Positions 1 to 64,000 of a stretch of DNA of 64,000 nucleotides are shown one piece after another. Within the stretch, counting starts at the first letter, position 1; the number at the start of each line of letters is the position of its first letter. Source of the stretch: Bacteroidales bacterium (GTDB lineage Bacteria; Bacteroidota; Bacteroidia; Bacteroidales; Marinilabiliaceae); the NCBI GenBank assembly GCA_015061285.1, contig SUWW01000003.1, positions 1 through 64,000 of the forward strand. The letters are read 5' to 3'. Below the pieces are notes generated by a model, which did not search any database, was not told the origin of the DNA, and saw only the letters and a list, made by a program, of their open reading frames with translations. The position numbers and the translations under genes are program-made.

Positions 1-32
1 CACTACAATGTGGGAGAGTAGGTTGCCGCCAC
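1..32 (+). rRNA. rrf: 5S ribosomal RNA, 3' end only
   Basis: The first bases match the conserved 3' arm of bacterial 5S rRNA (a GTGGGAGAGTAGG-type stretch followed by GCCGCC). The rest of the gene lies before the window. A rho-independent terminator follows at once, so this is the end of an rRNA operon. The exact last base is estimated. Confidence 0.75.
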
Positions 33-41
33 TTGATTTAG

Positions 42-79
42 AATCCTCTTAAGTTGAATGGCTTGAGAGGATTTTTTTG
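42..79 (+). terminator. Rho-independent terminator of the rRNA operon
   Basis: A stem of aatcctcttaag paired with cttgagaggatt (one G-U pair), loop of about 8 nt, followed by a run of seven T. It lies about 10 nt after the end of the 5S rRNA. Confidence 0.85.
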
Positions 80-84
80 TTTGT

Positions 85-231
85 ATATAATACGTATTAT
101 ATCGCACAGAGAGCACAGATGACACAGATTTTATAAGGATTATCAAGATTTATAATCTGCTCAAAGCTGTTCAAATCGGCGTTAATCTGTGTGCAATTAT
201 TATAATTGGCTTCGACAGGCTCAGCCAGCGG
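85..231. repeat. Palindromic and REP-like intergenic repeats after the rRNA operon
   Basis: Three pieces lie side by side. Positions 85-102 are a perfect 18-bp palindrome (atataatac / gtattatat). Positions 104-194 begin with gcacagagagcacagat and end with gttaatctgtgtgc, an imperfect inverted repeat. Positions 208-231 read ggcttcgacaggctcagcc. From memory the last two resemble sequences dispersed in intergenic DNA of many Bacteroidota genomes, but no second copy was seen in this window. From 232 to the -7 box at 355 I see nothing else. Confidence 0.5.
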
Positions 232-354
232 TTTGCAAGGCAGAAACTTTGCTATTCCGTATGAACGTAGGTAGAGCCAACGCTCAACTTTTGTTGTGAG
301 TCTTCATGAAATATTAATATATGTTAATTAGGGTGGGGTAAATATCGCTGATTA

Positions 355-362
355 TATTTTTG
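355..362 (+). promoter_or_regulatory. Bacteroidota -7 box TATTTTTG for the lipoprotein fragment
   Basis: It matches the TAnnTTTG consensus. No TTG is found at the expected upstream distance. It lies about 65 nt before the lipoprotein start codon at 427. Confidence 0.4.
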
Positions 363-426
363 CTCTCAGAAGAAAAACATGCCTTGAAATTAATCCCTAT
401 TCCTAAAACAAAATATTATAAAGACA

Positions 427-929
427 ATGAAGAAATATTTTTCGTTTTTAGCATTTTCAATGCTGTTTATGTCTGTATTGTTTACTTCGTGTGACAATAA
501 TACGGAAGATAATGGCCCGGAACCAATTGTGTATAAGACGCCTATAAAAGATGTCGATTTTACAGTTACTGTAAATGGCAATGAAGTTTTGGTTGTGACC
601 AATCTTACTTATGAAGATATGGATCTTCTTTATTATCCTTGTGGATATAATACGGCTGCAACTAATGATCATATTGTTCCTATTGAAGAAGGAAGGGCGA
701 GCATCCTTTTGCCTAAAGCTGGCCAACATGATCTGATATTTAGGATTACCGAAGATTATACTGAACACTACCCATCAGAAGTTTTCAGTGTAACTATTGA
801 TGCAGACTTCACACCTGTGCTTGATACCGACTTTTCTGTTTCGGTGAATGGTAATTATGTTTCTTTTCAAGTCTGTTGAACTATAATGTTGATATTCATG
901 GTGTATGGGTCAAATATAACGGTGATTAA
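427..929 (+). pseudogene. Truncated, frameshifted secreted lipoprotein gene
   Basis: The open part (427-879, 150 aa) starts with a lipoprotein signal ending LFTSC (lipobox, Cys22), so the product would be exported and lipidated. It then has two beta-rich repeats, each starting with DF(T/S)V(T/S)VNGN (about residues 44 and 135). The second repeat breaks after VSFQ. A shift of frame near 870 continues with LLNYNVDIHGVWVKYNGD and stops at 927-929, as a second repeat would be expected to continue. Full-length relatives should have complete second repeats, so I read this as a decayed gene. The function is unknown. It lies between the rRNA operon and the island and its 3' end abuts foreign sequence. 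Confidence 0.55.
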
Positions 930-1032
930 TACAACTCAGCCGAGCCTCGAAAACCTGATCGAGATAGCCAAATGCCTAAAATGCGAGATAAATGACCTTG
1001 TGAGAATGTCCGCCATCGCGGACAAACAATAG
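886..1032 (+). pseudogene. C-terminal remnant of an XRE-type helix-turn-helix regulator
   Basis: The frame 886-1032 ends with QPSLENLIEIAKCLKCEIND and LVR. This is the pattern that closes the Cro/C1-type HTH domain in XRE regulators (QPSLETLxxIAxxLxVxxxELx). The DNA-contacting helices are missing: upstream of about 916 the sequence belongs to the broken lipoprotein gene. An XRE regulator next to a WYL regulator is a common pairing in restriction and defence islands. I infer that a deletion or insertion fused the two gene remnants. The frame ends 5 nt before the WYL start codon. Confidence 0.45.
1007..1024 (+). other. Perfect 7-4-7 hairpin before the WYL gene
   Basis: TGTCCGC-catc-GCGGACA, ending 13 nt before the WYL start codon at 1038. 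It has no T-run, so it is not an intrinsic terminator. It could affect translation of the WYL gene or be a protein-binding site. It also lies inside the XRE remnant frame, so chance cannot be excluded. Confidence 0.4.
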
Positions 1033-1037
1033 CCGAT

Positions 1038-2072
1038 ATGCCTGCAAATAAAAACGCTCAACTGAGATACCAGATTCTGGACAACTGCTTCAAGAACTTC
1101 AATCGTAAGTATACGTTTGAGGACTTGATGGAGATTGTCGGTGATAAACTATACGATCTTCTCGGTACACGCGTCAGCACTCGGCAGCTTAGGGTGGACA
1201 TAGAGAATATGAGAAATCGTCCGTATAACGCTCCTATCAAGGCATATCTTTCGGGCGACGGCAAGAAGCGTTACTATAGGTATGAGGATCCCGAATATAG
1301 CATTTTCAACAATCCGCTTTCTCCAGAAGAACTTACGAACCTTCGCTCTACCATAGAGATGCTTGGCAGATATAGAGGTATACCATCTAACGCATGGCTC
1401 GAAGAGGTCATCTCGAAACTTGAATGCCGCTTCGACGTGAAGCCGAATAGTGACAGTGTCATTGAGTTTGAGCAGAACGAGCAACTCAAAGGCTTGGAGT
1501 TTCTTTCGGACTTGATAGATGCGACGGTTAACCATCAGCCAATGTCGTTAACGTATCGCTCATACAAAGGGATGGAGCAAACGTCGCTAATACATCCTTA
1601 TTACCTAAAGCAGTTTAACAATCGCTGGTTTTTGTTCGGAATAGAAGTGAATGAGCAATATGGCAATCGCATAACAAACAGAGCGTTGGATAGAATTGTG
1701 CGCTTCGAGGTCAAGACAGATGTCGCGTTTGTGCCGAATGAGAGTGAAGATTTCAAGCAATACTTTAGAGATATAGTTGGCGTTACCGTTCCTGAGGATC
1801 ATCCTACGCCCGAAAGGATAGTGTTGAAGTTTGACGAAGGTCGTTTCCCTTATGTGGTATCGAAGCCGATACACCACACGCAAGAGGTGATTGAAGAGAA
1901 CGAGCATACTATTAGTATCATGGTTAGGCCAAATAAGGAGCTCGAAGCACAGATATTCTCATTCGGACCGCAGGTTGAGGTGCTTGAACCTGAGTGGCTG
2001 AGGCAGCGGATAGCGGGAAAAATAGAGGAAGCGAGAAAAAAATATTTTGGTGTGCAGAAAGAGTGCACATAG
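1038..2072 (+). CDS. WYL-domain transcriptional regulator
   Basis: A 344-aa protein. Residues about 5-60 form a winged HTH of the HTH_11 type (QILDNCFKNF...STRQLRVDIENMR). Residues about 150-240 form the WYL domain (MSLTYRSYKG, then HPYYLKQFNNRWFLFG, then NRALDRI). A C-terminal WCX-like part extends to about residue 335. WYL proteins of this layout (CapW, BrxR) are dimeric regulators that control phage-defence operons, and the WYL pocket is thought to sense a ligand. Its stop codon directly follows a perfect inverted repeat (2051-2069) in front of the next gene's -7 box, so it probably controls the downstream operon. No clear promoter of its own is seen. It may be read from the upstream lipoprotein promoter. 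Family assignment is firm; the target is inferred. Confidence 0.9.
   Translation: MPANKNAQLRYQILDNCFKNFNRKYTFEDLMEIVGDKLYDLLGTRVSTRQLRVDIENMRNRPYNAPIKAYLSGDGKKRYYRYEDPEYSIFNNPLSPEELTNLRSTIEMLGRYRGIPSNAWLEEVISKLECRFDVKPNSDSVIEFEQNEQLKGLEFLSDLIDATVNHQPMSLTYRSYKGMEQTSLIHPYYLKQFNNRWFLFGIEVNEQYGNRITNRALDRIVRFEVKTDVAFVPNESEDFKQYFRDIVGVTVPEDHPTPERIVLKFDEGRFPYVVSKPIHHTQEVIEENEHTISIMVRPNKELEAQIFSFGPQVEVLEPEWLRQRIAGKIEEARKKYFGVQKECT
2051..2069. promoter_or_regulatory. Candidate WYL operator, copy 1
   Basis: TGTGCA-gaaagag-TGCACA, a perfect 6-7-6 inverted repeat. Its centre lies 19 nt upstream of the first base of the -7 box at 2079, so it covers the -33 region, where no TTG box is present. A second palindrome with the same arms, spacer length and promoter spacing is at 8582-8600. 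Binding by the WYL protein encoded just upstream is an inference. Confidence 0.6.
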
Positions 2073-2078
2073 GGAGGG

Positions 2079-2086
2079 TAACTTTG
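2079..2086 (+). promoter_or_regulatory. -7 box TAACTTTG for the methylase-kinase operon
   Basis: An exact TAnnTTTG match, followed by GCAAG, with no TTG upstream. The expected start of transcription is about 2093, giving a leader near 50 nt before the ATG at 2143. Confidence 0.6.
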
Positions 2087-2142
2087 CAAGTGCAAACATG
2101 AAAAATGCAGTAAATTTAAGTTGAACTCTAATCTTTTTACTA

Positions 2143-4506
2143 ATGACGCAGTTCTCTACTCTGACATCGGCAGCTAAGGCAATTGTAATTAACTTCTTCA
2201 ACACACAGATGAAGAAGAATGCATCCTCGTCTCCGAGTGTGCAGCTCATGGTGTCTCTATACTCACTTATGCCAGATGCAGAGACAAATGTGGTCGAAAG
2301 TCTGAAAGAATACTTAATTGTTTTGTCTGACATTATTTCAGAAAAAGAAATTGGTGTTCTCAAAGCAGAGTATTCTGCTGTTATAAAGTACTGCGTTGAT
2401 TATGGCAATGCCAATAGCCATAGCGAACTGAGTAGGCATGTACCGCAGTCATTGATTGATTTGTGCATGAGCATGGCAGCCCCCCAAGCTGGAAGTCTTG
2501 TCTATTTGCCTTATTCTGGAGTTGGCAGTTTTGCATATAATTTATCAGGTTGTAATATTGAAGGCTTCGAGGATGACGTTAAGTCATGGGCTATTGCTCA
2601 AATACTTTTGCATTCTCAAGGCATTGAGTCTGACATTAAACTTGGGGATGAGTATGTAATAGGAGATAAACTCTACGATTATATTTTCACTTACCCACCA
2701 ATGGCGTTGTGTGTTTTTTGTGCAGAGACAATAACTAATACCATTCATAATTTAATCACAAAGCTCTTGACCAATAATGGTGAGTTGTATTGTATGCTGC
2801 CATTAGATTTCTGCTATAGCAACAACGGCTGGTTTGAAGTCCGCAATATTCTCAAGAATTACCCTGGACAATATAGCGCACTTGTTATTAGTTTTTCTCC
2901 CTTAATGCTTCCTGTAATAGGCGTTAGTCTTTGTCTTCTTCGCATAAAGAAGGACAATGTCGGTTCTGTTACGCTTATGGACGCATCTGATAGTGAAAAA
3001 TTTTACATAAAAGAGCATATTAGGGGTTACAAGCTCAATACGTACTCAATCATAGAGGCATTGAAGAAACATGATGAGCGGTACGTTTGGGAAGGAACAT
3101 CAAACCAACTCTCTAACGATACTAATCTACTTCCCTCGAGCTATCTTGCTTCTCAAGTCATACTTTCTCCAAAAGAAGGAGAAAATAGTTTTCAACTTTC
3201 TGAGATCATTACTATCATTCCTACAGAGAAACAAACGGATAGACAAGAATGTCCAATTATCGGAATGAGGGAATTATCCTCATCGTACTTGAACTGTGAT
3301 ATAGACATAAGTACTATTGAAACTAAAGCTGCGGCAGCTAATGTTATCACTTCGGATTGTCTCCTTGTAGGCTTCATAGGAGGGAAGTTCAAGGTTGGAA
3401 GACTTCATGGGGTAACCCCCAATTCTCCTGTTGCATTGAGATATGAGGTGACACCAATAAAGATCTCTTCTGACGTTATTACAGAAGATTTTCTGCTCCG
3501 TTGTATAATGTCTAAGCAATCGGAACGTCAAGCTCGTCTGTTGTCAACTGGTGTTACTATCACCCGTTTGAATAAGCAGGCCTTACTGTCAATAGTTATA
3601 AATGTACCTACTTTGAAGGAGAAGCAAGATGCTCTTTGCAAGGAAGATACTCGCAGCAGTTTGACAGACGCAGATCGTAAGATAATCGAAACTTATGAGG
3701 AGTTTCGTATGGACATGCACATGAAAAAACATGCCATTGGTCAGACTTTGTTCAATCTCAATAATTGGTGGGATGCACTACAATCAGCCCGCAAGGAGGG
3801 CAATGGTGTTGTTTATGACAGTGCTACAACGGGTCGAATTCGCAAGGTATCCGTTGCCTCTATCTATGACAATATACAAAAGGCTTTGGATCAATTGCAA
3901 CAGCAGATAAGTAGGTTTGATAGAGGTAATGGCTTGGCAACAGAGGAAATCGACCTTCCTGACTTTATCGAGAATTACATAGAAACGCATAAAAGTCCCA
4001 TTTTCCAATATGACGACTTTGATGCAAAAAAATACTATGTTTCAGCGCCTATCTTTGACGAGAAGAAAGAAGAGCTTACTTTTGAATTTGCAATGTTTGC
4101 CCCCCAAGCACTAACCATGGTATTTGATAATATAATTAGCAATGCATGTAGTCATGGATTCGTTGGGCGTGAGGATAATCCTGAAGGAAATATAATCAGA
4201 TTTGATCTTTCATCTGAGGGGACTTATCAAATCATTACTATTTCAAATAATGGGAAGCCTGTTGATGATGAGGTTAATGAGAACTTCGTTTTCACTTATA
4301 GTAAAAGCACACAGAATGGTAAGGAGCATTATGGTATAGGTGGTTACGAAGTGAAGCGTCTTATGCGCGAATTTGGAGGTGATGCGGAGTTTATTTCTGA
4401 TCCTGAATCAGAATTCCCTGTTACCTATAAACTCATTTTTTATAATACTGGTATTACTGACTTTACTGAATTATTAAACCACTATGACAAGGGAGGTTAT
4501 ATATAA
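2143..4506 (+). CDS. Fusion: N6-MTase-like / HsdS-like / histidine-kinase-type ATPase
   Basis: A 787-aa multidomain protein. Residues about 1-310 look like the HsdM/N6-adenine methyltransferase fold: an N-terminal helical part, a motif I-like PYSGVGSF (123-130), an acidic GFEDD (141-145) and motif IV as TYPPM (183-187). The catalytic [DNS]PP[YFW] is therefore altered and activity is doubtful. Residues about 325-500 resemble a type I specificity subunit segment (SSYLASQVILSP, then SDCLLVGFIGGKFKVGRL, then LLSTGVTITRLNKQALLSI, then LKEKQDAL). Residues about 515-600 are helical, with a candidate phospho-acceptor His530 in KKHAIGQTL. Residues about 640-765 form a GHKL ATPase: N-box FDNIISNACSHG, then SNNGKPVD, then G2 box YGIGGYEVKRLM. 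The gene overlaps the receiver gene by 23 bp. I know of no named system with this order. The inferred role is a DNA-sensing kinase. Confidence 0.8.
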   Translation: MTQFSTLTSAAKAIVINFFNTQMKKNASSSPSVQLMVSLYSLMPDAETNVVESLKEYLIVLSDIISEKEIGVLKAEYSAVIKYCVDYGNANSHSELSRHVPQSLIDLCMSMAAPQAGSLVYLPYSGVGSFAYNLSGCNIEGFEDDVKSWAIAQILLHSQGIESDIKLGDEYVIGDKLYDYIFTYPPMALCVFCAETITNTIHNLITKLLTNNGELYCMLPLDFCYSNNGWFEVRNILKNYPGQYSALVISFSPLMLPVIGVSLCLLRIKKDNVGSVTLMDASDSEKFYIKEHIRGYKLNTYSIIEALKKHDERYVWEGTSNQLSNDTNLLPSSYLASQVILSPKEGENSFQLSEIITIIPTEKQTDRQECPIIGMRELSSSYLNCDIDISTIETKAAAANVITSDCLLVGFIGGKFKVGRLHGVTPNSPVALRYEVTPIKISSDVITEDFLLRCIMSKQSERQARLLSTGVTITRLNKQALLSIVINVPTLKEKQDALCKEDTRSSLTDADRKIIETYEEFRMDMHMKKHAIGQTLFNLNNWWDALQSARKEGNGVVYDSATTGRIRKVSVASIYDNIQKALDQLQQQISRFDRGNGLATEEIDLPDFIENYIETHKSPIFQYDDFDAKKYYVSAPIFDEKKEELTFEFAMFAPQALTMVFDNIISNACSHGFVGREDNPEGNIIRFDLSSEGTYQIITISNNGKPVDDEVNENFVFTYSKSTQNGKEHYGIGGYEVKRLMREFGGDAEFISDPESEFPVTYKLIFYNTGITDFTELLNHYDKGGYI

Positions 4507-5761
4507 AGTTCTTTGGGTTGACGATTTGAACCGTGATAAGAACAATAAATTGACAGATTTCTATGAAGGTTGGCAGCTCAAAGCGGAGAAGTACAATATA
4601 GAGCTTGTTCCTTTTGACAATTGGGAAGAAGCAGAAAAGTCATTGAGAAAAGATTTCGACGAGTATTCTGCCATTATTCTTGATGCCAATTGCAAAATTC
4701 ACAAGGAAGATACCGAGCAGGAAGAGTTCATTACCGCTGTGCTTCCATCACTCACAAACATTTTTGGAGAGAAACGCAGTTTATTGCCTTGGTATATTCT
4801 GTCTGCTGGCACGATGACCAATTTCGGCAAGATTGTCAATGGTGCTCGTTACCAGCATTCAAAGCATGAGGAGGATTGGGGCGAGATGCTTTATCTAAAA
4901 GACGTCAGAGAAGGCGGGAACGCCCCAGAAAAGCTTTTCGAAAATATCGTACGAGTTGCAAAGGACATGGCAATGAATGTTGTCCTTTTTCGCCATCATG
5001 ATACGTTCTGCTATTTGGGTCAAGACAAGTTAATTGATGCAAGAGCACGAAAATATATGCTACGCATGTTGAGCGCATTACATTACCCTGAGGAAAATAT
5101 TAAGTATGAGTATGAAGCAAATCCACTTCGTAAAATACTAGAGTATTTGTTTCGCTCTGCCAGAAAGCAAGGATTACTTTCACCATATTGTTTTGACAAG
5201 GAAGATCATGTGAATCTTACATATTCGAGTCTTTATCTGAAAGGTGCTACCATCAATTTGAAAGACAAGGAAAATGGAATGGAAGGAGCTATCCGTTGGG
5301 GAAATAAAAAAGATTGTGTGTTTCCTGATAACGTAGCGAACATAGTAAGGGGCATTCTCGTGTATGCGAATGTCGATTCCCATACATATGAAATTGAAGA
5401 TGCTCCATATCTGGTTGATGAAAACAGCAAGGATTTGTTCTTCGGATATGTGCTGCAACTATGCTATGTGATAAAATGGTATGGAGAGTTTGTGGAAGAA
5501 CATCCCGATGTTAAGGAAAACCAGCGCAAGCAAAGTGTGCGTAATATAAAAGGTACACGAATGAAAGTAGAGATGGGTGATATAATAGATAATAAATATT
5601 TGATAATGCGTGATGGTTCAACTTACTACTGTGGACGTTATAAACTTGACTCATCAATAACAATAAAAAGCGGTCAAGTCGTTATTGAAGAAGCAATTGC
5701 CAATGACGGTGAAGACAAGGCAAAATACCCTTACATTGCTACCAAAGTGAGGCAACTTTAG
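4484..5761 (+). CDS. Receiver-like response regulator with unknown C-terminal domain
   Basis: A 425-aa protein translated from an ATG inside the end of the kinase gene (23-bp overlap), which suggests coupled translation. Residues 5-150 resemble a phospho-receiver: acidic pair D13-D14 in VLWVDD, phospho-acceptor D67 in AIILDANC, Ser107/Thr110 in YILSAGT, and Lys139 in MLYLKDV. The stretch between beta-3 and beta-4 is longer than in classical receivers. Residues about 190-425 show no output domain I recognise (no HTH, nuclease or protease motif). They contain a helical part (RKILEYLFRSARKQG) and a beta-rich tail (KYLIMRDGSTYYCGRYKL). It is the obvious phosphotransfer partner of the preceding kinase and a candidate effector. 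The receiver call is moderate and the output function unknown. Confidence 0.75.
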   Translation: MTREVIYKVLWVDDLNRDKNNKLTDFYEGWQLKAEKYNIELVPFDNWEEAEKSLRKDFDEYSAIILDANCKIHKEDTEQEEFITAVLPSLTNIFGEKRSLLPWYILSAGTMTNFGKIVNGARYQHSKHEEDWGEMLYLKDVREGGNAPEKLFENIVRVAKDMAMNVVLFRHHDTFCYLGQDKLIDARARKYMLRMLSALHYPEENIKYEYEANPLRKILEYLFRSARKQGLLSPYCFDKEDHVNLTYSSLYLKGATINLKDKENGMEGAIRWGNKKDCVFPDNVANIVRGILVYANVDSHTYEIEDAPYLVDENSKDLFFGYVLQLCYVIKWYGEFVEEHPDVKENQRKQSVRNIKGTRMKVEMGDIIDNKYLIMRDGSTYYCGRYKLDSSITIKSGQVVIEEAIANDGEDKAKYPYIATKVRQL

Positions 5762-5790
5762 ATGTAAGAATATCAATTCTTCAGGGGAGA

Positions 5791-5818
5791 TTGTCTGTAC
5801 AAGAGGAGAGTAAATTTG
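5791..5818 (+). promoter_or_regulatory. Promoter TTG-N17-TAAATTTG for the membrane protein
   Basis: The -7 box TAAATTTG is at 5811-5818 and a TTG at 5791-5793 (spacing 17, slightly short). The TTG is part of a small inverted repeat TTGTctgtACAA (5791-5802). This palindrome has different arms from the TGTGCA sites, so regulation by a different factor is possible. Confidence 0.4.
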
Positions 5819-5959
5819 CAAATAGGAAAGTCACGATGAAGATATGACAGAACAAAAATTAGCGAACGTTGTTATATGGGACATCAAAGAGATTATTCGC
5901 AACCTCTACGACGTGTGACAACAGAGTGCGTAATAGGAAAAAGAAAGGTAGTGTAAGGT

Positions 5960-7054
5960 ATGGTAGCAGATACATTAATTATAACGAAAAGTATCAAAGA
6001 ATCGATACATAATGTTGATGTTGGCTTAGATTCAATTTCATTTGAGCTACAATGTTGTAATGCGTCTTTACAATCTTTAGTAGACTCTGTCAATGTACCT
6101 ACGCAAATCACGACTGATTTACATAGATATGTTGAGCATTCGATAAATGGTTCTTCTTGGGATAAATGGATTGATATATTACAGTTTACAATCCCAGCAT
6201 TGGTAACTGTTGTAATGTTTTTTCTTGGATATCGTTTAAACTCCAGAAACGAACAAAAAAGGAGCGAGATTGAAATAAAAAGAAATCAAGAAAAGAAGTT
6301 AGCCTCTATGAAAGCTGACTGTTTAGCAATTAAGCAGTACGTAAATGCACTAAAGGGTCCTATAGACAATTTATGTTCCCATATAAATGAATTCACTCAA
6401 AAGTTGAAAACTAGCCGAGATGTTCAACTCGAAGCGTTTACATTAAGCGATATATCTGTTGATTGCCTAGCGCAATACGACTCTAGAATTTTGACTAAAT
6501 TGTATTTAACTAATAGAAAAGGAAAAATAGAAGACAAAGCGATCAATCTTTATCACGTTATTAGTAAGATAGAATTCTTGTCGAAAGTCACAGATATTCT
6601 CACAGAGCACTATTCTGAATACAAAGAACATTCTATTTCAAATATGAAACAATGGAATGATGTTTATGAAAAAGTTATCGCTTATGTAAGCGATCTTGAT
6701 TTTAGAAAACGAAACGGCAACATGTTTGATGAAATGTATAAATATCTCGAACAATGCAATATCGTCAATAATCATATTGAAGCAAAAGAACTTACTGATA
6801 ATGTTTATAAAAAATATCTAAATTGGTTAATTACAAATAGTTATTATCAGAACAACGGAGATGCTAAGATTATTGGTGATTTGTTGAACAAGGGGATCTT
6901 TATATACGATGGATTAAAAACAACATGTTTCCTAGGATATGCTCAAATATTTGAGGAGGTTGCCCAAAGTATGAATAGAGCCTATGATGATTTGGTGAAA
7001 TGTCTTAATAGACTTGACTCCAACAATTTTGTAGATCCAAAAGATATAGAGTAG
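5960..7054 (+). CDS. Unknown protein with one transmembrane helix
   Basis: A 364-aa protein of no family I recognise. There is a polar N-terminal part (1-65), one strong hydrophobic helix (about residues 73-95, DILQFTIPALVTVVMFFLGY) and then a charged stretch RNEQKRSEIEIKRNQEKK. This layout suggests the C-terminal 270 residues face the cytoplasm and start as a coiled coil. The rest is helical and rich in Lys, Asn and Ile. The DNA is visibly more AT-rich than the core genes, which suggests transfer. It is the next gene after the receiver gene, with its own likely promoter at 5791-5818. Membrane-anchored proteins of this kind often act as killing effectors in defence loci. That role is only inferred here. 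Confidence 0.65.
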   Translation: MVADTLIITKSIKESIHNVDVGLDSISFELQCCNASLQSLVDSVNVPTQITTDLHRYVEHSINGSSWDKWIDILQFTIPALVTVVMFFLGYRLNSRNEQKRSEIEIKRNQEKKLASMKADCLAIKQYVNALKGPIDNLCSHINEFTQKLKTSRDVQLEAFTLSDISVDCLAQYDSRILTKLYLTNRKGKIEDKAINLYHVISKIEFLSKVTDILTEHYSEYKEHSISNMKQWNDVYEKVIAYVSDLDFRKRNGNMFDEMYKYLEQCNIVNNHIEAKELTDNVYKKYLNWLITNSYYQNNGDAKIIGDLLNKGIFIYDGLKTTCFLGYAQIFEEVAQSMNRAYDDLVKCLNRLDSNNFVDPKDIE

Positions 7055-7216
7055 AATTACAATATATGTGTAATCCACTAAGTGAAACTGTCTTCGAGTA
7101 TCATATAGCGAAGTGTATAGTGGTCAGTCTATTATATAACTAGCGCACAAGCGTAGATTTTGAAATCGCTCGCCTACCGGAAAAAAGATAAGGTGTACTA
7201 AACGGTAAGAAGTAAT

Positions 7217-8272
7217 ATGAACCAAGAGAATAAAGACATACTGCTACGATTGCTTGCGCAGCATAAAGAGTTGGGAATATCCAACCAGTTGGACTATGAT
7301 AAGTTCTACTTGTACTCCATCATCACTCACTCTACAGCCATTGAGGGCAGTACGGTGACGGAGGTGGAGGCGCAATTGCTATTTGACGAAGGTATCACAT
7401 CGAGCAAGCGCACCATAGTAGAGCAGAATATGAATCTCGACCTAAAGGCGGCCTATGACTATGGTCGTGCTTGGATAAAGCGACACGAAGAGATAACGGT
7501 CGATTGGCTTATCACGCTTGCTGGCAAAGTGATGGCAAGGACGGGTTCGGAATATAAATCGTTGGGCGGAACGTTCGATGCTTCGAAAGGCGAGCTACGA
7601 AAGTTGAACGTAACAGCAGGCGCTGGCGGCAAGTCGTACATGAGCTATATCAAGGTGCCGCAAAAGCTTGAAGCGTTCTGCAAGGAACTTAATGCACGTC
7701 GAATGTCCATTGACACGACAGACATAGCTGCTATTTACGAACTGAGTTTCTGGGCACACTTTGAACTTGTCACCATACATCCTTGGGCAGACGGCAATGG
7801 CAGAACTTGCCGACTGCTGATGAACTTGTTGCAAATGGAATATGATGTATTGCTAACAAAGGTGCAAAAAGAAGACAAGGCAGAATACATACAAGCGCTC
7901 ATAGACACCAGAGAGAAGGAAGATATTGCAATCTTTGTGGACTGCATGACCAAGTTGCATTGCAATCATCTGAAACAAGATATCGACCAATTTGTCAAGA
8001 CTGTAGCATCGGGAGTGGTCGATAATTACTACTATGAGAAGGAAATGGTCGATAAATGGTCGATAAAGCCATCTTTAGCAAAAAAACTATCCAATATTTT
8101 GGCGTATATGGTCGATAAAGACGAGATACGAACAGAGATGATAGTCGCCGAGTTTGGACTTACCGAAACGACAGCCAAGCGTTATCTGCGTCAGCTCACA
8201 GAATATGGTTACCTGGAATCAAAGGGCGGAAATCGCAATAGAACATACGTTAAGCATCATGTTAGAAACTGA
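7217..8272 (+). CDS. Fic-domain protein, class II (self-inhibited)
   Basis: A 351-aa protein. The Fic core motif HPWADGNGR (188-196) is complete for catalysis (His188, Asp192, Gly-Asn-Gly, Arg196), with Trp where Phe is usual. Such enzymes transfer AMP or another nucleotide from NTPs to Ser/Thr/Tyr of target proteins. An inhibitory helix with the [S/T]xxxE[G/N] pattern, STAIEG (Ser39 to Gly44, Glu43), lies N-terminal to the core, which defines class II. The C-terminal 70 residues look like a winged helix (IRTEMIVAEFGLTETTAKRY). Target unknown. It stands alone behind a 160-nt gap. After its stop the same frame stays open to 8506. Confidence 0.92.
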   Translation: MNQENKDILLRLLAQHKELGISNQLDYDKFYLYSIITHSTAIEGSTVTEVEAQLLFDEGITSSKRTIVEQNMNLDLKAAYDYGRAWIKRHEEITVDWLITLAGKVMARTGSEYKSLGGTFDASKGELRKLNVTAGAGGKSYMSYIKVPQKLEAFCKELNARRMSIDTTDIAAIYELSFWAHFELVTIHPWADGNGRTCRLLMNLLQMEYDVLLTKVQKEDKAEYIQALIDTREKEDIAIFVDCMTKLHCNHLKQDIDQFVKTVASGVVDNYYYEKEMVDKWSIKPSLAKKLSNILAYMVDKDEIRTEMIVAEFGLTETTAKRYLRQLTEYGYLESKGGNRNRTYVKHHVRN

Positions 8273-8506
8273 AATCCACAATTACCTAAAGGCTCAGTTC
8301 TGCTTTGGAAAGACGATCTTCCAAATTCAGTTGCCGTAGTGTCAGAAATAAAGGTGGCATACCAAGGCGAAGATGTTTCAATAAGTACTCTTTCGACAAC
8401 GATGAAATGGTACAAGACAAAACACATTACACCTGGTTCATATTGGACGTTCAACGACAAGTTGCTCAGCGATATTTATGATGAGACGTATCCATTTGAC
8501 GAGTAG
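8273..8506 (+). pseudogene. Open remnant in frame after the Fic stop
   Basis: Directly after the Fic TGA the same frame encodes 77 residues without a start codon near its beginning: KGSVLLWKDDLPNSVAVV, then TMKWYKTKHITPGSYW, then DKLLSDIYDETYPFDE, stop at 8504-8506. It is rich in aromatic residues and looks like real protein. It is either a lost C-terminal extension of the Fic protein or the tail of another gene that lost its start. I do not recognise the family. A terminator follows at 8533. Confidence 0.45.
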
Positions 8507-8532
8507 CTGGAACAGCAAGAGTATAATGTATT

Positions 8533-8565
8533 GAGGTCAAGATGTAATAATATTGACCTTTTTTA
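8533..8565 (+). terminator. Rho-independent terminator after the Fic unit
   Basis: Stem aggtcaa / ttgacct around a 12-nt AT-rich loop, followed by six T. It separates the Fic unit from the next promoter. Confidence 0.8.
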
Positions 8566-8580
8566 TTGAAATAATTATTA

Positions 8581-8601
8581 CTGTGCAGATAGGCTGCACA
8601 G
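8581..8601. promoter_or_regulatory. Candidate WYL operator, copy 2
   Basis: Arms CTGTGCA and TGCACAG around the 7-nt spacer gataggc (perfect 7-7-7 palindrome). It shares TGTGCA-N7-TGCACA with 2051-2069. The CTTTG of the following -7 box begins 13 nt after the last A of TGCACA at both sites, so the geometry is identical although the surrounding sequence differs. Confidence 0.6.
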
Positions 8602-8609
8602 GTCGATTT

Positions 8610-8617
8610 TTACTTTG
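8610..8617 (+). promoter_or_regulatory. -7 box TTACTTTG (one mismatch)
   Basis: It is followed by CAAC, much like TAACTTTGCAAG at 2079. No TTG lies at the -33 position; the palindrome 8581-8601 occupies that place. Confidence 0.45.
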
Positions 8618-8640
8618 CAACAGAATCTAACAAGAGAAAT

Positions 8641-8773
8641 ATGAGCAATACAAATATTATAGGTAGTGTAAAGCGAGATCTTTGGTTTACATCTCACGTT
8701 TGAAGATGAGTTTGATATATACAAACTTCAACCAAAGACGTTTATATACAACAGGGACTATTGGATAGATTAA
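8641..8773 (+). pseudogene. Collapsed small-gene remnant (paralogue tail of the 92-aa gene)
   Basis: An ATG at 8641 opens only 20 codons (MSNTNIIGSVKRDLWFTSHV) and stops at 8701-8703. In another frame, 8699-8773 encodes FEDEFDIYKLQPKTFIYNRD and YWID, nearly identical to the last 24 residues of the 92-aa protein at 9409-9687. A deletion seems to have joined a different 5' end to this tail. The promoter with the copy-2 operator lies just upstream, so this was once the first gene of a regulated unit. Confidence 0.55.
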
Positions 8774-8889
8774 TATGCTAAAATCAAATAACAACTAACG
8801 TTATGTCAAACTAAACACAAAGAAGAATGGAAGAGAAGAAAGACCAAATTGAGGAAATCGAAATTGATGGCCGCGAAATGCTAAGACAA
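8699..8889 (+). repeat. Tandem duplication, copy A
   Basis: It covers the tail of the small gene, the spacer and the first ~20 codons of the retropepsin-like gene. The spacer gttatgtcaaactaaacaca is found again at 9709-9728. Copy B starts at 9613, about 910 bp downstream. Confidence 0.75.
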
Positions 8890-9361
8890 TACGATGGTCT
8901 ATCATTGAAATTCGATGCAAAGCATCTTATAGCATTCGATACCAAATCTATGGAAGACAATCGTTTTATTGTGGATTTGATTGGTGTGAAAGATGAACAA
9001 GGCAGGCAGCTATGCTTTATGGTAGATACTGGCTCAGTAGTAGACTTTATATTTACTCCTGCCATAAAATATCTAGAAACAAAGCTTCTTGAATCTTATA
9101 CAGACTTGACTGTACAGACTTTTGATGGTACAGACGACAATGAGCCTAAAGGCTTATATGAGGTTGAGTTTATGCTTAACAATAGCATTACGTACAAACG
9201 AAAAGCAGTTAGCATAAATAAACAAATAGCCTATAGGCGAAAATAGAGCTTACATTGGCTTGTTGAGTTTTGATTTTCTTGTTGCTAATGAGCTTGTGAT
9301 ATTCCCACAATGGGGATTTATGACACAGCTATTACAAGACGAAGAAGAACCCGAAAAGTAA
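8827..9361 (+). pseudogene. Frameshifted retropepsin-like aspartic protease gene
   Basis: The first frame (8827-9246, 139 aa) has the aspartic-protease active-site motif FMVDTGS (Asp67-Thr-Gly-Ser), followed by an FDG turn (TVQTFDG). It then ends in a short nonsense tail (AYRRK). A neighbouring frame carries on with IGENRAYIGLLSFDFLVANE, then LVIFPQWGFM, to a stop at 9359-9361. This matches the closing G-[IL]-L-x-x-D-[FY]-L strand and helix of retropepsin-like domains. One indel around 9225-9240 would restore a ~178-aa protein. No signal peptide is present, so it would be cytoplasmic. A second, shorter copy of its start is at 9735. Confidence 0.65.
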
Positions 9362-9408
9362 TCCTCAAATTGAGTTTGAATTAGCATACGAATTATCATA
9401 TACAGAAC

Positions 9409-9687
9409 GTGGCACAGACAGTTATGGTTCAACAGGGAAATGACAAATCACGCTACAGAGTTTATATCAATCGCAAGCCAAGCAAAGCTTTCGATTCTGA
9501 ACTAGAAGCGGAACTATACTTCTTTCATGTCCTATGGGGAAATTGCGAAAGAGTAGTTTTACGCAACGAGACGAAATCAAAAATTGTCTGGTGCTTTGAG
9601 AAGGTAGCGAAGTTCGATGACGAGTTTGATATATATAAGCCAAAACCAAAGACATTTATATATAGCAATGACTACTGGATAGATTAA
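9409..9687 (+). CDS. Small hypothetical protein (92 aa)
   Basis: It starts with GTG at 9409, or with ATG at 9424 (MVQQGNDKSRYRVYINRKP), which I find equally likely. It is a basic, aromatic-rich cytoplasmic protein ending DEFDIYKPKPKTFIYSNDYW and ID. It is not a family I recognise. Its last 24 residues are repeated as a remnant at 8699-8773, so the gene was duplicated together with the protease gene. It could encode a small partner of the protease-like protein. That is a guess from adjacency only. Confidence 0.5.
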   Translation: MAQTVMVQQGNDKSRYRVYINRKPSKAFDSELEAELYFFHVLWGNCERVVLRNETKSKIVWCFEKVAKFDDEFDIYKPKPKTFIYSNDYWID

Positions 9688-9797
9688 TATGTCAAAATCA
9701 AACCAACGTTATGTCAAACTAAACACAAAGAAGAATGGAAGAAAAGAAAAACCAAACCGAAGAAGTAGAAATTGATGGTTACGAAATGCTGAGAAAA
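9613..9797 (+). repeat. Tandem duplication, copy B
   Basis: The second copy of 8699-8889, diverged by substitutions and small indels (for example a 6-nt difference in the spacer). Copy order shows a [92-aa gene + protease gene] unit repeated head to tail, with both outer ends decayed. Confidence 0.75.
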
Positions 9798-9922
9798 GCA
9801 TAGAATGGCACAGATACGTACGCAATGACAAAGAATATAAAGGCGTTATCTCCAGTCTTAACCAACTACTAACCAAAGTCAAAGAGGAATGTTTTGAAGA
9901 ACGTCAACTATCTTTGTTCTAA
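9735..9922 (+). pseudogene. Remnant of a second protease copy joined to an unknown gene tail
   Basis: 9735-9803 encodes MEEKKNQTEEVEIDGYEMLR and KA, a close copy of the start of the protease-like gene at 8827, then stops. From 9803 a different frame encodes EWHRYVRNDKEYKGVISSLN and ends QLSLF with a stop at 9920-9922. This is the tail of a gene I cannot identify. The junction near 9800 marks a deletion. Confidence 0.5.
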
Positions 9923-9941
9923 ACCAAGAACAATATATTTG
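9913..9941 (+). promoter_or_regulatory. Promoter TTTG-N17-TATATTTG
   Basis: TTTG at 9913-9916 and an exact -7 box TATATTTG at 9934-9941, 26 nt before the start of the 83-aa gene. The spacing of 17 is a little short. Confidence 0.45.
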
Positions 9942-9967
9942 CGTGTACGAGATTAATGTAAAAAGTC

Positions 9968-10219
9968 ATGGAAACAGTTTTTGAACATAATATGACCAAG
10001 GATGAAATGGTAGCTGTAATGGGGTTTGACGATTGGGTTAAAGAAGACTTCACAGGGTGGTCTCAAATAGACCATTACGGGCTTATTTATAGCTTATACA
10101 AATATAGGGGCGAATATGAAATAGCCCAAAAGTATGCAAGCAAAATTCCTAATACACAACATAAAATGTTTGAAGTATGTTATCACGATTTTGCCGAGCA
10201 ACGCAAGTCAGCGAAGTAA
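9968..10219 (+). CDS. Small hypothetical protein (83 aa)
   Basis: METVFEHNMTKDEMVAVMGF begins a short acidic, helical protein with several aromatic residues (DWVKEDFTGWSQIDHYGLIY) and a KRKSAK-like basic end. No membrane segment, signal or motif that I recognise. It has a likely promoter of its own at 9913-9941. Its last 12 nt overlap the end of the phage remnant on the other strand. Small acidic proteins of this kind in islands can be antitoxins or phage-related accessory proteins. I cannot choose between these. Confidence 0.5.
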   Translation: METVFEHNMTKDEMVAVMGFDDWVKEDFTGWSQIDHYGLIYSLYKYRGEYEIAQKYASKIPNTQHKMFEVCYHDFAEQRKSAK

Positions 10220-10838
10220 ATTATAGAGCATCTTCTTAGCTTCATATTTAGATACACCACTGTTCATTATCTTATTTAGCATAACATTGAGACCATAATT
10301 TGATTCGTTAGCAATATTAATCAGTTCACCAACTTGTAAAACTCCGTTTTTTTCAAAATACTTACGCAAAGCATCACATCGCTCTTTATAGCCGAGTCCA
10401 TTGTATTTAATAGTTTCAAAATTCACAGCCTCAACACCATAATTATTCAATATTTTTACGTATCTGTCACGAGCATAAAGTTGAGTACATGTTTCGGCTA
10501 TCTTTTCGTCCAGAGAACCTTGTAAAATCTTAATCTTTCTTGTTGCTTTTGAATGTACATTTTCGTGGAATAGACACTCAATAGCATACTCTTCGTGAAA
10601 GGTCAAAACTTGTTTTTTGTAGAGTTTAGCAAAAGCAGACTGGAGTTTCTCAGCAGGGCAAAAAATAGACCCATCTTCAAGTTTTATACGAGCGGTAGAT
10701 ATGGTAAGACTATTATCGCGCCACTTCATTGTCGAGGTATTCGCGCATTTCGGCAACGCTCGGCATAATAGGCACAGCATAGCACATGCAGTTCGGGTGC
10801 CAGCCTTCAAAGACGAACGTCTTTGAATATCCACTTAC
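10208..10838 (-). pseudogene. Decayed Mu-like phage head-morphogenesis (gpF-type) gene fragment
   Basis: From 10838 downward one frame reads SKTFVFEGWHPNCMCYAVPI, then MPSVAEMREYLDNEVAR. The HPNC-x-C-x-x-x-PI signature is typical of the C-terminal part of Mu gpF / SPP1 gp7 minor head proteins. The frame stops near 10710. A second frame then carries 170 residues to 10208 (DNSLTISTARIKLEDGSIFC, LTFHEEYAIECLFHENVHSK), including a possible metal-binding HENVH. In intact phage genes the two parts should be one protein. The N-terminus is absent, so this is a leftover of a Mu-like prophage at the edge of the island. Confidence 0.55.
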
Positions 10839-10860
10839 GGCAATATGATTAGTGTATTAT

Positions 10861-11844
10861 TTATATGTTGTCATACGGATAGACAACGCCCCATTCGTGG
10901 CGCAAGCTATCCATTTGTTGCATTATGCTGATGGTTTCGGCATGAGGCATTAGTGGCGATTCGCTTAGCCCCGCTTCGATGCACCTTCGACACTCCATTA
11001 CTTGATATTCGTAGCCAGTAACCATATCTGCAGGCTTGGCAATACGTTCTACAAGTTCATAATTACGATAAACTTCAACGAGTTCTGGGCAGTTCACGTT
11101 ATCGACGCGTATGTAGCCTTCGGTGCCGTTTATTATGCCTTGTCTGTCGTTTAGGCATAGTGCGCCAGCTTGTAAATTGGCCATGCGCCCGTCGGCAAAG
11201 TTGAGCGAGATGCACTCTTGCATATCCATGCCTTCAGGACCAAGTTGCACATTGCTGACCGTCTTGACAATGTCGGTGCCGAAATACATACGCGCAAAGT
11301 TGAGTACGTATACTCCCAAATCGAGCAGCGCACCACCACAGAGGTCGGCACGCACTATGCGCTCTTTATGCTCCATCATATAGCAGAGAGTGGCAGTGAG
11401 CAGACGAGGTTCACCTATGATGCCGCTATTCATCAGCTCTCTTATTTTGAGCGAGAGAGGCATATAGCGAGTCCAGATGGCTTCGGTGATAAACACATTT
11501 TCGCTCTTAGCTGTCTCGATAAGTATTGAGGCTTGGCGTGCGTTGGCTGTGAACGCTTTCTCTACAAGCACATGTTTGTGGTGCTTGATGGCAAGCATAG
11601 CATGGTCGAAATGGTGAGAGTGCGGCGTGGCGATGTAGACAAGGTCAATATCCTTATCGTTCACCAATTCTTCGTAGCTGTCATACGCCTTGTCGATGCC
11701 GTGTTCACGCGCAAATATTGTGGCTTTTTCGAGCGAGCGCGATGCTATGGCGCTCACCTCGTAGCCGTCAAGAGAAGCCAATGAGATAGTCATTTTATGG
11801 GCTATCCAACCGGCTCCTATTATTCCTACACGAAATGGTTTCAT
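10861..11844 (-). CDS. Gfo/Idh/MocA-family NAD(P)-dependent oxidoreductase
   Basis: A 327-aa protein. The N-terminal Rossmann domain opens with VGIIGAGWIAHKM (residues 6-18). YIATPHSHHFDHAMLAI and HVLVEKAFT give the EKP-like motif as EKA. The C-terminal alpha/beta domain contains GGALLDLGVYVLNFARMYFG, the usual GGG-x-x-D-x-G/H region. Such enzymes oxidise or reduce sugars, inositols and trans-dihydrodiols. The substrate cannot be told here. It lies 2 nt after the alcohol dehydrogenase and is the last gene of the operon reading away from the promoter at 13725. It is the first core-type gene after the island. Confidence 0.9.
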   Translation of the reverse strand: MKPFRVGIIGAGWIAHKMTISLASLDGYEVSAIASRSLEKATIFAREHGIDKAYDSYEELVNDKDIDLVYIATPHSHHFDHAMLAIKHHKHVLVEKAFTANARQASILIETAKSENVFITEAIWTRYMPLSLKIRELMNSGIIGEPRLLTATLCYMMEHKERIVRADLCGGALLDLGVYVLNFARMYFGTDIVKTVSNVQLGPEGMDMQECISLNFADGRMANLQAGALCLNDRQGIINGTEGYIRVDNVNCPELVEVYRNYELVERIAKPADMVTGYEYQVMECRRCIEAGLSESPLMPHAETISIMQQMDSLRHEWGVVYPYDNI

Positions 11845-11846
11845 AG

Positions 11847-13028
11847 TTATTTTGCCATTTTGTATATCTGCTCAATATCAGCAGCGTTGAGCACCTTGAA
11901 ATGACCTTGAGTAGTGGTGTAGTTATTGGTACACTTACGAGCCATCTCTTTTATCTCTTCGTCGGTCACCTCACGACCGATGAGTTCGTGAATATTTATA
12001 GGCATACCTATGGCATGATAGAAACGCTCCATTGCTTCGATACCTTTCAGAGCAGTAGCTTCAGGATTAGTATAATCGTTTTCAACGTCCATAACATTAA
12101 CGGCAAAGCGCACGAAGCGAGAAATATCTTCTTTCATAACGAATCGAGCCCAACTTGGCCACACGGCAGCAAGTCCAGCACCATGTGTAACGTCGAACAT
12201 ACCGCTAAGCTCGTGCTCTATTTCGTGCGTAGCCCAATCTTCTTCACGGCCACAACCAGTCAGACCGTTGTGCGCAAGGCTTCCGCCCCACATTATCTGC
12301 GCGCGATTGCGATAGTCGTTAGGATTTTTCAGTACGGCAAATACACACTCCTTCATGGTGCGCAATAAGCTTTCTGTCAGATTGTCGGTGACTGTCATAT
12401 CGCCATCGTGCGAGAAGTAGCGCTCCATCATGTGCATCATAATATCGGTTACGCCAGCAGCCGTCTGATACGGCGGAAGTGTAAATGTGCGCTCTGGATT
12501 CATTATGGCGAACTTCGGTCGGCTGATGTTGTTGCTGTATCCGCGTTTTATGTCGCCATCTTCATTTGTAATTACGCTCGATTCGCTCATTTCGCTACCA
12601 GCAGCAGGAATTGTTAGCACGGTGCCAAGAGGTATAAACGTGGTGGCTTTAGCTTTGCCCGAATAGAAATCCCACACCTCGCCATGGTAGTTCACACCGT
12701 ATGCAATGGCTTTGGCTGAGTCGATAACGCTGCCACCGCCAACGGCAAGAATGAAGTCGACACCCTCGCGGCGGCAAAGGTCGATACCCTCGTGAACCTT
12801 GCTCAAACGCGGATTGGGCACCACTCCACCAAGCGTAACATAGTTAATGCCATTGGCCTTCAGCAAGTCGCATATCTTGTCGAGCAAGCCTGAGCGTTTG
12901 GCACTCTGACCTCCATAATGTACCAACACTTTTGAGCCGCCATAGCGTTTCACCAATTGGGCAACTTTCTCTTCCGATTCCTTACCAAAGACCACTTCGG
13001 TAGGAGTATAATATTTGAAATCTATCAT
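11847..13028 (-). CDS. Iron-containing alcohol dehydrogenase (YqhD/BDH type)
   Basis: A 393-aa protein. The NAD(P)-binding region is LAVGGGSVIDSAKAIAYG (about residues 94-111). Metal ligands are supplied by GVTDIMMHMMERYF (Asp and His) and by HEIEHELSGMFDVTHGAGLA (two His). This is the full group III ADH set. The family reduces aldehydes to alcohols with NADPH, for example butyraldehyde, and often serves aldehyde detoxification. It is between the nitroreductase gene (20 nt upstream) and the Gfo/Idh gene (2 nt downstream), in one operon of three likely redox enzymes. Confidence 0.93.
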   Translation of the reverse strand: MIDFKYYTPTEVVFGKESEEKVAQLVKRYGGSKVLVHYGGQSAKRSGLLDKICDLLKANGINYVTLGGVVPNPRLSKVHEGIDLCRREGVDFILAVGGGSVIDSAKAIAYGVNYHGEVWDFYSGKAKATTFIPLGTVLTIPAAGSEMSESSVITNEDGDIKRGYSNNISRPKFAIMNPERTFTLPPYQTAAGVTDIMMHMMERYFSHDGDMTVTDNLTESLLRTMKECVFAVLKNPNDYRNRAQIMWGGSLAHNGLTGCGREEDWATHEIEHELSGMFDVTHGAGLAAVWPSWARFVMKEDISRFVRFAVNVMDVENDYTNPEATALKGIEAMERFYHAIGMPINIHELIGREVTDEEIKEMARKCTNNYTTTQGHFKVLNAADIEQIYKMAK

Positions 13029-13047
13029 TTTCTACCCTGATTATAAG

Positions 13048-13680
13048 TTATTTCTTTGGGTATCCTATTGGATGATTAAGGATAGCATTTTGCGTATCAG
13101 AAAGTTTTAACTCTGTCTTGAGAGCGTCCTTATCCATAGTAGCGCGAGGCACGGTGGCCAATCCAAGAGCTTCGCACGCCAAATCGATATTCTGGCTTAC
13201 ATATCCAGCATCAATAGCGCCAGAAATTGTTGGACCGTTGGTGCTTGCGCCACGGAATTTAGCATTGTCGGATACAATAACGAGGCTTATAGGTGCTTCG
13301 GCTGCAAACTTCTGTCGGCCTGCTACTGCGTCGCGTAAATCTTTGTCAGACACTTTTTGCAACGCGTTATCCTTAGCTATGTAGAACCAAGCGCCATCTT
13401 TGCTACATACATACACCGAGATGTCTTGAGCGTTGATGGCCGTAGGTGCCGTGAGATGACCGTCGGGACGATTTATGCCAACTGCAGCCCAAAGCAACTG
13501 ACTAAGTTTCATATCGTCTATTTCCTTATCGCTATACTCGCGCACCGATTTGCGTTGTTGAAGCGATTGAAAAAGCGTCATCTTCACATCTTTGTTTGGT
13601 TCTGGCAACTTTTTTACATCTTGCGCTGACGCGCTCATGCTTGCCACTATGAGGCTAAGCAACATAATAATTGTTCTCAT
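13048..13680 (-). CDS. Exported nitroreductase-family protein
   Basis: A 210-aa protein. Residues 1-19 form a Sec signal peptide (MRTIIMLLSLIVASMSASAQ, cut after SASA). The mature part has the nitroreductase FMN-binding start QQRKSVREYSDKEID and a central PSAG-like segment LTAPTAINAQDISVYV, and ends with LNHPIGYPKK, typical for this family. FMN enzymes in the periplasm are unusual but common among Bacteroidota for this subfamily. It reduces nitro or quinone compounds; the natural substrate is unknown. It is the first gene of the operon, 45 nt after a well-formed promoter. Confidence 0.88.
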   Translation of the reverse strand: MRTIIMLLSLIVASMSASAQDVKKLPEPNKDVKMTLFQSLQQRKSVREYSDKEIDDMKLSQLLWAAVGINRPDGHLTAPTAINAQDISVYVCSKDGAWFYIAKDNALQKVSDKDLRDAVAGRQKFAAEAPISLVIVSDNAKFRGASTNGPTISGAIDAGYVSQNIDLACEALGLATVPRATMDKDALKTELKLSDTQNAILNHPIGYPKK

Positions 13681-13724
13681 ACTTGATTAGTTTATGAATG
13701 CGTAATGTGTTAATTACTAATTCT

Positions 13725-13754
13725 CAAACCTACATATTATCGCGATAAAAACAA
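13725..13754 (-). promoter_or_regulatory. Promoter TTG-N19-TAGGTTTG for the redox operon
   Basis: On the minus strand TTG (13754-13752), a 19-nt spacer and TAGGTTTG (13732-13725). This is an exact fit to the Bacteroidota consensus, 45 nt before the nitroreductase ATG. From here to 13977 I see only AT-rich DNA without gene features. Confidence 0.75.
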
Positions 13755-13977
13755 TATCGTATGTACGCGATTTTTGTAGATGAGAAGAACAACTATAATT
13801 ATCGTTTTTTGCATAAATCCATAACGGCTGAAACAATATTATAATAACGCTATGGAAGTGAAAAGAATAAATAACTGACAACCAAAATAAAGCTAAGAAC
13901 CAGACACTTTACATATAGCATAATGGACTTTTGCCATTAATTCTCTCTGTCGGAAAAAACGCCAAAATTTTTCGAGA

Positions 13978-14103
13978 GTAAGTGAGAAACGGTATGAAGT
14001 TCACATCCGCAAGGGTGTGGATTGTTCGTGTTTATCCACTTACTTGGTTTGCTTGGCGGTTTACCTTCGACGGGGGATGAATGAGAAACGAATGGTTCAT
14101 ACC
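13978..14103 (+). other. Structured intergenic segment before the RhuM gene
   Basis: Several nested inverted repeats: GTAAGTG (13978) with CACTTAC (14037-14043), an inner hairpin CACATCC-gcaa-GGGTGTG (14002-14019), and GGTATGAA (13991) with TTCATACC (14096-14103). GAGAAACG-like words occur at both ends (13984, 14083). It could be a cis-acting RNA leader, a small RNA or a miniature mobile repeat. I do not recognise a known RNA family. Confidence 0.4.
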
Positions 14104-14127
14104 CTCTTTTATTATGGTACATATTGG

Positions 14128-14135
14128 TAACTTTG
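14128..14135 (+). promoter_or_regulatory. -7 box TAACTTTG for the RhuM-family gene
   Basis: An exact TAnnTTTG match 17 nt before the chosen ATG at 14153. It lies inside the longer open frame that begins at 14081, so it argues for the shorter protein. Confidence 0.55.
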
Positions 14136-14152
14136 AGCAATTCGTAAATAGT

Positions 14153-15154
14153 ATGGATAACGGAAATATAATAATATATCAGAGCGAAGATGGCTTGACT
14201 CACATCGAAGTGCGCCTTGAGCAAGATACAGTTTGGCTTACGCAACAACAACTTTGCGATTTGTATCAAACAAGCAAGTCCAATGTTAGTGAGCATATTA
14301 AGCACATTTTTGAAGATGGTGAATTGGAGAGAGATGTGGTAGTTCGGAAATTCCGAACTACCACTCAACATGGAGCGATCGAAGGCAAAACACAAACGCA
14401 TGATGTAACATATTACAACCTCGATATGATAATATCGCTTGGTTATCGCATTCGTTCGGTGGTAGCTACGCACTTCAGACGTTGGGCGACTGAGCGATTG
14501 AAAGAGTATATAATAAAGGGATTCGCGTTAGATGATGAGCGGCTTAAGCAACTTGGTGGAGGCAACTATTGGCATGAGCTACTTGACCGCATTCGTGACA
14601 TTCGTTCTTCGGAACGTGTTATGTATCGTCAGGTGTTGGATCTTTATGCTACAGCAGTCGACTATGATCCTCGTAGTGAGCAATCGGTTTTGTTCTTCAA
14701 AATAGTGCAAAACAAACTTCACTACGCAGCGCACGGACATACCGCAGCTGAAATTATCTATGGTCGTGCTGATAATACTAAGCCTTTTATGGGTATGACT
14801 TCGTTCAAAGGCGAATGGCCTACATTGCAAGATGCAAAAGTCGCAAAGAACTATTTGTCGAGCGAAGAGCTCAAAATACTTAATAATCTCGTGTCTGGTT
14901 ATTTCGATTTTGCTGAGATTCAGGCCATTCGTCATAATCCTATGTATATGACGGATTATGTTACGCAACTTGATACCATTCTGTCGTCAACGGGACAAGA
15001 ACTACTGTCTGATGCTGGCAGCATTAGCCACGAGGAGGCTATTGAGAAGGCCAAAATGGAATACGACCTTTGGCGTGAGCACAATCTTTCGCCTGTTGAG
15101 CAAGCTTACTTTGAAACGATAAAGAAGCTTAGTAAAAAGAAAAAAGGTAAATAA
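14153..15154 (+). CDS. rhuM: RhuM-family protein
   Basis: A 333-aa protein starting MDNGNIIIYQSEDGLTHIEV. The family signature is present: the N-terminal region VRLEQDTVWLTQQQLCDLYQ, then TSKSNVSEHIKHIFEDGEL, then YYNLDMIISLGYRIRS, then FRRWATERLKEYIIKGFALD. The C-terminal region has HGHTAAEIIYGRAD and ends in a lysine-rich tail. RhuM was first described on a Salmonella pathogenicity island. Relatives are spread on islands and are associated with Fic/DOC or defence loci, but no biochemical role is established. The upstream 14081 start is rejected because of the promoter box at 14128. It is monocistronic. Confidence 0.92.
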   Translation: MDNGNIIIYQSEDGLTHIEVRLEQDTVWLTQQQLCDLYQTSKSNVSEHIKHIFEDGELERDVVVRKFRTTTQHGAIEGKTQTHDVTYYNLDMIISLGYRIRSVVATHFRRWATERLKEYIIKGFALDDERLKQLGGGNYWHELLDRIRDIRSSERVMYRQVLDLYATAVDYDPRSEQSVLFFKIVQNKLHYAAHGHTAAEIIYGRADNTKPFMGMTSFKGEWPTLQDAKVAKNYLSSEELKILNNLVSGYFDFAEIQAIRHNPMYMTDYVTQLDTILSSTGQELLSDAGSISHEEAIEKAKMEYDLWREHNLSPVEQAYFETIKKLSKKKKGK

Positions 15155-15168
15155 CACGAAAAAAAACA

Positions 15169-15192
15169 AGGGCTGCCCAATTGAGCAGCCCT
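15169..15192 (-). terminator. Terminator of the CoA-transferase gene
   Basis: Stem AGGGCTGC / GCAGCCCT with an 8-nt loop. On the minus strand it is followed by CTTGTTTTTTTT, so it ends transcription from the CoA-transferase. It may also stop the converging RhuM transcript. Confidence 0.8.
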
Positions 15193-15220
15193 AATTCGTA
15201 TCTGAACTTTTGTCTTACTG

Positions 15221-16708
15221 TTATTTCCACTTTGTGTTGCGCATGTCGCCAGTCTCTTCGAAGGCGAGGTGCATGGCAAGTGCATTACGCAGCGACATTG
15301 GAGTGTGTGCATGACCAGCAGTCATCTTTAGGTAGTCCCAAAGCATCTCTTTGTAGTCGGGGTGAACGCAGTTTTCGATGATTGTCTGTGCCTTTTGCAG
15401 TGGACTCTTGCCACGAAGGTCGGCAACGCCTTGTTCGGTAGCGATAATCTTAACTGAATTCTCCGACGAGTCGATGTGGCTCGCCATTGGCACAATAGCC
15501 GATATTACGCCGCCCTTAGCCACCGACGGACATGTAAATATCGATAGGTAAGCGTTGCGCGAGAAGTCGGCCGAACCGCCAATGCCGTTCATCATCTTAG
15601 ATCCGCACACGTTGGTTGAGTTGACGTTGCCAAAGATGTCAGCTTCGAGAGCAGTGTTGATAGCTATCACGCCCAATCGGCGGCATACTTCGGGGTGGTT
15701 CGAAATCTCTTGCGGACGCAGCATAAGTTTGTCACGGAAGAAGTCGTAGTTGGCATAAATATCTTGAAGCACATCGTCGGATAATGTGAGCGACGAGCCG
15801 CTTGCGAAGGTGATGCGCCCCTCTTTCATCAAGCCGATAACTGAGTTTTGAATAACCTCGGTGAACATGGTGAAGGCTGGAATGTCGGGACACGAACCTA
15901 AGCCGCCAAGCACAGCATTGGCAATGTTGCCCACGCCACTTTGCAATGGTAAGAACTCTTTAGGAATGCGACCTTTACGAAGTTCGTCGATAAGGAAGTT
16001 GGCTACATTCTCGCCAATCTTAGTGGTGACGGGGTCGGGTTTAGTGAACGCGGCGATGCTATCGGGCATGTCGGTGCACACCACGCCGAGCACCTTCTTG
16101 GGGTCTACCTTGAGAGTAGCCGAGCCAATGCGGTCGTTAGGTTTATATATAGGTATTTCGCGACGATAAGGCGGGTTGATAGGCTCGTAAATATCGTGCA
16201 TACCCTTTATGAATGCAGGGTGATGTGCGTTGAGCTCAATAATTATTTTGTCGGCTACAGCAGCAAACGTAGGCGACACACCAACAGAAGTTGTGAGTAC
16301 CAATTCGCCCTCTGGAGTTATGTCGGCAGCCTCGATGATAGCCACGTCGACGTGTCCCATGAAGCCGTAGCGCACGTCTTGAGCAACGTGTGAGAGGTGC
16401 ATATCGGAGTATTGAACCTCGCCATTATTTATGGCATTGCGCAAATCTTTGTTCGATTGGAAACCAGCGCGAAATTTCATTGCTTTGGCGCGCGAAAGTT
16501 CGCCATCAACTTGGTCGCCTGTTGAACCTCCGGTGAGGAGGCTTATTTGGAATTCGTTGCCTTTGGCATGTTCTGCAACAGCCTTAGCTGCAATAGCTTT
16601 TGTTACGGCTTTAGGAGTACCTACTGATGAAAAGCCGCCAATGCCAATGCGAAAGTCGTTTTTGATGAATTCGGCAGCTTCTTCAGCTGTGATGAATGGG
16701 TATATCAT
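15221..16708 (-). CDS. Acetyl-CoA hydrolase/transferase family: succinyl-CoA:acetate CoA-transferase
   Basis: A 495-aa protein that aligns over its whole length in my reading with class I CoA-transferases of the SCACT/AarC type. Landmarks are GIGGFSSVGTPKAV at the start, a likely active-site Glu about residue 285 in MFTEVIQNSVI, the glycine-rich NGIGGSADFSRNA, and ATEQGVADLRGKSP near the end. The enzyme moves CoA between succinyl-CoA and acetate (or propionate). In fermenting Bacteroidales this links succinate/propionate formation to acetate and ATP. Monocistronic with its own terminator. The exact acid specificity cannot be read from sequence. Confidence 0.92.
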   Translation of the reverse strand: MIYPFITAEEAAEFIKNDFRIGIGGFSSVGTPKAVTKAIAAKAVAEHAKGNEFQISLLTGGSTGDQVDGELSRAKAMKFRAGFQSNKDLRNAINNGEVQYSDMHLSHVAQDVRYGFMGHVDVAIIEAADITPEGELVLTTSVGVSPTFAAVADKIIIELNAHHPAFIKGMHDIYEPINPPYRREIPIYKPNDRIGSATLKVDPKKVLGVVCTDMPDSIAAFTKPDPVTTKIGENVANFLIDELRKGRIPKEFLPLQSGVGNIANAVLGGLGSCPDIPAFTMFTEVIQNSVIGLMKEGRITFASGSSLTLSDDVLQDIYANYDFFRDKLMLRPQEISNHPEVCRRLGVIAINTALEADIFGNVNSTNVCGSKMMNGIGGSADFSRNAYLSIFTCPSVAKGGVISAIVPMASHIDSSENSVKIIATEQGVADLRGKSPLQKAQTIIENCVHPDYKEMLWDYLKMTAGHAHTPMSLRNALAMHLAFEETGDMRNTKWK

Positions 16709-16881
16709 TATTTGGATATTTATTTATTTCTGAGCGCGAAAGTATATATAATTATGCATATATATAATTATGAATAATTAATGATTGCTAAAGTGCTTCA
16801 AATTTAGGTGTTTCACGTATGTATAAAAATGCAGTTGAATTGACCATTGTTAGCAATATCAATATTATAGCGTTTCTACAC

Positions 16882-16916
16882 AAAAAAGAGACATCTTGTA
16901 TTTCAAAGATGCCTCT
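16882..16916 (-). terminator. Terminator of the OmpH-like gene
   Basis: Stem AGAGGCATCTT / AAGATGTCTCT (one mismatch), then TTTTTT on the minus strand, 45 nt after the stop of the gene. The remaining bases 16709-16880 are AT-rich with no gene. Confidence 0.75.
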
Positions 16917-16960
16917 TCCACTTTTATTAATCTAAAATGTAGTATATGAAAGATTCGTTA

Positions 16961-17536
16961 TTATTCTTTGTAGCGAGCGTTGAGTGCGTCGACAACTTCG
17001 TTTGTGATGTTTACGCCAGGAGCGCTATAAAGTACATTGTCGCCCATATTGTTGCTAAGAATCAATGAGTAGCGATTAGCGGCATATTCGTTCAAGAAGT
17101 TAACGAGAGTGTCGCGGAGCTCGGCGTTGACTTTAGCTTGTTTTTGCATGAGGTCGTTGGTAAGGCGCTCGTTGAGTTCTTGCAAATCTTGTTCAGCTTT
17201 TTGTAGGCGCGACTGTTCTTTCTGTGCGCGTTCCATAGAGAGGAAACCATTGTTCTGAACTTTGCGTTGGAATTCCATAGCGTCTTGTTGGAACACGCGA
17301 TATTTCTGGTTAAAGTCCGAACGCGATGATTCGCTTTGGCTCATGAGTTCATCGCTGAGCTTCTGAGCATACTTATAATTAAGTAGGAAAGTATCAGTGT
17401 TGATATAAGCAACTGCCGATTTCGTTGAGTCGCAACCTTGGCATGCAACTTTGCCTGCATCGTTAGCATTATTATTTACACAACCCGTTGCTATTGCAGC
17501 AAGAGCTAATGAAATCAGGGTAAACGTTTTTTTCAT
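16961..17536 (-). CDS. OmpH/Skp-like periplasmic chaperone, lipoprotein form
   Basis: A 191-aa protein starting MKKTFTLISLALAAIATGC, a lipoprotein signal with the lipidated Cys at residue 19. The mature part has the Skp pattern: VAYINTDTFLLNYKYAQKLS, a long coiled coil (about 65-140, rich in Gln, Glu, Lys and Ser) and a C-terminal strand SLILSNNMGDNVLYSAPGVNITNEV. Skp trimers hold unfolded outer-membrane proteins in the periplasm. The start was moved 69 nt downstream of the longest frame because of the signal peptide and the -7 box at 17559. Confidence 0.88.
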   Translation of the reverse strand: MKKTFTLISLALAAIATGCVNNNANDAGKVACQGCDSTKSAVAYINTDTFLLNYKYAQKLSDELMSQSESSRSDFNQKYRVFQQDAMEFQRKVQNNGFLSMERAQKEQSRLQKAEQDLQELNERLTNDLMQKQAKVNAELRDTLVNFLNEYAANRYSLILSNNMGDNVLYSAPGVNITNEVVDALNARYKE

Positions 17537-17558
17537 ATTGGTTCTCTTTTTCGTGGCG

Positions 17559-17566
17559 CAAATATA
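17559..17566 (-). promoter_or_regulatory. -7 box TATATTTG for the OmpH-like gene
   Basis: An exact TAnnTTTG on the minus strand, 23 nt before the ATG at 17536, with no good TTG at 19-21 nt. Confidence 0.5.
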
Positions 17567-17796
17567 TAAGAAAGTAATTACAAAAAGTGATTTGCAGCAT
17601 GTCATTTGTTATTATTTGTAAAACCAGACGAAGTGCGTATCTGTCAATAGTCTATTACGCACATTGACCATACTATTACAAATAGTTAATAGAGATATTC
17701 CTACGTATAGTGAAATAATGTGTAAATAATGTAAAATCGATTTTTGTGTTGGTGCAATAATTATTTTCGCACTCGCAAAAACAAAGAACGAAAACT

Positions 17797-18912
17797 TTGA
17801 AACTTATTGTTAAGACACTCCATGGCGTAGAGAGCTTGCTCGCCAAAGAATTGGAGCAATTGGGAGCCACGAATATCACAACGCAGCGTCGCGCAGTGGC
17901 ATGTGAAGCAGATTTGAATACGCTTTATACCATTAACCTCAAAAGTCGTTTTGCATTGCGCGTACTTGTTACATGCGTAAGCTTCAAAGCAACAAACGAC
18001 AAAGAAATCTTCGACAACATCTATAACTATGGTTGGCATGAGGTAATCTCGCCCGACAAGTCGATTATGATAGACCATATCACATTCTCGTCGGCGTTTA
18101 CCAATTCGCAGTTTTTGGCGCAGAAAGCCAAAGATGCTATAGTAGATGAGATTCGTAATCATTGTGGAAGTCGTCCATCGGTGAATTTTGAGAATCCCGA
18201 CATTTTGTTGAACATCCACGCTACCGATGAGTCGATAACAGTTTCGCTCGATGCATCGGGCTCGTCGCTCAATCGTCGTGGTTATCGCAATGCCACTTTG
18301 CCGACTTCGACCAATGAAGTGCTTGCAGCTGCTCTTGTGGAGCTCTCTGGTTGGAAACCTACGCAGACTCTTCACGATCCTCTTTGTGGTTGTGGTACAA
18401 TATGTATAGAGGCTGCAATGAAAGCTCGCAATATTGCTGCGAATATCTATCGCAAAGAGCCTTTTGCTTTTACAAATTGGCTCAACTTCGATGAGAAACT
18501 TTGGAATGATATTGTAACTAAGGCTAAAGACGAAGAGAAGCATCTACGCCTAAGCATAATAGGTTCTGATATCGATACTGATGCTCTTGATGTGGCCAAA
18601 TTGTCGACGCTCGATCTGGGCATAAATACAGATGTGCGCACCATACGTCGTTCGTTCCGCGATGCTGAGCGTACCACCGAAGAGGGTATGATAATTACTT
18701 GTCCGCCAGTAAGTGATGAGGAGACTCGTCGTGGTTTGGACGATTTGTATAAGGAGATCACGTTCTATTTCTCACGACGTTTCCCCGACCACGATGCTTG
18801 GTTGTATAGCACAAACCTCAAAGCTTTGCGTGCAATAGAATTCCGCAGCGAGAAGAAGGTTGAAATATATAATGGAGGTCAAGAAGGCAACTTCAACCTA
18901 TATCCATTCTAA
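17797..18912 (+). CDS. THUMP-domain RNA methyltransferase (RlmL/YpsC type)
   Basis: A 371-aa protein. It begins with TTG (KLIVKTLHGVESLLAKELEQ); there is no ATG in frame nearby. The N-terminal ferredoxin-like and THUMP parts (1-165) bind RNA. The methyltransferase core has LHDPLCGCGTICIEAAMKA (motif I, about 203-220), IIGSDIDTDALDVAK and the catalytic motif as TCPPVSD. Here the usual NPPY is TCPPV, a variation worth noting. RlmL methylates guanine in 23S rRNA helix 74 in E. coli. Bacteroidota homologues are assigned to the same group. Monocistronic with a strong terminator. Confidence 0.88.
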   Translation: MKLIVKTLHGVESLLAKELEQLGATNITTQRRAVACEADLNTLYTINLKSRFALRVLVTCVSFKATNDKEIFDNIYNYGWHEVISPDKSIMIDHITFSSAFTNSQFLAQKAKDAIVDEIRNHCGSRPSVNFENPDILLNIHATDESITVSLDASGSSLNRRGYRNATLPTSTNEVLAAALVELSGWKPTQTLHDPLCGCGTICIEAAMKARNIAANIYRKEPFAFTNWLNFDEKLWNDIVTKAKDEEKHLRLSIIGSDIDTDALDVAKLSTLDLGINTDVRTIRRSFRDAERTTEEGMIITCPPVSDEETRRGLDDLYKEITFYFSRRFPDHDAWLYSTNLKALRAIEFRSEKKVEIYNGGQEGNFNLYPF

Positions 18913-18939
18913 GACTATAAAAGTACATACGTATAATAA

Positions 18940-18978
18940 AACAGCCCGGCAGCAAGAGTGTTGTCGGGCTGTTGAGCT
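18940..18978 (+). terminator. Terminator between converging genes
   Basis: Stem aacagcccg / cgggctgtt with a short extension, then GAGCTTTTT on the plus strand. It ends the RNA methyltransferase transcript and may also serve the converging outer-membrane protein gene. Confidence 0.8.
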
Positions 18979-19006
18979 TTTTAGGTGGCACTTCGCTAAT
19001 TCATCG

Positions 19007-19915
19007 TCATCTTGCGCCACGTTGTAAGTTTCGTTGCGCAGGGTCGAAGAGACCGTTTTTGTTTTTTTGCGACGAGCCGAAATAGTAAGTGATGTCGAAG
19101 AGTGGAACAGCTCCCACCTTATGGCTTGTTGTAGTATAGTTGGCAAAGCTTAGAGCACCTCCAGCCTTTAGTGAAAATTTAGAGGTTATGAAAAACTCTG
19201 CTTCAGCATTTATTTCGGCTGCGCATGGGCGACGAAACATGCCCCAATGAAATGCAGCTCCACCATGTACTGCGAGCCAATTCGTAGCGAGCCAATCGGC
19301 CCAAAACTTAACACGCATTCTCACTCCCTGTTCGGTAAGTGTAGCGCTGCGATTGGCCAAGAAATGATATGCAGATTGAATTTGCTCAAAATCGCTGAAA
19401 TTGTGACCATAGTATAAACCTATTCCACCAGTAAGAATGAGATATTCATTGCCACTCGAGCAATTAGGGTCGGAGCGGAATGCTTTACTTATCAATGGTT
19501 CTGCGCCAAACTCAACAACTACAGGGACGTCCAAAGAGTCGTTGACGATGTGCGTATTGTGATGATTCTTGGCTATGCGCATTCCTGTGTAGGCAGACGC
19601 CACAGAAAACTTGGTGCCGAAATACCAATCTTTCTTTTCGAACCAAAGACGTTTAGCATTTATCATTGGGCGACCAACGTCCATGAGAAGGGGCGTTGAA
19701 AGTTCCCATTTGCCATTCAAGCCAATACGTGAGTCTGATACCACACTCACGTTGCCAGCTTTTTTTGCAACTACATTTGCACCCTCGCTATGCCATAGCA
19801 AATCTACGCGTACCACATTCGATTTACCCCAATATGCATCGTGGTCGGGGTTGAATTGTGCATATGTAGATGTTGCTATATATAGCAGTAATATGTTAAG
19901 TATTAGTCTATTCAA
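19007..19915 (-). CDS. Outer-membrane beta-barrel protein, unknown family
   Basis: A 302-aa protein with a signal peptide MNRLILNILLLYIATSTYAQ. The mature part alternates polar and apolar residues in many short strands (VVRVDLLWHSEG, WYFGTKFSVASAYTGMRIAK, EFFITSKFSLKAGGALSFAN) and has a barrel-closing region LFDITYYFG. This is the pattern of a small porin-like barrel. A basic tail follows (GLFDPAQRNLQRGAR). It lies 20 nt after the MltD-like gene and may be co-transcribed with it. Function unknown. Confidence 0.7.
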   Translation of the reverse strand: MNRLILNILLLYIATSTYAQFNPDHDAYWGKSNVVRVDLLWHSEGANVVAKKAGNVSVVSDSRIGLNGKWELSTPLLMDVGRPMINAKRLWFEKKDWYFGTKFSVASAYTGMRIAKNHHNTHIVNDSLDVPVVVEFGAEPLISKAFRSDPNCSSGNEYLILTGGIGLYYGHNFSDFEQIQSAYHFLANRSATLTEQGVRMRVKFWADWLATNWLAVHGGAAFHWGMFRRPCAAEINAEAEFFITSKFSLKAGGALSFANYTTTSHKVGAVPLFDITYYFGSSQKNKNGLFDPAQRNLQRGAR

Positions 19916-19934
19916 TGGTTATAGAATAATATTA

Positions 19935-21287
19935 TTAATTGGCCACTTTAGCCATTCCTTTGTATCTGTCTACGCGATTTTTAGGTATGTAGAGCACGAG
20001 TTTTTGTCCTACACGGATAATATTACGACGCATACCATTCCAATATTTCAAGTCGGCAAGGCGAACTCCGAATTTGTTGGCTATGCTGCCTGGCACGTCA
20101 CCCTCTTTCACTACATAAATCATTTTCACGCCATTGCCTCGGCCTTGTACGTATTTAGCTTCGGAGACTGGAATGATCTTATTGTCGGGGAAATATTTCA
20201 TGCGATTGCGGGCATATACAGAATCTTCGTGCTGCACAAAGGCAAGTGTAACTTGTGCCGGAAGTCGTAGTGAATATGTCTTTTCGGGCATAGCAGGAAT
20301 AATATCGTAGCGATACTGAGGATTCAGGTCGCGAACCATTTCAATGGGTAAGCCGAGGACGTTCGACACTTGTTCAAGGTGAAGTGGTTGTACAATTTCT
20401 ACCGTATCGGCAATCACGGGCAAATTGCCAACAGATGGGTAAATTTGGTGTTCGGCTGCGTATGTCATTACGTATGCAGCTGCGATGAATGCAGGCACAT
20501 AACCACGAGTTTCGCGAGGTAGGTGATAGTATAGTTTCCAGAAACTGCGTTCACCACCCGAACGAGCAATAGCTCTATTTACATTGCCAGGGCCACAGTT
20601 GTATGCTGCAATAGCTAATTGCCAATCGCCGTAAATAGTATACAAATCGCCGAGGTAGCGAGCTGCGGCCTGAGAAGCTTTCACGGGGTCGCGGCGTTCA
20701 TCTACATACGATGTTACATCGAGGTTGTAACGTTTGCCAGTGTAATACATAAATTGCCAAAGTCCTGAAGCACCGACGCGCGAGAGAGCACGAGGGTTGA
20801 GCGCCGATTCGATAATAGGCAAAAATTTTAGTTCGAGAGGCATATTGTTGGCATCGAGAATCTCCTCGAACATTGGAAAATAATATTGAGCATTGCTAAG
20901 CATGGTGCGCACTTGGTCGCGGCGCTTAACAAGGTAGAATTCAATGAATCGTTTCACTTGATCGTTGTAGGTCAGTGGTATGCGCGATTGCATAGCTTGT
21001 AGGCGTGCTACGTATACCGAGTCGGGCAAGCCAAGAATCAAGCTATCGGCCCAAGCAACGCTATCGGGCACAAGGTCGTTGAGTGGCATTGCTTGACGTT
21101 TATACCATGCAGTAAGTAGACTATCTACTTGAGTTTTCATGTTGTCGTCGAAAGCAACACTATCTGGCTCAGCCACAAATTCTTCGGCACTGTCAGTGTG
21201 TGTGTTGCCATTGGTAATAGCTTCTTGCGCTGTGGCTGCGATAGCTGTGTTTACGATAATAAATGCAACTAATGTCTTAATATTCAT
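19935..21287 (-). CDS. mltD: MltD-like lytic transglycosylase with LysM
   Basis: A 450-aa protein with signal MNIKTLVAFIIVNTAIAATAQ. The SLT catalytic domain (about 150-300) has the catalytic Glu in LPIIESALNPRALS, then VGASGLWQFM and WQLAIAAYNCGPGNVNRAI. The C-terminal LysM (about 390-440) is YVVKEGDVPGSIANKFGVRL followed by KYWNGMRRNIIRVGQ. It cuts peptidoglycan glycan strands, leaving anhydro-MurNAc ends, in the periplasm. Such products feed sugar recycling, for which a kinase/nucleotidyltransferase pair is encoded at 41.7-43.9 kb. Confidence 0.93.
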   Translation of the reverse strand: MNIKTLVAFIIVNTAIAATAQEAITNGNTHTDSAEEFVAEPDSVAFDDNMKTQVDSLLTAWYKRQAMPLNDLVPDSVAWADSLILGLPDSVYVARLQAMQSRIPLTYNDQVKRFIEFYLVKRRDQVRTMLSNAQYYFPMFEEILDANNMPLELKFLPIIESALNPRALSRVGASGLWQFMYYTGKRYNLDVTSYVDERRDPVKASQAAARYLGDLYTIYGDWQLAIAAYNCGPGNVNRAIARSGGERSFWKLYYHLPRETRGYVPAFIAAAYVMTYAAEHQIYPSVGNLPVIADTVEIVQPLHLEQVSNVLGLPIEMVRDLNPQYRYDIIPAMPEKTYSLRLPAQVTLAFVQHEDSVYARNRMKYFPDNKIIPVSEAKYVQGRGNGVKMIYVVKEGDVPGSIANKFGVRLADLKYWNGMRRNIIRVGQKLVLYIPKNRVDRYKGMAKVAN

Positions 21288-21308
21288 TTGGTAATAATTA
21301 TCTATTTA

Positions 21309-22073
21309 TTATTTCTCGAAGAAACGTTTCTGCACGTCGTCTTTGTACGATTTTCCAACAGGTATATATTGTTGAACGCCATCAATTTTTAACTGGCTAC
21401 CATATAGTGCGCGTATTTTATCGATGCGTACTATGTATGATTTATGAACGCGTATAAACATGTTTGGAGGCAGCGTGTCTTCCAAATTTCTAAGCGATTC
21501 GAGTGTGATGATTTTCTCGTTTTCGCAGAAAATAGTGACATATTCGCGTAGGCCTTCAATGTATATGATAGAGTCGTAGCGAACGCGATGAATTTTGTGG
21601 TCGGCCTTTACGAGCATTATGTTCGCATTAGGGTCGTGTTCTTCGGGTTCGGGGGCGGCAGATTGAGTAACCGTGGCTTCATTTTTGGGCGCGGGAGACT
21701 CTTTCGTTTGTGTAGTTAAGCGTTGCATTGCTTTGCCAACCGACTGCATGAATCGGTCGAAAGAAAAAGGCTTTAGTAGATAGTCGAGTACATCGAGTTG
21801 GTAGCTTTCTATTGCATATTCCGAATAAGCCGTAGTGAATATCACGAAAGGTTTCACTGTTAGCATTTTCAGGAAGTTCGTGCCTGTAATATCAGGCATC
21901 TGAATGTCCAAAAACATCAAGTCGACGCCACCAGTTTGTATCACGGGCAGAGCCTCAAGTCCCGATTTATAGCTGCCTACAAGTTCGAGTGTTGGCACTT
22001 TTTCTATGAACTCTTTGAGCAACACGCGTGCTGGGAACTCGTCATCTACTATTATGCAACGTATGCAATCCAT
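21309..22073 (-). CDS. LytTR-family response regulator
   Basis: A 254-aa protein. The receiver (1-120) has CIIVDDEFPARVLLKEFIE, phospho-acceptor Asp in LMFLDIQMPDITG and Lys in YLLKPFSFDRF. After a Pro/Ala-rich linker (about 125-150) comes the LytTR DNA-binding domain (YDSIIYIEGLREYVTIF, then MFIRVHKSYIVRIDKI). It is encoded 22 nt after its sensor kinase, so the pair is a typical AlgR/LytR two-component system. The regulated genes are not evident from this window. Confidence 0.95.
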   Translation of the reverse strand: MDCIRCIIVDDEFPARVLLKEFIEKVPTLELVGSYKSGLEALPVIQTGGVDLMFLDIQMPDITGTNFLKMLTVKPFVIFTTAYSEYAIESYQLDVLDYLLKPFSFDRFMQSVGKAMQRLTTQTKESPAPKNEATVTQSAAPEPEEHDPNANIMLVKADHKIHRVRYDSIIYIEGLREYVTIFCENEKIITLESLRNLEDTLPPNMFIRVHKSYIVRIDKIRALYGSQLKIDGVQQYIPVGKSYKDDVQKRFFEK

Positions 22074-22095
22074 AATATAATGTATATATAAATAC

Positions 22096-23109
22096 TTAAC
22101 TATCAGTTGAATGGGTGTCTATCTCTAAGTATACCGAGTAGGCACTATTGGTGGTTTGTATGTCGAGTGTGAAGCGCTTAGGGTAGAGTATTTCCAATCG
22201 TTTGCGAACATTCTCCACACCAATGCCGCCTACTTCATCTTTGTTTATGGCTATTGATGGTAGCGAGTTTTTCACCTTGAATATAAGTACAGGGCCTAAC
22301 GTCTTGATTTCTAATTGCAACCAGCCTCGTTTTACGTTATCTATATTGCCATGCTTGAAACTGTTTTCTATGAATGGTATGAGCAACATTGGCTCAATTA
22401 GAAGTTCGGTGTTGCAGTTTGTTGTATCTATTTTGATGTTAGGCTCACTATCCATCTTGAGCTTCTGAAACTCAATAAAGTTGTTTATGTAGTCGATTTC
22501 TTTGCCAATCTTCACTTTCATATTCTCGCTGCCGTATAGTGTAAATCGTAGCATATCCGAGAGTTTGAGAATCATGTCTGGTGTGCGCTCCGATTTTATC
22601 ACCGATAGGGCGTAGATGTTGTTGAGTGCATTGAATAGAAAGTGTGGGTTTATCTGCGACTTCAAGAATTTCATCTCGAACTCGATGTTTTGATGAGTGA
22701 GGTCTATTTCGCGTTTGTGCATTTTGCGGTCGCGCATGAAATAGCCATAAAGGGTGGAGGCAAAGAACATTCCCAATATAGGAAGTAGCCAACCCTGCAT
22801 AGGCATTCCTATGTGCGATTGTGCCGACGATGTCTTGGGTATTATTTCGTGCCACGGTGCCAGCAGCATTATCAACCCCATTAGTGCAGCTATTGTTGCT
22901 ATAACGAATATTACATACGTAACATATTTCCCTTTGAAAAGGGATTTCGGCATAAATAGATACACATTGAGATAGAAAACCGAGACACCGATGAGTAGAA
23001 TTTTGGCTATCATCGGCAGAACAATTATGTCGTGATGAGCCAATGATGGACCAACGAAAACAAGGCTAAAGCCTATACATATTAGAAATGTTATTAGTCG
23101 CCTTTTCAA
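22096..23109 (-). CDS. LytS/YehU-type sensor histidine kinase
   Basis: A 337-aa protein. Four hydrophobic helices occupy residues about 5-135 (ITFLICIGFSLVFVG, IAKILLIGVSVFYLNVYLF, YVIFVIATIAALMGLIMLL, WLLPILGMFFASTLYGYF). The His_kinase domain follows, with phospho-acceptor His in SQINPHFLFNALNNIYAL and an ATPase part with IEPMLLIPFIENSFKHG and GGIGVENVRKRLEILYP. It lacks a periplasmic sensor domain, so the membrane part probably senses the signal. Partner: the LytTR regulator 22 nt downstream. Confidence 0.95.
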   Translation of the reverse strand: MKRRLITFLICIGFSLVFVGPSLAHHDIIVLPMIAKILLIGVSVFYLNVYLFMPKSLFKGKYVTYVIFVIATIAALMGLIMLLAPWHEIIPKTSSAQSHIGMPMQGWLLPILGMFFASTLYGYFMRDRKMHKREIDLTHQNIEFEMKFLKSQINPHFLFNALNNIYALSVIKSERTPDMILKLSDMLRFTLYGSENMKVKIGKEIDYINNFIEFQKLKMDSEPNIKIDTTNCNTELLIEPMLLIPFIENSFKHGNIDNVKRGWLQLEIKTLGPVLIFKVKNSLPSIAINKDEVGGIGVENVRKRLEILYPKRFTLDIQTTNSAYSVYLEIDTHSTDS

Positions 23110-23141
23110 GACTGTATATTTTTTGTTGGTGAACTACTCAA

Positions 23142-23207
23142 TGAAAAAAGGCAACAAACATTAGGTGAGAATCGAGCTTCAACTCGACAGCCTATGTTTG
23201 CTGCCTT
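23142..23207 (-). terminator. Terminator of the Kelch lipoprotein operon
   Basis: A long stem: AAGGCAGCAAACAT-type arm at 23207-23191 with ATGTTTGTTGCCTT at 23161-23148. An inner small hairpin tcgag/ctcga lies between them, then CCTTTTTTC on the minus strand. It lies 40 nt after the stop codon. Confidence 0.75.
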
Positions 23208-23246
23208 ATGGGGTTATATCAAGTTAGCAACACTTGGTTGCAAAAC

Positions 23247-24467
23247 TTAGTCTTTGTCTTCGTACTGCTCGTGAGGATTGAAGAACCAAACGTCATCATA
23301 GAAAGTTCCTCCAGAACCAGTTGTTGTAATATCTGCGCTACAGCCAGTGGTTACGAATGCGCGCTGATGCGGATAGTTTGGATTAGCCTTCTCTTCGTCG
23401 GTCATGACGTCGTCGAGATCAAGAACGAATGATACAGCAAACTTACGAACCGAACCTTCGAAACCAGTTTTCTGAATCCAATAGTCGTAGCGTGGGTTGT
23501 ATTCCCAAGTTGCATTACCAGCATAACCAGCACCACCAGTGGTTAGGTAAGCACGAGGCTCGCCATTTACATCGTCGAGTACAAATGCTGTAGATCCGTA
23601 TGCTGCAAGGGTGTAATCATCGTCGAAATCGTATTTTGTTCTATTAGAAATACGGAAGAGGTCTTCCCACGTGTTTTTCTTGTAGTCGTAACGTTCGAAC
23701 CAATCGACTGCACCATTGTGGTTACCACCAACTACGTATGCATATTCTTGACCATCCTTAGGGTCGGTAAGAACGAAAACACTTGCTTGCGAACGCTTAT
23801 AACCGAGGTTTGCTACGTTGGTGTTTGTCCAATTTGTACCATCAAATGCATAGAAATCGTTTTTCTTATCGGCATCGAAGTTCTCTCCTGAACCTACGTA
23901 TGCAGTTGGTTTGTAACCATCGGTTTCTTTTGTTGGCAAAACGAATGCTATAGCATAACGTACAGAGTCGCCAGGGTAATCTGCTATCTGAGTCCAAGTA
24001 TTTGCTTCAGGATCGTACTCCCAAAAGTCTTTTAGGTATGTAGTGCCATTGTAACCAGTGCCTACATAGCCTTTGCCATTCAATGCGAAAGCAACAGCAC
24101 CATTGCGTTTGGCGCTTTCGGGCAATGAAGCGACATTGCCATCAACAGGAGCTTTGTCCCAATTGGAAGACCAAACAAGGCCACCTTTATTATATGTACC
24201 AGAATAAGAAGCCTTATAAAAATCGCAGAAGCGTTCGCGCTCTTCTGTTCGCGTGGTGTTGGCTCCTGTGCCAACATAGGCTTCGTTATTTATAACAAAG
24301 CAAACTGCGCTTCCTCGCTCTACGCCAGGAAATACGTCTTTCAACTCTACCCAGTTACCTTGTAGTTCTTCATTGTCTTCGTCTTCGCAACTTACAAACG
24401 CTGTTGCTGTAGTCATCATCAGTGCCGCAAGGCAGAAATACGATGTACGTCGTGTCATTTTTGTCAT
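23247..24467 (-). CDS. Kelch-repeat lipoprotein
   Basis: A 406-aa protein. It begins MTKMTRRTSYFCLAALMMTT and has a lipobox AFVSC, so it is a surface or periplasmic lipoprotein. The mature part is a beta-propeller with at least five Kelch units, each with G-[YF]-V-G-[TS]-G or V-G-G (AYVGTGANTT, KGYVGTGYNGTTYLKDFWEY, AYVGSGENFDADKKNDFYAF, YVVGGNHNGAVDWFERYD, FVTTGCSADI). The start at 24467 is preferred over the longer frame because the -7 box lies at 24483-24490. It is the last gene of a group with an outer-membrane protein and DUF4270. The partner and ligand are unknown. Confidence 0.85.
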   Translation of the reverse strand: MTKMTRRTSYFCLAALMMTTATAFVSCEDEDNEELQGNWVELKDVFPGVERGSAVCFVINNEAYVGTGANTTRTEERERFCDFYKASYSGTYNKGGLVWSSNWDKAPVDGNVASLPESAKRNGAVAFALNGKGYVGTGYNGTTYLKDFWEYDPEANTWTQIADYPGDSVRYAIAFVLPTKETDGYKPTAYVGSGENFDADKKNDFYAFDGTNWTNTNVANLGYKRSQASVFVLTDPKDGQEYAYVVGGNHNGAVDWFERYDYKKNTWEDLFRISNRTKYDFDDDYTLAAYGSTAFVLDDVNGEPRAYLTTGGAGYAGNATWEYNPRYDYWIQKTGFEGSVRKFAVSFVLDLDDVMTDEEKANPNYPHQRAFVTTGCSADITTTGSGGTFYDDVWFFNPHEQYEDKD

Positions 24468-24482
24468 TTCGTTATTTGAGCG

Positions 24483-24490
24483 CAAAAGTA
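24483..24490 (-). promoter_or_regulatory. -7 box TACTTTTG for the Kelch lipoprotein
   Basis: It matches TAnnTTTG and is followed by CGCTC. It lies 16 nt before the ATG at 24467 and inside the longer open frame, which supports the shorter start. Confidence 0.55.
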
Positions 24491-24581
24491 GTTTTTTATA
24501 TAAGTATAGCCATAAAACATTCAACAAAAGTTGATGATTTTTCGGCATTCATTTGTTGCAATGCAACAAGCGTATTATGCT

Positions 24582-25880
24582 TTAGTCGAATTTCGACTTC
24601 ATAAACCATGTTTCGTGAATGTTGAGTGCTATTTTGAAATTGTTGAATTTCTCTTCCACAAGTCCATTGAATGTAGTGCCGCGTTTGCGGTATTCATATC
24701 CAATGACTATCGAGTTTGCCGAGCGTCCCATAGGTATGGTTATGCCAAGTGTGCCAGCATACGATCCCAGTGTTACGCCTCGCATCTTTATGTAGCTCGA
24801 CTCATAGTAGCCGCCTAAGCGGAATGTCAAGCGTTTGTAGAATGGGTCTTCGCGTCGGCCGCAGCGCCACTCCATGCCACCTCCGATGGAGTGATTGTCG
24901 CGGAAGTTGATCGATTCGCCAAATTTCACGTTGAGCACATCCCCCCATTCGTTGAAATGGTAGTCGCATGTGGCTGTGAACTTGCCGCGTGTATATGCAA
25001 GACCTCCAGCATACATACGAGGAACGGCAAATTCTTCCTCGAGTGGCGTAACGTCATCGAAGAAAAGTTCCGACGATATGTCGTTCGACACTATGTGGTC
25101 GTATGACGAGTGCATATTGGTGCGGTCGGAGAATGTAGCGCCTAAGCGGAAATTGTTTTTACCTATGTTGAAGTCGAACTGGATACCATATTCTAAGTAC
25201 CAGTTGTTCATGGTGTACTTTTTCAAGTTGTAGACTCTTTCACCTCCCAGCAATACAGTAGGGCCGAATGTCGTGATTTCGGTGTTTGAGAAGTCGGCAG
25301 TCTCTTTTTTAGATATTGAGCCCCAAATGGCGCCAGCACCTATACCGAGTGTGATGTGGTCGAAGAGTGTCACAGCGTTGTTGAAGAATGCTTGCTGCAA
25401 GCCACCACTGCCTGTGTAGTAGATGTCGTACCAACTATTAGCAGTACCAGCAATATTCTTTTTCTCTGTCATATTGTATCCGACTGTGGAGTATGGCGCA
25501 TAGCCAATACATGCAGCCCACCATTTAGAGCCGCGGAATCCCATGGTGATTCCATCGATGTTGCCACTATAAACGCTCTGAGCATGCGACGATGTTGCCT
25601 CGTGAGCATAGAACGCTTTTACTTGAAAATTGAAGTAAAACGTCAAGCTATCGAGGCCGCTTAGTGCGGCAGGATTGGCAATGTTAACCCAATCGCTTGG
25701 GGCAAGGGCTACGCCAGTGTGTCCCATACCAGCTGCTGCTGCATTCTCTTTGGGTGCAAGTATACCCATACCATAGAGCGAATAGGGCGACGATGTGCTA
25801 TTTTGTGCACTTATCGTAAGCGACAACATCAATACGATTGACGTTGCTATCGCTTTTAGTTTAGCGGAGTACTCGATCAT
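24582..25880 (-). CDS. Outer-membrane protein of the FadL/OmpP1 type
   Basis: A 432-aa protein starting MIEYSAKLKAIATSIVLMLS, with a signal peptide cut after ISA. The mature part begins NSTSSPYSLYGMGILAPKEN and continues AAAAGMGHTGVALAPSDWVN-type sequence, the N-terminal plug pattern (YS.YG.G...G.GG) of Bacteroidota FadL-like barrels. Then come many barrel strands (FYFNFQVKAFYAHE, KFTATCDYHFNEWG, SIVIGYEYRKRG). The gene overlaps the end of DUF4270 by 20 bp, so translation is coupled. Probably a barrel partner of the DUF4270 lipoprotein. Function unknown. Confidence 0.8.
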   Translation of the reverse strand: MIEYSAKLKAIATSIVLMLSLTISAQNSTSSPYSLYGMGILAPKENAAAAGMGHTGVALAPSDWVNIANPAALSGLDSLTFYFNFQVKAFYAHEATSSHAQSVYSGNIDGITMGFRGSKWWAACIGYAPYSTVGYNMTEKKNIAGTANSWYDIYYTGSGGLQQAFFNNAVTLFDHITLGIGAGAIWGSISKKETADFSNTEITTFGPTVLLGGERVYNLKKYTMNNWYLEYGIQFDFNIGKNNFRLGATFSDRTNMHSSYDHIVSNDISSELFFDDVTPLEEEFAVPRMYAGGLAYTRGKFTATCDYHFNEWGDVLNVKFGESINFRDNHSIGGGMEWRCGRREDPFYKRLTFRLGGYYESSYIKMRGVTLGSYAGTLGITIPMGRSANSIVIGYEYRKRGTTFNGLVEEKFNNFKIALNIHETWFMKSKFD

Positions 25881-27198
25881 AGGTATAGTAATAAACTTCA
25901 AGTATCGATTTATATTTTTCGGCATAATGACCATTGAACATCATGAAATTGTAGTCGATTGGCGACATTGATGTTCCCCAAGTGATGACGAGACCATCGT
26001 CTTCGTCTATCTCGTCGCCTGAGGCAAGTAGCGTATTTATGTAATATGTAATGTCGGCGTAGTAGAACACTTCGTCTTCGTCGAGTGTATTGTTCACGAG
26101 TGTGGCTGCCACACGGCTCGACGAACTATTATATATAGCATTGCCCAGCGTGTTGTAGCGGTTTATCTCGGTGAGGTAGAATGTTGAAGGTATTTCATGC
26201 TTGTCATACGTATCTCGCTCGGGGTAAATACGTATCATAGCCTTAACGACATGAGAGAAATAGTTTTCGTCCACAAGTTGCTGAAGCGAAGGAAAGTTTA
26301 TGCAAGTGTAGTATCCCAAACCTTCGAACATCATGGTGTGGTAGTTTGTTTGCTTTTCTGTTACGCGTATTGTACGTTTCGTTAGTTCATCGAAAGGAGA
26401 TTCTACGTCCTCGGACCAAATGCGGTTGAACTGCATAGATGTCGACTTGAGAGTGATTGTTCGCTCTATCTTTTTATCCTCTAACAGACTTATGTGCGAG
26501 TGGAGTGTGATTTTCATTGAGTCGGCGCGGAAAGCGAGCAGTGCTTCAGGTTCGCCAGAGTACGTTATGCGCACACCTCCCATAATGCTTTCGAAACGTT
26601 TCGATGCTACGTCGGAAGATAGATTCTTTGTCTCCTTGATGAAAGCCACAAGCTCTTTGCCGAACGAATCGTCGAGGCGATAGCGTAGACGTGGGCGAGA
26701 GTGTGGACGAGGAATAAATGAGAATTTGCCTATCGAGGTAGAATCTTTGAAGTTGCGCACGTTGTAGAAATAGCTCTCATTCTCAGCAAATTGCAGAGGT
26801 TCTCCTAAGCGTTGCACATCGATATGCATCACTTTCATGGTGTCACCTTGATAATCGCCGGTGTGGCGAAGAACGATAGTCACCGAGTCGTACTTCTCTT
26901 TTTGTGCCCAACCATACGACGACAAGTCGGACATGCGGGCAAGCGATTCGGAGCAAACGTGTCCTAATGAACTTTTCTCGCAACGACCTACCCAAATAGT
27001 GTTCTGGGCAGATGTCAACACCGAGTCGAGTCGGAATGTTGATAGCTCAATAGGAATTTGATCTGTATATGTAGCCCTCGATTGCGAGTTGATAAACGTC
27101 GACGTCATTGAGAAGTCTTCATCGGAGCACGAAGCGAATGTAACCAATGAGACAAGGGCTATGAGTAATCGATAAGTATGCTTACGAAGCGTATACAC
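25861..27198 (-). CDS. DUF4270-family lipoprotein
   Basis: A 445-aa protein starting with GTG (MYTLRKHTYRLLIALVSLVT, lipobox FASC at residue ~24). The family pattern is visible: DQIPIELSTFRLDSVLTSAQ, then WVGRCEKSSLGHVCSESLAR, MHIDVQRLGEPL, GGVRITYSGEP and a late domain GLVITWGTSMSPIDYNFMMF. DUF4270 proteins are widespread in Bacteroidota and usually sit beside an outer-membrane protein and often a Kelch lipoprotein, as here. No biochemical role is established. First gene of the minus-strand cluster. Confidence 0.88.
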   Translation of the reverse strand: MYTLRKHTYRLLIALVSLVTFASCSDEDFSMTSTFINSQSRATYTDQIPIELSTFRLDSVLTSAQNTIWVGRCEKSSLGHVCSESLARMSDLSSYGWAQKEKYDSVTIVLRHTGDYQGDTMKVMHIDVQRLGEPLQFAENESYFYNVRNFKDSTSIGKFSFIPRPHSRPRLRYRLDDSFGKELVAFIKETKNLSSDVASKRFESIMGGVRITYSGEPEALLAFRADSMKITLHSHISLLEDKKIERTITLKSTSMQFNRIWSEDVESPFDELTKRTIRVTEKQTNYHTMMFEGLGYYTCINFPSLQQLVDENYFSHVVKAMIRIYPERDTYDKHEIPSTFYLTEINRYNTLGNAIYNSSSSRVAATLVNNTLDEDEVFYYADITYYINTLLASGDEIDEDDGLVITWGTSMSPIDYNFMMFNGHYAEKYKSILEVYYYTYDRVLR

Positions 27199-27457
27199 TG
27201 GGTTGCTTATAAATAAAATAATTATTCAAATCGGGCGCAAAGTAAATCAATTGCAACCGAATTGCCCACTGCAAATCAACAAAAGTTTATCGAAGTTCAA
27301 TGAAGATGTGTTTTTCTGTCATCAATATTAGGCTTTTATCGGCATTAATATTTTTTCGAATGCCACTAAAATTGTAGCCTGATGCTTGTGAATATGCAGA
27401 AAACATGAGGTTTACAGTCTATGATTCTATATTTCGCACCTTTGTCGAGTGAATATG

Positions 27458-27465
27458 TATCTTTG
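27458..27465 (+). promoter_or_regulatory. -7 box TATCTTTG for the NUDIX gene
   Basis: An exact TAnnTTTG, 23 nt before the ATG at 27488. In the same gap (27199-27457) a minus-strand TTACTTTG (27245-27238) is a weaker candidate for the DUF4270 cluster. Otherwise the gap holds nothing I recognise. Confidence 0.5.
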
Positions 27466-27487
27466 CATACATATATAGGTAACTACT

Positions 27488-28042
27488 ATGAACAGAAATC
27501 TGCCGAAAGAGCATGCAGTAAATTTTTTGAAGTATTGTCCGCATTGTGGTAGCGAACAATTTGTGGCGCAAAGCACCAAAGAATTTGCATGCGCGCAATG
27601 TGGATTCCATTTCTTTACCAATTCGGCGGCGGCAGTGGCCATAATAATCGAAAATGAACGAGGCGGAATTATGCTCACCCGTCGTGCGCGTGACCCTTGG
27701 AAAGGAATGCTCGATTTGCCGGGAGGCTTCGTAGATCCTGGAGAATCGGTTGAACAAGCTGCTCATCGTGAAATACGCGAAGAGCTCGGTATCGAGATTG
27801 ACCATCTACAATATTTTGCTTCTTCGGCTAACAAATATGTGTTTAGTAATTATCTAATAGAAACTACCGACATCTGTTTTACATGCGTTGCTTCTTTGCC
27901 TTCAGCTGCCATTGTGCCTATGGACGATGTGTGTGAAATACTTTGGCTGGCGCCTGACGATATTAATCTTGAGACAATTGGTGGTGAATCGATTCGCTAT
28001 CTTGTTGGCTCGTATATTGCTATGAAAAAGTTGAGGCATTAA
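27488..28042 (+). CDS. NUDIX hydrolase with N-terminal zinc ribbon
   Basis: A 184-aa protein. A zinc ribbon with CPHC (17-20) and CAQC (35-38) is followed by the NUDIX fold. The NUDIX box is GGFVDPGESVEQAAHREIRE plus ELG (about 79-101), with all catalytic residues (G-x5-E-x7-REUxEEL). The layout resembles NudC/NADH pyrophosphatase relatives, but it lacks the NudC SQPWPFPxS motif. Hence hydrolysis of a nucleoside diphosphate-linked compound is as far as I can go. Monocistronic. Confidence 0.9.
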   Translation: MNRNLPKEHAVNFLKYCPHCGSEQFVAQSTKEFACAQCGFHFFTNSAAAVAIIIENERGGIMLTRRARDPWKGMLDLPGGFVDPGESVEQAAHREIREELGIEIDHLQYFASSANKYVFSNYLIETTDICFTCVASLPSAAIVPMDDVCEILWLAPDDINLETIGGESIRYLVGSYIAMKKLRH

Positions 28043-28045
28043 CAA

Positions 28046-28076
28046 TTGTCTTTTGCTCGCGAAACATGTACATTTG
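28046..28076 (+). promoter_or_regulatory. Promoter TTG-N20-TACATTTG for the propeller kinase
   Basis: TTG at 28046-28048 and -7 box TACATTTG at 28069-28076, spacing 20, inside the consensus range. The ATG is 22 nt further. Confidence 0.65.
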
Positions 28077-28097
28077 TTACACACGCTATAAAACGAT

Positions 28098-31000
28098 ATG
28101 AACCTTTATACATATACACATAAAATAGTATCACTATCTGTTGCGCTGATAATCGTGGCATTTTGTAGTCTCGCTTCGGCTCAGAAGTTCTACTCCGACG
28201 TAAATGTTGATAACTATACGCCAAATTTTGAACTCGTTGTCAATGGTTTGGTGTCGAAGAATGTAAAATGTCTCGTCGAAGATGGCGATGGTTATATATG
28301 GATTGGTACGCAAAATGGTTTGGTCCGTTACGATGGCATAGATATGCTGTCGTTTTTCACCAGCGATGTAGTGCGCCCTATGCAATATGGCATGTCGATA
28401 AACGCCGTACATAAAATATATTATAACGAGAAGGATAATGACATATACGCTATATTCCTAAACAAAAATCAAGTTGCTGTTATCGACCTTGATACCTATG
28501 AACAACGTGTGCTCTCCTACGACGACATCGATAGTGTAGTGAAACAAAACTCTACAAATAAGATTAATAGTCTCTGCAACTACAACGACTCGCTTCTTCT
28601 TGGTCTTGGCAATGGTGATGTATATTTCATCAACAAATGGAATGGTTATATGACCTACGCCTACAAGGGCAACGATGTGAAGTCGTGGACTGCCTCGGAT
28701 GTTATTGAGCACAACAATATGCTATACGCGATAGCCGATAGCAAGTTGCAGATTATTTCGTCAGGTCATGCTGCTCACGAATTGTCGGTAAAGTCAATCA
28801 AAACTAATGTAGAGGGCAGGTTGAAGAGTGTTACGCAATACACCGATAGCTCTGCGCTTATTCTCTCCATATCGCATCTTGGTCTTCGCAATTATTATCT
28901 CTATGAATATGTATACGATACTCAACAGACGCGTTTTATCTACGAAGGCGAAGGAATCCCGTCTGATGTCATTGTCGACGATGGTATTGTAAGAATAGTT
29001 ACGTATAGTAATCTGCAAATACTCGATGTAAAATCTAAACGAGTATACATATACAATACTATAAATAGCAACATAGTTGATAACGGATTGGTGTGTGGCA
29101 TACGATGCAAAAAGCAACCAATATATTGGTATGGTTCGAGCGATGGTCTGATAAAAGAGAATTATTACCTAAGCAAGCTGAAAGTGTTTGATGTTCGTCG
29201 AATTTCAGAATCGACATCATGTAACGTTTTCACTGTGTATAAGGATGGAAATGATGACATTTGGAGTTGGTGTGTCGACGGCATATTCAGAAAAAAGAAC
29301 GACGAATACCTAATGAAGCACTACGACCTTGGTAAACTTGATCAAGGTAAATCGTTTCTGACTAAGATTCTTGAAGATAAGGTGCAACGTGTGCTATACT
29401 TTTGCTACAGAGGCAATGTCATTATGCACAATATAGATACCGACGAGGATAAACTAATCGTCTCGTCGGGTTCGAGTGGTAATAGCTTTATAGGTGCTGA
29501 AATATTGAGCGATAGACGATTGATGATTGTGGGCTCAAACAGCATTACATTCTACAATCCTCGAACGCGAGCCATCACCTACGATGAGCAGCTCTACAAA
29601 GAAGAGAATAACATGACAAAAAATTTTGTGTTCGACATGGAAGGCGACTCCATTATGTGGATATGCAACAATGGCGACATCGCAAAATATGACATGAAAA
29701 CAAAGAAATATGCTACTGTTATAAACGTTCTTCGCAAAGGCATTGCCGTGAATGCTATTCGTTATACTTATAGAAATGGTATAAGGGAATTGTGGGTAGC
29801 TTCGAATCGTGAAGGTTTACAATATGTATTGCCCGATATGGGCGTTAGCAAACATATCGACTATTCGCAATATACGCTTGGCAATGTCAGCGCTGTCGAA
29901 ATAGACCAAAACAACAACGTGTGGATTGCAAGCACCGAAGGCATCTTGTGTATTAATAACAACAACGGTGCTACGTATGAATATGGCTCGGATGTCTATG
30001 GTTTCAATACGAAGTTCAATAAAGGCGCAAGTGCACAAACGTCAAATGGCGAGATGTTTATAGGTGGTCAGAATGTCATTGTGCAGGTAAATACACGAAA
30101 CTTCGACTACAACAAATACTTCCCCAAACCAATTGTTACTACATACAGATATGTCAACGCAACAAACTATAACTACGACCATATCATAAAACGCGACAAT
30201 ATTTGTGTGTCCGACACAATAGTTGTCCCTAAGGGTATTCGCTCGCTTATATTCAACATTCATATTCTCAACTACGATAATTCCAATCGCAACAAAATGG
30301 CTTGGCGAATATCGAGCGATGATCCATGGCAAGAGGCCTCGGCAAGTACGCCCTTTGTGTTGTCGGAACTATCGTATGGCTATAATAAAATTGAGTTTGC
30401 CGCTATAACAGAAACAGGATTCCCTTCGAAAGAGGTGACAACGGTATGGGTTAAGAAAGAGGTGTATATACATGAAAACCCGATTTTTCAGGGCTTTGTG
30501 GTTATTTTGATTATAGCAATGGTATATCTCGCTATTTATTTGCACGCACAGAAAGTTAAGCGCGATAAATTGATATTGCAGCAAGAGGTGAAAGAACAAG
30601 CTGGCATGATAATGGACGCCAACGAGAAACTCAAGCAGAGTCAACTGATAATAGAACAACGCAACATAGAACTCCAAAAGTCGCATGACGACCTTGAACT
30701 TGAGGTGCAGCAACGTACCAATGAACTCAATCAGGCTTTGCAGAAAGCAGAAGAGAATAGCAAGTTGAAATCGGCATTCTTGGCAAACCTCTCGCACGAA
30801 GTGCGCACGCCTATGAACTGTATTGTTGGATTCTCAAAACTTTTGGCCGATCCGCTTTGCACACGTGCCGACCAGTTGGAGTTCTCTCAACTCATACAAG
30901 ATAGTAGCAAGAGCCTTATGACTCTCATTAGCGATTTGCTCGATGTGTCGCGCATCGAGTCGGGGCAGTTGCGTGTCAATTTTGCAGAGTTCGATGTCAG

Positions 31001-31499
31001 CAAGGCTCTCGAGAACGTATACAAAGCACTCATGGTGGAGCGTAAATATCAAGATGTTGCGTTTGAATTACTTACGGGCGATGAAGTTGAGGGACTTGTA
31101 ATAAATTCAGATAGTGAGCGTTTCCGCCAGATAATTATAAATATTACTTACAACGCATTTAAGTTCACCAAAGAAGGACATGTCACCATCTCGGCTGATG
31201 TCACTACAGCTAATCAACTGCGTAGAAAATATTTCTACCCAGTATCAGCTCCCGACGTTACCACAGAATCGAAATTGCTGATTGTTTCTATTGCCGACAC
31301 TGGCATTGGTGTGCCGAGCGACAAAATGGACGAAATTTTTGAGCCATTCCGTAAGCTTAGCAACAACAAAACTCACTATCCTGGCCTTGGACTTGGCCTC
31401 AACATTGTAAAAAATCTTGTGAAACTCCTCAATGGTGAGATTTGGCTCACGTCGGAGCTTAACAAAGGAACGACATTCTATTTTTATTTACCTGTATAA
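28098..31499 (+). CDS. Periplasmic-propeller sensor histidine kinase without receiver
   Basis: A 1133-aa protein. A signal (1-29, SLASAQ) is followed by two-component-regulator propeller blades over about residues 40-690 (GLVSKNVKCLVEDGDGYIWI, GTQNGLVRYDG, DQNNNVWIASTEGILCINN). A Y_Y_Y domain (about 700-790) and one membrane helix (about 796-820, GFVVILIIAMVYLAIYLH) come next. Then a coiled coil (825-885), HisKA with the phospho-acceptor His near residue 900 (NLSHEVRTPMN) and HATPase_c (DTGIGVPSDKMDEIFEPF, GLGLGLNIVKNLVKLL). Hybrid relatives (HTCS) add a receiver and AraC domain; this protein ends after the ATPase, so an unlinked response regulator is needed. Confidence 0.94.
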   Translation: MNLYTYTHKIVSLSVALIIVAFCSLASAQKFYSDVNVDNYTPNFELVVNGLVSKNVKCLVEDGDGYIWIGTQNGLVRYDGIDMLSFFTSDVVRPMQYGMSINAVHKIYYNEKDNDIYAIFLNKNQVAVIDLDTYEQRVLSYDDIDSVVKQNSTNKINSLCNYNDSLLLGLGNGDVYFINKWNGYMTYAYKGNDVKSWTASDVIEHNNMLYAIADSKLQIISSGHAAHELSVKSIKTNVEGRLKSVTQYTDSSALILSISHLGLRNYYLYEYVYDTQQTRFIYEGEGIPSDVIVDDGIVRIVTYSNLQILDVKSKRVYIYNTINSNIVDNGLVCGIRCKKQPIYWYGSSDGLIKENYYLSKLKVFDVRRISESTSCNVFTVYKDGNDDIWSWCVDGIFRKKNDEYLMKHYDLGKLDQGKSFLTKILEDKVQRVLYFCYRGNVIMHNIDTDEDKLIVSSGSSGNSFIGAEILSDRRLMIVGSNSITFYNPRTRAITYDEQLYKEENNMTKNFVFDMEGDSIMWICNNGDIAKYDMKTKKYATVINVLRKGIAVNAIRYTYRNGIRELWVASNREGLQYVLPDMGVSKHIDYSQYTLGNVSAVEIDQNNNVWIASTEGILCINNNNGATYEYGSDVYGFNTKFNKGASAQTSNGEMFIGGQNVIVQVNTRNFDYNKYFPKPIVTTYRYVNATNYNYDHIIKRDNICVSDTIVVPKGIRSLIFNIHILNYDNSNRNKMAWRISSDDPWQEASASTPFVLSELSYGYNKIEFAAITETGFPSKEVTTVWVKKEVYIHENPIFQGFVVILIIAMVYLAIYLHAQKVKRDKLILQQEVKEQAGMIMDANEKLKQSQLIIEQRNIELQKSHDDLELEVQQRTNELNQALQKAEENSKLKSAFLANLSHEVRTPMNCIVGFSKLLADPLCTRADQLEFSQLIQDSSKSLMTLISDLLDVSRIESGQLRVNFAEFDVSKALENVYKALMVERKYQDVAFELLTGDEVEGLVINSDSERFRQIIINITYNAFKFTKEGHVTISADVTTANQLRRKYFYPVSAPDVTTESKLLIVSIADTGIGVPSDKMDEIFEPFRKLSNNKTHYPGLGLGLNIVKNLVKLLNGEIWLTSELNKGTTFYFYLPV

Positions 31500-31509
31500 A
31501 ACATTAATA

Positions 31510-32292
31510 ATGAATTATTTCCTCTTTAGAGCCACCTTGCAACATTTTTTCAAATCTCGGTTTTGGAGTGGTCATGGTGTACAAAGCCCTTTTGTGTACG
31601 ATTTTGTGCGTCATGTGGTATCGCGCAAAGCTAACGATGATATGGTTGCTTTGAATTTTGCTCGCGGTTATCGTAAATCGATTCTTGCCAACAACGACAT
31701 TATAGATATAAAAGACCTTGGTACAGGTCACGACCGCCAAGAACGCATATCCGACATTGCCAAGAAGTCGTCAATTTCCGACAAATGTGGTCGTTTGCTC
31801 ATGCGAATGGTTGAGCATTACAAACCATATCATATTGTTGAATTGGGTACGTCGGTCGGCATAAGCACGGCCTATTTAGCTGCTCACAAAATAGGAATGG
31901 TCTTCACTATAGAGGGCAACAAATCGTCGTCGGAAGTAGCGCAAAATACATTAAGAGAATCGAAGGTAGACAATGTGTTTTTCTTCAATGGAGATTTCGA
32001 CGATTGCTTGTCGCAGATGATGGATAATATCATAGCGCCAGTGCTCTTCTTTATTGATGGCAATCATACCTACGAGGCTACAATGCGCTATTTCAATCAT
32101 GTGGCCCACAAGGCAGTGCTGAATAAAACCATTATTGTGTTCGACGACATTCATTGGTCGGAAGGAATGCAGCGCGCTTGGCTCGAGATATGTGCCGACG
32201 ATCGTGTTGCTACTTCTGTCGATTTGCTACGTATGGGCGTGGTGTTCTTTCGTAGTGGCTGTCCTAAAGAGCACTACATTGTTCGTTGGTGA
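31510..32292 (+). CDS. Class I SAM-dependent methyltransferase (O-methyltransferase type)
   Basis: A 260-aa protein. Start at 31510 (MNYFLFRATLQHFFKSRFWS), 10 nt after the kinase stop. SAM-binding motif I is HIVELGTSVGISTAYLA, then FTIEGN (motif II acid), then VLFFIDGNHTYEATMRYF with a DGxH motif as in catechol-O-methyltransferase-like enzymes, then IIVFDDIHWSEGM. Substrate unknown. Probably co-transcribed with the kinase upstream. Confidence 0.85.
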   Translation: MNYFLFRATLQHFFKSRFWSGHGVQSPFVYDFVRHVVSRKANDDMVALNFARGYRKSILANNDIIDIKDLGTGHDRQERISDIAKKSSISDKCGRLLMRMVEHYKPYHIVELGTSVGISTAYLAAHKIGMVFTIEGNKSSSEVAQNTLRESKVDNVFFFNGDFDDCLSQMMDNIIAPVLFFIDGNHTYEATMRYFNHVAHKAVLNKTIIVFDDIHWSEGMQRAWLEICADDRVATSVDLLRMGVVFFRSGCPKEHYIVRW

Positions 32293-32306
32293 TGTGTGAT
32301 ATACAT

Positions 32307-32450
32307 AAAAAAACGAGAGCCCAACAATCAACTGCTCGACTCTCGTATGTAGTTAACACAACAAAAAACTGCAGAACCGTTGTTCTCGCAATTCACAAAC
32401 GAAACAAACTAATATGAGAATAGAAATCATTGCTATTCTCTGGTCTTTTT
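32307..32450 (-). ncRNA. Candidate structured small RNA in a 350-bp gap
   Basis: The gap 32293-32643 has no gene but three hairpins: GAGAATAG/CTATTCTC (32416-32440), gcAGAACC-type/GTTCTcgc near 32372-32390, and ACGAGAG/CTCTCGT (32313-32346). On the minus strand the last hairpin is followed by TTTTTTT, a proper terminator, but no minus-strand protein gene ends there. On the plus strand the first-named hairpin is followed by TGGTCTTTTT. A minus-strand small RNA or a plus-strand leader/terminator pair are both possible. The rest of the gap (32451-32643) holds nothing I recognise. Confidence 0.3.
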
Positions 32451-32643
32451 ACGAATGCAAACATACTTAACAATAATAAAACCGATGGGGGCATTTTGAA
32501 CTAAAAAGGTGTATTACAAAGTTTATCAAGGTCGACAAATTGTTTTCGAAAGGGGACTTTTTTCGATGTTATGTCTATTATGATAAATGTTATGGCCTTA
32601 TTGTTTGAGCGCTCCATCATCAATAGAGTAGTGTAGATATTGC

Positions 32644-33618
32644 GTGGAACGGGTATCAGTAAATGTTGTGAATATTCTTGCGCTGCAGCAAATTAGTGGA
32701 ATTGGTGCGGCGTGGGTGGTTAAGCATATTAAGGGCGGAGAGTCGTGTGGCCAAATTGTGGAAATGGTAAATGCCACGCGTAAGTCGCAGATAATAAGCG
32801 TGCAAGGCTTTACGGCTAAGCGCGAACGGGTGCTCAAAAGACTCGCTCGCGAGAGTGCCTCGTTCGACTTTGCTGTAGCTTTCTGCGACGACGATTGGTC
32901 ATATTATGTTGCTGATGTGCGTAGCGCACAAATGCCATTGGTGCTTTTTTGTCGTGGCAATGTAGGTTTGTTGCGAGGCAACACTGCAAATGTGGCTGTG
33001 ATTGGCACGCAAACGCCAGAGCCAGATAGCAGTGCTTTTGAACGTGTGCTTGTGGAAAAATTGACATCTCATAATGTGTGTATTGTCAGTGGTTTAGCCT
33101 ATGGATGCGACTCAATTGCTCATCAAGTGGCGGTGGACAATATTGTATCCACTATTGCATTTTTGCCAAGTCCGTTGAGTAATATTTTGCCAATGGGCAA
33201 TCGAAATTTGGCTGAGCAGATTGTAGCTAATGGCGGCTTGTTAGTGTCGGAATATTGCGATGAACCAGAATCGCGCTACGAACTCAATGGGCGCTATGCT
33301 GAGCGAGATAGGTTGCAAGCAATGTTTTCGAGAGTTGTGGTGCTTGCGTCGGGTTATCAAAAGAATGTAGGTGGCCGAGCTGGAGGCTCTCGTTTGGCTA
33401 TGCGATATGCAAAGGAATATGGACGATTGCGTGCTGTAGTGTATGACAACGTTTTGCACGCCGAGCGCCTCGATTTTGGACTAAACAGAGATATTCTTAC
33501 CAACGATAGCTCCGTAATTAGTATCGATGAGCGAAATATTGATGCTACTATAGATAGAATAGTAAGCGAGTGCCACAAGAATTCTGTCAAGTCTCGGCAA
33601 TTTGAACTATTGCTTTAG
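32644..33618 (+). CDS. dprA: DprA/Smf-family DNA-processing protein
   Basis: A 324-aa protein starting with GTG. The N-terminal helix-hairpin-helix-like part (8-60: LALQQISGIGAAWVVKHI) is followed by the Rossmann DprA core. The core has VAVIGTQTPEPDSSAFERVL, IVSGLAYGCDSIAHQVAVDN, FLPSPLSNILPMGNRNLAEQ, GLLVSEYCDEPESRYELNGR and VVLASGYQKNVGGRAGGSRL. Normal DprA reads ...VIGSRxxS and ...RNRxIAGLS; here the forms are IGTQTP and AERDRLQAMF, so it is a divergent branch. DprA loads RecA on incoming single-stranded DNA during transformation and is also kept in non-competent species. Confidence 0.88.
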   Translation: MERVSVNVVNILALQQISGIGAAWVVKHIKGGESCGQIVEMVNATRKSQIISVQGFTAKRERVLKRLARESASFDFAVAFCDDDWSYYVADVRSAQMPLVLFCRGNVGLLRGNTANVAVIGTQTPEPDSSAFERVLVEKLTSHNVCIVSGLAYGCDSIAHQVAVDNIVSTIAFLPSPLSNILPMGNRNLAEQIVANGGLLVSEYCDEPESRYELNGRYAERDRLQAMFSRVVVLASGYQKNVGGRAGGSRLAMRYAKEYGRLRAVVYDNVLHAERLDFGLNRDILTNDSSVISIDERNIDATIDRIVSECHKNSVKSRQFELLL

Positions 33619-33644
33619 GGCAAACTTGGTATACCAAAAAGACA

Positions 33645-33692
33645 AGTGCCATCAACGAGTTTGAGAAACTTCGTTAGTGGCACTCTGTTTTT
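33645..33692. terminator. Bidirectional terminator
   Basis: A 14-bp imperfect stem (AGTGCCATCAACGA with TCGTTAGTGGCACT) between converging genes. The plus side continues CTGTTTTTG and the minus side TGTCTTTTTGG, so both transcripts can stop here. Confidence 0.82.
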
Positions 33693-33707
33693 GTAATTAT
33701 ATGTATG

Positions 33708-34850
33708 CTAATACTTTAGCTTGTTTATCACAGGGTTTGCATACATAGTGCGAATTGATTCGAGAACGAACTCTTTGTCGCATTCGCCAAGTTTTGCAAT
33801 GTTCTCCTCGTTGCGATTGTCGAAGGCAGCTTTTTCTTCAGCTGTGTATTTGTCGGCAAATCGAGAGGAGTTATCCAATTCGTCGAAAGCTATATAGTTG
33901 CTTGGCCATAGGTAGTAGCTATTATGTACATCATGGTCGATTAGCTTTGCAAGTTCTTGAATCTGAGCGTTTTTGTTGTCGGCTTGTAATTTGCGCAATT
34001 CTACATCAGTAATCTCTTTGTTGAACGAGATATGTATACCGCCTTTTTGTCCGCGAATTCCAGTCGACATGTGTTCGAGGTCGTCGTTTTGACTCTTTTT
34101 GTATGCAGGATTGTCGCGTTTGAGCTGGAATTGAAACGCTTTCAAGTAGTCGCATGGGTCATATTCGTAGCTAATACTAACAGGCAGAATTTGGAGCTTT
34201 GCAAAGTTGTCGACGAAATCCTCTTTGCCACTGAGATTAAGCATTTTGAGAACGCTGTTTTGCGTTTCGTCATTACCATCTTTCGAGCGTCCTTCGCGTT
34301 GAGCGAGCCATATATTTTGCTTGTTATCTACTATTGTCATACGTATGTATGCCGAAAGGGTAGCCGAAGCTTCCATTTGTTGGCGCACCGACGAAAGATT
34401 GCGAAGCACGAGAAACGACTTGTTGAGTTTCACCAGGTCGGTAATCCATTCATAGATGAGCAGATTGTCGCCTATTGCAATTTGCGAGGTGTTGAGCCCT
34501 TTGTCGCGCAACGATGTATTGATTAGAGCCGAATCGAGCACAATGTCGCGGTGGTTCGAAATGAACAAATAGTTGCGCTGAGGATTGACGTTTTCGATGC
34601 CCGACACTGTCAAGCCTTTCGACGTTAGCGTCAGAAGGTTTTTGATGAAAGGTATCACGCATTTGTCCTGAAATTCGGCAATCGACGTTATCTGTTTGAG
34701 TTTCTCTACCATCACATCTACAGGAACGTTCGGGAAAAGACGTGGCAAGATGTGTATGAAGTAAGGAACCTTAACCAATTGGTTAATTACACCAGAGACC
34801 TCGTTGTCTTCAAACGGGCGTATCTTATCAAAATTCTCTTGTTGTGACAT
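33708..34850 (-). CDS. Glycerolipid acyltransferase family protein (PlsB/PlsC-like)
   Basis: A 380-aa protein. The acyltransferase motif I appears as LFISNHRDIVLDSALIN (about 110-126), with one more residue between His and Asp than the usual HX4D. Motif III-like WLAQREGRSKDGND (about 177-190) fits the F/W-x-x-G-x-R-S substrate loop. Later parts VSISYEYDPCDYLKAFQFQL and GIRGQKGGIHISFNKEI resemble large bacterial acyltransferases. It should acylate glycerol-3-phosphate or lysophosphatidate at the inner membrane. No membrane helix is evident. The exact acceptor is uncertain. Confidence 0.8.
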   Translation of the reverse strand: MSQQENFDKIRPFEDNEVSGVINQLVKVPYFIHILPRLFPNVPVDVMVEKLKQITSIAEFQDKCVIPFIKNLLTLTSKGLTVSGIENVNPQRNYLFISNHRDIVLDSALINTSLRDKGLNTSQIAIGDNLLIYEWITDLVKLNKSFLVLRNLSSVRQQMEASATLSAYIRMTIVDNKQNIWLAQREGRSKDGNDETQNSVLKMLNLSGKEDFVDNFAKLQILPVSISYEYDPCDYLKAFQFQLKRDNPAYKKSQNDDLEHMSTGIRGQKGGIHISFNKEITDVELRKLQADNKNAQIQELAKLIDHDVHNSYYLWPSNYIAFDELDNSSRFADKYTAEEKAAFDNRNEENIAKLGECDKEFVLESIRTMYANPVINKLKY

Positions 34851-34898
34851 TTCTGAGTTTTATTCAAGACGATGCAAATGTAATCAGAATATATGTAT

Positions 34899-35411
34899 TT
34901 ACCCCTCTGCTCGTCTTCGATCGCTATTGCGCTTGTTGTTTAGCTTGTGCAATGTATATGCGGTGATGGTTGCTATCACAATGCCGATACTATCAATAAG
35001 TACGTCGTAGGGCGTACTAACGCGACCTTCGATGAACGATTGATGGTATTCGTCGACTGCTGCCATAGATATAGCAATGAAAAACGAGATTATCAAAGCT
35101 CTGGGCGACAGCCGATTGTGGTATGCTTCCACTGGTAATAGCAATGCCGCTGTGAGTAGGAAAAACTCTGTTATGTGGGCGCATTTGCGTATGTACCATT
35201 GGGCTTGCACTGCATATTCCATAATGTCGTCGGCGCTTGCTCCTTCTTTCACTATAGGTATTATTATGCGCATTATGAAATGCGACACCGACATCGAAAG
35301 CGATGCCGAATCTTTGCCTTCGCTATCCGACATAGCAAAGATGAAGCAAAGTATCAGCATAACAGGAACGAAAGACAATAGCCTATATATGCGTTCTTTG
35401 AGCAATTGCAT
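34899..35411 (-). CDS. VanZ-family membrane protein
   Basis: A 170-aa protein with four predicted helices (13-27, 83-93, 101-117, 137-152). The VanZ signature is RKCAHITEFFLLTAALLLPV, then DEYHQSFIEGRVSTPYDVLI and DSIG. VanZ from enterococci raises teicoplanin tolerance; relatives in Gram-negatives have no firm function. It lies 32 nt after panD on the same strand, so co-transcription with the pantothenate genes is possible. Confidence 0.9.
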   Translation of the reverse strand: MQLLKERIYRLLSFVPVMLILCFIFAMSDSEGKDSASLSMSVSHFIMRIIIPIVKEGASADDIMEYAVQAQWYIRKCAHITEFFLLTAALLLPVEAYHNRLSPRALIISFFIAISMAAVDEYHQSFIEGRVSTPYDVLIDSIGIVIATITAYTLHKLNNKRNSDRRRAEG

Positions 35412-35442
35412 TTTTCGGTCGTTACACGCGCGTAAGCTTGTG

Positions 35443-35796
35443 CTATTTCACAAGCTTGTTGGTTGCAGTATCGGGGAAAACAAAAGTAGGCTTGAACGTG
35501 CGAGCCTCTTCCATATCCATCATGGCGTATGCAATTATTATGACTACATCGCCTACTGCCACTTTGCGAGCTGCTGCTCCATTGAGGCATATTACGCCCG
35601 ATCCACGTTCGCCCTTTATGACGTATGTTTCGAAGCGTTCGCCATTGTTGTTGTTTACTATTTGTACCTTCTCGTTTTCGATAATGTTTGCAGCGTCCAT
35701 AAGATCTTCATCAATGGTGATGCTACCTATGTAGTTGAGATCCGATTCGGTGACATGAACGTTGTGAAGTTTCGATTTTACTACATGAATCATCAT
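35443..35796 (-). CDS. panD: Aspartate 1-decarboxylase precursor
   Basis: A 117-aa protein. The self-processing site Gly-Ser is in [14 protein letters not shown] (Ser25 becomes the pyruvoyl group). Lys9 of the substrate pocket ([11 protein letters not shown]) and the late [20 protein letters not shown] segment are in place. It makes beta-alanine from aspartate, which PanC joins to pantoate. panC ends 2 nt upstream, so the genes form a panCD operon. Confidence 0.97.
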
Positions 35797-35798
35797 AA

Positions 35799-36659
35799 CT
35801 ATAACTCTTTTGGTTTGAAGTATGTTATGTTATCAATAAGGCGCACTTTTCCGCAATACACGGTGACACATCCAACAGCATAGTTGGTGTCGCTCCAAGC
35901 CTTCAAATCTTGAAGTGTGAGGCCATCCACAATGCTGTAGTATTCTACTTCGAGGCCTGCAACATCGTTTATCTGTTTTGTTACACGCTCTATCATCTGC
36001 GTAGGCGTATAGTTTTTATATTCTTCAACAGATTGTTGTAGAATGGCGTGAATTTTTGGAGCTATAGCGCGACCTTCTGGGGTGAGAAGAGCGTTGCGTG
36101 AACTCGTTGCCAAACCATCGTCGTCGCGAATGATAGGGCAGCCCACGATGCGGAGATTCAATTTGAGGTCTTTCACCATCTGACGGATTATTGCCAGTTG
36201 CTGAAAATCTTTTTCGCCAAAAAAGGCTACGTCTGGCTCAACAATCATAAACAGTTTGCTGACAATTTGAGCCACACCATTGAAGTGCCCAGGGCGATAT
36301 TTGCCTTCCATTACTTGGCTTAGGGCGCCAAAGTCGAATTGACGTGTGTCGGGCTCAGGGTAGATCTCTTCTACCGATGGCGCAAAAGCAACGGCAGCCG
36401 ATGTGTTGTTGCTCAATAGAGCTATGTCGGCATCGAGCGTTCGCGGATATGTGCGCAAATCTTCAGGATTGTTGAATTGTGTGGGGTTTACGAAAATGCT
36501 GACCACCACAAATCTGCCTTCTTCGCAAGCTTTCTTTACGAGTGATAGATGTCCTTTGTGCAGGGCTCCCATCGTTGGCACTAACGCAATCTGTTTGCCA
36601 GCTGCGCGTGCATTCTTTACTGCATTTTGTAATGCTTCAATGGTTTTTACTAATTCCAT
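35799..36659 (-). CDS. panC: Pantothenate synthetase
   Basis: A 286-aa protein. It carries the nucleotidyl-transfer HxGH motif in [17 protein letters not shown] (29-45), [55 protein letters not shown] and the second ATP site as [17 protein letters not shown] (KMSKS equivalent). It ligates pantoate and beta-alanine with ATP on the way to CoA. It is immediately followed by panD. Upstream bases 36660-36849 show no gene. Confidence 0.97.
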
Positions 36660-36849
36660 TTCTGTTATATTCTCCTTACATACAGATAATTACGTGTAGT
36701 AACTAAGTGTCGTAAAAAATGTTTGCAAAGGTATGCATCATTTTCAATACGAAGTACTAAAAATATGTAACGCAGCTATCGTATACATATATATTGCACG
36801 GAATTTACTGATATGCAATGTGTTGTCTGTCGATGATTTTGTATATATA

Positions 36850-38715
36850 TTAATTTACAACATACGTAAGAGCGTTTTCGTACGTAATGTTGAGGTCGTT
36901 TGGTGTTATGTCGTTGCCAAGGTAGTCGTAACCTTTTGCTCCGTGAGGAATAGATGTCGATTCTTGTCCCAATTCTATCCAATATGCTGTAATCTCGTGG
37001 CCATCGGGTGTGGTCCATTCAGCGCGATAGGCGTTGCTTTGTTCGTCGTGCGATAGTGTTGGACGCGTTGAACCATCGGGAAGGAACCGATGGAGTGTCT
37101 GGTAGGCAATATATGCAGGTTTCGGACTGAAATCTTTGTGCAGTATTCCGAAGTGGTGCTCGTTGTAGTCGGGATTGTCTTCGAAGGCGCGTAAGTGATA
37201 GGTGAATACTTTGCTCACACCCAGTGCCAATGACATGAGCAATGTGCGCCCAAGGCGTTTGGCTTGCAATGTTTCGGTAACGTTGTTGCAATTGATATTT
37301 GCTCTGGTGTCGAAGATTATGTTGCCCTTCATGTTGCTGTTGAGGCGAATGAGCCCACAAACGGAAGCTTGATGAAGTTTGTCGCCAGCGTTGCAGATGG
37401 ATATTAAGCTATCGCCAGATTGCAGAAATGTGGTTGATATGTAGCGCATCACACTGTCGCTTGGTATTGTGAGGTTATAGCGTACGTTAGGAAACTCTTT
37501 CGTACGGCTCACTTCGCTTACGTGGCGAGGTAGTTGGCTCTGAGCAAAATCGCTATTCCACCATAACTCTAATTTCATGTGCAAGCGGCGAAGAGTGTTG
37601 TAATAGTTTGCAAACGTCTGTTTCTCGCCTGGTTGTTTAGTGTAGTAGAGTGGGGCTCCATCGGCAAAGATTATTGTGCCACCTTGCTGTACGTAGCTTA
37701 CCAAAGCATCGTGGAAATCGTTAGGGAAAGTTTCGTTGGCTGTTGGCAATAGTACTGGATATTCCGCAGGGTCGAGGTCGGTTATATCACTCAAGTTGAT
37801 GTATTCGATATTGGGATAGAATTCGCGCAGTGCTTCTACTTGTATTTCCGAACCTCCGTGTATCTCATAAATATCGTCGTCGACAATGGCAATTTTAGCC
37901 TCTTTCGATACTCCAATTCGTTCAAGAGCTGCTGGCACAACTTCGCTAAAAAATTGAGCTTTCGATTTTGTTGGGCGTTGCGTGCTTGAGCCCGTCTCGG
38001 TTATCCAAAGTGGTTTGTTGGCTGCGTTGTAGTCTTTCATAACCTTCAGTAGCCCACTGAGTTCCGACATTAGTACACTTTCGCACAATACGCCAGTGTA
38101 GCAATGAAAGTTCATGACGTCTACATATTCAAACGCACCCAATTCGGCCGTAGTCTTCACAAAAGGGTCATGTGGCGGATGCAGTGCAATGCCATCGAAA
38201 AGCACTTTTTTGTCGTATTTATGCACTATTTCGCTAATGCGCTTAAGTACAGTGGTATAGTATTGCGCAAGTTCGTTCGTAGTGCCATCTTTCTTGTGCA
38301 CAAGTTCGAATTCGTTTATGGCTTCCCAAAATTCGTATTGAGGGTAGCGTGCTACGAGAGTATCTACGTATGCAGCATAATTATCTATATCGAGCCACGA
38401 TGTGCCATTTTTGGTGTAGTGGTCGAGAATGGGCAGAAATTTCATGTCGGCAGTCTTCAGACTTACTGCAATGCTGTCGAGAGCAGATAGTTTTTGCCAC
38501 CACCACATGTCGGAGCGTATGTATGATGCGCCCATTTCTTTGGCCATATTAATATTTATGTCGCGTTTGTTGTATTCCGTATTGGTTATGTGCGAACATA
38601 CGCCGAAGGCTTCGTAGAGGGTGTCGGGGGCTGCAAACCAACGGTCAATAGTTTTCCATTGTGCTTCTACGCCTATCGAAAGGCACAGAAGCATCGTAAG
38701 TAGTATTATTTTCAT
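36850..38715 (-). CDS. Secreted clan GH-A glycoside hydrolase-like protein
   Basis: A 621-aa protein. Start at 38715 (MKIILLTMLLCLSIGVEAQ, signal peptide). Residues 25-270 look like a (beta/alpha)8 barrel of clan GH-A: GASYIRSDMWWW, then the acid/base Glu135 after Asn in YEFWEAINEFEL, then nucleophile Glu240 in KPLWITETGSS. Residues 280-390 form a ThuA/glutamine-amidotransferase-like alpha/beta domain (VQQGGTIIFADGAPLYY). A further barrel-like part has FTYHLRAFEDNPDY and FSPKPAYIAYQTLHRFL. Closest in style to GH39/GH5-type plant or host glycan enzymes. The substrate is not predictable. Monocistronic or with the following lipoprotein. Confidence 0.78.
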   Translation of the reverse strand: MKIILLTMLLCLSIGVEAQWKTIDRWFAAPDTLYEAFGVCSHITNTEYNKRDININMAKEMGASYIRSDMWWWQKLSALDSIAVSLKTADMKFLPILDHYTKNGTSWLDIDNYAAYVDTLVARYPQYEFWEAINEFELVHKKDGTTNELAQYYTTVLKRISEIVHKYDKKVLFDGIALHPPHDPFVKTTAELGAFEYVDVMNFHCYTGVLCESVLMSELSGLLKVMKDYNAANKPLWITETGSSTQRPTKSKAQFFSEVVPAALERIGVSKEAKIAIVDDDIYEIHGGSEIQVEALREFYPNIEYINLSDITDLDPAEYPVLLPTANETFPNDFHDALVSYVQQGGTIIFADGAPLYYTKQPGEKQTFANYYNTLRRLHMKLELWWNSDFAQSQLPRHVSEVSRTKEFPNVRYNLTIPSDSVMRYISTTFLQSGDSLISICNAGDKLHQASVCGLIRLNSNMKGNIIFDTRANINCNNVTETLQAKRLGRTLLMSLALGVSKVFTYHLRAFEDNPDYNEHHFGILHKDFSPKPAYIAYQTLHRFLPDGSTRPTLSHDEQSNAYRAEWTTPDGHEITAYWIELGQESTSIPHGAKGYDYLGNDITPNDLNITYENALTYVVN

Positions 38716-38742
38716 TCGTATGAAGATAATGAGCAATAGTGT

Positions 38743-39399
38743 TTATTTGCTGCGCACAGGGCGAATGGGGAATCGATGGTCGCGCGTGTAACTATTTATT
38801 GTGTACATTTCATCAATAAAATCGAGTCCGTAGGCTACAGTGGTGCCTTTTGAATCGATTACTGTAGCAGCCGAACCGCTCCACAGAAAGCCTATTGTGC
38901 CAATCTTTGCGCTCCAACCAGTTTCGCCAGATGCTGGCAGAAAAATAGAGTTTTCGGTGTAGCCCTCTTTTTTGCTTGTTACTAAGTATCCGTTTATCTC
39001 GGTGCCATGGCTATTGATTTCAGTTGTCCATTCCCACGAGCAATTGGCATCGCTGACGAGTTCACTAATTTCGTCGGTCGTAGGCATGCGCCAACCTTCG
39101 CCCCAGAGTATGTGGGCTGCGTCGTGCTGCGTAGCGCAGATACTTTCGCCAATGGCATCGTAGTAGCTGCTTTCGGTTGAGGTAGCACCCCATTGAAAAT
39201 AGAGACCGTAGTCGGCAGGCATCTCGCCTCCAATATTCCACGATGCCCATTCTACGCTCAAGCCAAGGTCGACAGCTGTGGCCACCTTGCCTTCGCCAAA
39301 GACCTCTTCTTCGACAGGTTCGGTCGATTCTTCGCAGGCGAGCATATTTATACTTATGATAACGCACAAAGCAGTGCGTAGGTGATTTCTGCTACTCAT
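38743..39399 (-). CDS. Lipoprotein with formylglycine-like/FISUMP-type domain
   Basis: A 218-aa protein starting MSSRNHLRTALCVIISINML with lipobox MLAC. After an acidic linker (ESTEPVEEEV), the domain shows the pattern AVDLGLSVEWASWNIGGEMP, DYGLYFQWG, WGEGWRMPTTDEISELV, FLPASGETGW, FLWSGSA and a closing HRFPIRPVRSK. This is the hallmark of Bacteroidota surface proteins sometimes called fibrobacter-succinogenes-paralogous domains (W.....W.P, R.PT..E...L, G..R.VR). Binding partner unknown. ATG at 39411 is an alternative start. A -7 box lies at 39425-39432. Confidence 0.78.
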   Translation of the reverse strand: MSSRNHLRTALCVIISINMLACEESTEPVEEEVFGEGKVATAVDLGLSVEWASWNIGGEMPADYGLYFQWGATSTESSYYDAIGESICATQHDAAHILWGEGWRMPTTDEISELVSDANCSWEWTTEINSHGTEINGYLVTSKKEGYTENSIFLPASGETGWSAKIGTIGFLWSGSAATVIDSKGTTVAYGLDFIDEMYTINSYTRDHRFPIRPVRSK

Positions 39400-39424
39400 A
39401 TATGTATGCATAAAAATTGTTCGA

Positions 39425-39432
39425 CAAAAATA
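39425..39432 (-). promoter_or_regulatory. -7 box TATTTTTG for the lipoprotein gene
   Basis: An exact TAnnTTTG on the minus strand, 14-26 nt before the two possible start codons and just after the stop of the DUF4112 gene. Confidence 0.5.
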
Positions 39433-39443
39433 GGTGTTATTAG

Positions 39444-39911
39444 CTAAAACAGGCTTGCGATAAAGTCCCAAAACATACCGACTAAATAGCGTACTACGTA
39501 GATAATAAGTATAAGTATGATGATGATTATCACCATGATACGCGAATTGCGATTCATCGTGAGCATTGCGGTGTCGTTACCTTCGATGAAGCCTGTGATG
39601 AGGTTTATATTTTTGTTATACGACTTGTTGAATACGTCGGCAATGTCACCAAGCAGCGAAAATAGTCCTATGAGTATGTCCACAAGCATGTTGTAGACGA
39701 TAGCAAGTGTGAGAGGAAACGAGCGGAGCTTTATTGCTGCTATGTATATGCAAGGAATGTTGAGAATTTGCAGCAGCGTATCGCCACTACCAGGAAAAAC
39801 GAAGCCGAGTATTGGGTCTAAGTAGCACGAATCCATTACGTGCGCTATGCGTTTGCACACGCGGTAGATTGGAGTTTCGAGTAAGTTTGAGCTAATTGTA
39901 TTTTTCTCCAC
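39444..39911 (-). CDS. DUF4112-family membrane protein
   Basis: A 155-aa protein. The family core is [37 protein letters not shown], then [30 protein letters not shown], and a very hydrophobic C-terminal helix [21 protein letters not shown]. It sits in the inner membrane. No function is known for the family. It is divergent from floA, with only 58 nt between starts. Confidence 0.85.
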
Positions 39912-39969
39912 CGAAAGAGTGTTAATAATTATATATTCGCAAATAAAACAAAACTTATACCAAAATCTA

Positions 39970-40947
39970 ATGGATTATATTTCAATTGTGCTATTTGCAG
40001 TGATAGTAATCTGCTTAGCAATCTTTTTTCATTATGTGCCGTTGTTGTTATGGTTTTCGGCAACAGTGTCGGGCGTAAGAATATCGTTACTCCAACTCTT
40101 TTTGATGCGCATACGTAATGTGCCGCCTAAGGTGATTGTACAAGCTCTCATTGAGGCTCATAAGGCGGGTCTAACGCAGGTTCGTCGCGATGATCTTGAA
40201 GCTCACTATTTGGCTGGAGGACATGTATATAACGTTGTTCACGCTCTTGTCTCGGCTAATAAAGCCAATATCAACCTTACCTTCCAAATGGCAACAGCCA
40301 TCGACCTTGCTGGCCGTGATGTGTTTGAAGCTGTTCAGATGTCGGTTAACCCTAAAGTGATTGATACTCCGCCAGTTACAGCAGTTGCCAAGAACGGCAT
40401 TCAACTCATTGCTAAAGCGCGTGTAACGGTGCGTGCTAACATACGTCAACTTGTTGGTGGTGCAGGCGAAGAGACTGTTCTTGCTCGAGTAGGTGAGGGC
40501 ATTGTGTCGTCGATTGGTTCGGCTGAGAGTCACGAGAGTGTGCTCGAAAATCCAGATAGCATATCTAAAGTGGTGCTCGCTAAAGGTCTCGACGCTGGTA
40601 CGGCTTTCGAAATTCTCTCTATCGATATTGCCGATATTGATGTAGGTAAGAACATCGGTGCTGCCCTCCAAATGGATCAGGCTAATGCCGATAAAAATAT
40701 TGCGCAAGCTAAAGCTGAGGAGCGTCGCGCTATGGCAGTAGCTCTTGAGCAAGAGATGAAAGCAAAAGCACAAGAGGCTCGTGCACGTGTGATAGAGGCC
40801 GAAGCAGAAGTGCCTAAAGCTATGGCTGAAGCTTTCAGAAATGGCAACTTGGGTATTATGGACTATGCTCGCTATCAAAACTTGCAGGCCGACACCACAA
40901 TGCGCCAATCGATAGCAAAACCAACTGAATCTGCGCCAAAGAAGTAG
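39970..40947 (+). CDS. floA: Flotillin-like protein FloA (YqfA/SPFH family)
   Basis: A 325-aa protein. Start at 39970 ([20 protein letters not shown]), chosen because the N-terminal hydrophobic hairpin then begins at once. The FloA signature is [20 protein letters not shown], then [40 protein letters not shown], and [21 protein letters not shown] coiled-coil tail rich in Ala, Glu and Arg (about 240-300) completes it. FloA scaffolds membrane microdomains in Bacillus. It is common but little studied in Bacteroidota. No NfeD partner is adjacent here. Confidence 0.95.
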
Positions 40948-40974
40948 AAACTTTAGTTATATACTACGTGTTAA

Positions 40975-41010
40975 TGGAGACTTATCCGAAAGGTGAGTCT
41001 CCATTTTTTT
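40975..41010 (+). terminator. Terminator of floA
   Basis: Stem TGGAGACT / AGTCTCCA extended by further pairs around a small loop, then TTTTTTT on the plus strand, 27 nt after the stop codon. Confidence 0.85.
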
Positions 41011-41146
41011 CGGTAGCTATATCGATTCCCATGCTTAACGATGCTAATAAATCCCTAATACTTATGATAATTATTAGCTTGCTGTAATTAGTAATATATT
41101 TTTTGCCGTGGTAACTTTACGGCCGTAAAAAATAAAAGCATACGAG

Positions 41147-41731
41147 ATGCTCGAAAATCTAAAGAAATACAGAATAATATTAGCCAGCAATTCGCCGCGT
41201 AGGCAAGAGCTGTTGAGCCTTATGGACGTGAAATTCGATTCTATCGTTCGCAAAGGCGTTGACGAAAACTACCCTAAAGGTCTGAAAACAAAAGACGTTC
41301 CCGAATATCTTGCACGCAAAAAAGCTGAAGCATATAAAGATTTGCTTGCCGATCCTAATACGCTGATTATCACAGCAGATACGATAGTTATTCTTGATAA
41401 AGAGATTATCGGAAAACCGCAAAATCAAGAAGGCGCTAAAGAGTTGCTAATGAAGCTTCAAGGACGTTCACATCGGGTGATTTCGGGTGTGGCTATTACC
41501 ACAGCCGAGAAGCAAGTCTCTTTCTCGGTGAAGACGAAGGTGCTCATGCGTCCTATGGACGAGGATATTATAAATTACTACGTAAAGCATTATAAACCAA
41601 CCGATAAAGCTGGCGCTTATGGCATTCAAGAGTGGATTGGTGCAATAGGCATCGGACATATCGAGGGTAGTTTTCAGAATGTTATGGGATTGCCCACGCA
41701 GCGTTTGTTTGTTGAACTCTGCAACTTTTGA
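41147..41731 (+). CDS. maf: Maf-family nucleotide pyrophosphatase
   Basis: A 194-aa protein. The Maf start motif is ILASNSPRRQELLSLM (11-26). Then ADTIVILDKEIIGKPQNQEG, LQGRSHRVISGVAI, YYVKHYKPTDKAGAYGIQEW and IGHIEGSFQNVMGLP give the complete conserved set. Maf proteins hydrolyse non-canonical NTPs (dTTP/UTP or modified pyrimidines) to the monophosphate. A -7-like TAACTTTA lies at 41112. The next gene begins across its stop codon, so this opens a plus-strand operon that includes the sugar-kinase fusion. Confidence 0.95.
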   Translation: MLENLKKYRIILASNSPRRQELLSLMDVKFDSIVRKGVDENYPKGLKTKDVPEYLARKKAEAYKDLLADPNTLIITADTIVILDKEIIGKPQNQEGAKELLMKLQGRSHRVISGVAITTAEKQVSFSVKTKVLMRPMDEDIINYYVKHYKPTDKAGAYGIQEWIGAIGIGHIEGSFQNVMGLPTQRLFVELCNF

Positions 41732-41736
41732 GCGCA

Positions 41737-43152
41737 ATGAACGATATGCTTAACAATCTGTTTGAAAAATGGTCGGGTAAAGCTGCCGATACTATCGATG
41801 CTCTGCCTCAATCGGGCTCAAACAGAAAATATTTTCGACTTGCTTCTGCAACGCATTCTGCTATTGGTGTTTATAGTACCGATATGCGCGAGAATGAAGC
41901 GTTTTTTAGCTTCTCGAAATCGCTTCGCGATGGCGGCATAAAAGTGCCTAAACTCTATGCCACCGACACAAACTATAATATATACCTACAAGAAGATTTG
42001 GGCGACGAGACCCTTTTCTCGCTCATAAATAAAGAACGCGCTGCCAATGGTGGATCGTTTACTCCGCGCCTTGTAGATATATACAAAAAAATACTCGCCG
42101 ATTTGGTTGAGATTCAGTATGTTGGTCGTGAACGAATCGACTTTAGTAAGTGCTATCCGCGCGACGCATTCGACAGCCAAAGCATGACGTGGGATTTGAA
42201 CTATTTCAAGTATTATTTCTTGAAATTGGCGCATATTCCGTTCGATGAGCAATATCTCGAAAACGACTTCCGCACGCTCATCGATTTTCTGCTACAGACC
42301 GATTGTCAATATTTTCTTTATAGAGATTTTCAAAGTCGTAATATTATGATAGTCAATGATGTGCCATATTATATCGACTATCAAGGAGGTCGTCGTGGTG
42401 CATTGCAATACGATGTGGCTTCGCTACTCTACGATGCCAAAGCCGACATTCCTGCCGACGTGCGCAATGAGCTTCTGAATGAGTATGTTAGCCATCTCAA
42501 AACGGAAGAGCAACAAAGCTTCCTAAAGTATTATTATGCATACGTACTTATAAGAATAATGCAGGCTATGGGAGCTTACGGCTATCGCGGATTTTTTGAA
42601 CGTAAGACTCATTTCTTGCGTAGCATTCCATTTGCTATTAACAATCTGCGCGAAGTGCTGCAACAGCCTATTCCCATAGATATTCCAGAACTTCGAAAGG
42701 CGCTGATGGCAGTTTGCAACAATGAAGACTTGCAGAACATCAGCAAAAGTGGCCGATTGACAGTGCATGTGTCATCGTTCTCATATCGTCATGGCATACC
42801 AAACGACAATTCAGGCAATGGTGGTGGATTTGTGTTCGATTGCCGAGCACTGCCTAACCCTGGGCGCTACGAAGAATATAAGCAGCTAACTGGTCGCGAT
42901 GCCGAGGTGAAGGCCTTCTTCGCTAACGTGAAGCCTAAAATGGATACTTTTCTCGATGCTGCATATCGTCTTGTAGGTCAGAGTGTTGAGCGATATATGG
43001 AACGAGGATTCACAAATTTGTCGGTAAGTTTTGGTTGCACAGGCGGTCAGCATCGCTCTGTGTGGTGTGCCGATAGAATGGCCGAATGGCTGCTGAAAAC
43101 TTACGATGTCGATGTTGATCTTCGACATTGGGAACAAAAACAGTTGAACTGA
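41737..43152 (+). CDS. AmgK-like sugar kinase fused to RapZ C-terminal domain
   Basis: A 471-aa protein (ATG at 41737; a TTG at 41728 overlapping the maf stop is an alternative). Residues 1-320 resemble the aminoglycoside-phosphotransferase fold in the AmgK version: LYRDFQSRNIMI (catalytic Asp, Asn; Tyr where His is usual), YYIDYQGGRRGALQYDVASL with the metal-binding Asp. AmgK phosphorylates MurNAc/GlcNAc at the anomeric carbon. Residues about 345-465 match the RapZ C-terminal domain: LTVHVSSFSYRHGIP, GFVFDCRALPNPGRYEEYKQ, LSVSFGCTGGQHRSVW. In E. coli this domain binds glucosamine-6-phosphate. The next gene is a MurU-like uridylyltransferase sharing the stop/start ATGA. The expected pathway is anomeric MurNAc salvage to UDP-MurNAc. 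Confidence 0.87.
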   Translation: MNDMLNNLFEKWSGKAADTIDALPQSGSNRKYFRLASATHSAIGVYSTDMRENEAFFSFSKSLRDGGIKVPKLYATDTNYNIYLQEDLGDETLFSLINKERAANGGSFTPRLVDIYKKILADLVEIQYVGRERIDFSKCYPRDAFDSQSMTWDLNYFKYYFLKLAHIPFDEQYLENDFRTLIDFLLQTDCQYFLYRDFQSRNIMIVNDVPYYIDYQGGRRGALQYDVASLLYDAKADIPADVRNELLNEYVSHLKTEEQQSFLKYYYAYVLIRIMQAMGAYGYRGFFERKTHFLRSIPFAINNLREVLQQPIPIDIPELRKALMAVCNNEDLQNISKSGRLTVHVSSFSYRHGIPNDNSGNGGGFVFDCRALPNPGRYEEYKQLTGRDAEVKAFFANVKPKMDTFLDAAYRLVGQSVERYMERGFTNLSVSFGCTGGQHRSVWCADRMAEWLLKTYDVDVDLRHWEQKQLN

Positions 43153-43886
43153 TGAACGCAATGATATTCGCCGCTGGGCTTGGCACACGCCTCGCACCAC
43201 TCACCAACACGCGCCCCAAAGCGCTTGTAGAAATCGATGATAAACCGTTGCTACGCTACGCCATAGAGAATTTTGTCGCGGGCGGTGCTACACGCATTGT
43301 TATTAATGTGCACCATTTTGCAGAGCAAATCAAAGAGTACATTGCTGACAATAAGTATATTTGGCCGAGAGTAGAATTCGTCATCTCCGACGAGAGTGAA
43401 CTTCTGCTCGACACGGGCGGCGGGCTTGCCAACGCACTCCAGTATTTCGCTAATGATGGGCCGATTGCGATTGGCAATGCCGATGTGCTTAGCAATGCTC
43501 CCATTGGCAAACTCTATGCCGAGCATGTGAAATCTGGCCGCGACGCAACGCTCGTCACTCGCAAGCGAAATTCTACGCGCCAACTGCTTTTCGATGAACA
43601 CAACCGCCTATGTGGCTGGACGAACAAAACGACAGGTGAGGTCAAAATGCCGCGCAAAGCCGACAATCTTCACGAATCGGCATTCTGTGGTTTTCATGTT
43701 ATAAATCAGAGCGTTGTGCGAGATATGCTTCCCATCAGACCATTTCCAATAATCGATGCATACTTATGTAGAGCTGCAAAATTCGACATCGGAGAGATTG
43801 ACCTCGGCGCTGAATATTATTGGTATGATGTGGGTACGGTAGAAAAACTGCAAATCGCAACCGAGTTTTTGAATAGCAACAGATGA
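43152..43886 (+). CDS. MurU-like sugar-1-phosphate nucleotidyltransferase
   Basis: A 244-aa protein. Start at 43152 (MNAMIFAAGLGTRLAPLTNT), overlapping the previous stop by one base; the long upstream frame is rejected. The nucleotide-binding motif GLGTRLAPLTNTRPKALVEI (9-28), the acid in AIGNADVLSNAPIG and FCGFHVIN support the NTP_transferase fold. The length fits MurNAc-1-phosphate uridylyltransferase MurU (about 220-240 aa). It would use the MurNAc-1-P made by the AmgK-like neighbour. Alternative: another NDP-sugar pyrophosphorylase. Confidence 0.86.
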   Translation: MNAMIFAAGLGTRLAPLTNTRPKALVEIDDKPLLRYAIENFVAGGATRIVINVHHFAEQIKEYIADNKYIWPRVEFVISDESELLLDTGGGLANALQYFANDGPIAIGNADVLSNAPIGKLYAEHVKSGRDATLVTRKRNSTRQLLFDEHNRLCGWTNKTTGEVKMPRKADNLHESAFCGFHVINQSVVRDMLPIRPFPIIDAYLCRAAKFDIGEIDLGAEYYWYDVGTVEKLQIATEFLNSNR

Positions 43887-45532
43887 AACAACTGCCTTTT
43901 ATCCTATTGCTGCTAAGCACTTTATGCAGTGCACAAAAGTACGTTTCCCCAATGTCGATACGCTCCATTCTTAGCGCATCGTTCGGCGAATTGAGAGCCA
44001 ACCATTTCCATTCAGGCATCGATATACGTACAGACGGCGTTTGCGGAGTGAAAGTATTCTCAGTGTCAGATGGTTATGTGTCGCGAATAAAGATTTCGCC
44101 ATTTGGCTATGGCAAGGCTATCTACATCGACCATCCCGATGGCCGCACCACTGTTTATGCGCATTTGAATGAATTTGTGCCGCAAATTGATTCCATTGCT
44201 CGTTGCGAACAATATCGAAAGAAGTCGTTCAGCGTCGATTTCAATCTGAAGGCTGGCGAGGTGAAAGTGAAGCGTGGACAACTGATTGCTTATTCTGGGA
44301 ATACGGGCAGTTCTGGTGGTCCGCATTTGCATTTTGAGGTGCGCGACACCAAAAGCGAGGAGCCGCTTAATCCGTTGGCTTTTATTCCTGAAATAACCGA
44401 TAGAACTGCGCCAACTATCTATGGTATAAAATGTTACGCGCTGAATAGAGATGCGTACGTCGACAATAAACTATCTGAAAAATATTATTCCTCTGCGGAG
44501 CTTGCACAGCGAGCAATTGTGGCATACGGCAATATTGGCATAGGCGTTCATGCAACGGACTTTTTCGACGAAGGCGGTCGACCTTGCGGAGTGGTGGACG
44601 TGAAGCTTTTCGATAACGATGAACTGAAATTTCATTCGCATATCGATAAACTCAACTTCGATTATACGCGCTACATAAATAGTTTTATAGATTATGCAGA
44701 ACGCTATAACACAAAACGTTACGTTCAGAAGAGCTTTGTAGAGCCTAACAACCGATTGAGCATTTATAGAAAACAAAGTAACATCTTCATTGGCGACGGC
44801 GAGCGACACACGTTGCGCTACGAATTGACAGACTTTGCTGGCAATAAAAAGTCGTTGACATTCAGTGTAATAGGTAAAAAACTCGATGCTTTGAATCGTG
44901 CTAAGCCCAAAGGCGATTTGGTGGAATGGCAAAAGAGTTGGGCTAAAGATACGCTCGGCTTAAGTGTAGTTATTCCGCGCGAGGCTATGTATAAAGACGA
45001 TTATATTTACATAAGTAGTTGTAAATCAAATATTTTCAATCAGAATGTATATACCATCGGATCGCCAGATATGCCGTTGCAAAAAAAGATGACGGTGTCC
45101 ATTCCCATACCTAAGCAAATGGCTGGTTTAGAGCATCTTTTTGTTGGTATCGTTGATAAAAAGAACAAAATGAGCTACGTCGGAGGTCAGCGCGAGGGTA
45201 ATATGCTGACTGTCAAGACTTACGATATGGGTACATTTGCCGTTGGTGTGGATTCGATAGCGCCGCGCGTAGTAAGTAAAAACACTCGTAATACGCTAAA
45301 TAGCAACCACTTCTTGATGGTAGGTTTGACAGACGACATGAGTGGTATAGATACTTACAATTGCTATATCGATGGACGTTGGGTGCTCTTCGCTTACGAC
45401 TACAAGACAGCAATGCTGAAAGCTAAAATATCTACGCTGGATATAGCGAAAGGCAATCATACGCTAACTGCCATTGTTACAGATGCTTGTGGCAATGAAG
45501 CGAAACTCAATTGGAATTTTACTCTGCAATAA
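43883..45532 (+). CDS. M23-family peptidoglycan metallopeptidase
   Basis: A 549-aa protein with a signal peptide (MKQLPFILLLLSTLCSAQ). The LytM/M23 domain (about 30-170) has the zinc ligands in NHFHSGIDIRTDG (His, Asp) and in SSGGPHLHFEVRD (HLH). The remaining ~380 residues form Ig-like and beta-rich domains (GIGVHATDFFDEGGRPCGVV, YELTDFAGNKKSLTFSVIGK). It cleaves peptide cross-bridges or acts as an amidase activator. ATGA overlap with the MurU-like gene places it in the cell-wall sugar operon. Confidence 0.93.
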   Translation: MKQLPFILLLLSTLCSAQKYVSPMSIRSILSASFGELRANHFHSGIDIRTDGVCGVKVFSVSDGYVSRIKISPFGYGKAIYIDHPDGRTTVYAHLNEFVPQIDSIARCEQYRKKSFSVDFNLKAGEVKVKRGQLIAYSGNTGSSGGPHLHFEVRDTKSEEPLNPLAFIPEITDRTAPTIYGIKCYALNRDAYVDNKLSEKYYSSAELAQRAIVAYGNIGIGVHATDFFDEGGRPCGVVDVKLFDNDELKFHSHIDKLNFDYTRYINSFIDYAERYNTKRYVQKSFVEPNNRLSIYRKQSNIFIGDGERHTLRYELTDFAGNKKSLTFSVIGKKLDALNRAKPKGDLVEWQKSWAKDTLGLSVVIPREAMYKDDYIYISSCKSNIFNQNVYTIGSPDMPLQKKMTVSIPIPKQMAGLEHLFVGIVDKKNKMSYVGGQREGNMLTVKTYDMGTFAVGVDSIAPRVVSKNTRNTLNSNHFLMVGLTDDMSGIDTYNCYIDGRWVLFAYDYKTAMLKAKISTLDIAKGNHTLTAIVTDACGNEAKLNWNFTLQ

Positions 45533-45548
45533 ATAAATAGATACAAAA

Positions 45549-47645
45549 ATGAAGCGCTCTATAATTATGCTTATGCTCGCAGCTGTCGCTCAAATAGCTG
45601 TTGCACAGATAAATACAAGTCGCATGATGTCTATTGGCCGAAATGCGCTCTATTTTGAAGATTACGTGCTTTCCATTCAATATTTCAATCGTGTAATCAA
45701 CGTAAAACCCTATTTAGCAGATCCTTACTATTATAGAGCTGTAGCTAAATTCTATTTAGACGACCTTAATGGAGCCGCCACCGATTGCGATGTGGCACTC
45801 AACATAAACCCATTTCTCATTTCTGCTTATAACCTTCGTGGTATTATAAAGTTGAGGCAAGGCGAATCTCGTGAAGCTTTGAACGATTTTGAAGCTGGTC
45901 TGAAAGTAGAGCCCGATAATCTCAACTTGTTGATGAATAGTGGTATAGCTAACATAAACCTCAAAGAATACGACAAATCGGTGGCCGATTTCGATAAGCT
46001 GCTTAGCTACGATAAGCGCAATATAGGCGGCATATTGTATCGTGGTATTGCCTATGTAGAGCGCGGCGACACGGCTAAAGCCATCAGCGAGTTTGAGCGT
46101 GCAACGCAGTTAAATCGTTATTCGCCCGATGCATATACATATTTGGGTATGATGCACTATCAAACTAAGCAGTTTGAAAAGGCTCTCGAAGACTATAACC
46201 ACTTGGCCGAACTGCGTCCTAAAGATGCATACGTATACATAAATAGAGCTATAACTAAGTATTACTTAGACGATTATCGTGGTTGCATGAGCGACATCGA
46301 TTTTGCTATTAGTCTCGACCCTAACAACGTGATGGCATACGCAAACCGAGCTATGCTTAGGGCTGAATTTGGCGATACGAATAATGCCGTGGAAGACTAT
46401 ACCAAAGTGTTGAGTATCAATCCTTCTGATGATATTTCGCTTTTCAATCGTGCCATTCTGTACATACAAATTGGTCAACTCAACAATGCGCTGAGCGACC
46501 TCAACATAATTATAGCTAAGCACCCTGAGTTTGGCCCTGCATACTATCAGCGAGCTATAGTGAAGCGTCAGCAAGGCGATATGAAAGGCTCGGAGCTCGA
46601 CTACATGACGGCCTATACTTTTGAACAAGAACGCATAAAACGTGGCCTCGAAAATGGCGAAAAAGCCGAGAGCGAAACGGCTCAAGCCGAGCAAGATAAG
46701 AAGGACGGCGACAAGAAGAAGAGCAAAAAATCGTCGCGTAGCAAGAACGATAACGACATAAAGAAATATGACCAAATGGTGGTTGTGTCGGACTTCGGCG
46801 ACAACGACGACAAGTTGCAGCAAGACAACAAAGAGACAATCCGTGGTCGTGTGCAAGATCGCGACATAGCTATAGATATGGAGCCTGTGTTTGAACTCAG
46901 TTTCTTCACCAACGACACCATTCTACCAAAGGCTCGATATTACGCTCGCTCGGTGGAGGAGTTCAACAACAAGAAGATTTCGGAGCGTCCGCTTGTGATT
47001 ACAAATCGTGAATATGTATCGAGCGGCAACAATGCTGCACTCAGCTATTTCAACAAGATACGCGATATTTCGGCGCAAATCGACCGCAATCCAGAGAATA
47101 TCGACCTGTATATGGAGCGCGGCACGATGTATAACCTCGTGCTTAACTACAACAACGCTATTAACGACTTCAACGTATGCATTTTGAAGAATCCTAAAGA
47201 TGTGAACGCATACTTCAACCGCGCTTCTACACGATACAAGATGGTGGAAATGCTACGTTCGCTCGAATCGGAATCGACTGCATCGACAAGCCAACTTGGT
47301 CAACAGCAGATGAAAAACGAGATTACTATTCTCGACTACGATTTGATAATGAACGACTTGAAACGCGTAACTGAACTTTCGCCAAGCTTCGAGTTCGCAT
47401 ATTATAATATCAGCCTCATTCAGTGTATTCGTAAGCAATACAACGAAGCGCTGGAGAGCCTCACGCAAGCCATCTATCTCAACAACGAATTTGCTGAGGC
47501 ATATTTCAACCGAGGTATAATAAAAATCTATTTGGGCGATGAAGATAGCGGCGCAGCTGACCTTAGTCGCGCTGGCGAACTTGGCATTTATAAAGCTTAC
47601 AACGTAATAAAACGCTACACCGAGCAAAGAAAAAACAATGAGTGA
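45549..47645 (+). CDS. Exported tetratricopeptide-repeat protein
   Basis: A 698-aa protein. Signal peptide MKRSIIMLMLAAVAQIAVAQ. About nine TPR units in residues 25-360 (ALYFEDYVLSIQYFNRVINV, DALNINPFLISAYNLRGIIK style). A charged linker (370-430, many Lys/Asp/Glu/Ser) is followed by a second TPR block (about 485-690: NIDLYMERGTMYNLVLNYNN, AYFNRGIIKIYLGDEDSGAA). Likely a periplasmic scaffold that holds partners. Its stop overlaps the helicase start by 8 bp, an odd pairing of a periplasmic protein with a cytoplasmic one. Function unknown. Confidence 0.85.
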   Translation: MKRSIIMLMLAAVAQIAVAQINTSRMMSIGRNALYFEDYVLSIQYFNRVINVKPYLADPYYYRAVAKFYLDDLNGAATDCDVALNINPFLISAYNLRGIIKLRQGESREALNDFEAGLKVEPDNLNLLMNSGIANINLKEYDKSVADFDKLLSYDKRNIGGILYRGIAYVERGDTAKAISEFERATQLNRYSPDAYTYLGMMHYQTKQFEKALEDYNHLAELRPKDAYVYINRAITKYYLDDYRGCMSDIDFAISLDPNNVMAYANRAMLRAEFGDTNNAVEDYTKVLSINPSDDISLFNRAILYIQIGQLNNALSDLNIIIAKHPEFGPAYYQRAIVKRQQGDMKGSELDYMTAYTFEQERIKRGLENGEKAESETAQAEQDKKDGDKKKSKKSSRSKNDNDIKKYDQMVVVSDFGDNDDKLQQDNKETIRGRVQDRDIAIDMEPVFELSFFTNDTILPKARYYARSVEEFNNKKISERPLVITNREYVSSGNNAALSYFNKIRDISAQIDRNPENIDLYMERGTMYNLVLNYNNAINDFNVCILKNPKDVNAYFNRASTRYKMVEMLRSLESESTASTSQLGQQQMKNEITILDYDLIMNDLKRVTELSPSFEFAYYNISLIQCIRKQYNEALESLTQAIYLNNEFAEAYFNRGIIKIYLGDEDSGAADLSRAGELGIYKAYNVIKRYTEQRKNNE

Positions 47646-49665
47646 TAAGCCGCAAGAAATAGAATTGAATAATGCTGAGTTTCAGAATGTTATGAAACTC
47701 ATCAACCAGACCAATTCTTCTGTGTATATGACAGGACGAGCTGGCACTGGCAAGTCTACTTTTTTGCGCTATATAGTTAAAAATACCAAGAAAAAAACCG
47801 TTGTGCTGGCGCCTACAGGCATTGCAGCAGTGAATGCTGGCGGTGTGACAATTCATTCGTTTTTCAAAGTGCCCATGCACCCTTTCGCGCTCGACGATAT
47901 AAACTTCACCGACGAACGCCGCTTGCGCGACAGAATGAAGTTCAACAAAGAGAAGATAAAGCTCATTCAAGAGCTCGAACTCATTGTTATTGACGAGGTT
48001 TCGATGGTTCGTGCCGACTTGCTCGACTTCGTAGATTTGATTTTGCGGACTTACTCTGGACATCGTCATACGCCATTTGGCGGCAAACAACTATTGCTTG
48101 TAGGCGATGCGTTCCAGCTTGAACCTGTCACCCGCCGCGAAGATTGGGACATATTACGTCGATTCTATACGTCGCCATATTTCTTCGGGGCTGTGGTGTT
48201 CAAAAAGATAAAACTCGTACAGATTGAGCTACGCAAAGTCTACCGCCAACGCGAACACCAATTCTTAGCGCTGCTCGACCGTGTTCGTATAGGTATGGCC
48301 GATAGCAACGACTTGCAACTCATCAACAGCCGTGTAGATAGCAATTTCATGCCATCTAAGGACGATTTCTACATCACTCTATGTTCTCGCCGTGCTGCGG
48401 CCGATGTCATAAATAGTCAACATCTCGACGACATAGACGACACGCCCGTAATTTTTGAAGGCATTTGCAATGGCGATTTCCCAGATTCGCTTCTGCCTAC
48501 CGAGAAAAATCTGACGCTGAAGCGTGGCGCTCAAGTAGTATTTATAAAGAACGACCAAGAGCATCGTTGGTTCAATGGTACTATTGCGCATGTGGTTGAT
48601 ATTGAAGAAGATGGAATATGGATTGAAACCGAAAATTTAGATAAATATTTCGTCACCAAAGAGATTTGGAACAACATACGCTATCGCTATAACGAAGAGA
48701 AACACCAAGTGACTGAGGAGGTTTTGGGGAGTTTCACTCAGTTGCCAATAAAACTCGCGTGGGCCATAACTATTCACAAGAGCCAAGGTCTCACATTCGA
48801 TCGTGCCATTATCGACATCAGTGGTGGTGCCTTTGCCTACGGACAAGTCTATGTGGCTCTGAGCCGTTGCCGCACGCTCGAAGGCATTGTGCTACGTACG
48901 CCCATAACAGCCAACGACATAAAGAGCAATAAATCTGTTATAGAATATTCATATCATGCTAATGATGAGGCGCTTATCGATAAACAATTGAACGATGCTA
49001 AGGCATCTAATCTCTATCAAGCTGCGCTGATAGCCTTCAAGCAGGAGGATTTTCGAAGTGCCGTTAGTTATGCTGCTGAAGCTTTCGCCCTCCGCCCCGA
49101 CGATTTGACACGTCCTGCAGTGCAACGCTTCATAAGTAGTAAATTCAATATTATCAACGAATTACATGCTGAGATAGAACGCTTGAAGGAACGCGAAAAG
49201 AGCAACGTGAAGCAAAACAAAGAGTTTGCGCAGGAGTATTACTTATTGGCTGTAGAATGTTTGCATCACTATAAGGATCATCGCGCTGCCATAGGCAACC
49301 TCAATAAGGCCATACGTATGTATCCAAAGCACTCCGACGCGCTTATTATGCGTGCCGAGATACGCGTGGAAGATGGCGAATATGAAGATGCTATAGCCGA
49401 TGCCGAAAAGGCCAACAAGCTAAAACGTTCAGCACGTGCATTGCAACTCTGCGGTCAAGCTCACATCAAGATGCGCAACTTTGGCAATGCCTACAACACA
49501 CTACTCGAAGCCCTCGATGCCGATGATGCCGACGCTCAAACATATCGAATGCTTGCCAATGTCTGCAAGAGAATTGGCGAAGACGACGAAGCTAAACGCT
49601 ACGAAGCCATTGCTCGTCGCTTGGAAAGCTTCGACGTCGACGATGATGATGAGGACGATTTTTGA
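47638..49665 (+). CDS. Pif1-like helicase with C-terminal TPR
   Basis: A 675-aa protein. Superfamily 1B helicase motifs: Walker A TGRAGTGKSTFLRY (about 32-45), TVVLAPTGIAAVNAGGVTIH, Walker B LIVIDEVSMVRADLL, LLVGDAFQLEPVTRR (motif III), and motifs V/VI in AWAITIHKSQGLTFDRAIID and GQVYVALSRCRTLEG. From about 440 on, the protein becomes TPR-like helices (AIGNLNKAIRMYPKHSDALI, DAIADAEKANKLKRSARALQ), ending in a poly-acidic DVDDDDEDDF. Pif1 helicases unwind G-quadruplexes and stalled forks; the TPR tail probably recruits partners. It is translationally coupled to the TPR gene upstream. Confidence 0.9.
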   Translation: MSDKPQEIELNNAEFQNVMKLINQTNSSVYMTGRAGTGKSTFLRYIVKNTKKKTVVLAPTGIAAVNAGGVTIHSFFKVPMHPFALDDINFTDERRLRDRMKFNKEKIKLIQELELIVIDEVSMVRADLLDFVDLILRTYSGHRHTPFGGKQLLLVGDAFQLEPVTRREDWDILRRFYTSPYFFGAVVFKKIKLVQIELRKVYRQREHQFLALLDRVRIGMADSNDLQLINSRVDSNFMPSKDDFYITLCSRRAAADVINSQHLDDIDDTPVIFEGICNGDFPDSLLPTEKNLTLKRGAQVVFIKNDQEHRWFNGTIAHVVDIEEDGIWIETENLDKYFVTKEIWNNIRYRYNEEKHQVTEEVLGSFTQLPIKLAWAITIHKSQGLTFDRAIIDISGGAFAYGQVYVALSRCRTLEGIVLRTPITANDIKSNKSVIEYSYHANDEALIDKQLNDAKASNLYQAALIAFKQEDFRSAVSYAAEAFALRPDDLTRPAVQRFISSKFNIINELHAEIERLKEREKSNVKQNKEFAQEYYLLAVECLHHYKDHRAAIGNLNKAIRMYPKHSDALIMRAEIRVEDGEYEDAIADAEKANKLKRSARALQLCGQAHIKMRNFGNAYNTLLEALDADDADAQTYRMLANVCKRIGEDDEAKRYEAIARRLESFDVDDDDEDDF

Positions 49666-49671
49666 TTGCTG

Positions 49672-51126
49672 CTATTTCACCACTCGTATCAATTCTGTGA
49701 GGAATGTCCAAAAACGTTCCACTGAAGCTATATCGACATTCTCGTCTGGTGAATGTGGATGACGAATGGTAGGGCCAAACGAAATCATATCCCATTTAGG
49801 ATAAACACCGCCCATGATGCCGCACTCCAAACCAGCGTGAATGGCGCGAATTACAGGCTCTTTATCAAACAAGCGTTGGTATACCAAAGAAGCTGTCTTT
49901 AGCACTTCAGAATCGGCATTTGGTCGCCAACCTGGGTATGCGCCGCTGAATTCAACTTCTGCACCTGCCAAACGGAATATGCTCTCTACGCTCGAGGCAA
50001 TGTCGTCTTTGGCCGATTCGACGTGGCTTCTTAATAGGAAACTTACGTCGATAGTGTTATCATCGTTAGTATTAATTATAGCCAAGTTGAGCGAGGTCTC
50101 TACGAGATCATTCACCGAAGTGCTCATACGTATAACACCATTTATGCAGCCTTGCACGGCATTAATCACGTCATCGGCAGTCATTTCATCGATAACAGTA
50201 GCAGGACGTTCAACTTCGCGGCATGTCAGGCTAAGATCAGGTTCAGCATCGGCATATTCGGTGCGAAGCATCTCTTCAAATTCCTCTATAGCTTCAAGAA
50301 AATCTTCGCGATCTTCACTATCTATGGTAAGCACGGCGCTTGCTTCGCGAGGAATGGCGTTTCGCATGTTTCCGCCATTAATCTTGGCAAGCATAGCCTC
50401 GTAGTTTGCTGCAGCAAATTTCAAGAAGCGAACAAGCAGTTTGTTTGCATTGGCGCGCCCCATATTTATATCTATGCCCGAATGTCCTCCGCGCAATCCA
50501 CCAATCACAACTTCGAGGGCTATGTCTTCTTCGGCTGTTTCGACTGGTGTATAGTGGAATTTTGCATTTACATCAAGACCACCTGCGCATCCTATACATA
50601 TTTCGCCCTCCTCTTCGGAGTCCAAATTGAGCAATATCTGACCATCGAGCATGTTGGGCTCAAGTTTGTTGGCTCCAGTCATGCCAGTCTCTTCATCGAT
50701 AGTGAGAAGAGCCTCAAGAGGACCATGAACGAGCGATTTGTCTGTCATCACGGCCAAAGCTGCAGCTACGCCAATGCCATCGTCGGCACCTAATGTAGTT
50801 CCATCGGCGCGAACTATACCATTTTCAACTATAGTGGTTATTGGATCGGTGATGAAGTCGTGCTTTTTGTCTTTGTTCTTTTGTGGCACCATATCGAGGT
50901 GACCTTGAAGAATTATACCGCGGCGGTCTTCCATACCTTCCGAAGCAGGTTTGCGAATAATTACATTACCAGCCTTATCGCGAAACGCCTCAAGTTCGTG
51001 TTTCTTGGCAAAATCTACTATGTAGTTGGCCACTGCATCTTCGTGTTTCGAAGGACGTGGTATTTGTGTAAGGCTATCAAAAATACCCCATAATTCACGA
51101 GGCATAAGTTCTGTTACTTTTTTCAT
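49672..51126 (-). CDS. pepD: Aminoacyl-histidine dipeptidase (M20, PepD)
   Basis: A 484-aa protein. Metal-binding motifs: ILQGHLDMVPQKNKDK (His), LGADDGIGVAAALAVM (bridging Asp), TIDEETGMTGANKLE (catalytic Glu), NLDSEEEGEICIGCAGG. The dimerisation insert is in the middle (about 200-370), then GLECGIMGG with a late His. It cleaves Xaa-His dipeptides (carnosine type) in the cytosol with zinc. It ends 7 nt from the convergent helicase gene, so the two transcripts must terminate in each other's ends. Confidence 0.95.
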   Translation of the reverse strand: MKKVTELMPRELWGIFDSLTQIPRPSKHEDAVANYIVDFAKKHELEAFRDKAGNVIIRKPASEGMEDRRGIILQGHLDMVPQKNKDKKHDFITDPITTIVENGIVRADGTTLGADDGIGVAAALAVMTDKSLVHGPLEALLTIDEETGMTGANKLEPNMLDGQILLNLDSEEEGEICIGCAGGLDVNAKFHYTPVETAEEDIALEVVIGGLRGGHSGIDINMGRANANKLLVRFLKFAAANYEAMLAKINGGNMRNAIPREASAVLTIDSEDREDFLEAIEEFEEMLRTEYADAEPDLSLTCREVERPATVIDEMTADDVINAVQGCINGVIRMSTSVNDLVETSLNLAIINTNDDNTIDVSFLLRSHVESAKDDIASSVESIFRLAGAEVEFSGAYPGWRPNADSEVLKTASLVYQRLFDKEPVIRAIHAGLECGIMGGVYPKWDMISFGPTIRHPHSPDENVDIASVERFWTFLTELIRVVK

Positions 51127-51139
51127 AATGAGCTGATAT

Positions 51140-52216
51140 TTATTTGGTTATGATTTGATTTAGAGATCCTGTTGTAGTGTCAATAATTATCGATTTAGAG
51201 TTGTCGGTGAGCAACGAAACCGGAAGAGTCGCAATTTGTCCATTTTGCGCACACAATAAATTGGTTTCGGTAAGCAGATTGCTCCTGTCGAAAATCTTCA
51301 CGTTGAGGTTGCCTGGAATGATATATCTAAGTCCATCAACTGGAGATTTCTTGCGCTGTTTTGAATCCTCAGCAAAAGCGGGAACGTTGTTGTTCGAGAA
51401 TGTAAAGTCGACATAAATTGGCTGACCTTCTATATTCATAGCATCTACAAAGCCATTGTCTTCCGTAAAGCGTGCAATCACTGTTGATTTTTCACCTTGA
51501 GGCGATGGCGTAACAAAGAAATGCTTCACAACACGAAATGTTGCCCTACGACCAGCGAATAGAGAGATATAGTCGTTTTCGAGTTTGTCAAGTCGTTGCA
51601 TAACAGTGCTATACGAACCTTTGTCGTGGAGTATTATAGCGTCATCGCCGCCCAAGAGCGACATGCGTTTTTCACGGAATCTGTATATGGCTTGTGCAGC
51701 CTCTTCGGCCATAGCGGCCGTCGAAGTCTTTGTGAGAACGGCTTTTTCGAGTTGTATATCATCAAAATTTACGTCGTATATCTCATCACTTTTATCCTCA
51801 AAGGGCAGAACTTTATTGGTGTTGTTGATATTTATACCATTAATTACACCTTCGTTGGTGAGAGCAACCGAGGGTAGTGCGTCGGTGGCAGTTATCTTAT
51901 ACCTACGATTATAATCAGCAGTACCAAACGACTCTATTTTAGCACTTGTGATGCGCCAACGCTTGCTATTTTCTGTTATTACATTGGTCAAATTCAAATA
52001 GCGATTTGAGTATTTATAGTATGGACCAACTTTTTCGATGGTGAGTTCCGCTTCGATAGTTATACATACTACAGTTTTAGGCAATGCGTATATTATGCCT
52101 CCATTAGCCGCATCGGCATCTGCGTTGACCGGAACAACAGAGACAACGTTTTTGTCGCGTGCTATAGCCGAAGTAGCCATAACAACAGCGAAAAGAGATA
52201 GAATGAGGTATTTCAT
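51140..52216 (-). CDS. DUF4831-family exported protein
   Basis: A 358-aa protein starting MKYLILSLFAVVMATSAIAR (signal peptide). The family region runs from IIYALPKTVVCITIEAELTI EKVGPYYKYSNRYLNL-type sequence (about 45-80) through YRFREKRMSLLGGDDAIILH to GLRYIIPGNLNVKIFDRSNL. It is typical of Bacteroidota and usually beside uvrB or peptidase genes. No activity is known. Start moved 12 nt downstream because the signal peptide begins there. 16 nt after uvrB, same operon direction. Confidence 0.82.
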   Translation of the reverse strand: MKYLILSLFAVVMATSAIARDKNVVSVVPVNADADAANGGIIYALPKTVVCITIEAELTIEKVGPYYKYSNRYLNLTNVITENSKRWRITSAKIESFGTADYNRRYKITATDALPSVALTNEGVINGININNTNKVLPFEDKSDEIYDVNFDDIQLEKAVLTKTSTAAMAEEAAQAIYRFREKRMSLLGGDDAIILHDKGSYSTVMQRLDKLENDYISLFAGRRATFRVVKHFFVTPSPQGEKSTVIARFTEDNGFVDAMNIEGQPIYVDFTFSNNNVPAFAEDSKQRKKSPVDGLRYIIPGNLNVKIFDRSNLLTETNLLCAQNGQIATLPVSLLTDNSKSIIIDTTTGSLNQIITK

Positions 52217-52231
52217 GGGAATAATCAATGT

Positions 52232-54235
52232 TTATTCGTTCGATTTGATAGCTTTGAGTTGCGCTTCAAGCAGACGCATTCTGTCGCGGTGCTGAGCAGC
52301 ATCGATAAAATTAAGTTCTTTTGCCGCTTTTTTCATCAAGTTTTGTTCGCTTGCAATCTCTTTTTCGAGTTTGGGAACATCGTATGACGAATATTCAGCT
52401 TCGGCGGCTATTGTAGGTGTAGCTTTTTCTGTAGTTTCTATTTGCACTAAAGCATTGGTGTTAAGCTTCTTATTTATGGCTTTTGGTGTTATTCCATGGG
52501 CTTCGTTATATGCCATCTGCTTGGCACGGCGTTCGTTCGTCGAGTCAATGGTGGCTTTCATTGAGCGGGTTATGGAGTCGCCATACATAATTACGCGTCC
52601 ATTCAGATGTCGTGCAGCGCGTCCGGCAGTTTGAGTCAGTGAACGCTCCGAGCGCAAGAAACCCTCTTTGTCGGCATCGAGAATTGCTACGAGCGACACT
52701 TCTGGCAGGTCGAGACCTTCGCGTAGTAGGTTTACTCCCACCAATACGTCAAATACGCCTTCGCGCAACTGCTCCATTATTTTCACGCGGTCGAGCGTAT
52801 CTACATCGGAGTGTATATATGCACAACTGATACCCATGCGAGTGAGATACTCCGAGAGCTCTTCGGCCATACGCTTGGTTAGTGTGGTGGCCAGCACTCG
52901 TTCGTGTCGTTTGATATTTTCTGTTATTTCGTGCATAAGGTCGTCCACTTGGTTGAGTGTCGGACGAACCTCAATGATAGGGTCGAGCAGGCCTGTCGGA
53001 CGTACAACTTGTTCCACAATCACGCCGCCGCTCTTTTGTAGCTCATATTCGGCAGGAGTTGCACTTATATATATGACCTGATTGGTCATTGCTTCAAATT
53101 CCTCGAATTTCAGCGGTCGGTTGTCGCGTGCAGCTTGTAAACGAAAACCATACTCGATGAGCGACGATTTGCGTGAACTATCGCCACCATACATAGCATG
53201 AATCTGTGGTATAGTTACGTGGCTTTCGTCAATGACAAGGAGAAAATCTTTCGGGAAATAATCGAGCAGACAGAAAGGTTTGCTACCCACTTCGCGTCCG
53301 TCGAAATAGCGCGAATAGTTTTCTATGCCAGGGCAGTATCCCAATTCTTGTATCATCTCTATATCGTATTCAACGCGTTGCTCAAGTCGCTTAGCCTCAA
53401 TCTCTTTGCCCGCGCGGCGAAATGCTTCGGCTTCAACAACAAGGTCGTCTTGTATATGCCGTATCGCAACTTGTGTGCGCTCCTTGCTCGTTATAAAAAT
53501 GTCTGCTGGGTAAATATCAATATTTTCGAGACGCTCAATAGTATGATTATTTATCGGGTCAATGATTTCGATTGACTCTATCTCGTCGCCCCAAAATATT
53601 ATTCGGCAAGCATTATCGGCGTATGCAAGAAAAATATCTATTGTGTCGCCTTTCACTCTATACGTACCGCGATCGAAGCATACTTCATTGCGTTTGTAGA
53701 GCACTTCACCTAAACGTCGCATGAGGTTTGTAGGCGTTATTTGCTGACCAGCAGAAAGATGTATCACTCCATTGTGAAAGTCGTCAGGATTGCCAATTCC
53801 ATACAAACACGATACCGACGAAACCACAATCACATCGCGACGACCCGACAATAAGGCAGCTGTAGCACTGAGTCGGAGTTTCTCAATGTCGCTGTTTACT
53901 GCCAAATCTTTTTCAATATATGTATCGGTAGCTGCTATATATGCTTCGGGTTGATAATAGTCGTAGTACGAGACAAAATATTCGACAGAATTCTCAGGAA
54001 AGAACTCCTTGAACTCGCTATAAAGTTGAGCAGCCAACGTCTTGTTGTGGCTTAGAACCAAAGTAGGGCGGTTGAGTTCTTTTATAACATTAGCTACTGT
54101 AAACGTTTTCCCCGAACCTGTCACTCCGAGCAACGTTTGATGCTTCGCACCGTTGTTTACCCCTTCGACAAGTTCTCTTATGGCTTGCGGCTGATCGCCA
54201 GTAGGCTGATATTCTGAATGTATCTTGAATTCCAC
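52232..54235 (-). CDS. uvrB: Excinuclease ABC subunit B
   Basis: A 667-aa protein. Complete UvrB: Walker A GVTGSGKTFTVANV (39-52), the DNA-gripping beta-hairpin YFVSYYDYYQPEAYIAATDT, DESHVTIPQIHAMYGGDSSR (motif II), LLREGLDLPEVSLVAILDAD, QTAGRAARHLNGRVIMYGD and the C-terminal UVR motif (EKEIASEQNLMKKAAKELNF). It verifies DNA damage and positions UvrC in nucleotide excision repair. mfd, also on this strand at 62-64 kb, feeds the same pathway. Confidence 0.98.
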   Translation of the reverse strand: MEFKIHSEYQPTGDQPQAIRELVEGVNNGAKHQTLLGVTGSGKTFTVANVIKELNRPTLVLSHNKTLAAQLYSEFKEFFPENSVEYFVSYYDYYQPEAYIAATDTYIEKDLAVNSDIEKLRLSATAALLSGRRDVIVVSSVSCLYGIGNPDDFHNGVIHLSAGQQITPTNLMRRLGEVLYKRNEVCFDRGTYRVKGDTIDIFLAYADNACRIIFWGDEIESIEIIDPINNHTIERLENIDIYPADIFITSKERTQVAIRHIQDDLVVEAEAFRRAGKEIEAKRLEQRVEYDIEMIQELGYCPGIENYSRYFDGREVGSKPFCLLDYFPKDFLLVIDESHVTIPQIHAMYGGDSSRKSSLIEYGFRLQAARDNRPLKFEEFEAMTNQVIYISATPAEYELQKSGGVIVEQVVRPTGLLDPIIEVRPTLNQVDDLMHEITENIKRHERVLATTLTKRMAEELSEYLTRMGISCAYIHSDVDTLDRVKIMEQLREGVFDVLVGVNLLREGLDLPEVSLVAILDADKEGFLRSERSLTQTAGRAARHLNGRVIMYGDSITRSMKATIDSTNERRAKQMAYNEAHGITPKAINKKLNTNALVQIETTEKATPTIAAEAEYSSYDVPKLEKEIASEQNLMKKAAKELNFIDAAQHRDRMRLLEAQLKAIKSNE

Positions 54236-54245
54236 GTTGTATGAT

Positions 54246-54278
54246 AGAAAAAAAGCTGCAATATTAAATCGCAGCTTT
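54246..54278 (-). terminator. Terminator of the outer-membrane protein gene
   Basis: Stem AAAGCTGC / GCAGCTTT with an 11-nt loop. Its minus-strand side is followed by TTTTTTCTAT. It separates the outer-membrane protein gene from uvrB. Confidence 0.78.
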
Positions 54279-54302
54279 CAAATATATATCACATTGCCGA
54301 TA

Positions 54303-55187
54303 TTAACGGAATCGTGCACCTTGTATATAGCGCTTGTAGGTCTTCTTGTTTTCAATGTAGTTGCGACGATTATACTTAGACGACATTCGCCAACCTTTGT
54401 TGTGGAATTTATATGCCACACCAAATATCATCGTATAGTATGCATCGTTTAAGCCATCGTGCCATTGTCCTTTTGCATACTCTTGCTCTGTGAGTTGATT
54501 GTTAGCAGGTCTCGTTGCATTAATCTCTTCCAACGACATTGTGTATGCAGAACGCCAACCAGTGTGTCCGTCCATTTCGTCAGAGCATACATATACACCA
54601 CGTATTTCACCAAAGATATACCAATGGCTCGTAATGCTATGTTTCGCACCTATGCTGCCATAGAATCCAACGGTTGTCTTGAATCCTTTCTCCGATTCTA
54701 ACCATGAGATGTCAGCTTCAGGGTGACTCTCTACATACTTGATATATCCATCTTTGTTGAGCATTTCTTTATGGGAGCTATAAAGAATCGCACCACCACC
54801 AACACCGATGTATGGATTCAAGAAACGGGCAGGATAATAGCCCATAATCAAATCGAGGAAATAGAAATTAAATCCTGGAAAGATTTCTACGTATGGTGTG
54901 TTAAACTTAAGTCTTCCGCTTTCTTGCTTGCCAGCAAATACGCCGCCTGATACTTCAGCAGAAAGAGATAGGAAGTATGTAAGCTCTTTTTCTGCTCCAA
55001 TCTGTCCCGACAAGCGGACACTACCATTATCAACAAGGTCTCCCATCCATTTGTTGGGACCTATACCGCCATTTACCCACAAACCACGAGAAAAACTATT
55101 AACACGAACTCTATTGTTGTATTGTGCGTGTGTAGCAGTTGTGATTAGTGCAAGTGCGAATATTAAAATTAGCAATCGTATGCGCAT
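54303..55187 (-). CDS. Small outer-membrane barrel protein (DUF6089-like)
   Basis: A 294-aa protein starting MRIRLLILIFALALITTATH, cut after THA. Barrel strands alternate along the mature chain (GLWVNGGIGPNKWMGDLVDN, QIGAEKELTYFLSLSAEVSG, NPYIGVGGGAILYSSH, VGFYGSIGAKHSITSHWYIF) and the last is TMIFGVAYKFHNKGW. A basic tail KYNRRNYIENKKTYKRYIQG follows, odd for a barrel protein. No partner is adjacent. The DUF6089 name is from memory and tentative. Confidence 0.72.
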   Translation of the reverse strand: MRIRLLILIFALALITTATHAQYNNRVRVNSFSRGLWVNGGIGPNKWMGDLVDNGSVRLSGQIGAEKELTYFLSLSAEVSGGVFAGKQESGRLKFNTPYVEIFPGFNFYFLDLIMGYYPARFLNPYIGVGGGAILYSSHKEMLNKDGYIKYVESHPEADISWLESEKGFKTTVGFYGSIGAKHSITSHWYIFGEIRGVYVCSDEMDGHTGWRSAYTMSLEEINATRPANNQLTEQEYAKGQWHDGLNDAYYTMIFGVAYKFHNKGWRMSSKYNRRNYIENKKTYKRYIQGARFR

Positions 55188-55328
55188 TGTTCTTCTCTTC
55201 ACATATTTCAAGCCCCAAAATTCGTAAAAAAAAATAAATAATGAGCATTTTATGTGAAATAAATGAGGTTAAATACGCAAGATTATTTACAGATGGTGCG
55301 TTGTAGCGTAATAATGGTTGAACTTTTG

Positions 55329-55336
55329 TAGATTTG
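55329..55336 (+). promoter_or_regulatory. -7 box TAGATTTG for murB
   Basis: An exact TAnnTTTG followed by CAGC, 22 nt before the ATG at 55359. No TTG at 19-21 nt. Confidence 0.6.
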
Positions 55337-55358
55337 CAGCACGAAAAAACAAGAATAA

Positions 55359-56366
55359 ATGATAGTATCTGAGAACGTTTCATTACAGAAGTTTAGCACT
55401 TTTGGTATTGACGTTAGAGCTGCACGATTGGTTGACTGTCAGGCTGCTGAAGATGTTATGCAGGCAGCTGTACGATATGCAAAGCCTCCTTTTTATGTCA
55501 TTGGAGGTGGAAGCAATACTGTATTCATGGGTGATTATCCTGGTACGGTTATTCGTCCTCGCAACAAGAATTTTATGATAGTTCGCGATGACAATAAAAC
55601 GGTAGATGTGAAGGTTGGTGCTGGTATGGCTTGGGACGATTTTGTGGCAGAATGTGTGTCGAGGAGTTGGTTTGGTGTAGAGAATCTTTCTGGTATCCCT
55701 GGTAATGTTGGCGCTGCGCCAGTGCAGAATATAGGTGCATATGGAGCTCAAGCTGCAGATGTTATTCTTGAAGTAATAGGTTTTCGCCCTGGCAGTGCAA
55801 AAGAGGTACACCTCACCAACGAGGAGTGCTGTTTTGGCTATCGCGATAGCATATTCAAAAACGAGTTGCGAAATCAGTTTTTGATTTCAGAGGTTGTTTT
55901 TCGTTTGCAAAAAGAGGGTGAATGCAATTTGGAATACAAAGGAGTTGCTGAAGCCGTTGAAAAAGTTGGTGTGCCGTCGTTGCGCAATGTGCGCAAGGCT
56001 ATTATCAATATACGTAATGAGAAATTGCCAGATCCTAAGGTGATAGGCAATTGTGGAAGTTTCTTCAAGAATCCTGTTGTCGACAAGGCTTTGGCTGACA
56101 TCCTCGTTAAGGATTATCCTGATATGCCTGTTTATCCTAACGGCAATGGCAAGGTGAAACTCTCTGCGGCATGGCTTATCGACAAGTCGGGTGGGCGAGA
56201 GATAAAGCTTGGAGGCGTGGCTGTATATGAAAAACAACCGCTTGTGCTCATAAATAAAGGAAATGCAACGGCCGATGATTTGAGTATGGTGTCGACCGAG
56301 ATTGTAGATAAAGTAGAGTCGGTATTCAGAATACATCTCGACCGCGAAGTGATCTTCGTTGGTTGA
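55359..56366 (+). CDS. murB: UDP-N-acetylenolpyruvoylglucosamine reductase
   Basis: A 335-aa protein. FAD binding through FYVIGGGSNTVFMGDYPGTV and LSGIPGNVGAAPVQNIGAYG. The type I MurB hallmark GYRDSIFKN and the proton-donor Ser in NCGSFFKNPVVD are present. It reduces UDP-GlcNAc-enolpyruvate to UDP-MurNAc with NADPH in wall synthesis. The salvage route by the AmgK/MurU-like pair at 41.7-43.9 kb would reach the same UDP-MurNAc pool. Monocistronic, with its own promoter and terminator. Confidence 0.98.
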   Translation: MIVSENVSLQKFSTFGIDVRAARLVDCQAAEDVMQAAVRYAKPPFYVIGGGSNTVFMGDYPGTVIRPRNKNFMIVRDDNKTVDVKVGAGMAWDDFVAECVSRSWFGVENLSGIPGNVGAAPVQNIGAYGAQAADVILEVIGFRPGSAKEVHLTNEECCFGYRDSIFKNELRNQFLISEVVFRLQKEGECNLEYKGVAEAVEKVGVPSLRNVRKAIINIRNEKLPDPKVIGNCGSFFKNPVVDKALADILVKDYPDMPVYPNGNGKVKLSAAWLIDKSGGREIKLGGVAVYEKQPLVLINKGNATADDLSMVSTEIVDKVESVFRIHLDREVIFVG

Positions 56367-56388
56367 TAGAGCGGCCTAAGAAAAACGA

Positions 56389-56429
56389 AGAAGCGACATT
56401 AGATGCAGGTCTGATGTCGCTTCATTTTT
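56389..56429. terminator. Terminator between converging murB and transporter genes
   Basis: Stem GAAGCGACAT / ATGTCGCTTC, loop of 14 nt, followed on the plus side by ATTTTTAT. The minus side reads into CTTCGTTTTTCTTAG, so it can serve both directions. Confidence 0.82.
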
Positions 56430-56454
56430 ATGAGTATTGTTGTGAGACAACATA

Positions 56455-57888
56455 TCAGATAAGTATGGAACTTAAGTAGATGAAGAGCGAGTAAGTGATG
56501 GCAAGTCCAATTATGCCGATGGCAAAACCTAATAGAATCATGCGTCGCTGAGTGATATTACCAACTCCATAGGCTAAAGCATTCGATGGGGTGCTTATAG
56601 GCAATGCCATTGCCAACGAGGCAGCGAAAGCGAGACATAGTATTATGGCCGTAGCGCCGCCATAAGGCGAAATAGAAGATTGTATGCTTTGTACAGATGC
56701 TGCAACGATAGGTAAGATGATTGTTGTCGCTGTGGTGTTGTTCATAAATTGCGACATCAAGAAACAGAGGATGCCAGGTCCGATGACGATCATTATTGGA
56801 GGCCACGAGGTAAATGGCAATGCTTCAACAATATGTTGCATAACATGCGATTCTTTCAACCCCATACCTAAAGCTACGCTTCCAGCGAAGAGCCAGATGA
56901 TGTTCCATTTTATTTCGCCCAATTCCTTTTTCGTAACTATGCCTGTGATGCAAAATACGCCTATTGGGAGCATGCCAACTACAAAGCTATTCAAGCCGAG
57001 TTGCTCGCCGCAAACAAGAAGAATGAATGTAACGATTAGTGTAACTATAACTATGTACGATTGCGTCTTGTTGTATTCGCGTTCGGGCAAGTCTATGCTT
57101 ATGCGGCTTTTGTGAAATGGAAGAATCCAAATGAGCAGTAGCCACGAAATGAGTATAAGAAGAGCTACTATTGGAAACATATAGAATATCCAATCGCTGA
57201 AACTGAGAGAGTTGATTGGGTCAACCATTTCGCTTAGATAGCGGAAAGCAATGATGTTGGGAGGTGAACCAATAGGCGTGCCCATACCACCAATGTTTGC
57301 TGCTACGGCTATGCCAAACGCTAATGCAGCGCAGCCATTTTTGTCGTTGTTTAGTGAACGTAATATTGGCATTGCGATAGCAAGCATCATGGCAGCAGTG
57401 GCTATGTTGCTGACAAACATCGATATTATGGCTGTTATGGTCATGAAGCCAAGAAGTACCATTTCGGAGCGGTAGCCAAAGGGACGTAGTATGTTGCGCG
57501 TAAAACGCACATCGAGTCCCGACTGTGTAGCACCGATTGCTATGAAGAATGCTCCTAATATGAGAGTCACCGAAGGGTCGGCAAGTGAGGCAAGAATTTT
57601 TTCGTATGGTATGGTATGTCCTAATGCTTCTGTGGTGTAGCCTTCGTTGAGGAACAAGAAGCTACTATCGCTAACAAAAAGGAGCATAAGCATAATTACA
57701 CCAACCGAAGTTACCCAAAGTGGGAAAACTTCTGTAACCCAAAGAATAACGCTAAAGACTGTTATAGCTATCATGCGTCGCTCGATGAGCGATAGTTCGG
57801 GTTGCCCAATGAGTGTTGGTGAGATGCTCCAAAATGTTAACGCTGCAATTGCCGCAATTAATAATTTTATAATACGAGCAGTTTTCAT
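56455..57888 (-). CDS. SLC13/DASS-family sodium:anion symporter
   Basis: A 477-aa protein, start at 57888 (MKTARIIKLLIAAIAALTFW), because a perfect promoter lies at 57913-57942 inside the longer frame. About 11-12 membrane helices. The two sodium/anion signature loops are SNIATAAMMLAIAMPILRSL (SNT/SNxAT) and MNNTTATTIILPIVAASVQS. These transporters import dicarboxylates such as succinate or fumarate, or sulfate, with Na+. The substrate cannot be fixed from sequence. Confidence 0.93.
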   Translation of the reverse strand: MKTARIIKLLIAAIAALTFWSISPTLIGQPELSLIERRMIAITVFSVILWVTEVFPLWVTSVGVIMLMLLFVSDSSFLFLNEGYTTEALGHTIPYEKILASLADPSVTLILGAFFIAIGATQSGLDVRFTRNILRPFGYRSEMVLLGFMTITAIISMFVSNIATAAMMLAIAMPILRSLNNDKNGCAALAFGIAVAANIGGMGTPIGSPPNIIAFRYLSEMVDPINSLSFSDWIFYMFPIVALLILISWLLLIWILPFHKSRISIDLPEREYNKTQSYIVIVTLIVTFILLVCGEQLGLNSFVVGMLPIGVFCITGIVTKKELGEIKWNIIWLFAGSVALGMGLKESHVMQHIVEALPFTSWPPIMIVIGPGILCFLMSQFMNNTTATTIILPIVAASVQSIQSSISPYGGATAIILCLAFAASLAMALPISTPSNALAYGVGNITQRRMILLGFAIGIIGLAITYSLFIYLSSILI

Positions 57889-57912
57889 AGAATGTTGTTT
57901 AGATTTTTTTAG

Positions 57913-57942
57913 CAAATATAGTACTGTGTTTAGCTTTCGCAA
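57913..57942 (-). promoter_or_regulatory. Promoter TTG-N19-TATATTTG for the DASS transporter
   Basis: On the minus strand TTG (57942-57940), 19-nt spacer, TATATTTG (57920-57913). An exact fit to the consensus, 24 nt before the ATG at 57888. Confidence 0.75.
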
Positions 57943-58059
57943 GAGAGAGCTAATTCATATTGAACAGAAAAAACATTAGCATGCGAGATGCCAATACACA
58001 CCTATTCTGTGCGCAATGAGAGTCACAGAATTCTAAAGACAGAAAATGAATAAGGTCTA

Positions 58060-58365
58060 TTAATATTTGCGTTTCGGATTCTTTGGAAACCAGCCCTTTT
58101 GAACTCTTTTGCGCTGTTGGAATATTTCTAATATCGACCAGAAACTTGAGAATGCTACTACACCTAATATTGTAGAAATTAGCCAATTAGCTGTGAATAC
58201 AGAGAGCGCGCAAAAAAGTAGCCCTAATAACAGAAACCACCACCAACAGCCTACGCCAAAGTGATATTCGCATTTTATTACTATGGGATGAAAAATGCCA
58301 ATAGTTAGAAATGTGGCTATGCCTAAAGCCAAGCCTCCAAGGTTCATAGATTCTATAAATTCCAT
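58060..58365 (-). CDS. DUF4491-family small membrane protein
   Basis: A 101-aa protein. The family pattern is NLGGLALGIATFLTIGIFHP, then IVIKCEYHFGVGCWWWFLLL and GLLFCALSVF, then a last helix WLISTILGVVAFSSFWSILE. About three membrane helices and a basic tail. No function is known. It is 28 nt after queE and may belong to the queuosine operon. Confidence 0.85.
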   Translation of the reverse strand: MEFIESMNLGGLALGIATFLTIGIFHPIVIKCEYHFGVGCWWWFLLLGLLFCALSVFTANWLISTILGVVAFSSFWSILEIFQQRKRVQKGWFPKNPKRKY

Positions 58366-58393
58366 TGTTGATTAGTGATTATAGGGTGAATAT

Positions 58394-59251
58394 TTATACT
58401 CCTTCTTTGTTGCCAAATATATCAATATGTAGTCGCGGAGAGTAGCGCCAACCATTGCGTATGGCCATTTCGGTGGCAGCAAGTGCATTGTTGCGCATTT
58501 CATGTGCGTCTGTTCCCATCGGCATAACAACGACATGGTGTTCGCAATCGGACGGTAGTTCGCGTAAAATCCGTTTTATGTCTATCTCGTCAGACGAACT
58601 TGCCACTACAAATTTCAATTGGTATTGGGTGGTAGCTGCTGCCGAAACTACCAAGTTTTGTAGAGGTGCATAATTACTAATTATGCTGCAATGCTTGCGT
58701 ATGGCGTCTGTAGACTCAATGCCAAGCTGATCCAATTTTTCAGATGTTGGTATGGATGATGGCAATTTGGGTGAGATGCTAAGTAGCGCAAGTTTTGGAA
58801 TAATATGGGCTACTTGTTCATTCCAAATGGTGCCGTTGGTTTCGATGGTTATGCGCCAATTGTTGCTATGCAGCATGTCGACGAGTGGTAGCAATGCGCT
58901 ACTTTGCAACAGTGGTTCGCCACCTGTTATAACTACATGGTTAATCTTACCTCGGTTAATTTCCAATGTTTTGTATACATTGTCAATCGACATGCATTTT
59001 GCGTCGGAAGGGAAGATAGAGGTATATGCAGTGTCGCACGTGTGGGCTTTTGACACGTTGTCGGACCAAATGCATCGAAGGTTGCAGCCCTGCAAACGCA
59101 CAAAGAGCGAAGGTGTGCCAGCCCAAATGCCCTCACCTTGAATAGTGCCCGCTATAGCGAGTCCCGAAACGGGCGTAACGAGGTTATCGTCGATGCTTTT
59201 GGTTATGGGAAATATGCCGTCGCGAGCAAGGGTGAGAGTGGTGTTGGTCAT
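58394..59251 (-). CDS. queE: 7-carboxy-7-deazaguanine synthase homologue with altered cluster motif
   Basis: A 285-aa radical SAM protein. Start [20 protein letters not shown] at 59251, sharing ATGA with the end of que[21 protein letters not shown] (37-56) and [10 protein letters not shown] (GGE motif) show the QueE fold. The canonical CxxxCxxC cluster motif reads C56-NLR-C60-IW-S63: the third Cys is Ser (codon TCC at 59063-59065). C72 (TCDTAYTS) may supply the third ligand, as CX14CX2C-type QueE proteins have shifted Cys spacing. QueE makes the 7-deazaguanine ring from CPH4. Length and context with queC support the role. Confidence 0.85.
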
Positions 59252-59919
59252 TTTGTTATGGCTGTATCTATTACACCTGCTTCGGCAAAAGCTTTTGCTC
59301 TGAGAAGGCAACTATCGCAAGTGCCGCATGGCTTCAATCCGCCGCGGTAGCAACTCCATGTTAGCGAATAGTCGACGCCTAATTCTGCGCCGAGTTTTAT
59401 CTCTTCGGCTTTTGTCATGTTTATGAATGGTGTATGCAGTTGGATATGTTTGCCCTTTTCGGCACTCATCACCGTGCCCATGTTTATGGCACGTTCCATA
59501 GCGTCGATGAAGCTTTTTCGGCAATCTACATAACCAGAATAATCTACTTGGCTAACACCTATGTATATATGCTGAGCGTCGACAGCTTCGGCGAGCGAGG
59601 CTGCTACCGAAAGAAATACCATATTGCGAGCTGGTACGTATGTATCGGGAATGTCGGTGCGGTTTACGTTGCCATCATCGACTTTCATATTCATATCGGT
59701 GAGTGACGACCCGCCCCAAGCAGCAAGGTTTAGAGCAACTACATAGTGTTTCGCAACACCAACTTTTTCTGCCACAGCGCGAGCCGATTCGAGTTCGCGT
59801 TTATGGCGCTGTCCGTAGTCAAATGAGAGAGCGTAGAGTTCATGACCCTCTTTTTTTGCTAAATAAAGGGCTGTTGTGGAGTCGAGTCCACCTGATAATA
59901 ATACTATTGCTTTTGACAT
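59248..59919 (-). CDS. queC: 7-cyano-7-deazaguanine synthase
   Basis: A 223-aa protein. PP-loop ATP site [20 protein letters not shown] (5-24). A zinc site near the end ([15 protein letters not shown], four Cys). [20 protein letters not shown] and [20 protein letters not shown] complete the family. It converts CDG to preQ0 with ammonia and ATP, on the way to queuosine in tRNA. queE follows with a 4-bp overlap. queD and queF are not in this window. Confidence 0.97.
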
Positions 59920-59934
59920 CTGTTGTTTTGTTGT

Positions 59935-60471
59935 TTATTTGGAGTTTTCAGGTATGTCAACTATAACGAATGCGCCAGTTTTCACTGTATGTTTCCATTT
60001 GAGTTTGTAAGCTGCTTTTTGTCCAATGCGTTGGAATGCATCGAATGTAGCTTGCAACAGATTGCGTGAGAAACCTTTGCCGTCGAAGCTATCTGAGTAG
60101 ATCTTCAAGTTGTATTTTCTATCGAAGATGCTCAATGTTACATCAGTCTCGCTGTCTTCGTCCATTTCGTCGATGACAAGCGTTACATAGTAGCGATAGG
60201 TATTAGCTTCTGTCTCGCTGATAGTTTTTACGTCCGACTTATCTTTTGTGCGGCTTTTGTATGCATTGAAACCTTGAATGAAATTTGCTGTCAAATCGTG
60301 ACGTAGTGAAGCGTTGGTGACATTAACGTCTTCGCCTGCCGAAGTATATATAGGTATAATATCTACTTCAGCGAGAGTTTCGTCGGTATACGTAACAGGC
60401 TTCTCGTTGTCGTACTGAGCATAAATAGAAATCGAGAATAGAACAGCAAGTAGCGTAATAATCAGTTTCAT
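59935..60471 (-). CDS. Exported hypothetical protein
   Basis: A 178-aa protein starting MKLIITLLAVLFSISIYAQY (signal peptide). The mature part has two strand-rich halves (TYRYYVTLVIDEMDEDSETD, VTLSIFDRKYNLKIYSDSFD) and a late LLQATFDAFQRIGQKAAYKL helix. This looks like a small periplasmic alpha/beta domain. No family recognised. A -7 box is 20 nt upstream (60491-60498). It ends 16 nt before queC, so the queuosine genes may be read from this promoter. Confidence 0.65.
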   Translation of the reverse strand: MKLIITLLAVLFSISIYAQYDNEKPVTYTDETLAEVDIIPIYTSAGEDVNVTNASLRHDLTANFIQGFNAYKSRTKDKSDVKTISETEANTYRYYVTLVIDEMDEDSETDVTLSIFDRKYNLKIYSDSFDGKGFSRNLLQATFDAFQRIGQKAAYKLKWKHTVKTGAFVIVDIPENSK

Positions 60472-60490
60472 ATGCATAAATTTTGAAATG

Positions 60491-60498
60491 CAAAATTA
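60491..60498 (-). promoter_or_regulatory. -7 box TAATTTTG
   Basis: An exact TAnnTTTG on the minus strand, 20 nt before the ATG at 60471, with no good TTG partner. Possible promoter of the hypothetical gene and queC-queE. Confidence 0.5.
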
Positions 60499-60538
60499 CT
60501 ATATGTATGCGTAGTAATCTGTTATAAGAATATAAAAA

Positions 60539-62020
60539 TTAGAAAGATGAGAGCCAACGAAGCATTTCGCTTTGCCACTCTTTTTTGTAGTAGAATCCGT
60601 CGGAGAAGCCCCACCCATGTCCACCAACTGGATATGCATGAATGGTTGCCGACACTCCATTTTTGATGAGCGCTTCGGCGTACGACATAGCATTGATAGG
60701 CGGCACAAGGCCATCGTTAGTCGAGAAAAATATGAAGGCGCGCGATGTTTGAGGCGTGACGCGAAGTTGGTTGCTAAAGGCTGCTACTTGCTCATCGGTA
60801 GGATTTTCGCCAAGCAAATTGATGCGCGAACCTTTGTGGGTATTGGCCATATCCATAGTTATGACAGGATATAGCAAGATGTGAAAATCGGGTGCATCGG
60901 TAGTGAGGTGAGTTGCAGCGGTAGATGCTAAGTGTCCGCCAGCCGAACTTCCCATAATGCCCACTTTGGTGTAGCCGCCCCATTCGTTGGCATGGTCGCG
61001 CATGAATTGCAAAGCTTCGCGAGCATCGTTGAGGGGCACTTGCGAATTGCCTTGTGGCATGTGATATAGAAGCACGGCTGTGGTGAGTCCATTTTCGCTA
61101 AGCCAATGTGCTGGCTGTGTGCCTTCGTGTTCCGATGCTAAGAATCGGTAGCCGCCACCAGGACAAATTACAAGAGCTTTGTCTACTTTTTCTTGTGTAG
61201 CGCGGTAAACCATGAGCGTAGCACCACTTTTGAGGGTGTATTTAGTAGGAGTCAAATAGCGCCACAGGTTGTAAATAGGTGCTTCCCAAAGACGTGCGAG
61301 ACGAGCTATACCAGCTTTGTTGGGATGGAGATAGAATACTCCTGCGCGTCCATTCTCTGGTACGAAATAGGTTGTTGCATTGTCTTTGAATATGTCCCAA
61401 CCTTGAGTGTCGCCAAGAAGAACGCGTTTCTTGTCGTGTGCGCGATAATGCGACAAAACAACTCTCTCTACCGAATTTCTATAAGTATAGAGACGACGTT
61501 GTCCTTCAACGTGGTAGCGCGCTCCAGAGTTGTGCGTGTTAGGTGAATACCAAATAGGTTCGTTCACTATTACGTATGCCTTGTCGTAGCGAGCCAGCAA
61601 TGTATCTATTATGGTGATGAGGTTTGTTTCGTATTGCTCATTAGAGAGGGGCGCACCATTGGGACCTTCGATAGCACTATCGTTGGTGCCAAGTGTAATT
61701 ACAAACAGCAGTTGAGCATCTTTATTGCCGAAATTGTCGGCCGCATCAATAGCTTTTTTGAAATATTTGTTAGTCGTGGGAAGCCAATCGACGGTGGTAG
61801 CACCACTGACGCCAACATTTCTTATGTCCACGTTGCCCATGTCGGCATGAGTTCGCAGCAATTCTCCCACTTTTATGGGCGGTGCGTCAGTTTTAGGGTT
61901 TTCGGAGCAAGCTCCGTATGTAATACTATTGCCTATAAATACAATATTTAGCCCCGTTGGTTGAGCCATTAGTGTGGTTGCCGACAATATAAAAGCGGCG
62001 ATAATGATGATTATTCGCAT
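60539..62020 (-). CDS. Exported SGNH esterase fused to an alpha/beta-hydrolase esterase
   Basis: A 493-aa protein with signal MRIIIIIAAFILSATTLMAQ. Residues 23-235: SGNH hydrolase with block I IVFIGNSITYG (Ser), GATTVDW, block III TLGTNDS and block V FYLHPNKAGI (Asp-x-x-His region as LHPN). Residues 250-490: alpha/beta hydrolase of the acetyl-xylan-esterase type with ALVICPGGGYRFLASEHEGT, nucleophile in VGIMGSSAGGHLAS (G-x-S-x-G), TNDGLVP (Asp) and YPVGGHGWGFSDG (His). Both halves keep their catalytic residues, so it probably removes two kinds of ester groups from polysaccharides. Its first 10 bases overlap the end of mfd. Confidence 0.9.
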   Translation of the reverse strand: MRIIIIIAAFILSATTLMAQPTGLNIVFIGNSITYGACSENPKTDAPPIKVGELLRTHADMGNVDIRNVGVSGATTVDWLPTTNKYFKKAIDAADNFGNKDAQLLFVITLGTNDSAIEGPNGAPLSNEQYETNLITIIDTLLARYDKAYVIVNEPIWYSPNTHNSGARYHVEGQRRLYTYRNSVERVVLSHYRAHDKKRVLLGDTQGWDIFKDNATTYFVPENGRAGVFYLHPNKAGIARLARLWEAPIYNLWRYLTPTKYTLKSGATLMVYRATQEKVDKALVICPGGGYRFLASEHEGTQPAHWLSENGLTTAVLLYHMPQGNSQVPLNDAREALQFMRDHANEWGGYTKVGIMGSSAGGHLASTAATHLTTDAPDFHILLYPVITMDMANTHKGSRINLLGENPTDEQVAAFSNQLRVTPQTSRAFIFFSTNDGLVPPINAMSYAEALIKNGVSATIHAYPVGGHGWGFSDGFYYKKEWQSEMLRWLSSF

Positions 62021-64000
62021 GTTTCTAATTGTTTATTTTCGATGTTAGTAAGCAGAGCTGCTACTTCACACATAGACTGAAGTGTGGCGGCGAGACAAAG
62101 TTTGCCTTTTAGCTCTTTGAGTTTCACGCGTTTAGGATTCTGTTGAATCCAATTAATTATGTTGCTAAATGTAGCCGATTGGTAGAAAGCCGAATTTTGG
62201 TCGGATACAAAGTAGAGTAGTAATTGTTTGTTTTTGAATACAAGTTTCTCTATACCAAGTCGTTCGGCTGTCTTACGTATGCCTACGATATGCAAGAGTT
62301 GTTCGCTGACTTCAGGCAGAGGTCCGAATCGGTCGATTAGTTGAGCGCGGAATTTCTCAATCTCCTCGTTGCTATTGAGGTTGTCGAGAACTTTGTAGAG
62401 TTTTATACGCTCCGATATGCTACTTATGTATGTATCGGGGAATAGGAGCTCTTCGTCGGTATCGATTTGGCAATCAGCGACGTATAGTAGATTTGTGTCG
62501 TTTTGACCGCCTGCGCCATCTGCAAATACTTGTTGCGGGTCGTTTTGTCGGAGTTCAATGAGAGCTTCGTTCAAAATTTTTTGATATGTTTCGTAGCCTA
62601 TATCACTGATAAAACCAGATTGCTCGGCACCAAGCACATCACCCGCGCCACGAACATCGAGGTCTTGCATAGCTATGTTGAATCCACTGCCAAGATCCGA
62701 GAAGTCTTCGATGATTTTTAGTCGACGTCGGGCTTCTTGGGTGAGAGTGGAGAGTGGCGGTGCAAAAAGGTAGCAAAAGGCTTTTACGTTGCTTCGTCCT
62801 ACGCGTCCACGTAGTTGATGGAGCTCGCTAAGACCAAACTGATGCGCGTTGTTTATAATTATAGTGTTGGCATTAGGTATGTCGAGTCCCGATTCGATGA
62901 TGGTGGTGGCAAGTAGCACATCGTATTGACCATCTATGAAATCGAGCATTATGCTTTCGAGTTCCGTACCGTCCATTTGCCCATGAGCCACTACGGTGCG
63001 TACATCAGGAAGTAGATTATTTACAATGCGCTGGAGTTCGTAGAGATGCGACACGCGATTGTTTATAATGAACACTTGACCGCCGCGTTCAATTTCATTT
63101 TGTATGGCAAAACGAATAGAATCTTCGCTAAATGTTTCAATATGAGTCTCAATTGGCTGACGGTTGGCTGGTGGTGTTGTAAGTACGCTCAAGTCGCGTG
63201 CTCCCATAAGAGAGAATTGTAAGGTGCGAGGAATAGGCGTAGCGGTGAGAGTGAGAGTGTCGACATTGAGTTTGAGAGAACGGAGTTTCTCTTTTACGCC
63301 CACGCCGAAACGTTGCTCTTCGTCTATTATAAGTAGACCTAAATCTTTGAATTTTACGTCTTTACCTATCACTCTGTGCGTACCAATTATAATATCTACA
63401 TCGCCAGCTTCAAGGCGTTTCAATATGGCTCGAACTTCGCTTGGTTTACGCATACGGCTTACATATTCAACCTTACAAGGCAACCCTTTCAGGCGCGCCG
63501 AAAATGTATTGTAGTGTTGAAACGCAAGTACTGTGGTAGGCACAAGCACAGCCACTTGTTTGCTATCGCACACAGCCTTGAATGCTGCTCTAATGGCAAG
63601 TTCCGTTTTGCCAAAGCCTACATCGCCACAAACGAGGCGGTCCATAGGGACATCGCGTTCCATGTCGGCCTTTATCATTTGCGTAGCTTTTTCTTGGTCG
63701 GGCGTGTCTTCATAGAAAAACGATGCTTCGAGCTCGTTTTGCAGATAGCTATCGGGCGAGAATGCAAATCCGCGTTCTTCTTGGCGTTGCGCGTAGAGTG
63801 CAATAAGTTCACGAGCAATATCCTTAACTCGGCTCTTAGCGCGCTCCTTCAGTTTGCTCCAATGTGCAGCACCAAGTTTATCGATTTTGGGCTCTACACC
63901 ATCTTTGCCTCGATATTTACTAATCTTATGGAGCGATTGCACATTCACAAAAAGAGTGTCGCCTTCGCGAAACGTTAGTCGTATGGCTTCAAATTTATGA
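62011..64000 (-). CDS. mfd: Transcription-repair coupling factor, C-terminal part
   Basis: Partial: the frame is open to the window end, so the UvrB-homology and RNA-polymerase-binding start is missing. About 663 residues are visible. They begin with EAIRLTFREGDTLFVNVQSL (the RID-domain end), then HKISKYRGKDG. Then come the DEXH translocase with Walker A CGDVGFGKTELAIRAAF, LLIIDEEQRFGVGVKEKLRS, LTLTATPIPRTLQFSLMGAR, LATTIIESGLDIPNANTIII, QLRGRVGRSNVKAFCYL, and finally the TRCF C-terminal domain. It removes stalled RNA polymerase and recruits UvrA. Followed with overlap by the esterase fusion. Confidence 0.97.
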   Translation of the reverse strand, partial: HKFEAIRLTFREGDTLFVNVQSLHKISKYRGKDGVEPKIDKLGAAHWSKLKERAKSRVKDIARELIALYAQRQEERGFAFSPDSYLQNELEASFFYEDTPDQEKATQMIKADMERDVPMDRLVCGDVGFGKTELAIRAAFKAVCDSKQVAVLVPTTVLAFQHYNTFSARLKGLPCKVEYVSRMRKPSEVRAILKRLEAGDVDIIIGTHRVIGKDVKFKDLGLLIIDEEQRFGVGVKEKLRSLKLNVDTLTLTATPIPRTLQFSLMGARDLSVLTTPPANRQPIETHIETFSEDSIRFAIQNEIERGGQVFIINNRVSHLYELQRIVNNLLPDVRTVVAHGQMDGTELESIMLDFIDGQYDVLLATTIIESGLDIPNANTIIINNAHQFGLSELHQLRGRVGRSNVKAFCYLFAPPLSTLTQEARRRLKIIEDFSDLGSGFNIAMQDLDVRGAGDVLGAEQSGFISDIGYETYQKILNEALIELRQNDPQQVFADGAGGQNDTNLLYVADCQIDTDEELLFPDTYISSISERIKLYKVLDNLNSNEEIEKFRAQLIDRFGPLPEVSEQLLHIVGIRKTAERLGIEKLVFKNKQLLLYFVSDQNSAFYQSATFSNIINWIQQNPKRVKLKELKGKLCLAATLQSMCEVAALLTNIENKQLETCE

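Follow-up and report, generated by a model that had tools for sequence, protein, structure and literature searches.

A pseudo-methylase histidine kinase and its response regulator as a candidate defensive two-component module of Bacteroidota

Detocs is described as a family of three-gene defensive two-component systems, the best known of whose effectors, a PNP, degrades ATP (PMC11249213), and CapK with CapS as a DNA-damage-activated GHKL kinase and a repressor that lie beside diverse immune operons (PMC13373217). A Schlafen RNase fused to a minimal histidine kinase has been reported beside BREX systems (PMC12839542), the WYL regulators BrxR and CapW co-localize with defence operons that include type I and type IV restriction (PMC9122601), and HEPN domains of the DUF4145 type are found fused to restriction endonucleases (PMC3710099). 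For type III CRISPR, it has been proposed that the REC domain of Cam2 belongs to a defence effector (PMC11229360). The legend to Fig. 6F of the DefensePredictor study (PMC13092281) abbreviates HATPase and REC among predicted, unvalidated systems, one of which may be related to the module described here. Among the matches listed in a search of openly accessible journal papers, we found no description of a methylase/HsdS/kinase fusion with a receiver partner.

The window analysed here, 64,000 nucleotides of contig SUWW01000003.1 from a Bacteroidales bacterium of the Marinilabiliaceae, carries three forward-strand genes: a WYL/WCX transcriptional regulator of 344 aa (1038..2072; Pfam, PADLOC), a pseudo-methylase/HsdS-like/histidine kinase fusion of 787 aa (2143..4506; assigned from a family of 21, profiles and a model) and a response regulator of 425 aa with REC, HEPN-like and C-terminal beta domains (4484..5761), the ORFs of the last two overlapping by 23 bp. 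All three are present at the positions and lengths given by a sequence-only reading, as are the residues that it had singled out, D13, D14, D67, S107 and K139 in the receiver and H530 in the kinase. The regulator matches Pfam WCX at 3e-12 and WYL at 2.9e-7, both above the Pfam cut-offs, and PADLOC WYL at 1.3e-26; the WYL and WCX domains by which BrxR/CapW membership was tested are thus present, and no HTH model is found in residues 1-150 at E 1 in the Pfam scan. BrxR and CapW carry a WCX part. Ahead of the kinase gene, on the same strand, stands a Bacteroides-type -7 box, TAACTTTG (2079-2086; the Bacteroides -7 consensus is TAnnTTTG), overlapped by the palindrome TTTGCAagTGCAAA (2083-2096); their joint span, 2079..2096, is a weak candidate for the promoter and operator of the kinase gene, since neither box nor palindrome is conserved across the 13 loci examined, and no conserved operator palindrome was found upstream of the WYL or kinase gene in those loci.

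Taken alone, the kinase matches Pfam HATPase_c at 4.4e-7 and, over residues 303-527, the PADLOC model Specificity_I (type I specificity subunits) at 2.3e-9, the N6-MTase and HsdS parts being weak or invisible to Pfam in the single sequence. Across 14 family members (Pfam, E<=0.1), N6_Mtase matches 12 (best 2.5e-43), HATPase_c 13 and Methylase_S eight (best 2.6e-6). The family profile matches the EcoR124II M subunit over profile positions 76-377 (3.4e-38), sensor kinases over 580-775 (1.3e-5) and HsdS chains over 469-529 (9e-7 when the chain is scored as a whole, with no single stretch passing 0.01 alone). These profiles, together with AlphaFold models, bear out the order proposed from the sequence: an HsdM-like (N6-MTase) domain (residues 96-335, 2428..3147), an HsdS-like target-recognition domain (residues 340-492, 3160..3618; PADLOC, the Pfam family and the HsdS chains), a DHp-like helix pair taken from the secondary structure of the model (residues 492-552 and 571-593, 3619..3942) which includes the candidate phospho-acceptor H530 (codon 3730-3732), and a GHKL ATPase domain with N-box N663/N667 and G-box G731/G733 (4060..4458). 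The middle and C-terminal parts of the protein therefore come out of the domain searches as HsdS and GHKL.

The HsdM fold, tested as the mark of a type I methyltransferase, is present in the kinase head, and to that extent the methylase assignment stands; a correction to the sequence-only reading is that the catalytic motif has been lost. Motif IV, [ND]PP[FYW], is found in 0/21 kinases, as against 12/12 of the HsdM proteins encoded beside kinases; it is degenerate in the window (TYPP), three kinases (L042, L045 and L048) retain NPP but have Leu next, and in a second set of kinases it is present only in L116 (NPPW) among nine that are readable. By its motifs, then, the methylase head is a pseudo-enzyme. 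The phosphotransfer residues have fared otherwise: H530 is present in 21/21 kinases and in 12/13 of the second set, and N663, N667, G731 and G733 are each found in 21/21, N667, G731 and G733 being likewise complete in the second set (13/13) and N663 being Asn in 7/13. L051, whose kinase is truncated to 448 aa, does not figure in these motif IV and residue-conservation sets; L058 takes its place. No methylase head can be detected in three kinases (L096, L097 and L118); the HsdS-like part, DHp and GHKL are kept in L096 and L097, and L118 has the same pattern but with a weak match of high composition bias. In the L095 kinase the HsdS-like and DHp parts fall outside the alignment.

The 425 aa protein, read earlier as receiver-like, has a true REC domain (4484..4966) with the phospho-acceptor D67 (codon 4682-4684) and K139, then a conserved helical output domain (4967..5521) with R216 (5129-5131), E220 and H300 (5381-5383), and, by DSSP of the model, a C-terminal all-beta region (residues 350-425, 5531..5758) that the alignment shows to be missing from shorter receivers. 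D67, K139 and S/T107 are conserved in 21/21 receivers, D14 in 20/21, and R216 and H300 of the output domain are invariant (21/21). As regards two-component membership, the kinase has the phospho-His DHp helix with the GHKL N- and G-boxes, and the receiver the REC domain with its phospho-Asp and Lys.

The nature of the output domain is less readily recognized. The window receiver matches no Pfam, PADLOC or NCBIfam model at E<=1, and Pfam gives weak, scattered matches to at most 2/21 whole receivers per family (best PDE8A_N, 0.0021) and to 1/20 members per family for the output domain alone; HEPN and DUF4145 are absent from both sets of matches (21 whole receivers, 20 output domains), and neither a PNP nor a DNA-binding domain or other transcription-factor output was recognized among the Pfam matches of the 21 receivers. 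Aligned with eight DUF4145-type domains by hhalign, the output domain gives E 0.0055 at a probability of 6.6% (REC control, E 0.3), and its score of 23.6 is reached by 0/300 column shuffles, 7/300 block shuffles and 0/47 decoy segments, the best of which, an HsdM segment, scores 21.6. The best match to the output domain in a PDB sequence search has E 0.052, and the best to the whole receiver profile are response regulators (0.011) over the REC part. The structure matches of the receiver model in VIA lie mainly in residues 5-165, and the absence of a HEPN chain from them excludes none; the longer Foldseek alignments have an rmsd above 8. In a viral fold library two matches fall below 0.001, a kinase and a receiver. 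The output domain, possibly a toxin-like one, may be said to resemble DUF4145/HEPN weakly, and 17/21 receivers have the Ex3[KR] motif. We considered whether it is a proven HEPN RNase and rejected this, because the Rx4-6H motif is absent throughout, none of the 21 receivers having R or K 4-6 residues before H300; RNase activity may accordingly be missing, and the HEPN-like domain may be non-catalytic. In one relative, L134, REC is followed instead by a Schlafen AlbA_2 domain (6.4e-15).

Comparison with relatives draws on 37 loci, some found by the receiver and some by the kinase (L041, L042, L045, L134 and L135), and since part of them were found by the kinase, pairing is least biased in those found by the receiver. 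A kinase search matched 46 other genomes, of which seven were taken further, most others matching over the GHKL part alone; one receiver search contributed nine of 14 other genomes, the five weakest (E 2.8e-4 to 9.3e-4) being left out, and another was taken in without the weakest of its 12 genomes (G122). Of 15 genomes in a later kinase search, G066 was already included and only G289 and G178 were added for their match. Duplicates of L037 and L039 (L047 and L049) were dropped, the close pairs L032/L058, L038/L046 and L056/L060 were retained, and L051 and L102 (kinase in two frames at a contig edge) were counted as paired. Two kinase matches, L043 and L044 (G022 and G154), lie outside the 37: by eye, neither has a receiver belonging to the family, the one in L044 being a single-domain protein. 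L148 also lies outside the table and is described separately below.

The kinase gene is directly upstream of the receiver gene in 36/37 loci, with gaps of -35 to +49 bp, and the two proteins have evolved together, their distances being correlated at a Spearman coefficient of 0.66 (p 0.0005, Mantel, 21 loci); the two genes thus travel together. For comparison, HsdM and HsdS distances correlate at 0.51 (p 0.003, 11 loci), while the kinase shows no such relation to WYL (0.01, p 0.43) or HsdM (0.00, p 0.42), nor the receiver to HsdM (0.08). The core is therefore the kinase-receiver pair. A WYL gene is common, being in view in 26/37 loci, but, as a correction to the earlier reading, it is exchangeable and falls outside the inseparable core. 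In L056/L060 the kinases are 95-97% and the receivers 98% identical, but the WYL proteins 52% and the HsdM proteins 21%; in L038/L046 the kinase recognition domains are 86% identical as against 37% for HsdS, which indicates that the kinase is independent of its neighbour's sequence specificity. From these comparisons, the WYL gene, HsdM/HsdS and, once, the output domain have evidently been exchanged around the core pair. The lone exception to pairing is L100, in which no kinase match is found in the 12 kb of the locus and the receiver keeps D67, contrary to what a phosphorelay would predict. L148 comes from the window's genus, and its 18 kb of locus contain WYL and receiver genes but no kinase match; position 67 of its receiver is Asn, position 14 Glu and position 139 Met, while R216, E220 and H300 are kept, so that the phospho-site has been lost along with the kinase, as the phosphorelay model predicts.

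The relatives also reveal a defence-island context that is invisible from the window alone. Type I restriction-modification (R-M) genes are in view in 17/37 loci, the other 20 having none, some of them ending at contig edges, and in 14/37 loci the first co-oriented gene downstream, no more than 400 bp away, is hsdM, which lies within 12 bp or overlaps in nine of the 14. HsdM labels were taken from blastp, with N6_Mtase and HsdM_N confirmed by Pfam in ten loci and in L050, L056, L059 and L117; the L060 HsdM matches Pfam N6_Mtase, that of L045 is annotated as a methyltransferase, and the HsdS and HsdR labels were Pfam-checked in a few cases. Given 216 HsdM_N matches in 148 genomes of the phylum, and an assumed genome of 3.5 Mb, an HsdM gene is expected within 10 kb of a random point about 0.8% of the time; the nominal binomial value for 14/37 is 4e-20, which, as the loci are non-independent and some are near duplicates, we read only as very unlikely. 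On Myroides odoratimimus plasmid pFM-G13 the order is WYL, 'N-6 DNA methylase', 'hypothetical', methyltransferase, subunit S, hypothetical, PLD protein and subunit R, and in human-gut record MT835483 it is WYL, kinase, receiver, HsdM (Pfam-checked), HsdS and HsdR. Type IV restriction genes adjoin the module in L053 (GmrSD), L134 (McrBC) and L148 (GmrSD-like by blastp), and the L118 pair lies inside a type III-A CRISPR operon (Cas10-Csm2-Csm3-Csm4-Csm5-kinase-receiver-Csx1-Cas6); the CRISPR and Schlafen links are each known from one locus. By gene order, then, the module has repeatedly been placed in restriction and other defence loci, and because its relatives so often adjoin anti-virus systems it has the look of a plug-in viral alarm that has gone undescribed.

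The window locus itself has no R-M gene in view; in its genome HsdM_N finds nothing and HSDR_N gives three weak matches, of which one, with its neighbours, is just above the cut-off. Downstream, at a distance of 1.5 kb, lies a Fic gene (7217-8272) that shares 74% identity with one between HsdS and HsdR of L059, and this hints at a past R-M setting of the locus. Between 5701 and 10900 we looked for R-M relics and found a good match for the Fic gene only, the rest having E of 0.014 or more; a 24-codon frame (5844-5915), similar by eye to the HsdM N-terminus, was considered as an hsdM remnant downstream of the receiver and found no support (weak matches in 5/118 other genomes, E 0.18 to 0.89). 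The receiver is present in 2/15 genomes of the genus, so the module is accessory, and in 5/395 of the phylum with a single-sequence query, the window's own genome being included in both counts. Another genome of the genus, G396, which was considered as a possible empty site, matches the window from 10871 on only, its contig beginning near there, and searches of plasmids with the window's own proteins and of viral contigs gave no match.

The domain architecture, the lost methylase motif, the conserved phosphotransfer residues, the near-constant pairing, the co-evolution of the pair, the exchanges around it and its repeated placement in defence loci are observed in the sequences; a defence role we infer from the neighbouring genes. 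On balance we think it probable that the locus is a mobile defensive two-component module, in which a pseudo-methylase sensor kinase is joined to a response regulator with an exchangeable HEPN-like effector. The head, a dead HsdM-like domain with one HsdS-like domain, would bind DNA, or a protein mimic of it, without methylating; binding would reorganize the long helix (residues 492-552) by which the recognition domain continues into the bundle that bears the His, leading to phosphorylation of H530, from which phosphate would move to D67. Phosphorylated REC would then free or dimerize the HEPN-like domain to cause a growth stop or RNA cutting, thereby backing up restriction, and expression of the operon would be set by the WYL protein. 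This agrees with the central idea of the sequence-only reading, that a type I DNA-recognition head now serves a two-component system as its sensor, with a receiver that is the effector or controls it, an idea supported by the HsdM/HsdS/DHp/GHKL domains and by the joint travel of the two genes.

It is possible, if somewhat doubtful, that the receiver instead regulates the neighbouring restriction enzyme, the pseudo-M/S kinase reading free or unmodified sites or competing with HsdM/HsdS and the phospho-receiver switching restriction through protein contacts, so preventing self-damage. The frequent placing of a co-oriented hsdM directly downstream is what such a regulator would lead one to expect, and it would sit well with an output domain that has neither the canonical HEPN motif nor a recognizable DNA-binding domain; yet 20 of the 37 loci, the window included, have no type I R-M in view, the pair is also found in CRISPR and McrBC loci, neither protein co-evolves with HsdM, and the kinase recognition domain does not track HsdS. 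We favour an effector over a pure R-M regulator because the pair is kept without R-M in view, occurs in CRISPR and McrBC loci and is once joined to Schlafen. The effector model could be widened to make the pair a general alarm chassis of Bacteroidota immunity that guards other defence systems with a dead modification enzyme as bait, such that an attack on restriction (by DNA mimics or SAM depletion) or unmodified DNA triggers the phosphorelay and an RNA-targeting suicide effector, heads and effectors being exchanged to fit type I R-M, McrBC, GmrSD or type III CRISPR; in that full form we consider it rather unlikely.

That the head is purely a decoy, put out to catch Ocr, ArdA and other DNA-mimicking anti-restriction proteins and not to read DNA, with the kinase firing when restriction is attacked, seems to us unlikely. 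A methyltransferase solved with Ocr (7eew) is among the closest overall folds of the kinase, linked HsdM is better conserved than linked HsdS (mean 30% versus 21%), and among 18 close kinase pairs, which are not independent, conservation of the methylase-like core falls below that of the recognition domain in 16 and below that of DHp in 17; between the window and L053, for instance, the core is 30%, the recognition domain 43%, DHp 74% and REC 82% identical. Low conservation of the core in close pairs is as would be expected for a sensor under conflict, but the trend vanishes over all 210 kinase pairs (core 25%, recognition domain 24%, DHp 21%), and of the three kinases that lack the methylase-like head two clearly keep the HsdS-like part and one does so weakly. 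Very improbable, in our judgement, is a conventional two-component system that has borrowed its DNA-binding domain, controls housekeeping genes and has no link to defence. Solo kinase-receiver pairs exist, the L097 pair lies between genes that look housekeeping-like by eye, and WYL proteins also serve as general regulators; against this stand the patchy presence of the module in genus and phylum, its exchange between defence operons and the want of any recognized transcription-factor output.

Should a defensive two-component module be the correct reading, recognition by an R-M enzyme would here be wired through His-Asp phosphotransfer to an effector, and we know of no earlier case of an R-M enzyme turned into a signalling sensor. 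It would offer a testable answer to how a cell might become aware that a phage has encountered restriction or blocked it, and would connect restriction of types I and IV, as well as type III CRISPR immunity, with two-component signalling. The loss of kinase and phospho-site in L148 and the exchange of HEPN-like for Schlafen output in L134 make the wiring directly testable.

Among described systems the nearest in kind is Detocs, and we file the module as a variant of defensive two-component systems: both pass from kinase to receiver to effector in a defence setting, but here the core is an inseparable pair of genes, with a dead HsdM-HsdS fusion as sensor and with HEPN-like or Schlafen domains as outputs. 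Like CapK and CapS, the module is a gene pair with a GHKL kinase that adjoins diverse defence operons; CapK, however, is described as an HTH-STAS-GHKL protein that phosphorylates a STAS serine on its repressor and, in that account, has no methylase, HsdS or REC (PMC13373217), whereas no STAS or HTH model is listed for the window kinase at E<=1 (Pfam). Schlafen and kinase domains are combined in defence loci in both cases, but in the reported fusions Schlafen is on the kinase itself (PMC12839542) and in L134 it is on the REC protein that follows a pseudo-methylase kinase. Cam2 is described with a membrane part and no associated kinase (PMC11229360), unlike the L118 pair, which has kinase and receiver. 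Where BrxR and CapW are concerned, the WYL gene here is an exchangeable neighbour of the kinase-receiver core. With DUF4145-type HEPN domains the output shares the Ex3[KR] motif in most receivers and an invariant His, but it lacks the Rx4-6H arginine, has its invariant Arg in an earlier helix and is preceded by REC. Relative to a type I modification enzyme composed of HsdM and HsdS, the kinase has lost motif IV, has a single recognition domain and is fused to DHp and GHKL, and such a pseudo-methylase sensor is, to our knowledge, unprecedented.

Exchange of the receiver's output is seen at L134, a relative's locus with McrBC-type neighbours (G289:C5, 298-6686), in which a pseudo-methylase kinase is followed in order by a REC-Schlafen AlbA_2 fusion, an AAA protein and a McrBC-family protein; the output domain of this receiver is swapped, with Schlafen AlbA_2 fused to REC. 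The AAA protein appears by eye to be McrB-like. At L148 (G403:C12, 7540-9499) the WYL and receiver genes are present, with no kinase match in the 18 kb covered; this receiver has lost D67, D14 and K139 (window numbering) and retains the output residues, and a GmrSD-like gene comes next.

L032, a relative's locus (MT835483.1, 6431-31780), includes a complete type I R-M system; its record, labelled 'Bacteriophage sp.', is perhaps an integrative element and not a phage. Inspection by eye also noted an apparent conjugation coupling protein at 5850-8030. A SIR2-like protein of 1049 aa (13135-16284) separates HsdM from HsdS in the module-bearing R-M operon of L050, and in L117 (G138:C1) a NACHT-domain protein (3446-6328) has a type I HsdM/HsdS pair on one side and the paired kinase and receiver on the other.

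In the window, the defence-like genes sit between metabolic genes and the contig start, where positions 1-60 resemble by eye the 3'-terminal part of an rRNA operon. Downstream of the receiver, a gene for a 364-aa protein (5960-7054) is preceded at 5811 by a separate Bacteroides-type -7 box; its product matches no Pfam family above that family's cut-off and, by eye, includes a putative membrane helix. The Fic protein that follows (7217-8272) is 74% identical to that of L059, the Bacteroides muris R-M locus, where the Fic gene is placed between HsdS and HsdR.

At L118 (G066:C124, 43-11188), where a methylase head is not detectable in the kinase, the kinase and REC-HEPN-like pair is enclosed by a type III-A CRISPR operon, in the order Cas10, Csm2-5, kinase-receiver pair, Csx1 and Cas6.
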